The notes under the pieces were generated by a model. The model was not told the origin of the DNA. It did not search any database and saw only the letters and a list, made by a program, of their open reading frames with translations. Shown one piece after another: positions 1 through 64,000 of a DNA stretch of 64,000 nucleotides. Positions within the stretch are counted from its first letter, which is position 1. Every line of letters begins with the position of its first letter. A program made the translations under genes and the position numbers. The stretch is taken from positions 4,340,001 to 4,404,000 of the forward strand of contig NZ_CP014571.1 of assembly GCF_017357425.1 (NCBI RefSeq). The letters run 5' to 3'. Source of the stretch: Arthrobacter sp. D5-1 (lineage in GTDB: Bacteria > Actinomycetota > Actinomycetes > Actinomycetales > Micrococcaceae).

Positions 1-4489
<4,489 letters not shown>

Positions 4490-4650
4490 AAACAAATCAA
4501 ACAGACACAACCACACCCACCGGAAATAACGGCCGGCACGGCTGCACAAAATTCGAAACCAGCTGAAAACCAGACCACCACACACGGGGGTGCGCAATGA
4601 TCCAGCCATAATTTCAACCAATCAATAAAACAATCGGTATCAACAAACTT

Positions 4651-4678
4651 GGCACACTATTGAGTTCTCAAACAACAG
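4651..4678 (-). promoter_or_regulatory. boxA-like antitermination motif in the 16S leader
   Basis: The minus strand reads TGTTTGAGAACTCAATAGTG, nearly identical to the mycobacterial rRNA boxA region. It lies about 160 nt upstream of the mature 16S 5' end, as expected for a leader antiterminator. The copy in the spacer (2551-2578) supports the reading. Confidence 0.65.
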
Positions 4679-4916
4679 ACACTACCGGCACCACCCACAC
4701 CCACAAGGGTCCAGGATCGCTCCGGAGCAACTTTTCAAACTTACCCGATCAACCAGATCTTGGCAAATCATCGTTTCCGCGATTCCCGATCCAATCTTCG
4801 GCCCCACCCTGCACAGGAACGCTCGAAAGCGAACCATTTTTCAGGCTGTTATCAAAGGGGTTCGGCCTCCGCGGCTCTCAGCTCCAGGCTGTCTCACTCG
4901 CGGCGACTCAGAAGAC

Positions 4917-4943
4917 ATTACACGCCCACCGGCCCCGGCACAA
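4917..4943 (-). promoter_or_regulatory. Candidate rrn promoter
   Basis: On the minus strand TTGTGC (4938-4943) and TGTAAT (4917-4922) stand 15 bp apart, about 430 nt upstream of 16S. The spacing is short and the -35 is weak, so this is only a candidate. Other promoters in the leader are likely. Confidence 0.3.
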
Positions 4944-5116
4944 ATCACCATCGGTACCAGCCAAAACCCCGCCCACACGGGCCAAAAGGCCCCATCGTGG
5001 CCTCAAACCAACCAAAATCCGCCGGAAACAACCCGAGTGAAGCCCGTCACACCATCAAGATCCGCCAAGGCCTCCGCCCCGACACAAAGCCGACAACCGC
5101 CGTCGAACATTCGACC

Positions 5117-5172
5117 AAACCCGAGGGACATGAGAGAGCGACAGCGTGAAACCCGAGGGACATGAGCGAGCG
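5117..5172. repeat. Dispersed repeat family, two direct copies
   Basis: Two direct copies of an intergenic unit with core AACCCGAGGGACATGAGNGAG start near 5117 and 5149, about 32 bp apart. The same unit, with G for A at some positions, recurs at 9731-9788 and in reverse orientation at 15141-15210. All copies lie in intergenic DNA. Confidence 0.75.
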
Positions 5173-5243
5173 TCCACCCCAGCCAACGCCCGCACCCAGC
5201 CATGCAGTCTTCGCCACACGCCAGGAAGCAGGCTTAAACGCAG

Positions 5244-5278
5244 AAAAGGCCGGCAACCATGACGGTTGCCGGCCTTTT
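5244..5278 (-). terminator. Rho-independent terminator after rpsN
   Basis: A perfect 15-bp inverted repeat, AAAAGGCCGGCAACC and its complement, encloses a 5-nt loop and has A/T ends on both sides. It lies 14 bp past the rpsN stop, so it most likely ends the rpmB-rpmG-rpsN transcript. The symmetric A and T tails would let it work in both directions. Confidence 0.9.
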
Positions 5279-5291
5279 CAGAGCTTCGTGA

Positions 5292-5597
5292 TTACCAGGA
5301 AGACTTGGTGATGCCCGGGAGCTCACCGCGGTGAGCCATGTCGCGGAAGCGAACACGGGAGATACCGAACTTCTGGAGCGTGCCGCGGGGACGGCCGTCG
5401 ATCTGGTCGCGGTTACGCAGACGGATCGGGGAGGCGTTGCGGGGCAGCTTCTGCAGGCCGAGGCGTGCAGCTTCGCGTGCTTCGTCAGTCGCGTTGGGGT
5501 CAACCAGGGTCTTCTTCAGTTCGAGACGCTTGGCAGCGTAACGCTCAACAATGACCTTGCGCTGCTCGTTGCGAGCAATCTTTGACTTCTTTGCCAT
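5292..5597 (-). CDS. rpsN: 30S ribosomal protein S14, zinc-independent form
   Basis: A 101-residue S14 of the long type. It starts [14 protein letters not shown] and ends with the family signature region [33 protein letters not shown] in the last third. It has no cysteines, so it lacks the CXXC zinc knuckle of the short S14. S14 binds 16S rRNA in the small-subunit head. The start lies 4 nt after the rpmG stop. In actinobacteria such cysteine-less paralogues often replace zinc forms under zinc limitation. Whether a zinc form exists elsewhere in this genome cannot be seen here. Confidence 0.97.
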
Positions 5598-5601
5598 GTG
5601 T

Positions 5602-5769
5602 TTAGCGCTCCTCTCGGAATTCGACGTGCTGGCGGATCTTGGGGTCGTACTTCTTCAGGACCAGACGGTCCGGGTCGTTACGACGGTTCTTGCGGGTTAC
5701 GTAGGTGTAACCGGTGCCCGCGGTGGACTTCAGCTTGATGATGGGACGTACGTCCTTGTCCTTTGCCAT
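5602..5769 (-). CDS. rpmG: 50S ribosomal protein L33
   Basis: A 55-residue L33 (starts [20 protein letters not shown]; contains [19 protein letters not shown]). It is a small basic large-subunit protein near the E site. No cysteine is present, so this is the zinc-free type. The ATG shares one base with the stop of rpmB (TAATG), and rpsN follows after 4 nt, so the three genes are one transcription unit. Confidence 0.96.
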
Positions 5770-6005
5770 TAGAGCTTTACTCCTCGTGCCAGGATGTCGG
5801 CGACGACTGAGTCGATGCCGCGGACGTCGATTGTCTTGATGCCACGGGCTGACAGGGTCAGCGTGACATTACGGCGCAGGGACGGAACCCAGTAGCGCTT
5901 CTTCTGAATGTTCGGGTCGAACCGACGCTTGTTGCGACGGTGCGAGTGCGAAATGCTGTGTCCAAAGCCCGGCTCGGCTCCGGTCACTTGGCAGTGTGCT
6001 GCCAT
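5769..6005 (-). CDS. rpmB: 50S ribosomal protein L28
   Basis: A 78-residue L28 with the typical start [29 protein letters not shown] and the conserved block [22 protein letters not shown]. It has a single cysteine, so no zinc knuckle. The start at 6005 is set by a strong GGAGGAGAG ribosome binding site just upstream. A longer frame to 6200 is open but has no support. First gene of the rpmB-rpmG-rpsN operon. Confidence 0.96.
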
Positions 6006-6303
6006 GACTCTCCTCCAAAGATTGAATGTAACGGCGTGCAGATGTTCCTGCGTTACCGTGCGACAGGCAGCGTCCGCATCCGATTCCAAACCATTTCGGT
6101 AGTTTCCGCAGCAAGTGCGGCGAAGAAGGTTGGCCTCAGGACCGCGCAGTGATGAACACTGGAACAGGTCCTGGGATACCGGGCGAATACAGGAATGCAC
6201 GCAACTTGAGCCCCTAACTACCGGCCACCGGGATGTCGGAAAAACCGACAGTCACCACCAACCGGAGCAATTGCACACGAACCGCACTACCTAGCGCCTA
6301 ACT

Positions 6304-6333
6304 ATTCTACGGGCCAGGCCAAATTAAGACCAA
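6304..6333 (-). promoter_or_regulatory. Candidate promoter of the rpmB operon
   Basis: The minus strand shows TTGGTC (6328-6333), an 18-bp spacer and TAGAAT (6304-6309), about 300 bp upstream of rpmB. The 400-bp gap 6006-6408 holds nothing else I can name. In particular, no AT-rich palindrome resembling a Zur operator was seen. Confidence 0.35.
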
Positions 6334-6408
6334 TCCGGCATCATAAGCCCTCCGCGCCCACCGCCCGGACCACCGCGCCAACACTGGCGGGTCGCCCGCA
6401 AGACCGGG

Positions 6409-7173
6409 CTAGAGCGGCCTGATCAATTCGGGATACTTAGGGCTCAAACCGTCGCCGGAGGAGACACCTCGGACGCGGCGGGCCACCCACGGCGCCGCGG
6501 ATTCCCGGAACCAGCGTGCATTGGCCTTGAGTGCTTCAACCCGGTTCATCAGACGCGCCGGCGCCAGTTCGGGGACCTCGATAACGTGCTCGTGCTCAAG
6601 GACATCAAGCACCCGCTTCGCCATGTTGATGTGGCCGGCGGTGGACATGTGCATCCGGTCCTCGCCCCAAAGCCGCCAATCGTCGTACTCGTCAAAGCGC
6701 CAATAGTCCACCAGCAAGGCGCCGTGGTTCTCGGCTATTTCGCGCACCAGTTCGTTGTAGATCGCGGTTCGGCCGCGCATGGCGCTGAAGACTTTGGAGC
6801 CCTTTGCGTCAAAGCCGGTGAAGAGGACAACGGTGGCGCCCGCCGCGCTTAACTTGGCGATACCGGCGTCGTACTCCTCAAGAAGCGAGTCAATATCGAT
6901 CTTGGGCCGCAGGATGTCGTTCGCCCCTGCGTACAGGGTCACCAACGTTGGATTCATGGCGATGGCGGCGTCCACCTGTTCTGCCATGATCTGGCGGAGC
7001 TTCCGGCCGCGGATCGCGAGATTCGCGTAGCCGAAGTCCTCGTTGCTGCTTGCCAGCTGCCCGGCTACGACGTCGGCCCACCCTCGAACGCCATTGGGAC
7101 GGTGGGGATCGTCGTCGCCGACGCCTTCAGTGAAGGAGTCGCCCAGGGCAACGTAACGGGCAGAAAAATCCAT
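6409..7173 (-). CDS. SGNH/GDSL hydrolase (paralogue 1)
   Basis: 254 residues. SGNH-fold esterase/lipase family. Block I is GDSFTEG with the nucleophile Ser13, block III is YAGAND (Asn85), and block V is EDRMHMS with Asp172 and His175 as the rest of the triad. No signal peptide, so it is probably cytoplasmic. The start at 7173 puts the GDS motif 11 residues in, as in the two paralogues at 8028-9679. It lies 43 bp after marR on the same strand. A possible own -10 (CAGACT, 6 nt before ATG) is weak. The substrate is unknown. Confidence 0.88.
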   Translation of the reverse strand: MDFSARYVALGDSFTEGVGDDDPHRPNGVRGWADVVAGQLASSNEDFGYANLAIRGRKLRQIMAEQVDAAIAMNPTLVTLYAGANDILRPKIDIDSLLEEYDAGIAKLSAAGATVVLFTGFDAKGSKVFSAMRGRTAIYNELVREIAENHGALLVDYWRFDEYDDWRLWGEDRMHMSTAGHINMAKRVLDVLEHEHVIEVPELAPARLMNRVEALKANARWFRESAAPWVARRVRGVSSGDGLSPKYPELIRPL

Positions 7174-7216
7174 GCCGTCAGTCTGCCACCTCAACGCCCG
7201 AGGCCACAAAGCACCC

Positions 7217-7696
7217 TCACGAGTCCCGAAGGATCCAGTGGTTGTTGTCCAGGCGGGCCACGATTTTCTCACCGATCCGGGCGAGGTCTGCGACGTCGTC
7301 CGGGGTCAGCGAATCAAGCATCAGGGTACGCACGGATTCCACGTGTCCCGGGGCGAGGGAAACAATGGTGGACATGCCGGCCTCGGTGAGGTGCGCGACG
7401 GTCACGCGGGCGTCGCCGGGGTGCGCCTGCCGCTCTACCCAGCCACGCTTCTGCAGCTTGGTCACCACATGCGACAGGCGCGACAAGGAGGCACTCGTTC
7501 GCGCAGCAAGCTCGCTCATGGGAAGGTATCGGCCTTCGGTTTCGGAGAGCATCGCCAAAACGTTGTAGTCGAAAAGAGACAGTTTGCCGACCGACTGAAG
7601 CTGGGTGTCCAACGCCGAGGGAAGCAGGGTGTTGATGCTCAGCAGGGCCAGCCAGGCACGGCGTTCGTCGGCGTTCAGCCAGCGGGGTTGAGTCAT
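7217..7696 (-). CDS. MarR-family transcriptional regulator
   Basis: 159 residues. Winged helix-turn-helix of the MarR family: dimer helices at the ends and a recognition region near 60-85 (SELAARTSASLSRLSHVVTKL). The wing (RQAHPGDARVTVAHLTEAG) is typical. Known family role: ligand-responsive repressor of stress or catabolic genes. It is divergent from yciI with 68 bp between, and the SGNH gene follows 43 bp downstream. A TAAGAT -10 sits 6 nt before the ATG, so the mRNA is probably leaderless. Its targets may be the flanking genes, which is inference. Confidence 0.9.
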   Translation of the reverse strand: MTQPRWLNADERRAWLALLSINTLLPSALDTQLQSVGKLSLFDYNVLAMLSETEGRYLPMSELAARTSASLSRLSHVVTKLQKRGWVERQAHPGDARVTVAHLTEAGMSTIVSLAPGHVESVRTLMLDSLTPDDVADLARIGEKIVARLDNNHWILRDS

Positions 7697-7764
7697 GAAC
7701 CCATCTTAGGAGAATTCACAGCCTCCTTAGGTCCGGGCAGCGGCCCAACCGATAGGCTGGCGGC
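7697..7764. promoter_or_regulatory. Divergent leaderless promoters of marR and yciI
   Basis: A 68-bp region with -10 TAAGAT (minus, 7703-7708) exactly 6 nt before the marR ATG, and -10 TAGGCT (plus, 7753-7758) exactly 6 nt before the yciI ATG. An imperfect inverted repeat (CTTAGGAG and CTCCTTAG) lies between them and could be the MarR operator. Confidence 0.5.
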
Positions 7765-8052
7765 ATGTTCGTAGTCTCGTTGACCTACAAAGTTCCTGAC
7801 GAAATTGTCGACTTCCACCGTCCGGGCCACATGGCCTGGCTTAAGGACGCTTTCGACGGCGGCATCTTCCTTGCGTCCGGACGCCGCGTCCCAGCCACGG
7901 GCGGCGTGCTGCTGTCCAAGGTGGACCGGGCCACGTTGGATGCATCGTTGGCCAAGGACCCGTTCTACAGCAATGGTGTGGCCGAGTTCGAGATCATCGA
8001 ATTCACGGCAACCAGCGTTGCTGAGGGTTACGAAAACCTGCTGGACAGCTGA
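7765..8052 (+). CDS. YciI-family protein
   Basis: 95 residues. A small single-domain YciI/YCII protein with a ferredoxin-like fold. The family's conserved His is in DFHRPGHMAWL (about residues 18-28), and the GGVLLSKVD and FEIIEF strands follow. Some relatives act as small hydrolases or dehydrochlorinases, and most have no known reaction. Its last 25 bp overlap the convergent SGNH gene. Probably leaderless. Confidence 0.85.
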   Translation: MFVVSLTYKVPDEIVDFHRPGHMAWLKDAFDGGIFLASGRRVPATGGVLLSKVDRATLDASLAKDPFYSNGVAEFEIIEFTATSVAEGYENLLDS

Positions 8053-8852
8053 GGCGCCTGCGCCTTCGCAGTACCCAGTCGTTCGGGCAGCACCAGTGGC
8101 ATGAGTTCCGGCCAGCGCGCTTCCACGTGGTCGCCGCTGGATACGCCGCGAAGCCGACGCGAAAGCCAAGGTCCGACGTCGCGCCTCAGCCAGGCGACGT
8201 CGTCGGCGATGCTTTCGGCGCGGGTCCGCGGACGGGGAGCCGCGAGCCTGGGCGACTGGAGTGAGTGCCGCGCTCCGAGCACTTCGAGGACCTTTTTGGC
8301 CATGTAGCTGTGGCCGCGCGTGGACATATGCAGGCGATCGGGTGCCCACATCCGCGGGTCCTGGAATTTCTCGAAGCACCAGTAGTCCACCAGGAGCGCC
8401 TGGTATTTCGCGGCGATGCGCCGAATATTGCGGTTGTAAATTGCCGTGCGGACTTTGAGCGGCTCCAGCAGGGGTGACAAGGGAACGTTGTAACCCGTGA
8501 ACAGCAGCACCGTGGCCCCACTGGCTGTGATCCGTCGGACGGCATCTTCATAGTCCTTGATCAGTTTGGCCATGTTGGGCCGGGCCATCAGAAGGTCATT
8601 GCCGCCGGCGTAGAAACTGACCAACGTGGGATTCATGGCGAGGGCGGGCTGGATTTGTTCGTCGGCGATCCTTTGGAGGCGCCTGCCGCGGATGGCCAGA
8701 TTGGCGTAGCGCACTGTTTCGTCGTGCCGTGCCAGTTCTTCTGCCACCCGGTCTGCCCAGCCCCGGCAATGGTTGGGAAGCCTGAGGTCGTTGTCACCAA
8801 CACCCTCAGTAAAGGAATCGCCGAGAGCCACGAATCTGGTTTGTTCCTTCAC
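8028..8852 (-). CDS. SGNH/GDSL hydrolase (paralogue 2)
   Basis: 274 residues. The same family as the flanking SGNH genes: GDSFTEG with Ser13, YAGGND, and APDRLHMS with the catalytic Asp and His. The start overlaps the stop of paralogue 3 by 4 bp (ATGA), indicating translational coupling. No signal peptide. The C-terminal third (LRRDVGPWLSRRLRGVSSGD) is shared with the other two copies, which marks them as one recent family. Substrate unknown. Confidence 0.88.
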   Translation of the reverse strand: MKEQTRFVALGDSFTEGVGDNDLRLPNHCRGWADRVAEELARHDETVRYANLAIRGRRLQRIADEQIQPALAMNPTLVSFYAGGNDLLMARPNMAKLIKDYEDAVRRITASGATVLLFTGYNVPLSPLLEPLKVRTAIYNRNIRRIAAKYQALLVDYWCFEKFQDPRMWAPDRLHMSTRGHSYMAKKVLEVLGARHSLQSPRLAAPRPRTRAESIADDVAWLRRDVGPWLSRRLRGVSSGDHVEARWPELMPLVLPERLGTAKAQAPQLSSRFS

Positions 8853-9679
8853 TGGGTGGCCTTTTCCATGAGCTTCTTCAAGCCACCCTTGCGCGGGACC
8901 TTCACAGGTTGGGGCCAGCGTGGGCTGAGCGCGTCGCCCAGCGTGACGCCCCGCAGTTTACGTCCGAAGAGCGGGACCACCCAGTCATTGACCCAGCGAC
9001 GCTGCCGGCGTTCCCATTCGCGTATGGACAAACGCGTGGGCGGGTCCCAATCCTTGGGCGAGAATTTGTGGGGGACGTTGAGATGGTCCAACACCTGCGC
9101 GGCCAGGTACTTGTGGCCCGCTTTGGACATGTGGAGGCGATCCGGGGCCCACATCCGCTGGTCTTTGTAAGCGTCAAAGCACCAGTAATCAACCAGGACT
9201 GCGCCGTACTTGGCGGCGACCTCGCGGACCCTTTGGTTGTAGAGGGTGTTGCGTTTTTTGAAAGGCTCCAAAACCGCGGAGACTTTCACGTCAAACCCAG
9301 TGAACAGCACCAGCGTTGCCCCGGTTTCACTCAGCCGGGCCACCAGCAGCTCATAGTCGTTGAGGAGCGCCTCCATGTCCGTACCAAAGTCCAGAATGTC
9401 GTTGCCGCCCGCGTAGAGCGTGATGAGCGTCGGCTCCATGGCCACCGCAGGCTCGAGTTGTTCGTCAATGATGTGGCGGAGTCTTTTGCTGCGCACTGCC
9501 AGGTTGGCGTACTCCCAGCCCGGCTCTGCTTTCGCCAACTTCTCGGCCACCCTGTCCGCCCATCCGCGGACCCCGTTGGGCAGGACCTTGCTCGGGTCCC
9601 CTACGCCCTCGGTGAAGGAATCCCCGATGGCGACAAACCGCCGTCGAGCCTTAACTCCGTCTCCGAATTCCTCCCGCAC
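8849..9679 (-). CDS. SGNH/GDSL hydrolase (paralogue 3)
   Basis: 276 residues from a GTG start. No later ATG, GTG or TTG lies in frame before the GDS motif. GDSFTEGVGD has Ser21 as nucleophile, followed by YAGGND and APDRLHMS. The C-terminal RKLRGVTLGDALSPRWP matches the other paralogues. First gene of a two-gene unit with paralogue 2. No export signal seen. Three close copies in 3.3 kb point to local duplication. Confidence 0.87.
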   Translation of the reverse strand: MREEFGDGVKARRRFVAIGDSFTEGVGDPSKVLPNGVRGWADRVAEKLAKAEPGWEYANLAVRSKRLRHIIDEQLEPAVAMEPTLITLYAGGNDILDFGTDMEALLNDYELLVARLSETGATLVLFTGFDVKVSAVLEPFKKRNTLYNQRVREVAAKYGAVLVDYWCFDAYKDQRMWAPDRLHMSKAGHKYLAAQVLDHLNVPHKFSPKDWDPPTRLSIREWERRQRRWVNDWVVPLFGRKLRGVTLGDALSPRWPQPVKVPRKGGLKKLMEKATQ

Positions 9680-9730
9680 CCCACCGAAGCTACCCGCCCC
9701 CGGTTACACCAGAACCAACCCCAAATGAAC

Positions 9731-9788
9731 AAGCCCGAGGGATGTGAGAGAGGATCACCCCCCCAAACCCGAGGGATGTGAGAGAGCG
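9731..9788. repeat. Dispersed repeat family, two direct copies
   Basis: Two direct copies of AANCCCGAGGGATGTGAGAG at about 9731 and 9765, in the gap between the SGNH gene and the siderophore-interacting protein gene. Same family as 5117-5172 and 15141-15210. Spacing between copies is 34 bp. Confidence 0.75.
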
Positions 9789-9859
9789 ACGAAGGAGCAG
9801 CACGCCGAGGATGGCCGGCCATCGGCCACCCAGTGGCGGACTAAGCGATCAAGCCGGCC

Positions 9860-10915
9860 TTAGCCCTCCGCTTTGCCCCGGCGCCAGTAGCCCATGAAAG
9901 CCACCTGCTTACGATCGATGCCAACGTCCCGCACCAGGTAGCGCCGCATTTCCTTGATGACAAACGCTTCACCGGCGATCCAGGCATAGAACGGCAGTGC
10001 ACCAGCGGGAAGGGTGGGGTTCTTGGTTGCTTCGATGGCTGCAGCGTCCATACGCTGCGGCGTTTCCCAGAGGATGTCCTGGTCCACGTTGACGTCTTCG
10101 GGCTCGGGTCCGGCTGCGGTCCCGGCACCCTTGATGCCTACCCAGCCCGGCACGGGAACGGCCTTGGCGACGGCTTCCTTGAGGAGTTCTCCGTGAGGAC
10201 GTGCGCGTCCGATGGCCGCACCGCGTGCAAGCCAGGTGATTTCGATGTCGGCTGCGGTGTTGATGTCCTGGAAGTCGCCGGCTTCTGGTACTTCGAGGAA
10301 GGCGTGGCCGGTCATGTCCGCGGGGAGGCTCTCGAGGATGGCGCTGATGGCCGGGACCGCGGTTTCGTCGCCGGCCAGGAGCACGCGCTGGGCCATGCCC
10401 GGACGCCATTCGATGCCACCATATGCACCGGCTGTGGTGCACTGGGCTGCGCGGTTGTTGGGGCCGATGATGGTGAGGGCGTCTCCCGGTTTTGCGGCGA
10501 GAGCCCAATTGGCGGCTGGTCCGCCGTGGCCGGCGTCGTCGAAGTGCATGACGAAGTCGATGTCGATCTCCGGGTACACGGCGTCGAGGCGCTCGGAACG
10601 CACGGTGTAGGTGCGCATGTCACCGCGGACGGAGGGGTCCATGGCGAGCCATTCCTGGTACCAGCCGGCTTCTTCCATTTTGAAGGGAGGCAGCGGAATG
10701 ACGTTTCCGGACGCGTCAAAGGACGGGATCATCAGCTTCACGCGGAGATCCAGCGTGTCTCCGGCAACGCCGAAGCCGCGCAGTGAGTAACCGCCGAAGG
10801 TGATGCGGCGGAAGTTCGGGCTCAATTCCTGCACTGCCGTCACGGTGACGTCGAAGGCGAGGGTCATGGGCTCCACGGCGGCGCTTGCTTTTGCCTGGGT
10901 CGGTTGTGCACTCAT
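9860..10915 (-). CDS. Siderophore-interacting protein (FAD/NAD(P)H ferric-siderophore reductase)
   Basis: 351 residues. SIP/ViuB family reductase that releases iron from ferric siderophores in the cytoplasm. The FAD-binding part includes FRRITFGG (about residues 35-42) and MRTYTVRS (the RxYTxR motif for flavin). The C-terminal SIP domain follows (LLAGDETAVPAISAILESL), and it ends near FMGYWRRGKAEG. The ATG overlaps the stop of the upstream ATPase gene by 4 bp, so this is the last gene of the iron uptake operon. An internal insertion around 285-310 is slightly longer than usual. Confidence 0.93.
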   Translation of the reverse strand: MSAQPTQAKASAAVEPMTLAFDVTVTAVQELSPNFRRITFGGYSLRGFGVAGDTLDLRVKLMIPSFDASGNVIPLPPFKMEEAGWYQEWLAMDPSVRGDMRTYTVRSERLDAVYPEIDIDFVMHFDDAGHGGPAANWALAAKPGDALTIIGPNNRAAQCTTAGAYGGIEWRPGMAQRVLLAGDETAVPAISAILESLPADMTGHAFLEVPEAGDFQDINTAADIEITWLARGAAIGRARPHGELLKEAVAKAVPVPGWVGIKGAGTAAGPEPEDVNVDQDILWETPQRMDAAAIEATKNPTLPAGALPFYAWIAGEAFVIKEMRRYLVRDVGIDRKQVAFMGYWRRGKAEG

Positions 10916-11736
10916 GAGGCGATCTCCAGTTCGTTGGTTGAAGCGGGGCGTGCGTGGTGGCGTCCGATGGGGACGATCAGCGGCGTGCCTGAAATGGGGT
11001 CCGGAACCACGCGGGATTCCAGTCCGAACACGTTGTAGACAAGTTCTTCGGTGACAACGACGGGCGCCGGCCCTTCGGCCACGATGCACCCGCCCTTCAT
11101 GGCGATGACGTGGTCCGCGTACCGTGCTGCGAGGTTGAGATCGTGGAGCACGATTGCCACGGTGGTTCCCCGGCTGCGGTTGAGGTCCGTGATCAAGTCC
11201 AGGACCTCCACTTGGTGCGCGAGGTCCAGGTAGGTGGTGGGCTCGTCCAGCAGCAGGACTTCCGTTTCCTGCGCCAGGGCCATGGCGATCCATACGCGTT
11301 GACGCTGTCCGCCGGATAGTTCATCGATGCTGCGGTCAGCGAGTTCCAGCGTGGAGGTGGCGTCGAGCGCGCGCTGCACGGCGGCGTCGTCGGCTGCGCT
11401 CCAGCTGCGGAAGAAGCCTTGGTGGGGGTACCGGCCGCGGCCCACGAGGTCGCGCACGGTGATGCCGTCAGGAGCGGTGGGGTGTTGCGGGAGCAGGCCG
11501 AGCGTGCGGGCGAGTTCGCGGGCGGGGCGGGTGTGGATGTCCTTGCCGTCGAGGGTCACGGCGCCGCCGGCGGGCTTGAGCAGGCGGGACAGTCCGCGCA
11601 GGAGGGTGGACTTTCCGCAGGCGTTGGCTCCCACGATCATGGTCACTTTGCCCTCGGGAATCTCGGTGCAGAGTCCCTCCACCACTTTGCGTGCCTCGTA
11701 TTGGAGCGTCAGGTCCTGGGCATTAAGGATGGCCAT
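10912..11736 (-). CDS. Iron-siderophore ABC transporter ATP-binding protein (FecE/FepC type)
   Basis: 274 residues. Walker A GANACGKST (about 35-43), signature LSGGQRQRVWIA, Walker B VLLLDEPT and the H-loop IVLHDLN are all present. The start MAILNAQDLTL is fixed by an AAAGGAGGCC ribosome binding site, so an 18-residue longer frame is rejected. It energises the two permeases upstream (11738-13947). Known role: import of ferric siderophores. Overlaps the SIP gene by 4 bp. Confidence 0.95.
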   Translation of the reverse strand: MAILNAQDLTLQYEARKVVEGLCTEIPEGKVTMIVGANACGKSTLLRGLSRLLKPAGGAVTLDGKDIHTRPARELARTLGLLPQHPTAPDGITVRDLVGRGRYPHQGFFRSWSAADDAAVQRALDATSTLELADRSIDELSGGQRQRVWIAMALAQETEVLLLDEPTTYLDLAHQVEVLDLITDLNRSRGTTVAIVLHDLNLAARYADHVIAMKGGCIVAEGPAPVVVTEELVYNVFGLESRVVPDPISGTPLIVPIGRHHARPASTNELEIAS

Positions 11737-11737
11737 G

Positions 11738-12838
11738 TCAGGCCTCCTTTCGGTTCGACGTGACCAGCAGCCACAGCAGGAAGGGAGCACCGAGGGCGCC
11801 GGTGACGACGCCGACCGGGAGGACGGTTCCGTCGAGGATGACGGGAGCGATGTTGGAGGCGAAGAAGTCGGCCAGAAGCACGATCAGCGCACCGGTAAGG
11901 GCCGACGCCGGGAGGCTCGGTTTGCGGACGAGCCGGCGGGCGATCGGACCTGCAAGGAACGCGACGAATGCAACGGGACCGGCGGCGGCGGTTGCGACGG
12001 CGGCAAGTCCGACGGCGGTCAACACCAGTCCCAGCCGGGCGGCATTGACCTTGATCCCAAGGCCCGCAGCGGCGTCATCGCCAAGCTCGAGGATGCGCAA
12101 AGGGCCTGCCAGGGCAATGACGGCGGGAATCAGGACCAGCAAGGAGACCGCCAGGACACCTGCCCTGTCCCAGGTTGCGGAGTTCAAAGATCCGTTGAGC
12201 CAGATGAGGGCATCGGCTGCGGTACGAATGTCAGCGCGGGTCATGAGGAAGTTGACCACTGCGTGCAGGGCTGCGGCGATGCCGACGCCTGCCAGGATGA
12301 GACGGTTGCCGGCGGCATTGCCGCGGCTGCCTCCACCGGCGCCCGAACCACCGCGCGAGATTGCGTAGATGATGGCTGCGACCCCCAGCGCACCGCCGAG
12401 CGCAGCCCCCGAAACGACGGCCCCGGAAGCGCCGAAGATGACGATGGCCGTCACGGCTGCCGCGCTGGCACCGTAGCTGATGCCGATGATGTCCGGGCTG
12501 GCCAGCGGGTTCCGCAGCATGGTCTGGAAGAGCGCACCTGCCAAGCCGAAGGCAATGCCGATCATGGTTCCCACTACCGCGCGGGGCAGTTTGTGCTCCA
12601 TGACGATGAAGCTTGCACCGGGGATCTTCTCCCCACCGGTCAGGTGGTTGATGACGATCTTAAAGAAGTCCGGAATGGTCACGGTGTAGCTGCCCAGAAG
12701 CACGTAGACCGCGAACATGACCACTACAGCGAGCCCGAGCACAAAGGTGGGGCCCAGCACCCGCCGAAGTGACAATTGATGGTTATGTTTGCCGGCATTA
12801 AGTGCCAGCTCGGTGGGCAATTTATGAACAGTTGTCAC
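11738..12838 (-). CDS. Iron-siderophore ABC transporter permease (FecCD family), second subunit
   Basis: 366 residues from GTG. FecCD/BtuC-type membrane subunit with about nine or ten membrane segments. The conserved loop NPLASPDIIGISYGASAAAV and the EAA-like region near ILELGDDAAAGLG are present. The GTG overlaps the stop of the first permease gene (GTGA), so the long upstream open frame to 13099 is not used. It pairs with the 370-residue permease to form a heterodimeric channel. Confidence 0.94.
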   Translation of the reverse strand: MTTVHKLPTELALNAGKHNHQLSLRRVLGPTFVLGLAVVVMFAVYVLLGSYTVTIPDFFKIVINHLTGGEKIPGASFIVMEHKLPRAVVGTMIGIAFGLAGALFQTMLRNPLASPDIIGISYGASAAAVTAIVIFGASGAVVSGAALGGALGVAAIIYAISRGGSGAGGGSRGNAAGNRLILAGVGIAAALHAVVNFLMTRADIRTAADALIWLNGSLNSATWDRAGVLAVSLLVLIPAVIALAGPLRILELGDDAAAGLGIKVNAARLGLVLTAVGLAAVATAAAGPVAFVAFLAGPIARRLVRKPSLPASALTGALIVLLADFFASNIAPVILDGTVLPVGVVTGALGAPFLLWLLVTSNRKEA

Positions 12839-13947
12839 AGCCCGGCCCCCTTGCCGCGGCGGATGAGCCACACGAACACAGGGGCCCCGATGATGGCCGT
12901 CATGATTCCTGCGGGGACTTCGCCGGGGAGAAGGATCACGCGGCCAATGATGTCGGCGCTGATCAGCAGGATGGGGGCCACAACGGCGGAGAACGGCAGG
13001 ATCCACCGGTAGTCCGGCCCGGTCAGCGAGCGGACGGCGTGCGGAATGACGAGGCCCAGGAAGGCGATCGGTCCGGCCACGGCAGTGGCGGATCCACAAA
13101 GCAGGACGATGCCCAGCCCGGTGATGCCACGGGCCAAAGCAACGTTCTGGCCGAGGCCACGGGCAATGTCGTCGCCCAGTGCCAGGCTGTTCAAAATGCG
13201 ACCGCCGGCCAGGATGATCAGGGCCCCGGTGGCGAGGAACGGCAGCGCGGGAAGGAGGACGGACCAGTCACGTCCGCCGATGGTACCCACCTGCCAGAAG
13301 CGGAAACGATCGAACGTGTCCTGGCTCGAAACCAGGATGACGTTCATCAGGGAGAACAGGCCTGCGCTCAGGGCCGCACCCGCGAGGGCGAGTTTGACCG
13401 GCGTCGCACCATCACGTCCCAGGGAAGCAACGGCGTAAACCACGACGGCGGCCACCGCGGCGCCGATGAAGGCGAACCAGATGTAGCCGGACAGCGAGCC
13501 GATACCGAAAACGTAGATCCCCACGACCACGGCCAAGGCAGCACCGGCATTAAGTCCCAGGATTCCGGGATCGGCAAGCGGGTTGCGGGCCACGCCCTGC
13601 ATGGCTGCGCCGGCAAGGCCAAGTGCCGCTCCGGCAAGCAGGCCCAGGACGGTGCGGGGAATCCGGGCAATGACCACGGCGTGGTTGCCGTCTGCCGGAT
13701 TGAAGTCGGTGAGTGCTTCCCAAACAGTGGTGAGCGGAAGCCCGCGGGCGCCGATCGCCAAGGATGCGGCGCAGACAGCGGCGAGTACGACGACGGCCGC
13801 CAACAGCCAAGCGGTGCGCTTGCCTGCGGTGCTGCGGGAACCGGTTCCCCCTCCGGTTCCAGCAGTTTCAGGGGCGATGCCTCCCGGGCCCGGCACCGAA
13901 GTGCCGTTGCCCCGCCCCTGGACTGCCGTCGTCGTACTCAGTTTCAT
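12835..13947 (-). CDS. Iron-siderophore ABC transporter permease (FecCD family), first subunit
   Basis: 370 residues. After a Gly/Pro-rich cytoplasmic N-terminus of about 45 residues come nine or ten hydrophobic segments. The family loop is RNPLADPGILGLNAGAALAV, and the cytoplasmic coupling region is NSLALGDDIARGLGQNV. It begins 5 bp after the stop of the binding-protein gene and overlaps the next permease gene, in a tightly packed operon. Confidence 0.94.
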   Translation of the reverse strand: MKLSTTTAVQGRGNGTSVPGPGGIAPETAGTGGGTGSRSTAGKRTAWLLAAVVVLAAVCAASLAIGARGLPLTTVWEALTDFNPADGNHAVVIARIPRTVLGLLAGAALGLAGAAMQGVARNPLADPGILGLNAGAALAVVVGIYVFGIGSLSGYIWFAFIGAAVAAVVVYAVASLGRDGATPVKLALAGAALSAGLFSLMNVILVSSQDTFDRFRFWQVGTIGGRDWSVLLPALPFLATGALIILAGGRILNSLALGDDIARGLGQNVALARGITGLGIVLLCGSATAVAGPIAFLGLVIPHAVRSLTGPDYRWILPFSAVVAPILLISADIIGRVILLPGEVPAGIMTAIIGAPVFVWLIRRGKGAGL

Positions 13948-13952
13948 TGCAG

Positions 13953-15023
13953 TTACTTGCCCGCTGCGTCTGCTGCTTTACCCAGCTGCGGCAGGAACGT
14001 ATCCAGTGCCCACGGCAAGCTCAGCGGCGATGAGGCGGAGATGGAGAGCGTCAGAGTGTTGTCCGAATCGGCAACCAGGGCGCCCTTCTTGATGGCCGGG
14101 ATCTGTCCGAGCAGCGGATCAGCCTTGATGGCATCTGCCGTGGTGGCGTCCGGAACCCAGGTGACGAAGATGTCGGACTCGAGCTCGTTGGCCTTCTCAG
14201 CGGACCACGGGATGAAGAACTCAGTAGTCGACTTGGTGTTCTGCTCAACCACGGGAGCCAGCTTCATGCCGATTTCGGAGAGGAAGCGGGGGCGGTTGTC
14301 GATAGCCGTGTAAACGTTGGCGCCGTCGCCCTTGGCGGGCTCGAGGTTGCCGTAGATGAAGGTCTTGTCCTTGATCTGCGGGAACTTGGAGACCTTGTCC
14401 TTGACGGTGGTCTCAGTGTCTTCGATCAGCTTCTTGGCTTCGGCTTCCTTGCCCAGTGCCTTGCCGATCAAGGTGGTGCTTTCCTGCCAGGGGGTGCCGT
14501 AGGCGAGCTCCGGCTGTGCCACGACGGGGGCGATTTCGCTGAGCTTCTTGTAGTCAGCTTCTTCAAGGCCCGAGTATGCAGCCAGGATAACGTCCGGATT
14601 GAGCTTGGCGATCTCGGTGAAGTTGATGCCGTCTGCTTCGGAGAACTGGACCGGAGCCTTGTCGGTGCCAAAGCCGGCGCCGAGCTTCTCCAGCGCAGCG
14701 TCCTTCCACGGGGTGGAGCCTTGCTCGTTGTTGCCCCATTCGTTCTTCGGGACACCTACGGGAACAACACCCAGGGCGATCGCGATATCGTCATTGACCC
14801 ACGAGACAGTGACTACACGCTTGGGCTGCTCTTTGATGGTGGTCTCACCAAAGACGTTCTTGATGGTCACGGGGAACGCCGAAGACGCTGCCTGCTCAGA
14901 AGCCGGAGCGGACGTTGCCGGACCAGTGGAGCAGCCGGTGAGGGTAAGAGCGACGGCGGCCAAAGCGGCCGTCGCGGTTCCTGCTGTTTTCAGCAGGGCG
15001 CGGCGTGGGAGAAGGGAAGCCAC
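13953..15023 (-). CDS. Iron-siderophore substrate-binding lipoprotein
   Basis: 356 residues from GTG with an AAGGAG site 7 nt upstream. A basic N-terminus and hydrophobic stretch end in the lipobox LTGC (Cys about 30), so it is a membrane-anchored lipoprotein. The mature part is a class III periplasmic-binding fold (FecB/FhuD type): PKRVVTVSWVNDDIAIALGV, then NPDVILAAYSG. It captures ferric siderophore outside the membrane and passes it to the permeases. First gene of the operon, directly behind an IdeR-like box. Confidence 0.95.
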   Translation of the reverse strand: MASLLPRRALLKTAGTATAALAAVALTLTGCSTGPATSAPASEQAASSAFPVTIKNVFGETTIKEQPKRVVTVSWVNDDIAIALGVVPVGVPKNEWGNNEQGSTPWKDAALEKLGAGFGTDKAPVQFSEADGINFTEIAKLNPDVILAAYSGLEEADYKKLSEIAPVVAQPELAYGTPWQESTTLIGKALGKEAEAKKLIEDTETTVKDKVSKFPQIKDKTFIYGNLEPAKGDGANVYTAIDNRPRFLSEIGMKLAPVVEQNTKSTTEFFIPWSAEKANELESDIFVTWVPDATTADAIKADPLLGQIPAIKKGALVADSDNTLTLSISASSPLSLPWALDTFLPQLGKAADAAGK

Positions 15024-15055
15024 GGGACTCCTTAAGTAAGTGATGCGAACCTAAG

Positions 15056-15074
15056 TAAGGCTAGCCTAGCCTGC
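15056..15074 (-). promoter_or_regulatory. IdeR/DtxR-like iron box
   Basis: The minus strand reads GCAGGCTAGGCTAGCCTTA, matching 14 of 19 positions of the IdeR/DtxR consensus TTAGGTTAGGCTAACCTAA. It lies about 33 bp before the start of the binding-protein gene. Known role: Fe(II)-bound repressor binding, so the uptake operon should be switched on in low iron. Confidence 0.75.
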
Positions 15075-15140
15075 CGATAATTAAGAAACGTTTGCGTCAC
15101 CTAATCCGACACTCTTCTGAATTGGGACGCAGATCACACG

Positions 15141-15210
15141 CTCTCTCACGTCCCGCGTCCTTCAACCGAACCCTCTCTCACATCCCGCGCCCTTCAACCG
15201 AACGCTCTCG
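15141..15210. repeat. Dispersed repeat family, tandem copies in reverse orientation
   Basis: Two full copies and one partial copy of a 32-bp tandem unit (CTCTCTCACRTCCCGC then CCTTCAACCGAAC) start at 15141, 15173 and 15205. It is the reverse complement of the GGGAYGTGAGAGAG family at 5117-5172 and 9731-9788. No spacers differ between units, so it is not a CRISPR array. Confidence 0.75.
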
Positions 15211-15274
15211 CAGTGGACATCCGCCCGGAAGTTTTGAAAGTATGGGCGACAGCGGACTACCGCTTCTTACGGAT

Positions 15275-15382
15275 ATGAACGAGGGGATGAGCGTGCGCAC
15301 TGTTTCAGTTGCTGCAGCCATGGTTGGCGAGGTGGCCGCATTGGCCTGCTTGGCACTCCCCCACACGTCGGCATCTTTCTAG
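15275..15382 (+). CDS. Possible small ORF / leader peptide upstream of the FBP-domain gene
   Basis: A 35-codon frame (starts MNEGMSVRTVSVAAAM, ends LALPHTSASF). It lies 131 bp upstream of the FBP-domain gene and is followed at once by a hairpin. GAGGGG lies right beside the inner ATG at 15287, too close to be an ideal ribosome binding site. I recognise no family. It could be a regulatory leader peptide or a chance frame. Confidence 0.3.
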   Translation: MNEGMSVRTVSVAAAMVGEVAALACLALPHTSASF

Positions 15383-15491
15383 GCACTAACCCAGCCCTCA
15401 TTTTGGGGTCTCTTTGCAGTGCCCTCTTTCTCCGGTGACCGACGTCTTCTGCCCATTCCCGCGCGCCCTCCAGAAACGCGCGGACGTCGAC
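15382..15491 (+). promoter_or_regulatory. Structured leader with two hairpins before the FBP-domain gene
   Basis: Directly after the small ORF stop, GGCACT and AGTGCC enclose an inner ACCC/GGGT pair and are followed by CTCTTTCT, which resembles a weak terminator. A second hairpin, CCGCGCG and CGCGCGG with an 11-nt loop, follows near 15463-15487. The arrangement resembles attenuators of ribosome-protection genes, but the link is inference. Confidence 0.4.
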
Positions 15492-15513
15492 CATTTCCGA
15501 AAGAAGCTTTGCC

Positions 15514-16008
15514 ATGCAGAAAATCACTGCCCAACAAATCCGTTCGTCGTTCATCAACGCCAGTCGCTCAGAGGCTGCCAAGGTCAATCTCCCCCGCGAC
15601 TTCGAAATCCTCGACTGGGACAACCTGGAGTTCCTGGGGTGGCGGGACGAAAAGATGCCCCAACGCGGCTACCTCGTGGTTCCACATCGGGGCAAGCTCA
15701 CGGGGATCCTGCTCCGGGCTCCTGAAGGTGGTTCCGGCAAGAGGCGCGTTGTCCTCTGCGAACTATGCCGTGACGTTTTCTCCAAAGACGACGTCTACCT
15801 GTGGGTTGCCAAGAAGGCCGGACAATCCGGCAGGGACGGCAACACCGTGGGGACATTGATCTGCGCCGAGTTCGGCTGCAGCACCAACGTACGCAAAGAA
15901 CCGCCCGTCAACGAGATCAACCCGGACCCGGCCGCCGTCGTTGTTCGGCAGATCGCCGGGCTGGAGTCCAGGACCGAACAGTTCCTGGACCGCGTCCGGG
16001 CTGAGTAA
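15514..16008 (+). CDS. FBP-domain (FusB-like, EF-G-binding) protein
   Basis: 164 residues. The FBP domain is the treble-clef zinc finger of elongation factor G-binding proteins. The metal ligands are probably CELC (about 87-90) and C-AEFG-C (about 127-132). In staphylococci, FusB-type proteins bind EF-G and free it from fusidic-acid-stalled ribosomes. Actinobacterial homologues are common but mostly unstudied. No signal peptide. It is convergent with the jetC gene across a palindromic spacer. A modest AAGAAG site precedes the ATG. Confidence 0.85.
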   Translation: MQKITAQQIRSSFINASRSEAAKVNLPRDFEILDWDNLEFLGWRDEKMPQRGYLVVPHRGKLTGILLRAPEGGSGKRRVVLCELCRDVFSKDDVYLWVAKKAGQSGRDGNTVGTLICAEFGCSTNVRKEPPVNEINPDPAAVVVRQIAGLESRTEQFLDRVRAE

Positions 16009-16018
16009 CTCGATCCAG

Positions 16019-16066
16019 CTGGCAGTAGTGGTTGCTATGTGAGCTCATACCAACCACTACTGCCAG
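16019..16066. repeat. Long palindrome between convergent genes
   Basis: A perfect 16-bp inverted repeat, CTGGCAGTAGTGGTTG and its complement, has a 16-nt centre that is itself partly palindromic (TGAGCTCA). It lies between the FBP-domain and jetC stop codons and may terminate both transcripts. Reading the minus strand, the element begins with CCCAACTGA, the same lead-in as the palindrome at 48903-48980, which suggests one repeat family. Confidence 0.7.
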
Positions 16067-16097
16067 TCAGTTGGGCTGGCGTCGTCGCAGAGCGCGC

Positions 16098-22019
<5,922 letters not shown>

Positions 22020-22266
22020 CTACTCTCCTTCAGCTGCTGCGAAACCTGGCTGGCAGCGGAAACTGCCCCGTACAAGGTTAACGCAGAGCGTCAGAGCCTC
22101 CCCACCGCAACCATTTCGTAACCTACCGTGCGGTATGGTTTCGATCCCGTATCAACGGCTTCGGGAGGCGTTTTGCCTCTGGCCGGAAAGCCCGCCCACC
22201 CCTAGTGTCAGAACATCGACGCAGCCACGCCGCGCCGACCCACGCACCGTCGCTCCGGGGGGAACC

Positions 22267-22569
22267 ATGGATTTCGATTTCACTGCGCTGGAAACAGGCA
22301 CCTACGTAGTTATTGGAACGCTGGTCTTTGCTGCACTGTTGGTGGCATTCATCGCAGCAGCAGCAATGGCCACCATCATTCTCGTTGGCACCATGGGTAT
22401 GGTCTGGTATGCCGTCAAAGGCATTCTGGGTGGCCTTGTCCATGGCATTAATTTCGCGTGGGACCGTCTGGTCCACCACGCAGGACAAGTGGAAATTCCG
22501 GCCGAATTCCAGCCCCAGATTTCCTCTGGCACGGGTAGCTACCCGCGGGTAGCATTGAGGGACAGCTGA
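22267..22569 (+). CDS. Small membrane protein, unknown function
   Basis: 100 residues. One long hydrophobic region or two close membrane segments at about 13-60 (YVVIGTLVFAALLVAFIAAAAMATIILVG and neighbours), then an amphipathic part and a polar tail. A purine-rich GGGGGGAACC precedes the ATG. It is divergent from jetA across 247 bp and lies 62 bp before the acyl-CoA dehydrogenase gene on the same strand. I recognise no family. Confidence 0.65.
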   Translation: MDFDFTALETGTYVVIGTLVFAALLVAFIAAAAMATIILVGTMGMVWYAVKGILGGLVHGINFAWDRLVHHAGQVEIPAEFQPQISSGTGSYPRVALRDS

Positions 22570-22631
22570 AGGGTTCCCACCCACGGCGGACCCTGGCTCC
22601 ATCCGGTACAACCGGCTAGAGGAGTTATTCC

Positions 22632-24596
22632 ATGACGTCCGCCACTGACAACAGTCTCGCCGCCGCAAGCGTCAACGCCACCGCAGAAGAAGCCCGCGCC
22701 GTCGCCGAGGCCGCGCGGGAAACCGAATGGAACCGGCCCAGCTTCGCCAAGGGGCTTTACCTGGGCAGCTTCGACCTCAGCCTGATCCACCCGTGGCCTC
22801 AAGCACGGGCAGACGATGTGGAGCGGGGCGAGGAATTCATGGGCCGGCTCCTCACGTTCGCCAAGACCATGTCCGGACGCGTGATTGAACGCGACGCCAA
22901 AATTCCCGACGAGTACCTCCGGGGGCTCGCCGATCTGGGCGCTTTCGGTATGAAAATTCCGCGCGAATACGGTGGCTTGGGTTTGTCCCTTGTCTATTAC
23001 GGCCGCGCCCTCGCCCTGCTGGGATCGGTACATCCAAGCCTCGGCGCCCTCATTTCTGCACACCAGTCCATCGGCGTCCCTGAGCCTGTGAAGGAATTCG
23101 GCACACCGGAACAGAAACAGGAATACCTGCCGCGCTGCGCCGCCGGTGCCATTACCGCTTTCCTCCTCACAGAGCCCGACGTCGGCAGTGACCCCGCCCG
23201 TATGGGCGCCACAGCCGTGTTGTCCGACGACGGCGGTTCTTACCTTTTGGACGGCGTCAAACTGTGGACCACCAACGGTGTGATCGCCGAACTGGTGGTG
23301 GTCATGGCCCGGGTCCCGGCACATACCGATACTGACGGGACCGAGCACAAGGGCGGGATCTCTGCGTTCGTTGTGGAAATGGATTCCCCCGGCATCACGG
23401 TGGAGAACCGCAACGCTTTCATGGGGCTGCGTGGAATCGAAAACGGCGTGACCCGTTTCCACCAGGTCCGGGTCCCCGCGGCCAACCGGCTCGGCCGCGA
23501 AGGCCAAGGACTCAAAATTGCTCTCACCACTCTCAATACGGGACGGCTCTCCATCCCTGGCCTGTGTGTTGCTGCCGGAAAGTGGAGCCTGAAGATTTCC
23601 CGCGAATGGTCCAACGCCCGGACCCAGTGGGGGCGTCCAGTGGGCCAACACGAGGCAGTGGGCAAAAAGATCGCGTTCATCGCCGCCACCACTTTTGCAC
23701 TGGAAGCGGTGTTCGAATTGTCCGCCGAGATGGCCGACGCCGGCCAGAAGGATGTGCGCATCGAGGCTGCGCTGGCCAAGCTGTGGTCCACGGAATTGAG
23801 CTGCCGGATCGCCGATGAACTTGTCCAGATCCGTGGCGGCCGGGGCTTCGAAACCGCGGACTCCCTTGAGGCCCGGGGCGAGCGTGCTGTTGCCGCCGAG
23901 CAACAGCTCCGGGACCTCCGCATCAACCGGATTTTCGAGGGTTCCAGCGAGATCATGAAACTCCTGATCGCCCGCGAAGCAGTGGACGCGCACCTTGCCG
24001 CCGCGGGCGACCTCGCCTCAGCGGATGCGAGCCTGCAGGACAAGGCGAGGGCCGCCGTCGGGGCCTCTGGCTTCTACGCGAAATGGCTGCCGAAACTTGT
24101 GGCGGGCGCCGGCATGGATCCCCGGTCCTATGCGGAATTCGGGCGCTTGGCCAAACAGCTGCGATTCGTTGAGAGGTCCTCGCGGCGGCTTGCACGGCAA
24201 ACCTTCTATGGCATGGGCAGGTGGCAGGCGAAGCTCGAGCACAAGCAGGCGTTCCTGGGCAGGATCGTGGACATCGGCGCCGAGTTGTTCGCTATGGCCG
24301 CGTGCTGCTCGCGGGCTGAAATGCTGCTCCGCAAGCACCCGGAACAAGGTGCCACCGCATTCGAACTGGCCGAGGCCTTCTGTGAGCAGGCCCGTGTGCG
24401 GGTGGACGAATACTTCGACCAACTGTGGAGGAATACTGACGACGGCGATCACGGTCTCTCGCGCAAAGTCCTCGCCGGTGACTACGCCTGGCTGGAGGCC
24501 GGAGTCATGGACCAGTCCGAAGGTACCGGACCGTGGATCGGCGATGCGTCGCCCGGGGCCTCAACCAAGGAGAACCTGCACCGCAACTATCGGTGA
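22632..24596 (+). CDS. Acyl-CoA dehydrogenase, long VLCAD/ACAD9-like form
   Basis: 654 residues, longer than the usual 380-400. The extra C-terminal 180-residue helical domain is typical of very-long-chain acyl-CoA dehydrogenases. FAD and substrate motifs include AFLLTEPDVGSDPARM and KLWTTNG. The likely catalytic Glu is in RIFEGSSEIMKLLIA (about residue 443). It oxidises fatty acyl-CoA to the trans-2-enoyl-CoA in beta-oxidation. GAGGAG precedes the ATG. No other beta-oxidation gene is adjacent. Confidence 0.93.
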   Translation: MTSATDNSLAAASVNATAEEARAVAEAARETEWNRPSFAKGLYLGSFDLSLIHPWPQARADDVERGEEFMGRLLTFAKTMSGRVIERDAKIPDEYLRGLADLGAFGMKIPREYGGLGLSLVYYGRALALLGSVHPSLGALISAHQSIGVPEPVKEFGTPEQKQEYLPRCAAGAITAFLLTEPDVGSDPARMGATAVLSDDGGSYLLDGVKLWTTNGVIAELVVVMARVPAHTDTDGTEHKGGISAFVVEMDSPGITVENRNAFMGLRGIENGVTRFHQVRVPAANRLGREGQGLKIALTTLNTGRLSIPGLCVAAGKWSLKISREWSNARTQWGRPVGQHEAVGKKIAFIAATTFALEAVFELSAEMADAGQKDVRIEAALAKLWSTELSCRIADELVQIRGGRGFETADSLEARGERAVAAEQQLRDLRINRIFEGSSEIMKLLIAREAVDAHLAAAGDLASADASLQDKARAAVGASGFYAKWLPKLVAGAGMDPRSYAEFGRLAKQLRFVERSSRRLARQTFYGMGRWQAKLEHKQAFLGRIVDIGAELFAMAACCSRAEMLLRKHPEQGATAFELAEAFCEQARVRVDEYFDQLWRNTDDGDHGLSRKVLAGDYAWLEAGVMDQSEGTGPWIGDASPGASTKENLHRNYR

Positions 24597-24600
24597 CGCG

Positions 24601-25056
24601 CTAGCGGACGTCCCCGTCCACGTAGAACCATCGTTTGCCTTCCCGGACAAAGCGGCTGACTTCGCGCTGGACGCCGCGTTCGCCGTCGAGCCTGTAGTGC
24701 GCAGCGAACTCTACGGTTCCCGTCGTGTCCAAGGGGCCGCCCTCCGACGTCGAGACGATGTCCAGCCTGCGCCACAGCATGTCCGCATCGAGGTCGATGG
24801 ATTCCGGCCGGGTAGAGGCGTGCCAGGTACTCAGGATGTAGTCGGGGTCCAGGACAACGAAGGCCGAATAGCGCGAACGCATGAGTTGTTCGGCGGTGGG
24901 CGCATCGGCGTCACGGCGGTGGAACCGGGCGCAGCAATCGACGTATTGATCCCCGGAGAGGCAGGGGCACGCGCTGTTGTGGAGTCTGGCAAGGTCAGGG
25001 GTCACGAGGTCCCAATCTGGGGCTGTAAATGAGAGCTGGGCAACATATTTTCCCAC
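24601..25056 (-). CDS. YchJ-family (UPF0225) SEC-C motif protein
   Basis: 151 residues from a GTG. The zinc-binding SEC-C motif CPCLSGDQYVDCC lies near residue 31. The UPF0225 core follows: LMRSRYSAFVVLDPDYILSTWHASTRP and GTVEFAAHYR, ending in RFVREGKRWFYVDGD. No molecular function is established for the family. The start is uncertain: no ribosome binding site is seen at 25056, and a GTG at 25005 would give a protein starting closer to the zinc motif. Convergent with the acyl-CoA dehydrogenase, 4 bp apart. Confidence 0.82.
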   Translation of the reverse strand: MGKYVAQLSFTAPDWDLVTPDLARLHNSACPCLSGDQYVDCCARFHRRDADAPTAEQLMRSRYSAFVVLDPDYILSTWHASTRPESIDLDADMLWRRLDIVSTSEGGPLDTTGTVEFAAHYRLDGERGVQREVSRFVREGKRWFYVDGDVR

Positions 25057-25191
25057 GCCATATAACAGCTTTGAAACAACCCCGCCAGAGTAAGGGGCGG
25101 CGCGTGATTCCGTCGGTGCTGGACCTTAGGCTGGATACGCAAGCTGGGTGGGCAATGCGCGCATCACAAAACGACAGCCAGGGGAGGCTAC

Positions 25192-26145
25192 GTGGAGGAT
25201 CCGACAACACTCGCCATCAACCTGACGTATTTGGGAACATTGGGACTCGCTGTCCTCATGTTCCTGGGTCTCGGGTTGATCATCATCATCACTCTGGTAA
25301 TAGCCGGAGTTGGGCGACTGCTGTCGATTGTGCTCCTGGCCATGGTGGGGATCTTCCCCAAGAAGGAAACCACTCCCATCGTCCAGTTGCCCCCACGCCC
25401 GGCGCGCGTCCCTGATCCTGTGACCGGCGTCGAGTCTCCAGCAGCTGTTGCATCGCCTCTGGATGACCTCGCCTATCTTGAAACTGGATCTACCGCGGCG
25501 CAGGCTCCCACGGCGGTCGCTACGGCAAAGCCTGCTGCCTCTGCGCCAGCGGCGAAGCCCGCCGAGGCCGCCACCCCTGCCGCACCTTCCGCTCCTGCCC
25601 AGCCCGCCGCCCCCAAGCGCGACCTCCTGGGAGATGTTCGACGGCGGCTCTCGGGTGCGTCAACCGCTGTCAAGGACGGCGCGTGGAAGGCCAAGGTAGA
25701 CCCCCGCAACCTTCCCAAGCCGGCGGAGGTCAAGTCTGTGGTCGAAAACCAGGCCGCCCACCATCCGATTCTCGTGGCAGCCACCAAGGAACCGCCGGTT
25801 TTGGCGAAAGACTGGGCTGATGCCGTGGCCGAGGCCGACCGCCGTGCAGCCGCCCGCGCGCAGGCTGAGCAGCCGCCCGCCATCAAGGTGACTGTCCGCG
25901 ACGTCGGCGAGCCCACGCCGTCGCCGTCCAGTGGGAAAACGCCAGACCCCAACACGCCGGATGCTTCGGCAAAACCGGCTGGCGGTGGCAGCGACAAAAA
26001 CGGCTCCAGTAACGACGGTGGCGGCTCCACCGGCAGTGGCACCGGCAACGGCGCAAAGAAATCGGGCCCGAACACTTCCAAGAATGGGAAGTCTCCGAGC
26101 CCGATCCGAAAAGGTTCGCTCAGCAGCGCCAGCCGCAACTCCTAG
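25192..26145 (+). CDS. Membrane protein with Ala/Pro-rich cytoplasmic tail
   Basis: 317 residues from GTG, set by GGGGAGG 5 nt upstream. Two hydrophobic segments (about 12-38 and 41-56) are followed by a long disordered tail rich in Ala, Pro, Ser and Gly. A modestly conserved middle (RDLLGDVRRRLSGASTAVKDGAW) is also present. The tail ends in Gly/Ser/Asn and basic residues. No family recognised. It stands alone between minus-strand genes. Confidence 0.7.
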   Translation: MEDPTTLAINLTYLGTLGLAVLMFLGLGLIIIITLVIAGVGRLLSIVLLAMVGIFPKKETTPIVQLPPRPARVPDPVTGVESPAAVASPLDDLAYLETGSTAAQAPTAVATAKPAASAPAAKPAEAATPAAPSAPAQPAAPKRDLLGDVRRRLSGASTAVKDGAWKAKVDPRNLPKPAEVKSVVENQAAHHPILVAATKEPPVLAKDWADAVAEADRRAAARAQAEQPPAIKVTVRDVGEPTPSPSSGKTPDPNTPDASAKPAGGGSDKNGSSNDGGGSTGSGTGNGAKKSGPNTSKNGKSPSPIRKGSLSSASRNS

Positions 26146-26151
26146 TTACGG

Positions 26152-26643
26152 CTACGCGGCCAACTGCCGGAAAGACGCGCCGTGGTAAATCAGCGGCTTG
26201 GACTCCGGGTTGATGGTGGTCGCCTTGACCTCCAGCACCACGATCGCGTGGTCCCCTGCGGGCGTCTCCGAGACAACTTCGCATTCGAAGCCCAGCACGG
26301 CGCCGTCGATCAGCACTGCTCCTGAGTCGCTGACGCTGGTGTCCAGCCCGGCAAAACGGTCGCGGGTCTTCGACGCCAGCTGGAGTGCGGCGCCTTCCTG
26401 CCCCTCGGCAAGGACCGAGACACCCAATCGTTGGGCCTGGCGGAGCTTCGGCCAGGTTGTGGAGGAGTTCTGCACGGCAAACATCACCAGCGGCGGTTCC
26501 AACGAAACACCCACGGTGAAGGACGAGGCCACCAATGCTTCCGGCGTGAAGTCCACCATGGCGCTGAAGGCAGCAACTCCGGACGGGAACTGCGCAAATG
26601 CAGCCTTGATGGCCGCCGTTTCTTCCACTGTGGTCTGTGACAT
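26152..26643 (-). CDS. Flavin reductase family protein
   Basis: 163 residues. FMN-binding split-barrel of the flavin reductase (HpaC/DIM6-NTAB) group: FPSGVAAFSAMVDFTPEALVASSFTVGVSLEPPLVMF covers the flavin-binding strands, and HAIVVLEVKATTI precedes the conserved IYHGASFRQL end. It reduces free flavin with NAD(P)H, usually for a two-component monooxygenase, but no oxygenase gene is nearby. The start MSQTTVEET is preferred over one 23 residues upstream because of homology and an AGCGGA site. Confidence 0.88.
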   Translation of the reverse strand: MSQTTVEETAAIKAAFAQFPSGVAAFSAMVDFTPEALVASSFTVGVSLEPPLVMFAVQNSSTTWPKLRQAQRLGVSVLAEGQEGAALQLASKTRDRFAGLDTSVSDSGAVLIDGAVLGFECEVVSETPAGDHAIVVLEVKATTINPESKPLIYHGASFRQLAA

Positions 26644-26761
26644 TCCGCTGTCCCCTATTCGTGCGTTGCTTGAGTTCCTCTCCCATAATTCACCTGCTTC
26701 CGGGAAGGGCAATATTTGTTGATTCGAAAGACATTTGTGTTGCCGCGTGTCAAGAAATGTC

Positions 26762-26790
26762 GCGAAGTAAGGCCTCTTCCGTTACTTCGC
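26762..26790. repeat. Palindrome in an AT-richer intergenic stretch
   Basis: A perfect 9-bp inverted repeat, GCGAAGTAA and TTACTTCGC, encloses 11 nt. It lies in the 294-bp gap between the divergent flavin reductase and aldo/keto reductase genes. The stretch 26700-26830 is clearly AT-richer than its surroundings. It may be an operator; otherwise the gap holds only presumptive promoters. Confidence 0.4.
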
Positions 26791-26937
26791 AAGACGAAAA
26801 ACGAAGAAGTTCTACCGCTTGCATTTATGCCGCAGACGGCCGTGTGTAGCCTCGATTGAACATCCCGTCCGTGGCCACCGACTCACGCCTGGACACCAGC
26901 ACCGCCCATCAGCACCGTCCCACCACAGGAAGCCGAC

Positions 26938-27972
26938 ATGAGCCTCAACGAGCTACGAACGCTTGGACGCACTGGCGCCCTGATCAGCCCGCTCACGCTG
27001 GGCACCCTCAACTTCGGCACCGGCGCCGCACCCACGGGTCCCGCCGAGAGCATCCGCATTATCAAAGCGGCGCTGGACGCCGGCATCACCAGCGTCGACA
27101 CCGCGGACATCTATTCCCAGGGCGAGGCCGAAACAGTGGTTGGCCAGGCCATTCACAGTCGGCGCGACGACGTTTTCCTCGCCACCAAGTTCCACGGTCA
27201 GATGGGTTCCAACCCTGCGCATGCAGGCAACTCGCGCCGTTGGATCGTCCGGGCTGTTGAGGACAGCTTGCGGCGGCTGAACACCGACAGGATCGACCTC
27301 TACCAAGCGCACCGTCCGGACTACAACACCGATCTCCTGGAAACCATCACTGCGCTGAACGACCTCATCCGGCAGGGAAAGATCCTGTACTACGGCACGT
27401 CCGTATTCAGCCCCGCCCAACTTGTTGAGGCCCAGTGGATCGCCAACACCAACCACCTCACGCCGCCCGTAGTTGACCAGGTGCCCTATTCGCTTCTGGT
27501 GCGTGCCAACGAACGTGACGTTTTCCCCATCACCCAGCAGTACGGCGTCGGGGTTCTGAGTTATGGACCGCTCGACGGCGGCTGGCTGGCTGGCGGCTAC
27601 CGCGTGGGTGCGGGCCAGCCTGAAAGTTCGCGGTTCTCCGCTCTTCCCGGCCGGTTCGACGTGAATGCGCCGTTCAACCAGGGCAAGCTGCACGCGGCCG
27701 ACGCCCTCGCGCAGCTCGCGTCCCGGCATGGGCTGACCCTGATCCAGCTCGCTGTGGCTTTCGCCCTGAATCACCCGGCCGTCACCAGCGTCGTCATTGG
27801 GCCGCGCACCGAAGAACATCTGACGGACTATTTGAAGGCCGCAGACGTGGTCCTGAGCGAGGCCGTTCTGGATGAAATCGACGACATCGTCGCACCGGCC
27901 GTGAACTTCCTTGAACGCGACGCCGGCACAGTTGCCCCGCACCTTGAGTACCCGGAACTACGACGCCGGTAG
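26938..27972 (+). CDS. Aldo/keto reductase
   Basis: 344 residues. TIM-barrel NAD(P)H oxidoreductase. The catalytic tetrad is visible: Asp in SVDTADIYSQGEAE, Tyr in the same motif, Lys in FLATKFHG and His in YQAHRPD. The cofactor region is near the C-terminus (VTSVVIGPRTEEHL). An AGGAAG site precedes the ATG. It resembles the AKR11/12 general-stress and aryl-alcohol dehydrogenase-like proteins. Substrate unknown. Followed by a strong terminator. Confidence 0.9.
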   Translation: MSLNELRTLGRTGALISPLTLGTLNFGTGAAPTGPAESIRIIKAALDAGITSVDTADIYSQGEAETVVGQAIHSRRDDVFLATKFHGQMGSNPAHAGNSRRWIVRAVEDSLRRLNTDRIDLYQAHRPDYNTDLLETITALNDLIRQGKILYYGTSVFSPAQLVEAQWIANTNHLTPPVVDQVPYSLLVRANERDVFPITQQYGVGVLSYGPLDGGWLAGGYRVGAGQPESSRFSALPGRFDVNAPFNQGKLHAADALAQLASRHGLTLIQLAVAFALNHPAVTSVVIGPRTEEHLTDYLKAADVVLSEAVLDEIDDIVAPAVNFLERDAGTVAPHLEYPELRRR

Positions 27973-27982
27973 CCTCTTTCAG

Positions 27983-28041
27983 TTGTGAGGCCCGCTCTGC
28001 ATGCTTTGGGCTTCCTTTTGTGCGCAGAGCGGGCCTCGCAA
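27983..28041. terminator. Large hairpin after the aldo/keto reductase gene
   Basis: 18-bp arms TTGTGAGGCCCGCTCTGC and GCAGAGCGGGCCTCGCAA match at 17 positions around a 23-nt loop that contains CTTCCTTTTG. It starts 11 bp past the stop codon. A related hairpin lies at 59100-59157. Confidence 0.7.
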
Positions 28042-28135
28042 CAGACTCTTGACGGGGTTCGGCCGCGGCGTGATCCTTGTCCTAAGTGCTGCGGCACTCC
28101 GCAGCGTCTAGCTTCCAGTAGAACGCCGCCGTCCC

Positions 28136-29239
28136 ATGTCCAAGCACCATCTCAAGCAAAGTGCAGCGAAAGCCGCCACTCCAGGGCAGCCGACCGAAGG
28201 TCCGCTGACCCACGAAGAACTGCAACTCTCCGGCCGGAACCATTCCATGCCGTTGGAGGCCCTGCACGACGACATCACGCCGGCCGGGTTGCACTACCTG
28301 CTGATCCATTTCGACATCCCGCACGTTCCCGCTGACTCGTGGCGGTTAAGGCTGGGCGGGGCTGTGGATCACAACCTCGAACTGAGCCTTGAGGACATCA
28401 AGGCCAGGCCCGCCGTCACCATGCCAGTGACCATGGAATGTGCAGGGAACGGCCGGTCCCTCTTGGAACCGCGGCCGTTGAGTCAGCCGTGGGTCCTCGG
28501 CGCTGTGGGCACCGCGGAGTGGACAGGAACTCCCTTGGCACCCCTGCTGGAGGAGGCAGGTTTGGCGAGTGACGCCGTCGAGCTGGTCTTTACCGGCGCC
28601 GACGTCGGTGTCCAGGGCGGCGTCGAAGAGCCGTACGCACGCAGTCTTTCGATCGCAGAGGCAATGCATCCCGAGGTCATGCTTGTCTACGCCATGAACG
28701 GAAGTCCCCTGCCAATCCAGCACGGTTTCCCGCTCAGGCTGCTGGTGCCCGGATGGTATGGCATGGCGAGTGTGAAGTGGTTGACGTCGATCGAGGCTGT
28801 GACGTCGCGGTTCATGGGTTTCCAGCAGGCGGTCGCTTACCACTACTTGCAAGGGCCCGATGGGCCTGGGCTGCCCGTCACACACATCCGGGTTCGATCG
28901 CTGATGGTGCCTCCCGGGATTCCTGATTTCTTCACCCGGCGCCGCATTGTCGACTCCGGTCCGGTCATGCTGCACGGCCGCGCCTGGTCAGGCCACGGCG
29001 AGGTGGAACGGGTGGAGGTAGGGATCGACGGCGAGTGGATGCCCGCTCATGTGGACCCGCCCGTGGGTGATTTCGCGTGGAGGTCGTGGTCCATGGTGTG
29101 GGTCGCGAGTCCGGGCGAGCACGTGCTGCGCTGCCGGGCTATGGATACGTCCGGCGCGCTGCAGCCCACCGACCAAGTGTGGAATTACCAGGGCATCGGG
29201 AACAACATGGCACAACGGGTTGAGGTGACGGTTCGGTAG
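28136..29239 (+). CDS. Sulfite oxidase-family molybdopterin enzyme
   Basis: 367 residues. The molybdenum-cofactor domain carries the ligand Cys102 in MECAGNGR. The fold continues with WTGTPLAPLLEEAGL and PGWYGMASVKWLTSIE. A C-terminal Ig-like dimerisation domain spans about 255-367 (SGHGEVERVEVGIDGEWMPA). Known family reaction: oxidation of sulfite to sulfate. No heme domain and no twin-arginine signal is present, so it appears to be cytoplasmic. The ATG has no clear ribosome binding site. The electron acceptor is unknown. Confidence 0.88.
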   Translation: MSKHHLKQSAAKAATPGQPTEGPLTHEELQLSGRNHSMPLEALHDDITPAGLHYLLIHFDIPHVPADSWRLRLGGAVDHNLELSLEDIKARPAVTMPVTMECAGNGRSLLEPRPLSQPWVLGAVGTAEWTGTPLAPLLEEAGLASDAVELVFTGADVGVQGGVEEPYARSLSIAEAMHPEVMLVYAMNGSPLPIQHGFPLRLLVPGWYGMASVKWLTSIEAVTSRFMGFQQAVAYHYLQGPDGPGLPVTHIRVRSLMVPPGIPDFFTRRRIVDSGPVMLHGRAWSGHGEVERVEVGIDGEWMPAHVDPPVGDFAWRSWSMVWVASPGEHVLRCRAMDTSGALQPTDQVWNYQGIGNNMAQRVEVTVR

Positions 29240-29390
29240 TTTGTTCCTCCTGGGCCCGCTGGGAGCGCTCCGGGCTCCGGCGCGCCGAGAACGCTGGAAC
29301 GCTGCGTAATCGCCGGAACTTTCCCTACGATCTCGCCGCTTTCGTGTGTTCTCGCGGGGCAGGCGGACCCCGGTTAGACTCGTTCCAATC

Positions 29391-29768
29391 ATGAGTATCC
29401 CGTCTTCCTCCCCAGCGAACGTCCGCGTCGACGCCTGGTTGTGGGCGATCCGCGCCTACAAAACCCGCTCCGCCGCCACGGCCGCCTGCCGTGCCGGACA
29501 TATCCGCATCAATGGGAACCCTGTCAAAGCGTCGCAAAGCGTGATCATTGGCGACACCATCCGGGTCCGGGAATCAGGCTGGGAACGGATCCTCGAAGTC
29601 CGGCGCCTCATCGCCAAGCGCGTCGGAGCCGAAGCCGCCTCACACTGCTTCACCGACCACACTCCCCCGCGCCCAGTCGCTCCCAAACTCGGCCTTCCCC
29701 AGCGCGACCGCGGCGCCGGCCGTCCCACCAAGAAGGACCGCAGGGATATGGAGAAGCTTCGGGGGTAG
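29391..29768 (+). CDS. S4-domain RNA-binding protein, Hsp15 type
   Basis: 125 residues. The S4 fold is at about 10-60 (VRVDAWLWAIRAYKTRSAATAACRAGHIRINGNPVKAS), followed by a basic, Pro-rich tail (RPTKKDRRDMEKLRG), as in HslR/Hsp15 proteins. In E. coli, Hsp15 binds stalled 50S-peptidyl-tRNA complexes. TAGACT lies 10 nt before the ATG, so the leader would be very short. The 45-bp longer frame is not supported. Confidence 0.9.
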   Translation: MSIPSSSPANVRVDAWLWAIRAYKTRSAATAACRAGHIRINGNPVKASQSVIIGDTIRVRESGWERILEVRRLIAKRVGAEAASHCFTDHTPPRPVAPKLGLPQRDRGAGRPTKKDRRDMEKLRG

Positions 29769-29889
29769 GTGACTCTCGCAGGCCGCAGCTGGCACTTATC
29801 CACAGGTCGCTCTTTCTGACATGAAACTTTCCCAGCCCGCTGCTTAGACTGACCGGCACACCGCCAAAACAGCTGCTGGGGAGCCTGTC

Positions 29890-30567
29890 ATGCCACGCCT
29901 TTCGTCTGCCACTTTTCCGTTAGTCCTGGCCCGGACGGGAGCGATAGCAGTTGGACTGGCCCTGCTCCTCACGGGTTGCCAGGGCGGCACCACACCCAGC
30001 GCGCCACCCTCCGAACCGAGTTCGACGACGGCGTCGCCCACCACCAGCGCTTCGGTTCCGGCAGCTTCGGCTACTCCGGAAAGTCCGCCGACATCCGCCG
30101 TGTACAAACCCGCGGACGCCAAGGGGAAGGCCGAGAATGTGCCTGTTCCCGTGATGCCGGAGCTGGCGAGGGAGAACTCGAAGGCTGGGTTGGAGGCGTT
30201 TATTGGGTACTGGTACGCGACCTTGAGCTATGCCTACGAAACTGGGACAACTGAAAAGTTGGTGCCTCTTAGTAGTCCCACCTGCGCGCTATGCACTTCC
30301 CTCCGTCAAGGCATCGAGGCCGGCTGGAAAGACGGGAAGTGGATCGCCGGAGCCACCATCAGATCGGCGACGGTTGAAGCTACTTTTGATCCATCCGCGT
30401 CTACGCAGATCGCCGCCATTCAGGTTATCCAGGAACCAATCGAAATAAGGGATAAAGACGGGTCTCTGTATCAAGACCCGACCGGTGCAACGAACTCCGC
30501 GAGCCGTGCGGCGATGACGTTTGATGACCAGCGCTGGCTGCTCGTCGACCTTGGTCTGATTCGTTAG
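29890..30567 (+). CDS. Secreted lipoprotein, DUF6318-like
   Basis: 225 residues. A lipoprotein signal with lipobox LTGC (Cys about 30) is followed by a Ser/Thr/Pro-rich linker of about 45 residues. A globular domain (about 85-225) follows, with AFIGYWYATLSYAYETG and a SSPTCALCTS cysteine pair, ending in QRWLLVDLGLIR. I match this to the actinobacterial DUF6318 group. No function is known. It sits 3 bp before the next gene, so the two are probably co-transcribed. Confidence 0.8.
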   Translation: MPRLSSATFPLVLARTGAIAVGLALLLTGCQGGTTPSAPPSEPSSTTASPTTSASVPAASATPESPPTSAVYKPADAKGKAENVPVPVMPELARENSKAGLEAFIGYWYATLSYAYETGTTEKLVPLSSPTCALCTSLRQGIEAGWKDGKWIAGATIRSATVEATFDPSASTQIAAIQVIQEPIEIRDKDGSLYQDPTGATNSASRAAMTFDDQRWLLVDLGLIR

Positions 30568-31521
<954 letters not shown>

Positions 31522-31559
31522 TAAAGTGAGTGCGCCAAGCGCGTGAGCGCAGGTGGAGG

Positions 31560-32021
31560 TTAGGAGAACCAGGTCCCCGGAGGGCCCATGAACAAGAGGA
31601 AGCTGAACACTGCGCCCACGGCCACCAACGTAACGACAACGGCGAGGATCGGGTTCCGCAGAACCCAAGCCTGGGCTTTCTCGAATCCACCTCGCGGCGA
31701 TTCTCCCCCGGCCGCCAAACGCCAACCGCCGGCAAGGAGGCCCCGGCGGTCCAGCGACTTCTCCATCGGGATGGTGGCGTAGGGGATTACTGCTGAACCG
31801 ATGGCGAGAAGACCTGTACGCGTTGACCACTTCTGGTTGATCCAGGTGAAGGCGGCCGTCGCTGCGTAGCAAAGGAAGACGAAGCCGTGAATGCCGCCCG
31901 CGATGCTCACGCCAACGTCGGTTGTGCGTGTGACGTACTTAAGGAACAACCCGATCAGCAGCAGCGTCCAAGTCACGGCCTCGGCAAAAGCAACGGTGCG
32001 GAACAAAGTGCGGGGCTGCAT
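31560..32021 (-). CDS. DUF3817 family membrane protein
   Basis: 153 residues, three or four membrane segments: FAEAVTWTLLLIGLFLKYV, the conserved GGIHGFVFLCYAATAAF, LLAIGSAVIPYATIPMEKSL, and a C-terminal segment (NPILAVVVTLVAVGAVFSFLLF). This is the DUF3817 pattern of actinobacterial integral membrane proteins of unknown role. The start MQPRTLFRTV is preferred; the open frame 66 codons upstream has no hydrophobic or conserved features. Convergent with the PKD gene, 38 bp apart. Confidence 0.85.
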   Translation of the reverse strand: MQPRTLFRTVAFAEAVTWTLLLIGLFLKYVTRTTDVGVSIAGGIHGFVFLCYAATAAFTWINQKWSTRTGLLAIGSAVIPYATIPMEKSLDRRGLLAGGWRLAAGGESPRGGFEKAQAWVLRNPILAVVVTLVAVGAVFSFLLFMGPPGTWFS

Positions 32022-32103
32022 GGAAGTCCTCAGGTAGGAAACGGGAGACACGTCGTATTTTACCGGCTGTAGAACTTCCCGTGCGTCACCTCCCAGCAAC
32101 AAT

Positions 32104-32712
32104 TCACTTTGCCGAGGGCAGTGCCTGCCGGTTCCGGATGCGGGAATCGCCAAACTCGATGGCAACGGGCGCGATTTCCACCTCGGGTTCGTGCCGCGTG
32201 CGGGCTTTCCCGACAGCAATATGCGGAACCCATCGGGGTGACCTGTAACCGAGGGCAGGAGAGCTCAGGATGAAGTCGTCAATATTGTCGAGCCCCAGGT
32301 CATCCAACAGAAGGTGCAACCCCTGCAGCAGGAGCGCCTGGTAGTCGTGAACTTCTTGAGGAACATCCACTTCCAAGCCCATAACCCGTCCGCGCCCCAA
32401 GGGAATCAGCCGGTCCGATTTGCCTAGGAATCCGGCCAAAACAGGCAGCTCCGTCAACCAACTGGCGACTTCATGGAGCACATGCTCAGGCCTCGCCATT
32501 CCCTTGGTCCACGCCGTGATGTCCTGGGCCAAGTCGTCGAGGATCCCGACGTGAAGCAGTGTCAGGTGCAACCCCGAAGGTTTACGGAGGGCATCAACGA
32601 ACCGGGCCAGGCCGTCATAGTCGGAGGCTCCGTCGCCAACACGCAGAACGGGCACCTCAACTGTGACGCGAGGCCCATGCGGTGTGCTTCCAACTGGCTT
32701 ACTGGCCGTCAT
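32104..32712 (-). CDS. 2'-5' RNA ligase-like (2H phosphoesterase) protein
   Basis: 202 residues. The first catalytic motif HLTL (in SGLHLTLLHVG) is intact. The second appears as HIAV (in WVPHIAVGKA), where the usual Thr/Ser is Ala. 2H enzymes act on 2',3'-cyclic or 2'-5' phosphodiesters in RNA. The start at 32712 is chosen because a CATAAT -10 lies 7 nt upstream (leaderless). The ATG three codons earlier overlaps that -10. It stands between genes of unrelated function. Confidence 0.72.
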   Translation of the reverse strand: MTASKPVGSTPHGPRVTVEVPVLRVGDGASDYDGLARFVDALRKPSGLHLTLLHVGILDDLAQDITAWTKGMARPEHVLHEVASWLTELPVLAGFLGKSDRLIPLGRGRVMGLEVDVPQEVHDYQALLLQGLHLLLDDLGLDNIDDFILSSPALGYRSPRWVPHIAVGKARTRHEPEVEIAPVAIEFGDSRIRNRQALPSAK

Positions 32713-32790
32713 GGTTGCCATTATGCGCCGAACGCACAGCGGGCGGGAGGCCGACGGCGGAACTCGCCTGCCGCCGTCGTGCTGGCGTAT

Positions 32791-33297
32791 TTACTTCTTG
32801 GAGCGGGCCTGGACCAGGTTGGCGAACGGAAGCCTGCCGTGAGCTGCAACGAAGGCCGCTTGATAGCCGGCTTCGGCCGCATTCAGTTCGGACGGAGGAA
32901 ACTCTTTCCAGGCAACAATGAGGTCCAAAGCATCCCGTAGTTGCCAGATGAGCCGTGCATCCCAGACAACGGTGGGCCGTCCGCGGCCGTAGTCCAGGAA
33001 TTCCTGGATCTGCTTGCGAAGCCCTCGGTTACCCTGGCTGCCGGCGCTTGCTTTGCCTACGTACAGCACGGAAGCATCCGCAATCCACTCGGCCTCCAAG
33101 GCTTCCCGCTTGAGCGAAGGGTCCTTCTTCTTGAACGTGCCGGCAGTGCTCTTGCTGAGGAATACGGGGTCGAAATCAGCGGGGCACAGGATGGCGAAGA
33201 CGCCGGGGCCTTGTGGAATCCGCATGGGATCGAGTTCGTCGAGCGGCCGGAATCCGGTGAAACCGTCCTGCGTGAGGGACTTTTTGGTGAAGAGCAT
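32791..33297 (-). CDS. GIY-YIG-like nuclease-fold protein
   Basis: 168 residues. IPQGPGVFAIL and SVLYVGKASAGSQGNRGLRKQIQEFL resemble the two GIY-YIG blocks (GIY and YIG, then Arg-rich helix). A later Glu (SELNAAEAGY) and RLPFANL fit the metal Glu and Asn positions. The first block is divergent (GVF for GIY). Possibly a DNA-binding or nuclease relative. A TTG start at 33312 is an alternative, and neither start has a clear ribosome binding site. Family assignment is by pattern only. Confidence 0.55.
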   Translation of the reverse strand: MLFTKKSLTQDGFTGFRPLDELDPMRIPQGPGVFAILCPADFDPVFLSKSTAGTFKKKDPSLKREALEAEWIADASVLYVGKASAGSQGNRGLRKQIQEFLDYGRGRPTVVWDARLIWQLRDALDLIVAWKEFPPSELNAAEAGYQAAFVAAHGRLPFANLVQARSKK

Positions 33298-33503
33298 GGT
33301 CCAGTGTGTCAAGGGGAAGTCACAAAATCCCCGTGCCGCGGGGTAGGCACATGAATTCTGACTTGTAGCTTAAAGTGTTCTCGGCTGCCCAACAGCCACC
33401 TCATCACTCCATTCGCGTCATAGGGGGACTATTTGCGCGCCCACATCAAGCTGCCCCACAGCTTTTGTCCACTCAATTTCTCTGTCCCGGGAGGTTCGCT
33501 CAC

Positions 33504-34613
33504 GTGCGGAAGCTAGCAATCGCTGCGGCCACATCCGTAGTGCTGGCCGCAACCACTTGGGCAGTCGCCACGGCTGCCAACGCTGACTCTGGAACAGTCG
33601 TCAGGGTCATCGACGGCGACACCGTGGTTGTATCGATCAACAACAACGACCAGACGATCCGCCTGTTGAACATCAACACTCCTGAAACCAAAGACCCAAA
33701 CAAACCCACCGAATGTCTTGGCCCGGAGGCCGCGGACCATCTGAAGGACGTGCTTCCCGTGGGGAGCAAGGTTCGTTTGGAGTTCGACATTGAACGCCAC
33801 GACAAATACGGCAGAACACTGGCTGGAGTCTTCAACGCCAGCAATCAATTGGTGAACGCAGAAATCGCACGACGAGGCCTCGGGGTTCCCATGGTGGTGG
33901 AGCCGAACCGCAAGTTCCTTCCGCCTGTTGAGGAAGCCTTCGAGGAAGCGCGTACGGCGAAGGCTGGCCTGTTCGCAGAAGACATCGAATGCACACTCCC
34001 CGCACAACTGACAGCTGCCACGGAAGCAATAACGGCAGCCCAAAGCGCGGCGCCAGCCACGACGTCGACGGGTGCGGGAGCATCGGCCACTGGGCTTGCG
34101 ACTGCCATCGCTTCTGCGAAGACAGCCAAAGACCTTCTGTCCGCTGCCAGGGACACCGAGCACTCGATTCTTTGGGCGGCGTACTCAGCCACCGAATCAG
34201 CAGCCAAGTTGTCTGCCTTAACAGCAGTGATATCCAAGGCCGAATCTGCCCACAGCCAGCTCAAGGACCAAGAGAAAGCATTGGCCGCAGCGGAGAAGAA
34301 GGCGGAGGAGGAACGAGTGGCTGCTGCTGCGCGTGCAGAGGCTGAAAAGAAGGCTGCCGAGGAAGCCGCGGCAGCTGCAAAGAAGGCTGCAGACGAGGCC
34401 GCAGCAGCAGAGCAGGCTCGAGCAGCCGCGGCGGCCGCCGAGGCTGAACGGATTCGGAACCTCCCTGTGCCGGCACCCTATGTGCCGCCGGCCCAGCAGT
34501 ACGTTCCGCCGGCCCCACAAAATGTGGCCCCACCGGCCCAGTCGAACCCCTACCCCGGGTATACGGGTCCCCGCTGCTATGCTCCCGGCGGCAAGTCCTG
34601 GCGTCCCTGCTGA
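33504..34613 (+). CDS. Secreted thermonuclease-family protein with Ala-rich coiled coil
   Basis: 369 residues from GTG with GGGAGG 9 nt upstream. A signal peptide (about 1-30, ends ATAANA) precedes an SNase domain (about 31-155). Its catalytic residues are recognisable in VVRVIDGDTVVV, IRLLNINTPET and EFDIERHDKYGRTLAGVF. An Ala/Lys/Glu-rich coiled coil (about 240-315) and a Pro-rich tail ending CYAPGGKSWRPC follow. Probably an extracellular or wall-associated nuclease for DNA or RNA scavenging. A strong terminator follows. Confidence 0.88.
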   Translation: MRKLAIAAATSVVLAATTWAVATAANADSGTVVRVIDGDTVVVSINNNDQTIRLLNINTPETKDPNKPTECLGPEAADHLKDVLPVGSKVRLEFDIERHDKYGRTLAGVFNASNQLVNAEIARRGLGVPMVVEPNRKFLPPVEEAFEEARTAKAGLFAEDIECTLPAQLTAATEAITAAQSAAPATTSTGAGASATGLATAIASAKTAKDLLSAARDTEHSILWAAYSATESAAKLSALTAVISKAESAHSQLKDQEKALAAAEKKAEEERVAAAARAEAEKKAAEEAAAAAKKAADEAAAAEQARAAAAAAEAERIRNLPVPAPYVPPAQQYVPPAPQNVAPPAQSNPYPGYTGPRCYAPGGKSWRPC

Positions 34614-34631
34614 CAAGCGGCTCGCGTGAAT

Positions 34632-34667
34632 GCCTGGTATCCCCGCGACGGGGATACCAGGCTTTCT
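34632..34667 (+). terminator. Rho-independent terminator after the thermonuclease gene
   Basis: A perfect stem, GCCTGGTATCCCCG and CGGGGATACCAGGC, with a 3-nt loop is followed by TTTCTT, 18 bp past the stop codon. It separates the thermonuclease gene from the hsd locus. Confidence 0.92.
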
Positions 34668-34712
34668 TGTCATTGGGCCGGGCACTCGTGGCAACGCACT
34701 AAACTCGCATGA

Positions 34713-36209
34713 GTGATCACAGGTGAAATCAAGTCCCAAGTAGACAAAGTCTGGAATACGTTCTGGAGCGGCGGTATCTCCAATCCTCTGGAAGTCATCG
34801 AACAGATCACCTACCTCCTGTTCCTCAAGCGCCTCGACGAGAACCACACACGGGCAGAGGCACAGGCCAACCTCTTGGGCGAGCCGATTGAGAACGCGGT
34901 GTTTCCCCAGGGCGTTGATCCTCAGGGCCGCCCCTACTCGGACCTCCGCTGGTCGAAGTTCAGGGACTTCGGCCAAACAGAGATGTTTACGGTCTTCCAG
35001 CAGAGCATCTTCCCGTTCCTCCGCACTGAACTGACCAAGCAGTCCAACGGTGAAGATTCCACCTACAGCCACCACATGAAGGATGCGCAGTTCAAGATCC
35101 CGAACGCGGGTGTCTTGAAGCAGGTGGTGGATGTCATCGACTCCATCAACATGGAGGGTCGCGACACCAAGGGCGATCTCTACGAGTACATGCTCTCGAA
35201 ACTGGCATCGGCGGGTACCAACGGACAGTTCCGAACCCCGCGGCACATCATCGACCTCATGGTCGCGATGACAGCACCCCAGCCACTCGAAGCGATCTGT
35301 GACCCAGCCGCTGGCACCTGCGGCTTCCTGGTTCAGGCCGGCGAATACCTCCGTAAGAACAACAGCAATCTCCTCACCAATGACGAGACGAGCAAGTTCT
35401 TCCATCACGAGCAGTTCCACGGCTTCGACTTCGACTCCACCATGCTTCGCATCGGTTCCATGAACATGCTCCTCCATGGGGTCGAGAACCCGGACGTCTC
35501 CTACCGCGATTCACTTGCCGACCTGCACTCCATCGAGGAAGAAAAGTACAACGTCATCCTCGCCAATCCGCCATTCGCCGGCAGCTTGGACTACGAGAAT
35601 GTGTCGAAGGAGCTGCTGAACGTCGTCAAGACGAAGAAGACCGAACTCCTCTTCCTGGCACTGTTCATCAAGCTTCTCAAGCCAGGTGGGCGAGCGGCCG
35701 TCATCGTTCCCGACGGCGTCCTCTTCGGCTCCACCGGCGCACACAAGTCCCTCCGCAAGACACTGGTCGAGGGTCACAAGCTCGACGCCGTCGTCAAACT
35801 CCCGTCCGGCGTCTTCAAGCCCTACGCCGGTGTCTCCACCGCTATGCTCTTTTTCACGAAGACCAACTCCGGCGGCACGGACAACGTCTGGTTCTACGAC
35901 GTAAAGTCCGACGGCTTCAGCCTCGACGATAAGCGCACGCCACTCGCGTCTTCCGACCTCGAGGACGTCCTCTTGCGTTGGAATCAGCGCACGACGGCGG
36001 AACTTGAGCGGGCGCGCACGGAACAGTCTTTCTGTGTTCCGCTTTCAGAGATCGTGGCGAACGACTACGACCTCTCGCTCAACCGGTACAAGGAGATCGA
36101 GTACGAAGAGGTCGTACACGCGGCACCTGAGGAAATCCTGGCAGCGCTTGACGGCCTCGAGGCTGAGATCAGCGCGGGCATGAACGAGCTGCGGGAGCTG
36201 CTGAAGTGA
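34713..36209 (+). CDS. hsdM: Type I restriction-modification system methyltransferase subunit
   Basis: 498 residues from GTG. An N-terminal helical HsdM domain (about 1-150: KVWNTFWSGGISNPLEVIEQITYLLFLKRLDE) is followed by an N6-adenine methyltransferase. SAM motif I is DPAAGTCGFL (about 196-205) and catalytic motif IV is NPPF (about 285-288). It methylates adenine in the target set by HsdS and forms M2S, and M2SR2 with HsdR. A TAAACT -10 lies 7 nt before the GTG, so the message is probably leaderless. It overlaps hsdS by 4 bp (ATGA). Confidence 0.96.
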   Translation: MITGEIKSQVDKVWNTFWSGGISNPLEVIEQITYLLFLKRLDENHTRAEAQANLLGEPIENAVFPQGVDPQGRPYSDLRWSKFRDFGQTEMFTVFQQSIFPFLRTELTKQSNGEDSTYSHHMKDAQFKIPNAGVLKQVVDVIDSINMEGRDTKGDLYEYMLSKLASAGTNGQFRTPRHIIDLMVAMTAPQPLEAICDPAAGTCGFLVQAGEYLRKNNSNLLTNDETSKFFHHEQFHGFDFDSTMLRIGSMNMLLHGVENPDVSYRDSLADLHSIEEEKYNVILANPPFAGSLDYENVSKELLNVVKTKKTELLFLALFIKLLKPGGRAAVIVPDGVLFGSTGAHKSLRKTLVEGHKLDAVVKLPSGVFKPYAGVSTAMLFFTKTNSGGTDNVWFYDVKSDGFSLDDKRTPLASSDLEDVLLRWNQRTTAELERARTEQSFCVPLSEIVANDYDLSLNRYKEIEYEEVVHAAPEEILAALDGLEAEISAGMNELRELLK

Positions 36210-37369
36210 AGCTCGTGCCACTCGTCAAGGTCGCTCGTGTCGTCTCTGGCGGGACGCCAAAGACTGCCGTCGCAGAGTACTGGGGCGGGGACATTCCATG
36301 GGCAACACCAAAGGACCTAAGCAGCCTCAAGGCTGTAGAAATCCACTCAACTCCCCGGGGACTGACCCCGGCGGGTTTGAAGGCTAGCAGCGCCGAGGTT
36401 CTACCCACTAATTCTGTTTTGTTCAGTTCCCGTGCGCCAATCGGGCTGTTAGCCATCAACAGCGTTCCCATGGCAACAAACCAAGGGTTCAAAAGCTTTG
36501 TTCCCGATCCAACCCAGCTTGAGGCCCGGTATCTCTACCGCTGGCTCGAATACAACCGGAAATGGCTACAAAGTCTTGGTGTTGGTGCGACGTTCAAGGA
36601 GGTTTCAAAAGCCACCGTTTCACGGATAGAACTTCCTCTGCCATCTGTAGCGGAGCAGCGGCGGATTGCGGCGATTTTGGACAAGACCGACGAGCTCCGC
36701 GCCAAGCGCCGCAAAGCCATCGCCCACCTCGACGCGCTCAACCAGTCGATCTTCCATTCCATGTTTGAGAAAACCCAACATCAGACGTCGTCCATTGAAC
36801 TTGCCGACGCAGTCGCGCCGGGAACAATCGTGACATACGGAATTGTTCAAGCGGGTGAGGAATTTCCCGGGGGCGTACCTTACATTCGGACGGGCGATTT
36901 GTCCGATGGGCGGATTGCAAGTGAGAAACTTCGGCGAACGGATCCAGTCATTGCTTCCAAGTTTGAGCGTTCAAGAGTCTCCGCTGACGACATCGTAATG
37001 AGCATTCGGGCAACCGTTGGCACGGTCGCCCAGGTACCACCTGCCTTGGATGGCGCCAATCTAACTCAGGGCACGGCGAGAATCGCCCCCGGGCCGGACA
37101 TGACCAGCTCCTATCTGCTGGAGTACCTACGTGCAGAACCCACCCAGCGTTGGATACAAAGAAACGTCAAGGGCGCTACGTTCAAAGAGATCACCTTGGA
37201 AAGGCTGCGTCGACTCCCCGTCACCACGCCCCCACTCGAACTGCAGCAGACCTTCGCAACCCGAATTGCCGCCGTCGAGCGCTTGAAGGAGACCCACCGC
37301 AAGCACTTAGCGGAATTGGACGCGCTCTTTGCTTCGCTCCAGAGCCGCGCGTTCAAGGGCGAACTCTAG
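36206..37369 (+). CDS. hsdS: Type I restriction-modification system specificity subunit
   Basis: 387 residues with two target-recognition domains. The first half starts VKVARVVSGGTPKTAVAEYW and ends in the conserved helix EQRRIAAILDKTDELRAKRR. The second half has the parallel end ELQQTFATRIAAVERLKETH. GATFKE is repeated before each helix (about 128 and 320). Each domain reads one half of a split DNA target. The ATG overlaps the hsdM stop. The gene is AT-richer than its neighbours, which is common for exchanged specificity genes. Confidence 0.95.
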   Translation: MKLVPLVKVARVVSGGTPKTAVAEYWGGDIPWATPKDLSSLKAVEIHSTPRGLTPAGLKASSAEVLPTNSVLFSSRAPIGLLAINSVPMATNQGFKSFVPDPTQLEARYLYRWLEYNRKWLQSLGVGATFKEVSKATVSRIELPLPSVAEQRRIAAILDKTDELRAKRRKAIAHLDALNQSIFHSMFEKTQHQTSSIELADAVAPGTIVTYGIVQAGEEFPGGVPYIRTGDLSDGRIASEKLRRTDPVIASKFERSRVSADDIVMSIRATVGTVAQVPPALDGANLTQGTARIAPGPDMTSSYLLEYLRAEPTQRWIQRNVKGATFKEITLERLRRLPVTTPPLELQQTFATRIAAVERLKETHRKHLAELDALFASLQSRAFKGEL

Positions 37370-37396
37370 GCAAGAGCCCAACGCTGACCTAGACCT

Positions 37397-37464
37397 GTCG
37401 CCGTACGGCAACAAATGCTAAAGTCGGCGTACGGCGACATTTACAGAAGTTGCCGTACGGCGAC
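37397..37464 (+). promoter_or_regulatory. Three phased palindromic operators of hipBA
   Basis: Three 16-bp sites match the palindrome GTCGCCGTACGGCGAC at 37397-37412 (ends GGCAAC), 37423-37438 (GTCGGC start) and 37449-37464 (GTTGCC start). Their starts are exactly 26 bp apart. They lie just upstream of hipB. HipB-type antitoxins bind such palindromes to repress their own operon, so these are most likely HipB/HipAB operators. Confidence 0.8.
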
Positions 37465-37475
37465 AGGAGCTTTCA

Positions 37476-37700
37476 TTGCGCACAGTCCGCGAGGCTGGAC
37501 CCCTTGTACGTGAGCTGCGTGAAGAGCGAGCGTGGTCCCAAGCAGAGTTGGCCCGACGAGCCAGCGTCTCGCGCACCTTTGTCATCGATCTTGAAGCCGG
37601 TAAAGCGTCGGTGGAGACGTCGAAATTCATGGACGTTTTCCAGGCCCTCGGTTTCGAGATCGCCATACGCGACAACGAAACGGGCGCGGTACGTTGGTGA
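37476..37700 (+). CDS. hipB: HipB-like antitoxin, XRE-family regulator
   Basis: 74 residues from TTG, set by AGGAG 7 nt upstream. A helix-turn-helix of the Cro/C1 type covers about 10-64 (VRELREERAWSQAELARRASVSRTFVIDLEAGKASV). The length is typical for HipB. Known role: neutralises the HipA kinase and represses the operon. Its stop overlaps the hipA GTG. Three palindromic sites directly upstream are probable targets. Located between hsdS and hsdR, an unusual position. Confidence 0.9.
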   Translation: MRTVREAGPLVRELREERAWSQAELARRASVSRTFVIDLEAGKASVETSKFMDVFQALGFEIAIRDNETGAVRW

Positions 37701-38989
37701 GTACCCGCGCTCTTGATGTCTTTATGGACGGGACGCTCTGCGGCCGCGTTGAACAGTCACCCTCCGGAAATCTGACATTCCGCTACGATCCCGGATACCA
37801 GGCCGCACAGAACGCGACACCGCTTTCGCTGTCCATGCCTCTGGCAGCCACTCTGCACAAGAAGCGCACTGTGCTCCCCTTCCTGCAAGGCCTCCTACCC
37901 GACAGTGAAGGTGCCCTCCAGACGATCGCCCGGCGGTTCCGGGTGTCCCCCTCGAACCCCTTCGCAATCCTCGAACATATTGGGGCCGACGTCGCGGGTG
38001 CGCTGCAATTCATGGCGCCCGGCACCGGTTCCTCAGATAGCGCCCTCTCAAGAACAGCTGTGCAGCCGGTCTCGGACGCCGACGTGGCGGAAATGCTGGA
38101 TCATGTGGTGACGGAATACAAGGACGGCACGCCCTACGATGACTCAGCAGGACGTTTTAGCCTTGCTGGGGCACAGCCGAAAATTGCCCTGCATCAACTT
38201 CCGAACGGCGAGTGGGCCGTACCCGAAGACGCCACTCCCACTACGCACATCCTTAAACCGGCAGCAGGCAGCTTCAGTCGTCTGGATGTGGTGGAACAAC
38301 TGACCATGAGGGCAGCAGCTTTCCTGGGGCTCGAGGTGGCGAAGTCCGAACTCAGCCGCATTGGCGACTGGGACGTTTTTGTGACACGTCGCTATGACCG
38401 TCAGGAAGTGGATGGAGCGTGGCACCGCATCCATCAAGAAGACTTTTGCCAGGCGTTGAGCGTTTCTCCAGCCAAGAAGTACCAGCACCGTGATGGCGGG
38501 CCGGGAGCGAGCGATATGGCCGCCCTTGTTCGATCATTTCCTTTTGAAGCAGACCGTCGGGAAGCAGGAGATGGACTGTACAGGGCCTTCGTTTTCAACA
38601 CCGTGGCAGGCTGCACCGACGCGCACGCCAAAAACTACTCCGTACTCCTCAACGGCAACAGGGCCCAGCTGTCTCCGCTTTATGACCTCGCCACCTATGC
38701 CCCCTATTGGGATGAGAACTCAAGCATCGACTTGGCCATGAGTGTGAAAGGCGAGTACAGACTTCAGAAAATCAGTAAGCAGATGTTGATCTCCACAAGC
38801 ACGCAATTTGGCGTTGATGCAGAAGCTGCCAGAGAAATAGTTGAACACTATTGTGGGGGCATCGTAGAAGCATTTGAAGCTGCCAGTGAAGAGCTGAAAT
38901 CCCAGCTGGGATCCCTCCCGAAAATCGCCGACGACACCATTGCGAAAATACGATTGCTGCCACTGGTCGAGGTCACCAGCCCGAAATAA
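37697..38989 (+). CDS. hipA: HipA-like serine/threonine kinase toxin
   Basis: 430 residues. An N-terminal HipA domain (about 1-110, with LLPDSEGALQTIARRF) is followed by the kinase domain. GRFSLAGAQPK contains the P-loop region and the Ser equivalent to the autophosphorylated Ser150 of E. coli HipA. The catalytic loop is CTDAHAKNYSVLL, followed by LSPLYDLATYAP for metal binding. In E. coli, HipA phosphorylates glutamyl-tRNA synthetase and causes growth arrest. The GTG overlaps the hipB stop. It is 65 bp before hsdR on the same strand, with no terminator seen between. Confidence 0.92.
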   Translation: MSTRALDVFMDGTLCGRVEQSPSGNLTFRYDPGYQAAQNATPLSLSMPLAATLHKKRTVLPFLQGLLPDSEGALQTIARRFRVSPSNPFAILEHIGADVAGALQFMAPGTGSSDSALSRTAVQPVSDADVAEMLDHVVTEYKDGTPYDDSAGRFSLAGAQPKIALHQLPNGEWAVPEDATPTTHILKPAAGSFSRLDVVEQLTMRAAAFLGLEVAKSELSRIGDWDVFVTRRYDRQEVDGAWHRIHQEDFCQALSVSPAKKYQHRDGGPGASDMAALVRSFPFEADRREAGDGLYRAFVFNTVAGCTDAHAKNYSVLLNGNRAQLSPLYDLATYAPYWDENSSIDLAMSVKGEYRLQKISKQMLISTSTQFGVDAEAAREIVEHYCGGIVEAFEAASEELKSQLGSLPKIADDTIAKIRLLPLVEVTSPK

Positions 38990-39054
38990 GGCCTAAACCG
39001 TCGCAGTCCCATGATTGACTACCTTCAGGACATCAACAGATCGGAGACGGCTGC

Positions 39055-39861
39055 ATGGGGGCAGTTACCAGCAACTTTGGGTTCATGCTGGGCGAGTGGC
39101 CAGAACTGGCCCAGCAAGCTCGTCGGGCCGAACAATTTGCCCGGGTCGATCCCCGAGCTTCCGTGTTCTACGCCCGCTACACCATCGAACGTATTGTTGA
39201 ATGGCTTTACCAAGTGGAGCCAGGGTTGGTGACCCCCTACAAGGAAGACCTCAACGCCCTCCTGAACGAGCCCACCTTCAAGAATCTTGTGGGTGGTCCT
39301 ATTGCCAACAAGTTCACGATCATTCGCAAAGCCGGCAACAATGCGGTCCACAATTCCGTTGGCCCCACCGTTCAAGGCGCTGAACTCGTGCTCCGCGAGC
39401 TGCACCACGTCTGCTATTGGCTCGCGAGGAACTACGCCAAAACAGGTAGCCAGCTGCCGCCGTCGCTGGCTTTTGATGCCGCGGCCCTGACCCCGAAGAC
39501 GAAGGCCCCGGTCCAGCAGCAATCGCCGGAAGAGCTCCAGGCCCTCGAGAGCCAACTCAAAGCCAAAAATGAGGCCCTTGCACAGGCAGCTGCCGACTCG
39601 GCGGACCTCAAGGCCCAGCTGGAGATTCTGCAAGCCGAAGTCGCCGAGGCCAAAAAACAGAATCAGACCGTCCCCGACCACCACGACTATGACGAGGCCC
39701 TGACCCGCAGGCACCTCATCGATCTTGAGCTGAACGAGGCCGGCTGGCCGCTCAGCAACACAGAAGACCGTGAGTTCAAGGTCGACACCATGCCCACGGC
39801 AAGCGGCACGCTGAGCGGCGTCGGCTACGTGGACTACGTGTTGTGGGCTCTTCGCGGTTGA
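39055..39861 (+). pseudogene. hsdR: hsdR, 5' fragment, cut by an ISL3-family element
   Basis: The first 263 codons of a type I restriction subunit, preceded by GGAGAC. It starts with a DUF4145 domain (about 1-130: YARYTIERIVEWLYQ, NKFTIIRKAGNNAVHN), then coiled coil and the start of the nuclease domain (LTRRHLIDLELNEAGWPL, then GYVDYVLW). Host sequence ends at 39845; the frame then reads into the insertion sequence and stops after five more residues. Missing the helicase motor, the product cannot restrict. The rest is at 41301-43908. Confidence 0.93.
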
Positions 39862-41292
39862 TGGTGAAACAGGTTCCGTGTCTTGAAATCTGAAGGGCTC
39901 GTAGCCCTGCTGTGATGGATGTTCTCTACGCATTCATCAAGAGTCAGGAGCTACGAGCCTTGAACGAGCCTACTTCGCCGCGCCCCGATGCTGCCACCGC
40001 CATTTTCAACCTGCCCGACTACCGGGTCACCGGCACCGAGGTCCTCGCCTTCGGGCAGCGACGGATCCGCGTCGTGGCCACCGCCGAGGCCGGCTGCCCG
40101 TCCTGCGGCGTGATCAGCACCCGCGTGCATTCACGCCGGTCACAACGCCTGCGTGACATCCCTGTCGCCGGCCCGGTCGAAGTGGTCTGGGCCAAGCGGA
40201 GGTTCTTCTGCGATGAGTACCTGTGCCCCCGCCGGACATTCACCGAGGAGACAGCCGAGGTACCGCGCCGGGCACGGTCCACCCGCCGGCTCCGTGAGGC
40301 CCTGGTGGCCGCCGTGATCGGTTCCGGGAGGGCCGCCGCCGAGGCTGCCTCTTCATTCGGTGTCTCGTGGTGGCTTGTCCAGCGGGCACTGGATTCCGCG
40401 GCGCTGACGCTGCCCGATGTCGATGCCCTGGCACCGCGGATGCTCGGCATCGATGAACACCGCTACCGGTCCGTGCGGTTCTTCCGCGACCCTGCCACGA
40501 AGGCCTGGAAACGCTACGAACCCTGGATGACCACCATCGTCGATCTCGACACCGGACAAGTCCTCGGGATCGTTGACGGCCGCGACAGCGAGGGGGTAGG
40601 AGACTGGCTGTTCGCCCGCCCGCTTCAGTGGCGGCTGGGCGTGCAGGTCGTTGCCATCGACCCCTCGGCGGCGTTCCGCAAGGCCCTGCGGATGTGGCTT
40701 CCACGCACCGCTGTCTCAGTCGACGCGTTCCACCTGGTCAAGCTCGGCAACGACATGCTCACCGAAGTCCGGCAACGACTCACCCAGCAGACCCATGGTC
40801 GGCGGGGGCGCTCCATCGATCCGGTCTGGGCCAACCGGCGACTGCTCCTGCGCGCCGGGGACACGCTCTCGGATCGGGCCCGGGACAGGCTCAGCAACGT
40901 GTTCGCGACCGACGATGTCACCGGGAAGCTGCAGGCCGCGTGGCTGGTCAAGGAACAGCTCCGGGCCCTGCTGACTACCGGCTCTCTTGCCGACGCTGCC
41001 GCCGCGAAGGACCGGCTGCAGGTCCTGGTCGAGCGAGCCGCGCAGCCGGAGACGAACCGGCTGTGGCGCACAATCTGCCGGTGGTGGAAAGAGATCGAAG
41101 TCCTCATTGTCACCGGTGCGACAACCGCGAAAGTGGAAGCCAACAACACCGCGATAAAACACATAAAGAGGACGGGTCGGGGATTCACCAACGCACGCAA
41201 CTACAAAACCCGTATCCTGTTGCGCAGTGCCGCCAGAACAGCGGCATGAACATCCCTCACGGCAGAACGTTCACCACGAACCGTGAAGAGCC
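39846..41292 (+). mobile_element. Complete ISL3-family insertion sequence, 1447 bp
   Basis: Terminal inverted repeats begin GGCTCTTC at both ends (left GGCTCTTCGCGGTTGATGG, right complement GGCTCTTCACGGTTCGTGG), matching at 20 of the first 23 positions. The element is flanked by an identical 8-bp duplication GTGTTGTG (39838-39845 and 41293-41300), the size known for ISL3. A single transposase gene and no passenger genes. It interrupts hsdR. The intact duplication and open transposase frame suggest a fairly recent insertion. Confidence 0.97.
39960..41249 (+). CDS. ISL3-family transposase
   Basis: About 429 residues from a TTG with CAGGAG 9 nt upstream. In-frame starts at 39912 and 39915 would add 15-16 residues. 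A zinc-ribbon-like N-terminus (CPSCG, later FFCDEYLCPRRTF) and HTH region are followed by the DDE catalytic core: MLGIDEHRYRSVRF, VSVDAFHLVK and KVEANNTAIKHIKRTGRGFTN (Glu). It moves the element by cut-and-paste or related transposition. Intact with no frameshift, so probably active. Confidence 0.94.
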   Translation: MNEPTSPRPDAATAIFNLPDYRVTGTEVLAFGQRRIRVVATAEAGCPSCGVISTRVHSRRSQRLRDIPVAGPVEVVWAKRRFFCDEYLCPRRTFTEETAEVPRRARSTRRLREALVAAVIGSGRAAAEAASSFGVSWWLVQRALDSAALTLPDVDALAPRMLGIDEHRYRSVRFFRDPATKAWKRYEPWMTTIVDLDTGQVLGIVDGRDSEGVGDWLFARPLQWRLGVQVVAIDPSAAFRKALRMWLPRTAVSVDAFHLVKLGNDMLTEVRQRLTQQTHGRRGRSIDPVWANRRLLLRAGDTLSDRARDRLSNVFATDDVTGKLQAAWLVKEQLRALLTTGSLADAAAAKDRLQVLVERAAQPETNRLWRTICRWWKEIEVLIVTGATTAKVEANNTAIKHIKRTGRGFTNARNYKTRILLRSAARTAA

Positions 41293-43908
41293 GTGTTGTG
41301 GGGCGCTGACGGACTGCCTCTCGGGGTGGTCGAAGCGAAGCGGACCACCAAGGATCCCCATGTAGGGAAGCAACAAGCCAAGCTCTACGCCGACTGCCTG
41401 GAACGTCGATACGGCCGCCGCCCCATCATCTACTACACCTCCGGTTACGAGACGTGGATTTGGGACGACACCATGTACCCGGAGCGTGCGGTGCAGGGTT
41501 TCCACACGCGGGATCAACTGCAACTGCTCGTCAACCGCAGGCAAAGCCGAAAGCCGTTGGCTGAACAGGCAATCGACAACTCAATCGTCGAACGTCCCTA
41601 CCAGCACAATGCCATTCGGGCCGTCACGGAAGCCTACGAGAAGGACTTCGAACGCAAGGCGCTTGTAGTCATGGCGACCGGCACGGGCAAGACGCGCACC
41701 GTCGTCGCACTCGCCAAGCTCCTGCAGGAAGCCAACTGGGCCAAGCGCGTTCTGTTCCTGGCGGACCGCGTTGCCTTGGTCAAGCAAGCGGCCAATGCGT
41801 TCAAGGCCCACCTGCCGGGCTCGAGCCCTGTCATCCTGGGCTCGGGTGAAGAGGCGGACAGCCGCATCCACGTGGCTACTTATCCGACCATGATGAACCT
41901 CATCAACAGGACTGAGGGAAAGCTGGGCCAGCGCACCTTTGGCATTGGCCACTATGACCTCATCATCGTCGACGAAGCCCACAGGTCGGTCTACCAGAAG
42001 TACAGGGCTATCTTCCAGTACTTTGATTCGCTCCTGATCGGGCTGACAGCCACGCCACAGTCAGAAGTGGACCGCAACACCTACAGCCTTTTCGGCATCG
42101 AAGACAACGTTCCCACGTTCGCCTATGAGCTCAGCGAGGCCATCGAGGCCGGATACCTCGTGCCGCCACGAGTCGTGCCGGTTCCGCTGAAGTTTCCTGA
42201 CCAGGGCATCTCGTACGAGGACCTGTCTGAAGCTGCAAAAGAAGAGTGGGACGAACTCGAGTGGGATGAAGACGGCGAAATCCCGGATTCCGTGGACGCC
42301 ACCGCGATCAATACGTGGCTCTTCAACGCAGACACAGTGGACAAGGCCTTGGAAGTCCTCATGACCCGCGGCCACAAAGTTGCAGGCGGGGATCGCTTGG
42401 GCAAGACCATCATCTTCGCAAAGAACAACCGGCATGCCGAGTACATTGCCGAACGCTTCGACAAGAACTACCCGGCATACAAGAGCCAGTTTGCCCGCGT
42501 CATCACCTACCAGGTGAACTACGCCCAGAATCTCATCGACCAGTTTTCGAACACCGAGAGCGACCCACACATCGCCATCTCAGTAGACATGCTGGACACC
42601 GGCGTGGACGTGCCGGACGTGGTTAATCTGGTCTTCTTCAAAATGGTCAGGTCCAAGACCAAGTTCTGGCAGATGGTGGGACGCGGTACCCGTCTCCGCC
42701 CGGAACTGTACGGGCCGGGCGAGGACAAGAAGGACTTCTTCATCTTCGACCTCTGCCGCAATGCCGAGTTTTTCAATGCAGGTATGCCTAGCAATGAAGG
42801 GTCCTTGGGTAGGTCACTCGCAGAGACCACTTTCGCGGCGCGCGTGCAGCTCCTCCAGACTTTCACCGACCTTCAATGGGATCCCCAGGCGCCTGTCATT
42901 GCCGACCTTCGGCAAACCCTGAAGCACACAGTTGACCGGCTTCCGCTCGACAACTTCCTCGTCAAGCCGGCTCGCAAATGGGTGGACAGGTTCACTGACG
43001 AAGCAGCGTGGACAACCTTGGCGGCCGAGGACTTCCAAGCTTTGCAAACCGAGATCGCCAAGCTCGCGTCCATCGGTGCGCCAGCTGACACGGAAGAGGC
43101 CAAGCGCTTCGACTACCTCATGCTCCAAACAGAATTGGCGTCGCTGCAAGGATCGGCGATCGGGCCGTTCCGGATAAAGATCCAGACAATCGCCTCCGCC
43201 CTGCAGGACCAACAGAGCATCCCGGCCATCGCCGCTCAATTGCCGTTGCTGGACACCATCCTCCACGACGACGAATGGGAATCCGTTTCATTGGAATGGC
43301 TGGAAGAAATCCGACGCCGACTCCGGGCATTGGTCCATCTCATCGAGAAGCGGAAACGCAAGGTGGTCTACACGAACTTCCAGGACGAGCTCGGCGTGCT
43401 TGAAGAAATCGAACTCGCGGGGGCAACAAATGGCTTCGTGGACCTCCCTCGTTACAAAGAGAAAATGCGTTCGTACTTGGCGCAATATGAGGAGCACGCA
43501 ACCATCCAACGGCTCCGGCGTAACAAGCAACTCACGGCCTTGGACCTCGCCGAGCTTGAACGTATCCTCCTCGAAAGCGGGCTGGGTTCGCTGGAAGATT
43601 TGAATCGTGCCGCCAATGATGGGCTCGGTCTCTTTGTCCGTTCCTTGATTGGTTTGGACCGCGAAGCCGTCGAGGAAGCGTTGTCAGAGTTTGTGGCTGG
43701 TACTACGCTCACTGCCCAGCAGCTCAACTTCCTCAAAGTTCTGACCAATCACCTGATGGAAAATGGAAAGGTCAGCCCAAAAGCCTTGTTCAAGTCCCCA
43801 TATAACGAGCTGGCTCCGTCCGGCCCGGATGTGCTGTTCGGCGATGACAAGATCGGGCAGTTGATCAGCATCCTCCGCTCCATAGAGAACCACGCGAAGG
43901 TGGGCTGA
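41293..43908 (+). pseudogene. hsdR: hsdR, 3' fragment, after the ISL3-family element
   Basis: About 870 codons that continue hsdR from GADGLPLGVVEAKR, which holds the Glu and Lys of the PD-(D/E)XK nuclease. The helicase motor follows: Walker A VMATGTGKTRT, IIVDEAHR, GLTATPQ and MVGRGTRLR, then the helical C-terminal part that binds M and S. Without the N-terminal Asp of the nuclease motif the fragment should not cleave. It could be translated from an internal start as a motor-only protein, but none has a clear ribosome binding site. Confidence 0.93.
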
Positions 43909-43965
43909 ACATGGAGCTGGCAGTGCCGCCGTCGACCCCCAAACCGTGAAGCGGTTGTTTCAGCG

Positions 43966-44018
43966 TTGACAGCCCCTTGTGACCCGTGCCATATTCAAAG
44001 CGTGAACCTGTCAGACAG
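43966..44018 (+). promoter_or_regulatory. Promoter and operator of the asparagine utilisation genes
   Basis: TTGACA (43966-43971), an 18-bp spacer and CATATT (43990-43995) place a start site near 44002. Right after it lies the perfect palindrome CTGTCAGACAG (44008-44018), of the GTC-N-GAC type used by FadR-group regulators. The position suggests autorepression. Confidence 0.6.
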
Positions 44019-44055
44019 CCGGACAGCCGGACAGCAAGAGCCCCAGGGCGGGCAT

Positions 44056-44721
44056 ATGCCCATTTCCCGCATCTCCGCAGCTGAAGCGGTCTTCGCGGCG
44101 CTGAGGCGTGCGATCGAGGGCGGCCAGTTCGATATCGGCACCAAGCTGAGCTCGGAAGCGACCCTGGCGGGCCAGTACGGCGTCAGCCGCTCCGTTATCC
44201 GGGAAGCGCTGCGATCCTGCAACACCCTGGGCCTCACCGTGACCAAAACGGGCAAGGGCACGTTCATTGTGGCCAACAAGGTCGCTAATGACCTTACCTT
44301 GGGTCAGTACAGTGCGCGTGATCTCAACGAAGCCCGCCCGCACATCGAGATCCCGGCAGCCGGGCTCGCCGCGCAACGAAGGACGGACGAGGAACTTGAG
44401 CACCTCAAGGAGATCATCCAGGAAATGCTCAGCGAGAACGACCCCGAGGCCTGGGTGAACCTGGACGCGAGCTTCCACTCCGCCGTGGCCCGCGCCAGCG
44501 GAAACCGGGTGTTCGCCAGCGTCGTCTCGGACATCCGTGAGGCTTTGGCCCACCAGTCCGAGACCCTCAACCTGGTCGCTGACCGGCAACACCGTTCGGA
44601 CGAGGAACACGTCGCCGTGCTCAATGCGATCGAAGCCGGAGACTCTGAAGCCGCAAGCAAAGCGATGGCCGCCCACCTGCAGGCCGTCAGCGTGGCACTG
44701 GACACGATCCTCAGCAAATGA
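44056..44721 (+). CDS. FadR/GntR-family transcriptional regulator of asparagine use
   Basis: 221 residues. An N-terminal winged helix (about 5-70: AVFAALRRAIEGGQFDIGTKLSSEATLAGQYGVSRSVIREALR) and a C-terminal all-helical FCD ligand domain (about 90-215; histidines in SFHSAVARASGN and EEHVAVLNAI) are present. The ATG at 44056 is chosen because the promoter and operator lie just upstream, leaving the earlier GTG at 44002 at the transcription start. It probably controls the asparaginase-aspartase-permease genes that follow and responds to an amino or dicarboxylic acid; this is inferred from context. Confidence 0.88.
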   Translation: MPISRISAAEAVFAALRRAIEGGQFDIGTKLSSEATLAGQYGVSRSVIREALRSCNTLGLTVTKTGKGTFIVANKVANDLTLGQYSARDLNEARPHIEIPAAGLAAQRRTDEELEHLKEIIQEMLSENDPEAWVNLDASFHSAVARASGNRVFASVVSDIREALAHQSETLNLVADRQHRSDEEHVAVLNAIEAGDSEAASKAMAAHLQAVSVALDTILSK

Positions 44722-44738
44722 ATATTCCAAAGGACACC

Positions 44739-45746
44739 ATGCCCGCCCCCGCAGCACCGGCCCACCAAACCGCGGCACAAAACCTCAAAGCGCCGCACCA
44801 CGTCCCCCTCGTCGAGGTAACCCGCGACGGCCTGGTGGAGAGCATCCACTACGGCTCGCTGATTGCCCTCACAGAAGACGGCACCACCGCCGTGGAAGCC
44901 GGCGAACCGGACGCGCCGATGTACCCGCGCTCAAGCCTGAAGCCGCTGCAGGCCGTAGCGCTGCTCAAGGCCGGTTTGGACATCCCCCAAAACCTTCTGG
45001 CACTCACCGCTGCCAGCCACTCGGGCGCACAGATGCACCGCGACGGCGCCACTGAAATCCTGAAGCTGCACGGCCTGACCGAGGCCGCACTGGCCAACAG
45101 CACGGACCTGCCGTACGGCGTTCAGGAGCGCGAAGAATGGCTCCGTGCCGGTAACGGTCCCACCCAGATTGCACAGAACTGTTCCGGCAAGCATGCTTCC
45201 ATGGCCGCAGTTTGCGTCATCAACGGCTGGCCTGTGGAGGGGTACTTGCACCCCGGGCACCCCTTGCAGGTCCTGGTCCGCGACACCATCACGGACCTCA
45301 CCGGCGAGGATGCAGCAGCGGTCAGCACCGACGGCTGCGGGACCCCGCTCTTTGCGCACTCCTTGCACGGCATGGCCCGCGCTTATGGCCGCCTCGCCGC
45401 CGCCGACGAAAGCACCAACGAGGGCAAAGTCGCCCACGCCATGCGCCGCTTCCCAGAGATGGTGGCCGGCGAAGGCCGCGACGTCACCGCCCTCATGCGG
45501 GCCGTACCCGGGCTTCTGGCGAAGGACGGTTTTGAGGGCCTCCAGCTGGTGGGCTTCCCGAACGGCACCGGTGTGGCCGTCAAGATTTCCGACGGCGGCG
45601 ATCGTGCCCGCATGCCTGTCACCGTTGAGGTTCTTCGCCGGTTGGGCGTCGACGGCGGCAGCCTGGGCACGCTTCAGAGCCCACCCGTGCTGGGCGGCGG
45701 CCTTCCGGTCGGCGAGCTCCGTGCGGCCCACATTTTCAGCAACTAA
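44739..45746 (+). CDS. L-asparaginase of the rhizobial/AnsA-II (Asparaginase_II) type
   Basis: 335 residues. Asparaginase_II family (Rhizobium etli ReAII/ReAV class): the SXXK motif is in YPRSSLKPLQAV. The zinc-site residues are in QNCSGKHA and STDGCGTP. It hydrolyses L-asparagine to aspartate and ammonia in the cytoplasm, feeding the aspartase encoded next. The start at 44739 has AAAGGA 4 nt upstream. An ATG at 44718 overlapping the regulator stop (ATGA) is the alternative. Confidence 0.9.
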   Translation: MPAPAAPAHQTAAQNLKAPHHVPLVEVTRDGLVESIHYGSLIALTEDGTTAVEAGEPDAPMYPRSSLKPLQAVALLKAGLDIPQNLLALTAASHSGAQMHRDGATEILKLHGLTEAALANSTDLPYGVQEREEWLRAGNGPTQIAQNCSGKHASMAAVCVINGWPVEGYLHPGHPLQVLVRDTITDLTGEDAAAVSTDGCGTPLFAHSLHGMARAYGRLAAADESTNEGKVAHAMRRFPEMVAGEGRDVTALMRAVPGLLAKDGFEGLQLVGFPNGTGVAVKISDGGDRARMPVTVEVLRRLGVDGGSLGTLQSPPVLGGGLPVGELRAAHIFSN

Positions 45747-45759
45747 ACCAAGGACAGCT

Positions 45760-47175
45760 ATGACCACCGTCGATCAGGCGATCCCCCTCCGTTCCGAACA
45801 CGACCTCTTGGGCGACCGTAATGTCCCCGCGGATGCCTACTGGGGCGTCCATACCCTCCGCGCAATCGAGAACTTCCCCATCACAGGGCAGCCCCTCTCC
45901 ACCAACAAGCACTTGGTCCGTGGACTGGCCGCAGTGAAGCAGGCCGCGGCCCGCACCAACCAGGAACTCGGACTCCTGGATGCTGAGAAGGCGGACGCCA
46001 TTGTGCAGGCCTGCCAGGACATCATGGATGGCATGCTCCACGAGCAGTTCATGGTGGACGTAATCCAGGGCGGCGCCGGCACCAGCTCCAACATGAACGC
46101 CAACGAGGTCATCGCCAACCGTGCACTGGAAATCCTGGGCCACCCCAAGGGCGACTACTCCAAGCTGCACCCGAACGACCATGTGAACCTGAGCCAGTCC
46201 ACCAACGACGTCTACCCGACGGCGGTTAATCTGGCCACGATCTTCTCAGTCAAGGAACTCCTGGAAGCCCTCGAAGAACTCGAGCTGGCCTTCGCTGAGA
46301 AGGGCCGCGAGTTCCGGACTGTCGTCAAGATGGGCCGCACCCAGCTGCAGGACGCTGTTCCCATGACCCTCGGACAGGAATTCGGCGGCTACGCCGTGAC
46401 CATCGGTGAGGACCGGGCGCGGCTGGACGAGTCCCACATGCTGATCCACGAGATCAACCTTGGCGCCACAGCCATCGGCACAGGGTTGAATGCCCCGGCG
46501 GGCTACGCCGAGGCTGCCTGCCGCCATCTGGGCGAAATCACCGGCCTTCCCCTCCTCACAGCCGCTGACCTCATTGAGGCAACTCAGGATGTGGGCGCGT
46601 TTGTTCACCTGTCCGGCGTGCTGAAGCGCGTGGCAGTGAAACTCTCCAAGATTTGTAACGACCTCCGCCTGCTGTCTTCCGGACCGCGTGCGGGTTTGGG
46701 CGAGATCAACCTTCCGGCCGTGCAGTCCGGTTCGTCGATCATGCCCGGCAAGATCAATCCGGTGATCCCGGAAGTGGTCAGCCAAGTGGCATACGAAGTC
46801 ATCGGCAACGATGTCACCGTCACCATGGCCGCGGAGGCCGGCCAGCTTCAGCTGAACGCCTTCGAACCGATCATTGTGCACAGCCTGCACAAGAGCATCT
46901 CCCACCTGGAAGCAGCGTGCCGCACCCTTACGGCGCGCTGCGTCCGGGGCATCACTGCAAACACCGAACGGCTACGGCTTACCGTGGAGCAGTCGATCGG
47001 TCTCGTCACGGCATTGAACCCCCATATCGGTTACGCCTCCGCCACCGCTATCGCGCAGGAAGCGCTGGCAACGGGCAAGGGCGTTGCGGAACTCGTGCTG
47101 GAGCACGGTCTTCTGACCGCCACCCAGCTGGAGGAACTGCTGAGCCCCGAGCGTCTGGCAAATCTCAGCAAATAG
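45760..47175 (+). CDS. aspA: Aspartate ammonia-lyase
   Basis: 471 residues. Fumarase/aspartase superfamily with the signature GSSIMPGKINPV (about 326-337). The substrate motifs GTSSNMNANEVIANRA and HPNDHVNLSQSTNDVYPT are present. It deaminates aspartate to fumarate and ammonia, completing asparagine breakdown into the TCA cycle. AAGGACAGCT precedes the ATG, 13 bp after the asparaginase stop. A much longer frame in this phase upstream is a shadow of asparaginase. Confidence 0.96.
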   Translation: MTTVDQAIPLRSEHDLLGDRNVPADAYWGVHTLRAIENFPITGQPLSTNKHLVRGLAAVKQAAARTNQELGLLDAEKADAIVQACQDIMDGMLHEQFMVDVIQGGAGTSSNMNANEVIANRALEILGHPKGDYSKLHPNDHVNLSQSTNDVYPTAVNLATIFSVKELLEALEELELAFAEKGREFRTVVKMGRTQLQDAVPMTLGQEFGGYAVTIGEDRARLDESHMLIHEINLGATAIGTGLNAPAGYAEAACRHLGEITGLPLLTAADLIEATQDVGAFVHLSGVLKRVAVKLSKICNDLRLLSSGPRAGLGEINLPAVQSGSSIMPGKINPVIPEVVSQVAYEVIGNDVTVTMAAEAGQLQLNAFEPIIVHSLHKSISHLEAACRTLTARCVRGITANTERLRLTVEQSIGLVTALNPHIGYASATAIAQEALATGKGVAELVLEHGLLTATQLEELLSPERLANLSK

Positions 47176-47313
47176 GCCGACACTGGCCTGTAAATCCTCC
47201 AACCAGCCGTCCCGCCCCATGAGGCATACCCCCACGAGGCTTTGTTCTGCGTGCCCGGACTTCCAACCGGACGCGCCCAGGACACCCCCAACAGGACACC
47301 CCTAAGGATTCCA

Positions 47314-48822
47314 ATGACCAACCCCATCACGGACCACACGGTCCCGGCCCAAGCGCACGCCAGCGAGAAAGCCCTCCACAAGGAGGACTCCGGCTACCAC
47401 AAGGACCTCAAGCCCCGCCAGATCCAGATGATCGCGATCGGCGGCGCAATCGGTACCGGACTGTTCCTGGGCGCCGGCGGCCGGCTCAACGCAGCTGGCC
47501 CCTCCCTCGTTATCGCATACGCAATCTGCGGCTTCTTCGCTTTCCTGATCCTCCGCGCTCTCGGTGAACTGGTTCTGCACCGCCCGTCGTCGGGTTCCTT
47601 CGTTTCCTACGCCCGCGAGTTCTACGGCGAAAAGGCAGCCTTCGTTTCGGGCTGGTTCTACTGGATCAACTGGGCCACCACCACCATCGTGGACATCACC
47701 GCGGCAGCGCTTTACATGGAGTTCTTCGGCAAATATGTCGCATGGATAGGCGCCGTTCCGCAGTGGGCGTGGGCGCTCATTGCATTGGTTGTGGTGCTCG
47801 GCCTCAACCTGGTCTCCGTGAAGGTCTTCGGTGAAATGGAGTTCTGGTTCGCGCTGATCAAGGTGGCAGCACTGGTGGCCTTCCTTCTGGTGGGCACCTA
47901 CTTCGTCATCTTCGGCACCCCGGTGGAGGGCCAGGAAGTCGGCTTCAGCCTCATTGCAGACAACGGCGGGGTCTTCCCCAACGGCGTGCTTCCCATGATC
48001 ATCCTCATGCAGGGTGTGCTCTTCGCTTACGCATCGATTGAACTCATCGGCACCGCAGCCGGCGAAACTGCCAACCCGGAAAAGATCATGCCCAAGGCCA
48101 TCAATTCCGTGGTCATCCGCATCGCCCTCTTCTACGTTGGCTCCGTGATCCTGCTGGCTCTGCTGCTGCCGTACACCTCTTACGAGAAGGGCGTCAGCCC
48201 GTTCGTGACGTTCTTCGGTTCCATCGGCGTAGAGGGCGTGGACGTCATCATGAACCTTGTGGTTCTTACCGCAGCACTGTCTTCGCTGAACGCCGGGCTC
48301 TACTCCACAGGCCGCATCCTCCGCTCCATGTCGGTGGCCGGCTCTGCCCCGAAGTTCGCCCAGCGCATGAACAAGGCAGGCGTCCCCTACGGTGGCATCG
48401 CCATCACGGCCGGCGTGTCCCTCCTCGGTGTTCCGCTGAACTACCTGGTCCCGGCCGACGCTTTCGAGATCGTCCTGAACGTCGCTTCCGTGGGCATCAT
48501 CGTCACCTGGGCCACCATCGTCCTGTGCCAGATGCAACTCAAACGCTGGGCCGACAAGGGGTGGCTCAAGCGCCCGTCCTTCCGGATGTTCGGCGCCCCC
48601 TACACTGGCTGGTTGTCCCTGATCTTCCTGGCGGCCGTGCTGATCATGGTGTTCATCGAGTCCCCGTTGACCATGCTGGTCACCGCGATTGCCTGCGGAC
48701 TCATGGTCTGGGGCTGGTTCCTGTGCCGCAAGCAAATCCACGAGCTTGCTGCCACCCGCGACGGCTACACCGGCAGCGCGCCCGTGATCGCCAACCGCCC
48801 GCTGCCCGGCGGCGACAAGTAA
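47314..48822 (+). CDS. Amino acid permease, AnsP/GabP type (asparagine permease)
   Basis: 502 residues. AAT-family APC transporter with about 12 membrane segments. The start is MTNPITDH, with the conserved first helix [25 protein letters not shown] (about 47-71). The consensus [27 protein letters not shown] is diagnostic. A proton symporter in the plasma membrane, likely for L-asparagine given the gene order. AAGGATTCCA precedes the ATG. The last gene of the unit is followed by a strong terminator. Confidence 0.92.
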
Positions 48823-48842
48823 CAAGCAACAACCGCTGAATC

Positions 48843-48895
48843 ACGACGGCGGCACCCGGGTTCCGTAACAATCGGACCCCGGGTGCCGCCGTCGT
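48843..48895 (+). terminator. Terminator after the amino acid permease gene
   Basis: Perfect 18-bp arms, ACGACGGCGGCACCCGGG and its complement, begin 20 bp past the stop and extend by a further few pairs around a short TAACAAT loop. There is no T run, but the stem is very stable. Confidence 0.85.
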
Positions 48896-48902
48896 CGGTT
48901 AA

Positions 48903-48980
48903 CGCCCCCAACTGAGTAACAGCAAACGTCCCAATGACTGCTCAGTAGAACATGTGCTGTTACTCAGTTGGGTGGGGGCG
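48903..48980. repeat. Long intergenic palindrome
   Basis: The arms CCCCCAACTGAGTAACAGCA and TGCTGTTACTCAGTTGGG are complementary over at least 18 bp, with CGCCCC and GGGGCG beyond. The centre of about 30 nt is AACGTCCCAATGAC onward. The lead-in CCCAACTGA is shared with the palindrome at 16019-16066 (minus strand). Likely a dispersed palindromic family. Confidence 0.7.
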
Positions 48981-48992
48981 GGGCGGAGGCAG

Positions 48993-49017
48993 ACATCGGA
49001 TCATTCGTGGCTACTAT
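48993..49017 (+). promoter_or_regulatory. Leaderless promoter and operator of the fucose regulator gene
   Basis: ACATCGGATCA (48993-49003) matches 9 of 11 positions of the palindrome-like motif in the fucose divergent promoter region. TACTAT (49012-49017) lies 6 nt before the ATG at 49024, so the transcript probably begins at the A of the start codon. The operator overlaps the -35/-10 spacer, which suits autorepression. Confidence 0.55.
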
Positions 49018-49023
49018 TGGTCC

Positions 49024-49695
49024 ATGGCTGTCACAGACGAGGCGATCAGCAAGATCAAAGGCATGCTGATCCGCGGGGAACTCAAGGCCGGCGATCGACT
49101 TCCGCCGGAGAAGGAACTGAGCGAGCGGCTTGGCCTCTCCAGAAGTTCCCTGCGCGAAGCGGTCAAAGCCCTCGAACTGATCCGTGTGCTGGACGTCCGC
49201 CGCGGTGACGGAACCTATGTGACCAGCCTCGACGCCAAGCTGCTTAACGAAGCCGTGGCCTTCGTTGTGGACCTGCACCAGGACAGGTCCATTCTGGAAC
49301 TCTTCGAGGTCCGACGAATACTGGAACCGGCCACCGCACACTTGGCAGCGGGCAAAATGACGCCTGAGCAAATACTGGCCCTCCGGAGCACCATGGACGG
49401 CATCGACGAGAACACGGACGTCGAGGAACTTGTGGCCCATGACCTCGAATTCCACAGCATCATCACCGAAGCCGCAGGAAACGACTACCTCGGCAGTCTC
49501 TTGGAGGCCCTGTCCAGCAGCACTGTCCGGGCACGGATCTGGCGCGGACTGACACAGGAAAAAGCTGTGGCCCACACCTTGGCGGAGCACCACGCAATCG
49601 CCGACGCGCTGGAGCGGGGCGATGCCGAACTGGTGCGCGCGCTGGTGACGGTGCACATCAGTGGCGTGGAGAACTGGCTGCGGCAGGCGCTCTAA
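49024..49695 (+). CDS. FadR-family transcriptional regulator, likely of L-fucose catabolism
   Basis: 223 residues. A winged helix at about 5-70 (ISKIKGMLIRGELKAGDRLPPEKELSERLGLSRSSLREAVKAL) and a C-terminal FCD domain. Metal-type histidines are in HDLEFHSIITEAAGND and EHHAIADAL. Its stop overlaps the convergent lactonase gene by 4 bp. The ACATCSGATGT motif before it and before the fucose operons supports the role of local repressor. Effector unknown; a fucose pathway acid is a reasonable guess. Confidence 0.86.
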   Translation: MAVTDEAISKIKGMLIRGELKAGDRLPPEKELSERLGLSRSSLREAVKALELIRVLDVRRGDGTYVTSLDAKLLNEAVAFVVDLHQDRSILELFEVRRILEPATAHLAAGKMTPEQILALRSTMDGIDENTDVEELVAHDLEFHSIITEAAGNDYLGSLLEALSSSTVRARIWRGLTQEKAVAHTLAEHHAIADALERGDAELVRALVTVHISGVENWLRQAL

Positions 49696-50561
49696 CCCTC
49701 GGCCAGAGGGGTGACTGCCAGACCGTAGGTCCGGATCGCGGTCTCTTCGAGCACGGCGTCCTGCTCTGACGGGCTCAGGGACGACACCAATTCCAACAAC
49801 ACATCCAGCGTCCTGCCATAAGGAGCCCCGAGTGTACTGACCGGCCAGTCGCCGCCGATCATCAAGCGCTCTGGCCCGAAAGCCTCCAACGCGGCTTCGA
49901 ACAGCGGCCGCAACGCATCCGCGGTGTATTCAGTGCCTGGCAGATGCAGCCCGGAAAGCTTGGCCACCGAGTTCGGTTCCCGCCCAAGCGCGCTGAAGTC
50001 GGCGCGCCACGAGTCCATGAGCTGAGGGTCAGCCAGCGGTGGCTTTCCCAAGTGATCCAGCACCACTGTCAGTTCCGGCATCTCACGGGCAAGTCGGACC
50101 GCAGATCCCAGGTGCCGCGGGTACGCATCCGGAACATCAAAGGTGAGCCTGCGCTCTGCCACCATCATCAAGGACTCGCGAACTGCGGGGAGGTCCAGGA
50201 AGTCGGACCGGGGGTCGTCGTGCACCAGGTGCCGCACTCCCCTGAAGACGGGCTGGGCTGTGAAGCGGTGCAGCTGCTCTGCTGCTTCATCGGGTGCATC
50301 CAACCGGACCCAGCCCACCACACCCAGCACCCAAGGATTCTGCGCAGCTACCGCCAGCATGGCTTCGGTGTCGGCAAGGGTATCGTCGGCCTGGACCAGC
50401 ACCGCTCCCCGAACACCGGCGGCCTCCAGCGTCTCGCGGGCTTCATCTCCGCCGAAACTCCGGTAGAGCGCACCGTGCTGCGGGCCGAGCCATCCATAGG
50501 GACGCACTCCGCCGGTGACGAAGGAATCCACCGTCCAGAGGTGCAGATGCGAATCAATCAT
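49692..50561 (-). CDS. L-fuconolactonase-type amidohydrolase
   Basis: 289 residues. Amidohydrolase_2 family TIM barrel: MIDSHLHLW at the start (HXH metal site), GVRHLVHDDP, VVLDHLGKPPL and MIGGDWPVS. Known relatives hydrolyse sugar lactones such as L-fucono-1,5-lactone to L-fuconate. This fits step two of the oxidative fucose route. The start overlaps the end of the aldo/keto reductase gene by 8 bp. Last gene of the five-gene operon. Confidence 0.9.
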   Translation of the reverse strand: MIDSHLHLWTVDSFVTGGVRPYGWLGPQHGALYRSFGGDEARETLEAAGVRGAVLVQADDTLADTEAMLAVAAQNPWVLGVVGWVRLDAPDEAAEQLHRFTAQPVFRGVRHLVHDDPRSDFLDLPAVRESLMMVAERRLTFDVPDAYPRHLGSAVRLAREMPELTVVLDHLGKPPLADPQLMDSWRADFSALGREPNSVAKLSGLHLPGTEYTADALRPLFEAALEAFGPERLMIGGDWPVSTLGAPYGRTLDVLLELVSSLSPSEQDAVLEETAIRTYGLAVTPLAEG

Positions 50562-51492
50562 GGCCGGCTGCCTCCAAGGCGTCCCAGAGCTCCTCCGGCA
50601 CAGGCGCTTCCATCCGCGATGCGTTCGTGGCCACCTGTTCAGGAGAAGTGGCCCCGGCGGTCACGTTCACCACCGCGGGATGCCGCAGCGGGAACTGGAG
50701 GGCCGCCGTCGGAAGTTCCACGCCAAAGTCGCGGCAGACCGCCGCAAGGCGACGCGCACGCTCCAGCACATCCGGCGGTGCCTGCTGGTAGTTATAGTGC
50801 GCGTCCTCGGCGACATCGGGCCGGGCCAGGAGGCCCGAGTTATAGGCACCCACGCTGACGACGCCGGTGCGGCGCTCCACACAGCGGTCAAGCAGCGGAA
50901 CGCCGGGCTGCTCAAGCAAGGTGTATCGGCCAGCCAACATCACCAGATCCAGGTCAGCTGCGTCGACGCATTCCAGGGCAGCCTCGGCTGAGTTGATACC
51001 CACGCCAATGGCCTTGACCAGTCCCTCCGAGCGCAGCTTTTCCAACACGGGCAACGCTTCGGAGATGCCGGCTTGGAGATCGTGGACATCGGGATCGTGA
51101 AGGTAGGCAATGTCCACGTGGTCCAGGCCAAGCCGTTCCAGTGACTCCTCGATGCTGCGCCGGATCCCCTTCTCGGAGAAGTCCCACACTCGACGTGCAG
51201 CAGCGGGAACATCGAACCCCTCAGGGTCCTGCCCGCCGCCGGAGCTCGGTTCCAACAGCCGGCCTACCTTGGTGGAGATGACAAATTCATTCCGTGGTTT
51301 GTCCCGAAGGACCGCGCCCAGCCGCTGTTCGGAGAGGCCAAGCCCGTAGTGCGGGGCGGTATCGAAGTAGCGGATGCCGGCGTCCCAAGCGGCCAGAACG
51401 GTGGCGAGCGCTGCACCGTCCGGAATGGCCCGGTACAGGTTCCCAATGCCCGCACCACCGAAGCCAAGCTTGCCCAGCTCAAGTGAGTTCAT
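50554..51492 (-). CDS. Aldo/keto reductase, probable L-fucose dehydrogenase
   Basis: 312 residues. AKR TIM barrel with tetrad residues in YFDTAPHYGLGLSE (Asp, Tyr), VISTKVG (Lys) and AYLHDPDVHD (His). It resembles the plant/actinobacterial galactose/fucose dehydrogenase group (L-fucose to L-fucono-lactone with NAD(P)). The ATG at 51492 overlaps the mutarotase stop (ATGA); an ATG 12 bp upstream is less likely. Role inferred from the surrounding pathway genes. Confidence 0.88.
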   Translation of the reverse strand: MNSLELGKLGFGGAGIGNLYRAIPDGAALATVLAAWDAGIRYFDTAPHYGLGLSEQRLGAVLRDKPRNEFVISTKVGRLLEPSSGGGQDPEGFDVPAAARRVWDFSEKGIRRSIEESLERLGLDHVDIAYLHDPDVHDLQAGISEALPVLEKLRSEGLVKAIGVGINSAEAALECVDAADLDLVMLAGRYTLLEQPGVPLLDRCVERRTGVVSVGAYNSGLLARPDVAEDAHYNYQQAPPDVLERARRLAAVCRDFGVELPTAALQFPLRHPAVVNVTAGATSPEQVATNASRMEAPVPEELWDALEAAGHD

Positions 51493-51803
51493 GGCATTTC
51501 CCATACCTTCTGGATACCCGCATCCTCCCCCGAATAATCATCCTGCACCGCTAAAAGTTCAGCCATCCGCGCCTGCCATGGAACGTTGGCGGGGTGGTCG
51601 GCGAGCGCGTGCCGCATGGCTTGGTAGTTTTCGACGTCCACCACATGAAAGAGATCGAGACCGCTTCGCCAGATCCGCCAGTTCTTAACCCCGGCCTCTT
51701 TGAGGGCTGCCACCAGTTCGGGCGGGATGTGTGCGTGGGCGTCGGCGTATTCGTCCGCGGTTCCCGGCTTGAGCTTGGTGTGGAGGGCGATGCTCTCAGC
51801 CAT
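51489..51803 (-). CDS. L-rhamnose/L-fucose mutarotase family protein
   Basis: 104 residues, RhaM family: HTKLKPGTADEYADAHAHIPPELVAALKEAGVKNWRIW and VWEMP at the end are diagnostic. It interconverts alpha and beta anomers of a 6-deoxy-L-sugar. In this cluster L-fucose is the likely substrate, supplying the right anomer to the dehydrogenase. Overlaps the fucosidase gene by 8 bp and the reductase gene by 4 bp. Confidence 0.92.
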   Translation of the reverse strand: MAESIALHTKLKPGTADEYADAHAHIPPELVAALKEAGVKNWRIWRSGLDLFHVVDVENYQAMRHALADHPANVPWQARMAELLAVQDDYSGEDAGIQKVWEMP

Positions 51804-53118
51804 GGGCGGACTCTTTCCGGAGGGCTGACGGTTTCAGGAAAAGTTCCAGCACTGGCACCGCCACGTCGGGTTTTTGAACGGGCAGCTTGATGGTGAGCGT
51901 TCCGGGTGGCTGGCCGCCCGGGGTCATGTTCATGGCCTGTTGGGCGGGATCCAGTTCCCGCAGGAACACCTCCGAGGCGTCATTCAGCAACTGGGCGTAT
52001 TCCACCTTGCCGGCGAGGTCCGGCAGGTGGACGTACTCGAAGGGCCACGCGAAGAGATGGACGTACAGCTTGTCACCACGCTGCGTGTAGCGGGTATCCG
52101 TCGGTGCGGGATAGGACGAAGCTCCGGCCCCGTAGATGGCGCGCGAGTGCAGCTTCATCCATTCGCCAATGCCCTCCAGCGAACCCAGCGCCCGCGGATC
52201 CAGGCTGCCCCTTCCTGTGGGGCCCACGTTGAGCAACAGGTTGCCGCCCTTGGACACGCCATCCACCAGCATGCGGATCAGCAAGTCAACGGGCTTGTAA
52301 TTCAGGTTGTCCCGGTCATAGCCCCAGCTGCCATTCAACGTCTGGCAGGCCTCCCAGGTGACCGGTTCGCCGTCGACCATCATGGGACCGGCTGGCTGGT
52401 ACTGCTCAGGTGTGACCAGGTCTCCCGGGATTTCCAGCCGGTCGTTGACCACAATGGCTGGCTGCAGCTCCCGCACCATGGCGAGCAAGGCTTCCGAGTC
52501 CCAGTCTTTCCGGCCTTTGCCGCCCCAGTATTCCTCTTGGTGTCCGCCTGTATAGGAGAAGTCGAAGAAGAGGTAGTCGATAGTGCCGTAATTAGTGAGG
52601 AGCTCACGCACCTGGCCATGCAGGTACTGGCGGTATCGGTCCATGTCGCGGCCGGCATTCAAGCTTTCGACGTCGGCCGCGTTGCGTTGGGGATGGACCC
52701 CGTCCACAGTGAAGTCGGGGTGGTGCCAGTCGATGAGTGAGTGGTAGAAACCGACCTTCAATCCCTCGGCCCGGAGCGCTTCAACAAAGGGGCTGATCAA
52801 GTCGCGGCCGGCGGGAGTGTTGGTGGCTTTGTAGTCCGTCAGGGCGGAATCCCACAGGCAGAAGCCGTCGTGGTGCTTGGTGGTGAGGACCACGTACTTC
52901 ATCCCGGCGTTGCGGGCTGCCCGGGCCCACTCGCGGGGGTCGTAAAGGTCCGGATCGAAGCGCCGGAAGTACTTGGAGTACTCCTCCACCGTTGTTTCCT
53001 CTTGGTTCATCACCCACTCGTGGCGTGCTGGAAGGGCGTAGAGGCCCCAATGCACGAACATGCCAAAGCGTGCTTCCTCGAACCAAGGTGCGTGCTGGAT
53101 CAACGGGATTCCTTCCAT
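51796..53118 (-). CDS. Alpha-L-fucosidase, GH29, cytoplasmic
   Basis: 440 residues. GH29 barrel: [27 protein letters not shown] at the N-terminus, [18 protein letters not shown], and the nucleophile Asp in DYLFFDFSY. The C-terminal beta domain spans about 340-440. It removes terminal L-fucose from oligosaccharides. No signal peptide is visible, so it should act on imported fucosides. The start overlaps the dehydratase stop by 19 bp. A TTG 15 bp inside, with GGAAGGA ahead of it, is an alternative start. Confidence 0.92.
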
Positions 53119-54404
53119 ACGGGGCCGTTCGGAAAGCTGTACGCGGCCAGTGTTTCACGGAGCATTTCGTTTCCGGCGCCAGGGTTCGACGGCGGCCAGT
53201 AGGCGCCGCTGTGGACGTCCACGGGAGTGGTGAAGTGTTCATGGAGATGATCCACGAACTCGATGGTCCTGCCTTCCTTGGTGCCGGACACGGCAACGAA
53301 GTCCAGCATGGACAGGTGCTGAACGGCCTCACACAAGCCAACGCCACCGGCATGCGGGCACACCCTGACGCCGAACTTCGCAGCGAGCAGGAGGATGGCG
53401 ATGTTCTCGTTCACCCCTGCTACCCGGGCGGCATCGATCTGCAGGACCTGCAGTGATCCGGCCTGCAGCATCTGTTTGAACACCACCCGGTTCTGCACGT
53501 GTTCGCCGGTGGCCACGGGAATCGGGGCTACCCCGCGGGCGATGGCGGCGTGGCCCAGGATGTCGTCCGGGCTGGTGGGCTCCTCAATCCAGGCAATGTC
53601 ATACGGGGCAAGGTGGGCCATCCAGTCGATGGCTTCCTGGACATCCCAGCGCTGGTTGGCATCCAGGGCAATCCTGATGTCGGGACCCACTGCTTCACGG
53701 GCAGTCCGTACACGGCGGATGTCGTCCTCCAGGGAGGCCCCCACCTTCAACTTGATCTGGGTGAAACCATCTGCAACGGCTTCCTTGGCCAGCCGCGCCA
53801 GTTTCCCCTCGCTGTACCCCAGCCAGCCCGGCGTCGTGGTGTATGCGGGGTAACCCTCGGCGCGAAGTGCCGCCTTCCGGGCTTCCCTGCCAGGTTCAGC
53901 CGCCCGAAGAATGCCCAGCGCCTCCGCGGGAGTAAGGGCGTCCGTGAGGTAGCGGAAGTCCACCAGGGCCACGAGCTCTTCGGGCGTCATTCCTGCCAAG
54001 AGTTCCCAGAGTGGCAGCCCGGCACGTTTGGCCTTCAAATCCCACAGCGCATTGACCACGGCTCCGATGGCCATGTGCATGACACCCTTTTCGGGACCCA
54101 GCCAACGGAGCTGCGAATCGTGGGCCAGCAGCTTCCACGTGGCCCCCATGTCAGCCAGCAGCGTCTCAACATCAGCGCCGAGGAGGTGATCGCGGAGCGC
54201 GTTGATCGCCGCCGTTTCCACCTCGTTCCCCCGGCCGATGGTGAACACAAAGCCGTGGCCCTCGTGTCCGTCCCCGGCGTCAGTGCGGATGATCAGGTAT
54301 GCCGCAGAGTAGTCCGGGTCCGGATTCATGGCGTCAGAGCCATCCAGCTCAAGGGATGTTGGAAAGCGGATATCGAACGTATCCATTGCAGTGATGGTGC
54401 TCAT
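53100..54404 (-). CDS. L-fuconate dehydratase (enolase superfamily)
   Basis: 434 residues. Mandelate-racemase-type barrel with the acid/base KXK in IKLKVG, metal ligands in [15 protein letters not shown] and TGEHVQNR, and His in [11 protein letters not shown]. It dehydrates L-fuconate to 2-keto-3-deoxy-L-fuconate. First gene of the minus-strand fucose operon, with CAGGAG before the ATG. Divergent from the FAH-family gene across 138 bp carrying two operator-like sites. Confidence 0.94.
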
Positions 54405-54438
54405 GCGGCTCCTGAAGTCCGTTACGATTCTGCACCGA

Positions 54439-54519
54439 GCCTAAACATCCGATGTCTCCCTTGTCAATGGGTCACATTTCCGTATTATGGGGTGAAACAC
54501 CACACTAGAGCTCGGATGT
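54439..54519. promoter_or_regulatory. Divergent fucose promoters with two operator-like sites
   Basis: Minus strand: TTGACA (54462-54467), 17-18 bp spacer, TAGGCT/TTAGGC (54438-54444). Plus strand: TTGTCA (54461-54466), 16-bp spacer, TATTAT (54483-54488). Site A is ACATCCGATGT (54445-54455) inside the minus-strand promoter spacer. Site B is AGCTCGGATGT (54509-54519), just past the plus-strand start site. Both suit repression by the FadR-type regulator encoded at 49024-49695. Confidence 0.6.
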
Positions 54520-54542
54520 TAGTCCCGAACACGGAGGAAGCC

Positions 54543-55469
54543 ATGACCTTGAAATTCGCCAGGCTGGGTACGGCCGGAAACGAACAACCGGCCGTCATCG
54601 CCCAGGACGCCGACGGCACCGAGAAATACTTCAGCCTCACGCCCTTGACCCAGGATATCGACGGCGGATTCCTCGCCTCGGATGGCATCGAGCGCACCCG
54701 GGAAGCCCTGAACAGCGGGGATCTTCCCGAAATTTCCCCTGCGGGCCTGCGCATCGGTGCGCCGGTTGCCCGCCCGGGTGCAGTAGTGGCCATCGGCCTC
54801 AACTACACCGCCCATGCTGCCGAGTCCGGTGCCACACCGCCCGAGGTTCCCGTGGTCTTCCTCAAGCCCACCAACACCATCGCCGGACCGTTCGACGCCG
54901 CTCCCATCCCGCCGTCGTCGGAAAAGTACGACTGGGAAGTGGAACTGGCCATCGTGATCGGCCGGGAAGCGTCATACCTTTCATCTGTCCCGGAAGCCGA
55001 AGCCTGCATCGCCGGTTACGCCGTGGCGAACGACCTCTCCGAGCGCGACTACCAAATTCCCGGTGCTGCGGGACAGTGGACCAAAGGCAAATCACTGCCC
55101 TGCTCCACTCCCCTGGGCCCGTGGCTGGTCCCGGCCTCCGAGATCGACGCAAGCAACCTGCGCCTCCAGACCTTGGTCAATGGTGAAGCCCGCCAGGATT
55201 CCAGCACGTCGGACATGATCTTCGACCCGGCCACCATTGTGCACCACCTGAGCCAATACATGGTTTTGGAGCCCGGAGACGTGATCATCACCGGGACCCC
55301 CGAGGGCGTTGCACTGTCCGGCCGCTTCCCCTTCATCCAGCCCGGCGACGTCGTGGAGTTGGACATCGAGGGATTGGGACGCCAGCGCCAGGAGTACTTC
55401 AGGGCGCAGGCCGGTTCCGCGACAGGCGGTCAGGCCGGCGCAGCCGCTCCCGCCCACGTCAACGCCTGA
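54543..55469 (+). CDS. Fumarylacetoacetate hydrolase family, probable 2,4-diketo-3-deoxy-L-fuconate hydrolase
   Basis: 308 residues. FAH-family C-terminal domain from about 75: VVAIGLNYTAHAAESG, metal ligands in YDWEVELAIVIG (two Glu) and ANDLSERDYQ (Asp), and ITGTPEGVALSG. In the oxidative fucose pathway, the homologous hydrolase splits 2,4-diketo-3-deoxy-L-fuconate into pyruvate and L-lactate. GGAGGAAG precedes the ATG. The ATG of the next gene shares the last base of its stop. Confidence 0.9.
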   Translation: MTLKFARLGTAGNEQPAVIAQDADGTEKYFSLTPLTQDIDGGFLASDGIERTREALNSGDLPEISPAGLRIGAPVARPGAVVAIGLNYTAHAAESGATPPEVPVVFLKPTNTIAGPFDAAPIPPSSEKYDWEVELAIVIGREASYLSSVPEAEACIAGYAVANDLSERDYQIPGAAGQWTKGKSLPCSTPLGPWLVPASEIDASNLRLQTLVNGEARQDSSTSDMIFDPATIVHHLSQYMVLEPGDVIITGTPEGVALSGRFPFIQPGDVVELDIEGLGRQRQEYFRAQAGSATGGQAGAAAPAHVNA

Positions 55470-56239
55470 TGGCAGCCGCAGCGCCCTCGGTGGGCAACGA
55501 CTTTGAGGGCCTCGCGGCCCTCGTCACCGGCGGCGCGTCCGGCATCGGGGCGGCCATCGCGGACCGCCTCGCTGCCGGAGGCGCGCAGGTCGCCGTCCTG
55601 GACCTCGCCCCGGAAACCAGCCCGCACTTTGGTGTCCAGTGCGATGTGGCCGATGATGCATCGGTGCGTGCCGCCGTCCATGCCGTTGTGGAGCAATTTG
55701 GCCGGCTGGACATCGTGATCAACAACGCCGGAATCGGCGCCCAAGGCGACATTGCCGCTAACGACGACGACGAGTGGCTGCGCGTCCTCAACGTCAACGT
55801 GGTGGGCATCGCCCGCGTCAGCCGCGCAGCTCTGCCGTACCTCCGTGAGTCACCGGCAGCAGCGATCGTCAACACCTGCTCCATCGCAGCGACCGCGGGA
55901 CTGCCGCAACGTGCGCTGTACTCGGCGTCGAAAGGTGCAGTGTTGTCCCTGACGCTCGCCATGGCAGCAGACCACGTCCGTGAGGGGATCCGCGTCAACT
56001 GCGTCAATCCCGGCACCGCAGACACTCCCTGGGTGGGACGTCTGTTGGATTCCGCTGCCGACCCCGCCGGCGAGCGCGCCGCCCTCAACGCCCGGCAGCC
56101 CCACGGCCGGCTGGTTGACGCCGCTGAGGTGGCCGGTGCCGTCGCGTACCTTGCGAGCCCGCTGTCAGGCTCCACGACGGGAACCTCGTTGGCGGTCGAC
56201 GGCGGCATGCAGGGTTTGCGGTTGCGTCCGGTGCAGTAG
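55469..56239 (+). CDS. SDR-family oxidoreductase, probable 2-keto-3-deoxy-L-fuconate dehydrogenase
   Basis: 256 residues. Rossmann-fold SDR: cofactor motif TGGASGIG (about 20-27), NNAG, and the catalytic Ser...YSASK (about 152-156). The C-terminal GTSLAVDGGM is typical. It would oxidise C4 of 2-keto-3-deoxy-L-fuconate with NAD+, just before the FAH-type hydrolase. One-base overlap with that gene shows co-translation. Confidence 0.9.
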   Translation: MAAAAPSVGNDFEGLAALVTGGASGIGAAIADRLAAGGAQVAVLDLAPETSPHFGVQCDVADDASVRAAVHAVVEQFGRLDIVINNAGIGAQGDIAANDDDEWLRVLNVNVVGIARVSRAALPYLRESPAAAIVNTCSIAATAGLPQRALYSASKGAVLSLTLAMAADHVREGIRVNCVNPGTADTPWVGRLLDSAADPAGERAALNARQPHGRLVDAAEVAGAVAYLASPLSGSTTGTSLAVDGGMQGLRLRPVQ

Positions 56240-56346
56240 GAGTTTCGTAACGCTACGGGCCTGCAACGTCCGGCACCGGTGGTTCGCCTATGCTCAACCT
56301 CAAGGAATCAATGGCGACTCACTTAGCAAACTCAGGAGCATTACCC

Positions 56347-57672
56347 ATGAGCAACTGGCGCATCAGGGACTTCCACTCATCCGACCTCGATGGCATCCTC
56401 CACCTCTGGGAGTCACTCAAAGCCGACGGCGTGGAGCCGGTGTACGCGTTGTCCGAGGTCCTGGCATCGTGCGAAAAGGACCACGCCGTGGTCGCGGTGC
56501 AGGGCGACCAAGTGGTGGGCGCCGCCGTCGGACGCGCCGCACACGACCAAGGCTGGATCGTGTTCCTGGCCACGCTGACGGAGTTCCGCGGCCGCGGCAT
56601 CGGCACCTCGCTGCTGTCCGCCGTCGAGAACCGCATGGCCCCGCACGGCCTCAACAAGCTGTCTGCACTCATGCCTGAAACTGAAACCCGGGTGGAAGCC
56701 TTCCTGGGGCGAGGCTTTGTGGTCAAGAAGAACCTGCGCTATTTCGAGCGCACCATACCTGTGCAGCGGCAGGAATTGGAGCCATTGAGCCTGCTCGGTG
56801 GCCGCATCCTTGCACGGGATCTGTGGGAGAACGTGGCCGGCATGCGCCGCGAGAAGGAACTGTTGGAACGCCGCCTGGTGCTTCCCCTGGCCGAGGCGGA
56901 CCTCGCCGACGAATACGGCGTGGTGCCGCCCCGGGCTGTTGTGCTGTTCGGTCCTCCAGGTACGGGAAAGACCACGTTTGCCAAGGCCATTGCGTCGCGG
57001 CTGGAGTGGCCGTTCGTAGAGGTCTTCCCGTCGCGCTTGGCCGCTGACCCCAAGGGCCTGGCCGGTGCGCTGCGCGAGACGTTCCTGGAAATCGCCGAAC
57101 TGGAGCACGCAGTGGTGTTCATCGACGAGGTGGAGGAAATCGCGTCGCAGCGTGCCGGGGATCCGCCGTCGCCGCTGCAGGGCGTCACCAACGAACTCCT
57201 CAAGATCATCCCGGCCTTCCGCGAACAACCCGGCCGCCTCCTGGTGTGCGCCACCAACTTCATCCGCGCCTTGGACACCGCATTCCTCCGCCACGGCCGG
57301 TTCGACTACGTCATCCCCATCGGCCTCCCGGACGTCCACGCCCGCGAAGCCATGTGGCAGCGTTTCATCCCCGCCACAGTGGTGGACTCCGTGGACATCG
57401 CCCAGCTGGTGGAACGGACGGAAGGCTTCTCGCCCGCCGACATCGAGTTCGCGGCCCGCAGCGCCTCCCAGCGTGCCCTGGAAAAAGCAGTGTACGACGA
57501 CGGCGCTGCTTTGGGCGGTTCAGCCGGCGCTGCGTCCGGGGCCGGGTCCAACGGGCGCAAGGGACCCGTGACGCAGGACTACCTCGACGCGATTGGTGAC
57601 ACGCGCACCACCGTGAGTCCCGAAGTGCACCAGGACTTCCTCGAGGACATCGACGTGCTGGGGCGGGTGTAA
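56347..57672 (+). CDS. GNAT acetyltransferase-AAA+ ATPase fusion protein
   Basis: 441 residues. Residues 1-140 form a GNAT domain with the acetyl-CoA site EFRGRGIGTSLL (about 79-90) and EAFLGRGFVVKKNLRYF. After a helical linker comes an AAA+ module (about 165-400): Walker A GPPGTGKTT, Walker B VVFIDEVEEI, sensor 1 LVCATN and the Arg finger FLRHGRFDYVIPIGLPD. The lid contains GFSPADIEFAARSA. AGGAG fixes the start. It may couple acetylation to ATP-driven remodelling, but no substrate is known. It stands alone after the fucose genes. Confidence 0.85.
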   Translation: MSNWRIRDFHSSDLDGILHLWESLKADGVEPVYALSEVLASCEKDHAVVAVQGDQVVGAAVGRAAHDQGWIVFLATLTEFRGRGIGTSLLSAVENRMAPHGLNKLSALMPETETRVEAFLGRGFVVKKNLRYFERTIPVQRQELEPLSLLGGRILARDLWENVAGMRREKELLERRLVLPLAEADLADEYGVVPPRAVVLFGPPGTGKTTFAKAIASRLEWPFVEVFPSRLAADPKGLAGALRETFLEIAELEHAVVFIDEVEEIASQRAGDPPSPLQGVTNELLKIIPAFREQPGRLLVCATNFIRALDTAFLRHGRFDYVIPIGLPDVHAREAMWQRFIPATVVDSVDIAQLVERTEGFSPADIEFAARSASQRALEKAVYDDGAALGGSAGAASGAGSNGRKGPVTQDYLDAIGDTRTTVSPEVHQDFLEDIDVLGRV

Positions 57673-57687
57673 CTCCTTCCCGCGAGA

Positions 57688-57744
57688 TCGCCGGAACACT
57701 GCGGGTTCGCCGGAACACTGCGGGTTCGCCGGAACTCTCCGGGC
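57688..57744. repeat. 19-bp tandem repeat, three units
   Basis: Units at 57688, 57707 and 57726: the first two are identical, TCGCCGGAACACTGCGGGT, and the third differs at a few bases. It lies between the GNAT-AAA+ gene and ltrA. A related stretch with GCGAGATCG and TTCCGGCGAT is found on the minus strand at about 29290-29340. The gap holds no gene. Confidence 0.75.
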
Positions 57745-57804
57745 GGTCTCGACGCATTGCGGCGGTCTCGGCGTGAAGGCAGGGGCAGCGGTAATCTTTG
57801 AGCC

Positions 57805-59049
57805 ATGTCCTCGAATCCCCTTCGCCATGCGCTGTCCCGCATGGGCGGCCGCGATCCCCATGAAAAGCACCGCACAGCAACCCCGCTGGAGCTCTTCTTT
57901 GACCTGACCTTTGTCATTGCCTTCGGTGTTGCTGGCAGCCAGTTCGCCCATGCGGTGGCGGAGGCGCACTTCTGGCCTGGGCTGCTGGCCTTCTCGTTCG
58001 CCATGTTCGCGGTGATCTGGGCCTGGATCAACTTCACGTGGTTCGCCAGCGCCTACGACACCGATGACTGGGTGTTCCGTGTGGTCACCATGATCCAGAT
58101 GGTGGGCGTGCTCATCCTGGCCATGGGCATCGAGCCGATGTTCCACTCGATCATCGAGGGCAGGCACGTGGACAATGTCACCATCGTGCTGGGCTACATC
58201 ATCATGCGTGTGGCCCTGATCTTCCAATGGCTTCGCGCTGCCCGCCAGGATCCCGAACGCCGGGATACCTGTTTGCGCTATGCAAAGTACGTGGCGATCG
58301 TCCAGATCGGCTGGGTTGTTGTGCTGTTGGTGGACGCGAGTGTCCTCACCACGTTCCTTGTGGCAACTCCGCTGTTCATCATGGAGATGGCGGCACCCTA
58401 CTTCGCGGAACGGGAGATCCGTACCCCGTGGCACGCCCATCACATCGCGGAAAGGTACGGGCTCCTGGCCATCATCGCCTTGGGCGAATGCTTGATTGGC
58501 GCAATTGAAACCTTGCGTGCCATTGTTGCTACCCATCAGTGGTCCGTGGATGCAGCACTGGTCGGGCTGAGTGGCACCGGGTTGGCCTTCGCCATGTGGT
58601 GGATCTACTTCATCCTGCCCTCCGGCCCGGCATTGCACGTCCAGCGGCATCGTTCGTGGGTGTTTGGCTATGGGCACATGCCGGTCTTTGCCGCCATTGC
58701 CGCCACAGGTGCGGGCCTGCACGTTGCCGCGTACTTCATTGATCATGAAGCACACATTCCCGCGGCTGCCGCTGTTGCCTCGATTGCCCTGCCGATTATC
58801 TTGTTCAAGATCTCGCTCACAACGCTGTACAGCATCATGCTCGGGCTGGAACGCGAACACCTCGTGAGCTCAGCTTTGGTGGTTTTGGGCTTGGCTGGAA
58901 GCATAGCCCTGGCTGCCGCCGGAGCATCAGTCCCGGTGTGCATGCTGGAGATGATGCTGGTTCTGGGCCTGTCGATCGCCTACGACGAACGACGCGGCCA
59001 CAAGGGCCGGGCCGCCGCGCTCCGAAGGCTGGAAAACGCCGCGGGCTAG
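57805..59049 (+). CDS. Low temperature requirement protein A (LtrA) family membrane protein
   Basis: 414 residues with about 10-12 membrane segments. The family start is HRTATPLELFFDLTFVIAFGVAGSQFAHAV. WAWINFTWFASAYDTDDW and ERYGLLAIIALGECLIGAIETLRA are conserved LtrA blocks. The family was named from a Listeria cold-growth mutant, but its molecular role is unknown. TAATCT lies 7 nt before the ATG, so the transcript is probably leaderless. Convergent with the HD-domain gene across a hairpin. Confidence 0.9.
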   Translation: MSSNPLRHALSRMGGRDPHEKHRTATPLELFFDLTFVIAFGVAGSQFAHAVAEAHFWPGLLAFSFAMFAVIWAWINFTWFASAYDTDDWVFRVVTMIQMVGVLILAMGIEPMFHSIIEGRHVDNVTIVLGYIIMRVALIFQWLRAARQDPERRDTCLRYAKYVAIVQIGWVVVLLVDASVLTTFLVATPLFIMEMAAPYFAEREIRTPWHAHHIAERYGLLAIIALGECLIGAIETLRAIVATHQWSVDAALVGLSGTGLAFAMWWIYFILPSGPALHVQRHRSWVFGYGHMPVFAAIAATGAGLHVAAYFIDHEAHIPAAAAVASIALPIILFKISLTTLYSIMLGLEREHLVSSALVVLGLAGSIALAAAGASVPVCMLEMMLVLGLSIAYDERRGHKGRAAALRRLENAAG

Positions 59050-59099
59050 GAGCTCGCGTTACAGGGCATTGCTGGGGCTTTTGCGCCAAAGCCCGTCGC

Positions 59100-59157
59100 T
59101 GCGGGGCCCGCTTTGCGCGCCATTTCAGTCCCCGAGGCACGCAGAGCAGGCCCCACA
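59100..59157. terminator. Hairpin between convergent ltrA and HD-domain genes
   Basis: Arms TGCGGGGCCCGCTTTGCG and CGCAGAGCAGGCCCCACA match at 15 of 18 positions around a 22-nt loop. It resembles the hairpin at 27983-28041, sharing GGCC-GCT-TGC. Likely a bidirectional terminator from a repeated family. Confidence 0.55.
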
Positions 59158-59172
59158 ACGGGCGCGGAGGGG

Positions 59173-59709
59173 TTACTCGGGAACGATCTCGTCCAGTTCC
59201 TGGAGCAGGTATGGGTTGATCCGTTCCAGGATCATCCTGACCTCGTCGCGGGGAACGGCCGTGTACAGCACAGGTCGGGCATCGGCGTAGCGGGTGACCG
59301 GCGGCTTGTCCGGCCACTTCTCCGCGAGGGCCTGAACCCGTTCCGGGAGCGAGTTGTGGGCGTTGTCCGCGATCTTCACCAACGTGGCGTCGTGATCCTC
59401 CGCAACAAAACGGATGCCGGCGTCGTAGTCATCCGGGTCGTCGTGGAAGCGGCGGGTGACACGCTCGATAATGTCTACCGCACGCTCGGACACGCCCATT
59501 TCCAGCAGTGCCTGCCGGGTGATGGGAGTGTCCTCGGCGATGTCATGAAGGTAGCCGGCGATCTGGATGTCCTCATCAAAGTCGGCCAGAGCATCGCCCA
59601 CTGCCAGGACGTGCTCGCGGTAGGGGCGCTTGAGCTTGTCCTTCTGCCGGTTGTGGGCCACCTCCGCCAGGACCTGGGCTGTTTCTACAGTGAAGTGTGG
59701 TTCGGTCAT
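59173..59709 (-). CDS. HD-domain phosphohydrolase family protein
   Basis: 178 residues. An HD/PDEase-like domain with His in REHVLAV, the HD pair in AGYLHDIAEDT and Asp in LVKIADNAHNS. It resembles the HD proteins related to the Rel/SpoT hydrolase half, though here alone and short. The substrate is unknown. GGAGG before MTEPHF sets the start, and the 15 residues open upstream are rejected. Confidence 0.86.
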   Translation of the reverse strand: MTEPHFTVETAQVLAEVAHNRQKDKLKRPYREHVLAVGDALADFDEDIQIAGYLHDIAEDTPITRQALLEMGVSERAVDIIERVTRRFHDDPDDYDAGIRFVAEDHDATLVKIADNAHNSLPERVQALAEKWPDKPPVTRYADARPVLYTAVPRDEVRMILERINPYLLQELDEIVPE

Positions 59710-59799
59710 GCTGGCCTCCGGGTTGAACATGGGATCAACGGCGATCGATCCCATGTTCAGGCTATCGGTTGTTCCGGGACGGCAAGCGCGTGGGGGGAT

Positions 59800-60591
59800 C
59801 TACCAGTCCTGTACGGCGCGTGCGGCGATGGCGACCGTGACTGCCCTGGGCAAGCGCTGCGCAAACCCAGCCGTCACCCGGTTGACCCACCCGGAGACAA
59901 CGCTGCCGGGCGTGTCCTTGCGACCCAGGGCTTTGATCGCTGTTCCAACAACCTGTTCGGAGGTCTGCATCTTGCCCACCGCGGCGGACTCGCCACCGAG
60001 GACGTCGAAGAACTCAGTGCGCGTGGCGCCGGGACAAAGGGCCAGGACGTTAAGTCCGGAGTTCTTGGTTTCGTGGGCCACGGCTTCAGTGAAGCTCAGG
60101 ACGAAGGCCTTGGTGGCACCGTAAACGGCCATGCCGGGAATGGGCTGGAAAGCGGCAGTACTGGCCACGTTCACCAGGGCACCTTTTCCGGAGTCGAGCA
60201 GTTGCGGCAGAAAAGCCCGGGTGATGTCCACCAAGGCGGCCACGTTCAAGGAAATCTCAGACGCAATAGTGTCCGGATCTTCCTCAACCAAAGGCCCATG
60301 GGTGCCGAAGCCCGCGTTGTTGATCAACGTGTCCACGGTGATCCCGCGGCCGGCCAGTGAATCGAAGAGCTCGCGCCCCACCCCTGCACGGCCCAGGTCC
60401 ATGGGGAGCACGGTCACGGTGACCCCGTGGCGGGAGCGCAAGTCCTGGGCCAACTTCTCCAGACGGTCTGCGCGCCTGGCCACCAGGACGAGGTTGGAGC
60501 CCCGGGCAGCAAATTGTCCGGCGAACTCAGCGCCGAGGCCGGAGCTGGCACCTGTAATGAGTGCAGTGGTACCTGCGTAGGTCATGGTCAT
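59800..60591 (-). CDS. SDR-family oxidoreductase
   Basis: 263 residues. Classical-type SDR with TGASSGLGAEFA, NNAGFGTHG and the active site YGATKAFVLSFTEAVAHE. The pattern is close to bacterial DltE/YqjQ-like short-chain dehydrogenases. Substrate unknown. It is divergent from the tetR gene across 103 bp that hold two palindromes, so it is likely the repressor's target. A second ATG lies 6 bp inside. Confidence 0.9.
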   Translation of the reverse strand: MTMTYAGTTALITGASSGLGAEFAGQFAARGSNLVLVARRADRLEKLAQDLRSRHGVTVTVLPMDLGRAGVGRELFDSLAGRGITVDTLINNAGFGTHGPLVEEDPDTIASEISLNVAALVDITRAFLPQLLDSGKGALVNVASTAAFQPIPGMAVYGATKAFVLSFTEAVAHETKNSGLNVLALCPGATRTEFFDVLGGESAAVGKMQTSEQVVGTAIKALGRKDTPGSVVSGWVNRVTAGFAQRLPRAVTVAIAARAVQDW

Positions 60592-60623
60592 GGCGGAATC
60601 CCATCGGTTGAGTAAGAGACTGA

Positions 60624-60688
60624 TGTAGTCGCTGTCTACATGGTAGGCAGTGTCTACTTTGTTGTCAATGACTACATTGGCTTAGACT
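60624..60688. promoter_or_regulatory. TetR operators and leaderless tetR promoter
   Basis: Two palindromes, TGTAG-N7-CTACA (60624-60640) and GTAG-N7-CTAC (60643-60657), stand about 18 bp apart. A third half-like GACTACA follows. The -10 TAGACT (60683-60688) lies 6 nt before the tetR ATG. The palindromes would control both the SDR and tetR. Confidence 0.6.
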
Positions 60689-60694
60689 TGAGTC

Positions 60695-61306
60695 ATGACT
60701 GACCAGCCCTACCACCACGGCAAACTCCGGGAGGCGCTCCTGGAGCGCGCCATGGAGACCATTGAGGAAGCCGGCGTGGAAGGACTTTCCCTGCGGCAGC
60801 TGGCCCGTGATGTCAACGTCAGCCACGGCGCTCCGGCCAAGCACTTCCGTGACAAGCAAGCCCTGATCGACGCCGTGGCGCTGGCTGGCTTTGAGTCGAT
60901 GAACCGCCTGATCCGGGATGCCACCCAGTCCAGCGATGACCTCCATGGCCGTTTCGTCCGCGTCGGCAAGGCATACGTCGACTTTGCCGTTGAGCACCCC
61001 GCCCTGCTGACGGTGATGTACTCCACCAAACACCACCCCGATTCCAGCGAGGAACTGCGGAACACTGGCGCCCAGGGAATACATGTTGCCCAAGCCATGA
61101 TCGCCGAGGCCCAGGAAGCCGGCGTCCTGGCCGAAGGCGACCCCGGGACACTGGCCATGGTGTGCTTCGTCAGCCTTCATGGGACTGCCCTCCTTGCGGC
61201 CGGCGGACACTTGGACGGCACTTCAGTGGACGACGTAGTCACCGCTGCCACCGACACCCTATGGGCAGGCATGGCGGCCGGAGTCCCGGCTGCCCAGCCC
61301 AGCTAA
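60695..61306 (+). CDS. TetR-family transcriptional regulator
   Basis: 203 residues. An HTH at about 10-57 (REALLERAMETIEEAGVEGLSLRQLARDVNVSHGAPAKHFRDKQALI) is followed by a helical ligand domain with a WHG-like C-terminal region. Likely represses the divergent SDR gene and itself. Leaderless promoter. The stop overlaps the convergent serine hydrolase gene by 4 bp. Confidence 0.9.
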   Translation: MTDQPYHHGKLREALLERAMETIEEAGVEGLSLRQLARDVNVSHGAPAKHFRDKQALIDAVALAGFESMNRLIRDATQSSDDLHGRFVRVGKAYVDFAVEHPALLTVMYSTKHHPDSSEELRNTGAQGIHVAQAMIAEAQEAGVLAEGDPGTLAMVCFVSLHGTALLAAGGHLDGTSVDDVVTAATDTLWAGMAAGVPAAQPS

Positions 61307-62421
61307 GCCGCGAGCCCAGCGATCACTTCCCGCACCGCCGCGCTCAGCTGGAAGTTGCGACAGCCCACTCCCCCGGGCTCCGCCTGCTGCGGCACGTACC
61401 CAAAGCCGAGTTCATACACAGGGTCCGCGAATCCCAGAGATGCGCTGGCGCCGTCGTGCCCGAATGCGCGGTAGCTGCCGAACGGCATCCGAGTGTGGGA
61501 CTTCATGAACACCGTGGCAAAGCAGCCAGTCTCTCCAAAGACGCGGTCGATGCCGAAAACCTGCTCGCGGGTTACCGCACGAATGGTCTCCTCCGTCAGG
61601 AGAGGGGGAACGGCGGGTTCGCCTTCCAACCCTGTCAGCGCTGCAGCGTAGATTCTTGCCATCCCATCCGCACTCGCCACTCCAGCAGCCGAGCTCAACC
61701 CCGCGGCCCGCACCTCCCGGATGTTGGGCAAGTCCAGGATGTCGCCCACGGCAGAGTTGGCCGCCAGTCCGGCGTGGCTGGCAGGATCCACCCACGGCCA
61801 CGCCGGATCGGCCGCCCAGCGGAAGGGAGCGAAGCGGGCCTCTTCGGCGTCAGGCAGGCCAAGGTAGAAGTGCGCTCCGGTTGCGGCCCGGATCCGCTGT
61901 TCAAAGACGTCCTGGAGGGTGGAACCGGTGATGCGGCGGCACAGCTCCTCCATGAAGATACCGATGGTCAGTGCGTGGTAGCCGAAAGCAGTGCCGGGTT
62001 TCCATAGCGGCGGCAGTTTGGCGAGCTTGGCGGCTGCGAGCCCGGAGTTGTTGACCTCGTGGAGGGTGAGGCCGCCTTCCACTCCAAGGAGCCCGGCCTG
62101 ATGCGAAAGAAGCTGGGCAACGGTGATCGAAGCTTTCCCCTCGGCACCAAACTCCGGCCAATACTTGGTCACCTCGGCATCAAGGTCCAAGGTGCCGTCC
62201 TGAACCAGCAACGCCATGACCAGGCCCGCCATGCCTTTGGAGCAGGAGAAGACGCCCGTAACCGAGTCCGGGCGGATATGCGGTCCGCCGCTGAGGTCCA
62301 GCACTTTGACGCCGCGATGGTAGGCCGCGACTTGCGCCGAATACTCCGGATCCTGATCGAGGAAACTGCCGAAGAGCTCGGCGACGGGTTCGAAACCTGG
62401 GGCGATCACCTTTGCATGCAT
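61303..62421 (-). CDS. Serine hydrolase, beta-lactamase/EstB family
   Basis: 372 residues. Class C beta-lactamase-like fold: SXXK in FSCSKGMA (about 58-65), a Tyr motif in GYHALTIG, and HDG (in GHDGASASLGF) in place of KTG. These are marks of family VIII esterases. No signal peptide, so it is a cytoplasmic esterase or peptidase of unknown substrate. TAGGCT lies exactly 6 nt before the ATG (leaderless). Confidence 0.9.
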   Translation of the reverse strand: MHAKVIAPGFEPVAELFGSFLDQDPEYSAQVAAYHRGVKVLDLSGGPHIRPDSVTGVFSCSKGMAGLVMALLVQDGTLDLDAEVTKYWPEFGAEGKASITVAQLLSHQAGLLGVEGGLTLHEVNNSGLAAAKLAKLPPLWKPGTAFGYHALTIGIFMEELCRRITGSTLQDVFEQRIRAATGAHFYLGLPDAEEARFAPFRWAADPAWPWVDPASHAGLAANSAVGDILDLPNIREVRAAGLSSAAGVASADGMARIYAAALTGLEGEPAVPPLLTEETIRAVTREQVFGIDRVFGETGCFATVFMKSHTRMPFGSYRAFGHDGASASLGFADPVYELGFGYVPQQAEPGGVGCRNFQLSAAVREVIAGLAA

Positions 62422-62430
62422 CCAGACAGC

Positions 62431-63333
62431 CTACGTGGTGGGCGTTTCAGGGCCGGGGGTTTTCCACACCCATGGCTCCTTGGGGAGGCTCCGGGGGCGG
62501 AAGTGCGGCAACGCCTCCTCCAGGGTTCCGGCAGGCAGGCCCACCGATTCAAGGATCAGGTCACGGACTCTTCCGGCAGGAATTCCGACGGCGGCGAGGT
62601 CGCCCAGCGTGACCGCACCGTCGCGCTTTGCCAGCCTGGCGCCGTCGTGGTTTACCACCAGTGGCACGTGGGCATATTCGGGAACGGGCAGGCCCAGCAG
62701 CGTCGCCAGGTAGGCCTGCCGCGGGGTGGAAGGGAGGAGGTCATCGCCGCGCACCACCTGGTCGATTCCCTGGGCGGCGTCGTCCACCACCACTGCCAGA
62801 TTGTAGGCGGTCACTCCGTCATTTCGACGCAGCACAAAGTCGTCCACCATGCCCCTATAGATGCCGCACAACTGGTCCTCAACAGCCCACTCAACAACGT
62901 CCGCCTGGAGGCGTATCGACGCCGGGCGTGACGCGCGCCGGATCTCCCGTTCAGCGTGGGACAACCGCCGGCAGGTCCCCGGATACGCGCCCTGCGGCGC
63001 ATGCGGCGCCGACGCTGCTTCCTGGATTTCCCGGCGGGTACAGAAGCATTCGTAGGTGCGGCCCTCAGCAGTGAGGCGCGCAATCGCTTCGTCGTAGAAC
63101 GCCGCGCGTTCAGTCTGGCGCACGACGCCGGCGTCCCACCTGACGCCGACGGCCTCCAAATCGCGCAGCTGCTCCGCTTCGGCGCCGGACCGGGTACGGT
63201 CCAGGTCCTCGACGCGCAGCAGGAAGTCCCTACCGCTGGACTTCGCGAAGAGCCAGGCCAGGATGGCCGTACGGAGATTGCCGACGTGTAGTTGGCCGGA
63301 AGGGCTCGGGGCGAAACGGCCAGCTGAAGTCAT
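62431..63333 (-). CDS. gluQ: Glutamyl-Q tRNA(Asp) synthetase
   Basis: 300 residues. Short GluRS paralogue that lacks the anticodon-binding domain: class I HIGH-like HVGN after FAPSPSGQL (residues 7-19), KMSKS-like LAKRD. A zinc site is formed by CFC and YPGTC (about 96-120). It attaches glutamate to queuosine at position 34 of tRNA(Asp). TAGGCT 6 nt before the ATG marks a leaderless start. No queuosine synthesis gene is in the window. Confidence 0.93.
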   Translation of the reverse strand: MTSAGRFAPSPSGQLHVGNLRTAILAWLFAKSSGRDFLLRVEDLDRTRSGAEAEQLRDLEAVGVRWDAGVVRQTERAAFYDEAIARLTAEGRTYECFCTRREIQEAASAPHAPQGAYPGTCRRLSHAEREIRRASRPASIRLQADVVEWAVEDQLCGIYRGMVDDFVLRRNDGVTAYNLAVVVDDAAQGIDQVVRGDDLLPSTPRQAYLATLLGLPVPEYAHVPLVVNHDGARLAKRDGAVTLGDLAAVGIPAGRVRDLILESVGLPAGTLEEALPHFRPRSLPKEPWVWKTPGPETPTT

Positions 63334-63386
63334 GCTCCAAGCCTATGTGGCCGTGCTCCGCGGCGTCCGCCGGGACGGGGCAATGC

Positions 63387-63432
63387 AAGAGCCCCTCAGC
63401 TACCGCAACGATCCGGTGGCTCAGGGGCTCTT
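63387..63432. repeat. Imperfect hairpin between gluQ and the lrp-type gene
   Basis: Arms AAGAGCCCCTCAGCTACCG and its near-complement ending GGGGCTCTT (two mismatches) enclose CAACGAT. It has A and T ends but does not follow any gene, since both neighbours point away. The rest of the 287-bp gap shows nothing I can name. Confidence 0.5.
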
Positions 63433-63620
63433 ACTGTGCTGCCCGCACGATACGGGCGAGTGCAGAATGACAATGCTGTGAACAAGAGTCAATCAGCGGC
63501 TGCTTCCTTGCGGGAAACCTGTGCAGGGATCCGGGTGGTGTTCCGGATGCCTGGTGCCTGCGGGGTCCGGCGGTAGCCTTGCCCTGCTTCGTTGTCACCA
63601 TTTGAGCAGGAGACATACAG

Positions 63621-64000
63621 TTGGTGCAACGGACACAAAAAAGAACGGTCGATCTGACCAGTCTGGCCGGAAAACTTGGACAGGAAGTGGTCACTTTGCA
63701 GCAACTCGACGCGACGGACCGGCGAATCCTGGCCGCCCTCGACAACGATCCCCGTGTGCCCATCATGGTGCTGGCCCAGAAGCTCCATCTCGCGCGGGGA
63801 ACTGTGCAGTCCCGCTTGGAACGGATGACGGCCGCCGGAGCCCTGCGACCGAACAGCAGCCGCGTCCTGCCGGCGGCCTTGGGGCGTGGCGTCGCGGCTG
63901 CGGTCAGCGCCGAACTGGACCAAAGCCACTTGAATGAAGCCATCGCCGCACTCCGGGACATCCCCGAAGTCCTCGAGTGCCACGCACCCGCCGGCGATAC
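63621..64000 (+). CDS. Lrp/AsnC-family transcriptional regulator, N-terminal part (truncated by window end)
   Basis: 126 codons visible from TTG (GTG 3 bp later is equally possible), with GGAGA 7 nt upstream. After about 25 residues the AsnC-type HTH appears: LDATDRRILAALDNDPRVPIMVLAQKLHLARGTVQSRLERMTAAGAL. The start of the ligand-binding RAM domain follows (AAVSAELD, LRDIPEVLECHAPAGD). The gene runs past base 64000, so the ligand site is not visible. Confidence 0.88.
   Translation, partial: MVQRTQKRTVDLTSLAGKLGQEVVTLQQLDATDRRILAALDNDPRVPIMVLAQKLHLARGTVQSRLERMTAAGALRPNSSRVLPAALGRGVAAAVSAELDQSHLNEAIAALRDIPEVLECHAPAGD

Follow-up and report, generated by a model that had tools for sequence, protein, structure and literature searches.

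The window, as we call the stretch of 64,000 nucleotides from Arthrobacter sp. D5-1 that was analysed, contains a type I restriction-modification locus with a predicted toxin-antitoxin (TA) pair of the hipBA family between the specificity gene and the restriction gene. An earlier note on this DNA had proposed the gene order hsdM-hsdS-hipB-hipA-hsdR, which we confirmed, with overlaps of 4 nt (hsdM/hsdS) and 7 nt (hipB/hipA). The gap of 65 nt that it gave between hipA and hsdR is likewise correct, as hsdR starts at 39055, 65 nt past the hipA stop. The features of the locus are as follows:

34632..34662, + strand: terminator-like stem-loop 5′ of hsdM (terminator scan)
34713..36209, + strand: hsdM, methyltransferase subunit (Pfam HsdM_N, N6_Mtase)
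36206..37369, + strand: hsdS, specificity subunit with two Methylase_S stretches (Pfam)
37397..37412, no strand: operator-like palindrome 1, GTCGCCGTACGGCAAC
37416..37424, + strand: TGC-TAAAGT, an extended -10-like box located between the first two palindromes
37423..37438, no strand: operator-like palindrome 2, GTCGGCGTACGGCGAC
37449..37464, no strand: operator-like palindrome 3, GTTGCCGTACGGCGAC
37476..37700, + strand: hipB, 74-aa helix-turn-helix (HTH) antitoxin/repressor, TTG start (HTH domains)
37694..38989, + strand: hipA, HipA-family serine/threonine kinase toxin, 431 aa (Couple_hipA and HipA_C)
39011..39020, + strand: hsdR leader element RTGRTTGACT (here ATGATTGACT)
39055..39845, + strand: hsdR 5′ part, covering the N-terminal DUF4145 region as far as the nuclease Asp
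39846..41292, + strand: ISL3-family insertion sequence (IS) within hsdR, transposase at 39912-41249
41293..43908, + strand: hsdR 3′ part, with E-A-K motif, helicase domains and EcoEI_R_C

All three type I subunits, HsdM, HsdS and HsdR, were recognized by Pfam, HsdR through the domains ResIII, Helicase_C and EcoEI_R_C, and the gene preceding hsdM has an SNase domain. The TA pair lies between hsdS and hsdR, the placement that defines loci resembling the RRDM island (see below). A terminator and promoter scan of positions 34500-39300 returned a single terminator-like site, at 34632 ahead of hsdM, and none between hipA and hsdR, in agreement with the earlier note, which had seen no terminator before hsdR. 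The consensus scan of the same region reported no promoter-like site anywhere, the hipB promoter included.

HipA matches PF13657 (Couple_hipA, 4.5e-25) and PF07804 (HipA_C, 3e-51), and the HipA_C match is unique to this hipA in the genome. Among solved structures, E. coli HipA chains are its closest relatives, and it retains their catalytic stretches in the alignment: SLAGAQ, THILK, TDAHAKN and LYDL align with SVAGAQ, THIIK, TDGHAKN and FYDI of the E. coli protein. We take the kinase residues in these stretches to be the autophosphorylated Ser, the Lys and two Asp. HipB carries HTH domains and matches the NCBIfam couple_hipB family with 58.8 bits, under the cut-off of 71.65, and its gene lies upstream of hipA and overlaps it, as type II hipBA modules require. 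HipB identity is 93-97% across the seven closest relatives in which hipBA is embedded in the hsd locus, and dN/dS values for hipB and hipA are 0.02-0.12 in 18 of 22 comparisons, the other four being saturated. By this measure hipBA is under purifying selection, and HipBA appears to be a complete type II TA module with predicted toxicity and neutralization.

Ahead of hipB, and absent from the earlier note, are three 16-bp palindromes with a 26-bp period, arranged around the TGC-TAAAGT box. The palindrome array (with at most two mismatches) and the TGCTAAAGT box are present in all ten intact embedded loci, and the array is single-copy in the genome. We infer from its sequence that the box, which the consensus scan did not report, is a promoter -10 element, and HipB is most likely an autorepressor acting at this promoter via the three palindromes. 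The array is also kept at solo hipBA loci, three of six of which have the TGCTAAAGT box; as loci lacking hsdR thus carry them too, it is hipBA itself that the array serves. HipB-type sites are found exclusively ahead of hipB in 9/9 embedded genus loci, 1.6 kb from hsdR and not directly before the restriction gene as for a controller (C) protein, and there is none at hsdM. Control of other genes through the same sites was considered and rejected: exact matches were sought genome-wide (those with mismatches within the window only), and the one other exact match stands alone and falls within a reading frame, which looks rhomboid-like by eye. The HipB autorepression suggested in the earlier note thus gained a visible, if predicted, promoter of the proposed type, while the further claim that hsdR depends on that promoter was not supported, as described below.

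The complete gene order was found in 9 of 206 genus genomes, namely the window genome and eight relatives, three of which have an extra mrr gene after hsdS, and in a locus from a different genus (L201) hipBA directly adjoins hsdR. The check proposed in the earlier note, whether the order is conserved elsewhere, therefore has a positive answer. Judged from the eight further genus genomes and the low dN/dS, the arrangement seems to be more than chance, the window and seven embedded relatives forming one close clade that counts as few independent cases, with L046 and L201 outside it. On the HsdR tree, loci labelled embedded are no more clustered than in shuffles (500 of 500 as low). A HipA relative was examined in 80 named genome loci, and hsd genes lie near hipA in four of them, three from Paenarthrobacter, arranged as in the window, and a distant case 4.5 kb away; this screen queried the Hsd proteins of the window only, so that dissimilar hsd genes could be missed. 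Plasmid-borne dissemination of hipBA-hsd was also considered: no HipA relative of at least 60% identity was found on plasmids among 1999 matching records (72,556 plasmid records searched). Some HipA relative at E <= 0.001 is present in 147 of 198 genus genomes, where contexts were seen for the stronger matches. Beyond the genus, 14 of 44 HsdR matches, mostly the closest, were inspected, a sample that leans towards hipA because G341 and G243 were chosen for having HipA and HsdR matches close together, and the HipA matches G311, G406, G464 and G483 were judged from coordinates only.

In this family, the space between hsdS and hsdR accommodates defence cargo that can be exchanged. In 40 hsdR-family loci, this slot holds mrr (26 loci), intact hipBA (10), a HipI-like kinase with HIRAN (4), HigBA (3), GmrSD (3) or PIN (3), and in some loci an LGT gene, a radical-SAM gene or an opposite-strand HipA pair. 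A HipA-type kinase gene occurs in 15 of the 40 loci, a proportion that applies to loci picked by HsdR similarity and is no rate for all bacteria. Wherever the slot contains hipBA, intact (10/10) or as a relic (3/3), it is the pair adjoining hsdR, and it looks like an autonomous TA module in the last seat of the slot. In the literature searched, with subscription journals and preprints mostly outside the search, no report of hipBA inside an hsd operon was found; within that literature HipBA is a new occupant of a slot where toxins and defence genes (DarTG2, TgvAB) are already known. Defences embedded in immune systems have reportedly been studied by Payne et al.

The restriction gene has a conserved feature of its own. 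The RTGRTTGACT element lies 44-51 nt 5′ of the hsdR start in 17/17 clade leaders, whatever the upstream gene, and does not recur anywhere else in these loci, which total 271,404 bp. A plain sigma-70 promoter was rejected as its identity: TTGACT resembles a -35 box, yet no -10 box follows downstream. The only extended -10 among 13 loci checked is that of L157, at -94 from hsdR and away from the leader element, and five loci (the window, L036, L039, L158 and L159) have weak promoter pairs at -229 to -249, which in the window, L036 and L039 fall within hipA by position. The hipA-hsdR gap (41-72 nt in intact embedded loci) yielded no strong promoter, which the earlier note had named as a finding that would speak against it, but this carries little weight, as the same scan also missed any promoter at hipB. 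In 5 of the 40 hsdR-family loci the gene adjacent upstream of hsdR is oppositely oriented, so that a local hsdR start is needed there.

In this genome HsdR is not intact. The ISL3 insertion (39846-41292), which the earlier note did not mention, is flanked by an 8-bp target duplication, GTGTTGTG, at 39838-39845 and 41293-41300, and hsdR is one open frame in all eight embedded genus relatives. The insertion is recent, and the restriction arm is broken here while hsdM, hsdS and hipBA are still open.

Losses have occurred in either direction. In three relic loci (L157, L160 and L161) hipBA has been deleted, leaving gene scraps and two or three of the palindromes, and hsdR is still open; the TAAAGT hexamer is altered in two of them, and in the third it is kept, with palindrome 1 and the preceding TG gone. 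These open frames, the retention of the leader element with or without hipBA and the divergent upstream genes all speak against the claimed dependence, and read-through control of hsdR from hipBA is possible rather than obligate. Conversely, L043, L044, L045 and L049 have hipBA at this site (truncated in the last) but no hsd genes there, and L043, which lost hsdR, has an hsdR-start scar behind hipBA. Since these four relatives keep hipBA without hsd, we do not favour the suggestion that losing the locus is punished by the toxin. Of the overall interpretation in the earlier note, then, conservation, a predicted HipB-type promoter and the lack of a terminator stand, while the dependence of hsdR is not supported and the punishment of loss is not favoured.

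We think it reasonably probable that hipBA is a separable layer of the defence locus, on which hsdR does not strictly depend. A complete HipBA module would fill the last slot position of a Micrococcaceae-type type I locus, HipB would repress its promoter via the palindromes, and transcription would run on across the 65-nt gap, where no terminator was found, so that hsdR probably receives some HipB-gated expression by read-through. Comparison among loci shows that hsdR additionally has its own conserved leader element and survives without hipBA. The two separable layers would be restriction first and growth arrest by the HipA kinase as a back-up, a function suggested by the protein families and the other slot cargo. 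Counting against this explanation, the presumed local hsdR promoter has no -10 box after the leader element, and hsdMS could supply transcription of hsdR where hipBA has been deleted.

In an unlikely but more integrated scheme, hipB, hipA and hsdR would form one infection-responsive unit, and HipA-type kinases would have been drawn into the slot repeatedly. Phage attack would lead to HipB decay and an open promoter, giving more HsdR and free HipA together, so that, if true, cutting and dormancy would be armed by a single switch. The repeated recruitment would comprise hipBA, the HipI-like kinase with HIRAN and the opposite-strand HipA pair, and might reflect cooperation between kinase arrest and type I restriction. 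We are similarly doubtful that HipB is a true restriction controller, with hsdR expressed mainly from the hipB promoter, delayed until methylation is in place, and HipB loss under phage attack raising HipA and HsdR jointly. The invariable contact of hipBA with hsdR, the short terminator-free gap (as seen in the window), the palindromes persisting in relic loci and the lack of a HipB-type site at hsdM, by which methylation would escape HipB, are all consistent with such control. However, the relic loci hold an open hsdR despite the altered hexamers, the hsdR leader is conserved independently of hipBA, divergent genes can precede hsdR, and the same array precedes hipBA lacking any hsdR.

It is less likely still that HipBA is an addiction module stabilizing the restriction locus. 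HipAB stabilizes a Shewanella genomic island (PMC8978831) and a Klebsiella plasmid (PMC11487325), according to the accessible parts of these reports, and hipBA outlasts hsd in L043 and stands without it in L044, L045 and L049; but where it outlasted hsd it did not save it, and L157, L160 and L161 lost hipBA while hsd persisted. That hipBA is a passive passenger of an hsdS-hsdR recombination hot spot, with no joint function, is very improbable: the slot does hold many unrelated genes, including the LGT and radical-SAM genes, but most of the cargo recognized in it consists of genes for restriction or toxins, and hipBA shows purifying selection and the same seat in 10/10 loci.

With this locus, the predicted kinase toxin HipBA joins the toxins known inside type I restriction loci. 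The relatives are natural experiments, having hipBA with hsdR, hsdR without hipBA or hipBA without hsdR, and so make antitoxin gating of a restriction gene directly testable in soil bacteria.

Several known systems resemble this locus in part. PrrC is kept in check by the restriction enzyme EcoprrI, whereas the toxin here has a dedicated neighbouring antitoxin gene. Like hipA, prrC is a toxin gene within a type I locus, and its product is described, in the available portion of the source, as a growth-arresting toxin acting upon restriction inhibition (PMC12707154). The RRDM island of enteropathogenic E. coli, as presented in the accessible sections of its description, has DarTG2 between hsdS and hsdR, in a slot termed a potential recombination hot spot, and a small repressor, RptR, with three palindromic sites overlapping a -10 box (PMC12255303). 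Both loci thus have a TA pair between hsdS and hsdR and three palindromes at a -10 box, but the toxin here is the kinase HipA rather than an ADP-ribosyltransferase, and the presumed repressor is the embedded antitoxin, with sites before hipBA, not before hsdM as in RRDM (PMC12255303). TgvAB in the type I locus of Vibrio cholerae VPI-2 is also a second defence system inside a type I locus, and RloF and GmrSD likewise occur in type I loci, GmrSD also in the slot of 3/40 loci here; TgvAB is, however, a type IV restriction system and not a TA pair, and the available part of the report describes no operator array (PMC11411939). E. coli K-12 HipBA shares the hipB-hipA order, Couple_hipA and HipA_C and the catalytic stretches (solved structures), and has operators at its own promoter, in the portion of the source at hand (PMC8262856), as predicted here; unlike it, the present hipBA sits inside a restriction operon. 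In Shewanella putrefaciens GI21, HipAB lies beside a type I system on one element, but, in the sections available, its hipAB is outside the hsd operon on the opposite strand, and two other genes occupy the hsdS-hsdR space (PMC8978831). Type II C proteins, finally, are also encoded by small regulator genes just 5′ of a restriction gene, as the accessible text has it (PMC12255303), whereas the HipB sites lie 1.6 kb from hsdR with a toxin gene between, and hsdR survives without HipB.

The window, bases 4340001-4404000 of contig 1 in a genome of 5.12 Mb whose closest named relatives are Paenarthrobacter and Arthrobacter, carries a hipBA pair (HipB antitoxin and HipA kinase toxin) inside a type I restriction-modification operon. 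Coordinates and domain matches bear out the order hsdM-hsdS-hipB-hipA-hsdR on one strand described in the earlier note, with hsdR starting 65 nt past the hipA stop:

34713-36209, + strand, hsdM (domains HsdM_N and N6_Mtase)
36206-37369, + strand, hsdS (domain Methylase_S)
37476-37700, + strand, hipB (74-aa HTH protein)
37694-38989, + strand, hipA (domains Couple_hipA and HipA_C)
39011-39020, leader element RTGRTTGACT, in the same place in 16 relatives
from 39055, + strand, hsdR (helicase domains and EcoEI_R_C)

HipA of this locus is the one protein genome-wide that matches HipA_C. Among solved structures, those of E. coli HipA are its best relatives, and the stretches whose residues we take to be catalytic are preserved in the alignment.

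This arrangement is conserved in other genomes. Among 206 genus genomes, 14 have a HipA relative at E <= 1e-70 and G068 has a fragment; all 15 contexts were inspected. The order hsdM-hsdS-(mrr)-hipB-hipA-hsdR, termed embedded, is found in nine (the window's own genome G000, G174, G023, G048, G034, G039, G185, G111 and G189). In four, hipBA stands by itself at the same chromosomal site (G072, G166, G083 and G068, the last with hipA truncated), and two have it at other places (G045, and G147 with hipA in pieces). G189 carries the arrangement at a different chromosomal place, where no flank in common was found. In a family sample of 395 genomes, HipA matches at E <= 1e-60 occur in 12, of which 8 lie outside the genus. 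Among the latter, G341 (locus L201) has hipBA 72 nt ahead of hsdR, G243 (L202) carries a pair of HipA-like genes, both on the opposite strand, in the slot between hsdS and hsdR (L202:7504-10269, between mrr and hsdR), G229 has no hsd match within 17 kb, and the G272 match is on a 3.6-kb contig, too short to show hsd context. By coordinates alone, HipA and HsdR matches are far apart or on separate contigs in G406 and G464 and both near contig starts in G483, and G311 has a HipA match without an HsdR match. Between the hipA stop and hsdR lie 65 nt in the window; the spacing is 70 nt in seven loci, while L042 has 41 nt and L201 has 72. For hipB and hipA, dN/dS was 0.02-0.12 in 18 of 22 comparisons, synonymous change being saturated in 4 of the 22 and near saturation for hipA in three solo loci (hipBA without hsd genes).

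The interval between hsdS and hipB contains three 16-bp palindromes repeating every 26 bp, at 37397, 37423 and 37449, and an extended -10-like box, TGC-TAAAGT, sits between palindromes 1 and 2. Allowing up to 3 mismatches gives 13 matches in the window, both strands counted (shuffle mean 5.6); these three sites are the only ones with zero mismatches. An exact degenerate search of the whole genome returned them and one single site within a reading frame (L002:1501-1516, G000:C1:65948). A consensus promoter scan of 34500-39300 reported none, at TGC-TAAAGT and in the hipA-hsdR gap included. All 10 intact embedded loci have array and box, with at most 2 mismatches per palindrome; among six solo loci, the box is kept in L043, L044 and L045 and variant in L047, L048 and L049. 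From these sequences we infer that HipB binds the three palindromes, and it would thereby hold its own promoter shut. Neither the surroundings of hsdM nor the hipA-hsdR gap showed a HipB-type site (<=2 mismatches) in any of the nine embedded genus loci, including the window.

The earlier note further proposed that hsdR is fed from the hipB promoter under HipB control. Because no terminator was found ahead of hsdR, part of the HsdR supply would probably come from this promoter by read-through. Dependence on it is not supported: an upstream element of its own precedes hsdR, and hsdR persists in loci that lost hipBA, so HipB would be a modulator of hsdR at most. The element, RTGRTTGACT, lies 44-51 nt 5′ of the hsdR start codon in 17 of 17 clade leaders (8 of them close relatives; the 18th locus, L172, lacks the hsdR start and is outside the count). 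In 271,404 bp of these loci, both strands, it occurs 17 times, in hsdR leaders only, and it is identical whether the upstream gene is hipBA, mrr, NYN, HigA, PIN or an LGT gene. In the sister clade with L201 it is changed, reading RTGRTTCAATGA in L201 and L206-L208, with a near copy in L204. No sigma-70-like pair or -10 box was found at the element in the 13 loci checked; weak promoter-like matches lie farther upstream in 5 of 13, and L157 has an extended -10 at -94. The gene just 5′ of hsdR is on the opposite strand in 5 of 40 loci (L156, L161, L202, L203 and L207), which calls for a local hsdR transcription start. In a more distant hsdR group the leader differs: L162, L163, L167, L169 and L170 carry a TAGGCT box there, and some show, by eye, a palindrome of type GTTGCCCGG...CCGGGCAAC.

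Loci that lost one partner serve as natural experiments. In the relic loci L157, L160 and L161, hipBA is lost and hsdR remains an open frame of 1138-1157 codons. They keep two or three palindromes (one shortened in L161) and scraps 180-370 nt ahead of hsdR, namely hipB in L157 and L160 and an apparent hipA tail, by eye, in L160 and L161. TAAAGT is altered in L160 and L161; L157 keeps it, with palindrome 1 and the preceding TG gone. Conversely, L043 kept hipBA and lost hsdR: the hsdR leader and first codons lie directly 3′ of hipA (79% identical to L036 across 73 nt), with another gene after them. L043 retains no match to hsdM or hsdS, and the hsdR-start scar is absent from L044, L045 and L049. 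A gene resembling, by eye, a GIY-YIG nuclease lies at L043:9478-10428 and also 3′ of hsdR in L036, L037, L038 and L040; L043 matches these four embedded relatives over about 955-964 nt at 74-75%, and the gene was not found in window 33001-45000.

In the HsdR tree, an 18-row clade (support 100/100) has embedded and relic loci in each of its two branches. We read this as hipBA having probably occupied the slot in the clade's ancestor, with several later losses. Gains are possible too, since the embedded label requires three changes and its clustering does not exceed that of shuffles (500 of 500). The HsdM tree places L159 elsewhere inside the clade, and in the HipA tree the main embedded group has solo L043 as its sister (92/94, under the star threshold of the tool). 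The hipBA of L201 may be a separate arrival, because L201 is in a different HsdR clade and its HipA groups with solo HipA (82/88).

Of 206 genus genomes, 26 have an HsdR relative, and all 26 were inspected; in the family sample the figure is 55 of 395, 44 of them outside the genus and 14 of the 44 inspected; the slot survey comprised 40 loci including the window. Screened with one or two queries per cargo type, so that unlike genes would be missed, the slot held mrr-like sequence in 26 loci and intact hipBA in 10. In 4 it held a HipI-like kinase accompanied by a HIRAN protein (L209 in pieces); HigBA, GmrSD and PIN genes occurred in 3 each, and others as single cases. Of the 40 loci, 15 contain a HipA-type kinase gene, and intact hipBA adjoins hsdR in 10 of 10. 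In the HipI-like pairs (L160:6534-8131, L161:6119-7716, L206:6722-8292, L209:7797-9415) a HIRAN-domain protein comes after a short HipA-like kinase, and in L160 and L161 the pair adjoins hipBA relics. Kinase size and HIRAN neighbour suggest the HipI/HipN type, and the pairs resemble the hipIN modules in the accessible part of PMC8262856, from which the names are taken.

In the window, hsdR is split by an ISL3-family element of 1447 bp (39846-41292) with an 8-bp direct repeat, GTGTTGTG, on both sides. It separates the Asp of VDYVLW from the E-A-K of VEAKR, which we take to be the nuclease motif. The insertion is probably recent, since the genome has at least 16 full-length copies (>=1444 of 1452 bases; 40 of 81 candidates scored) at a printed identity of 100%; copy number and identity also point to a recent burst of the element. 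All 8 embedded relatives within the genus have an uninterrupted hsdR region, a single frame of 1140-1147 codons.

Judged by its protein families and neighbouring genes, the locus looks like a layered defence, in which restriction, sometimes Mrr, would be backed by HipA arrest as a last resort. Defence against phage has been demonstrated for a HipA-family kinase that has a different partner protein (PMC13092281, accessible part). Among open-access papers, none was found that describes hipBA within an hsd operon. Going by the accessible parts of the respective papers, the nearest described case is DarTG2, which lies between hsdS and hsdR under RptR (PMC12255303), and TgvAB (PMC11411939) and PrrC (PMC12707154) are further comparable cases, whereas the HipAB of PMC8978831 lies beside the hsd operon and the hipBA described here lies inside it.
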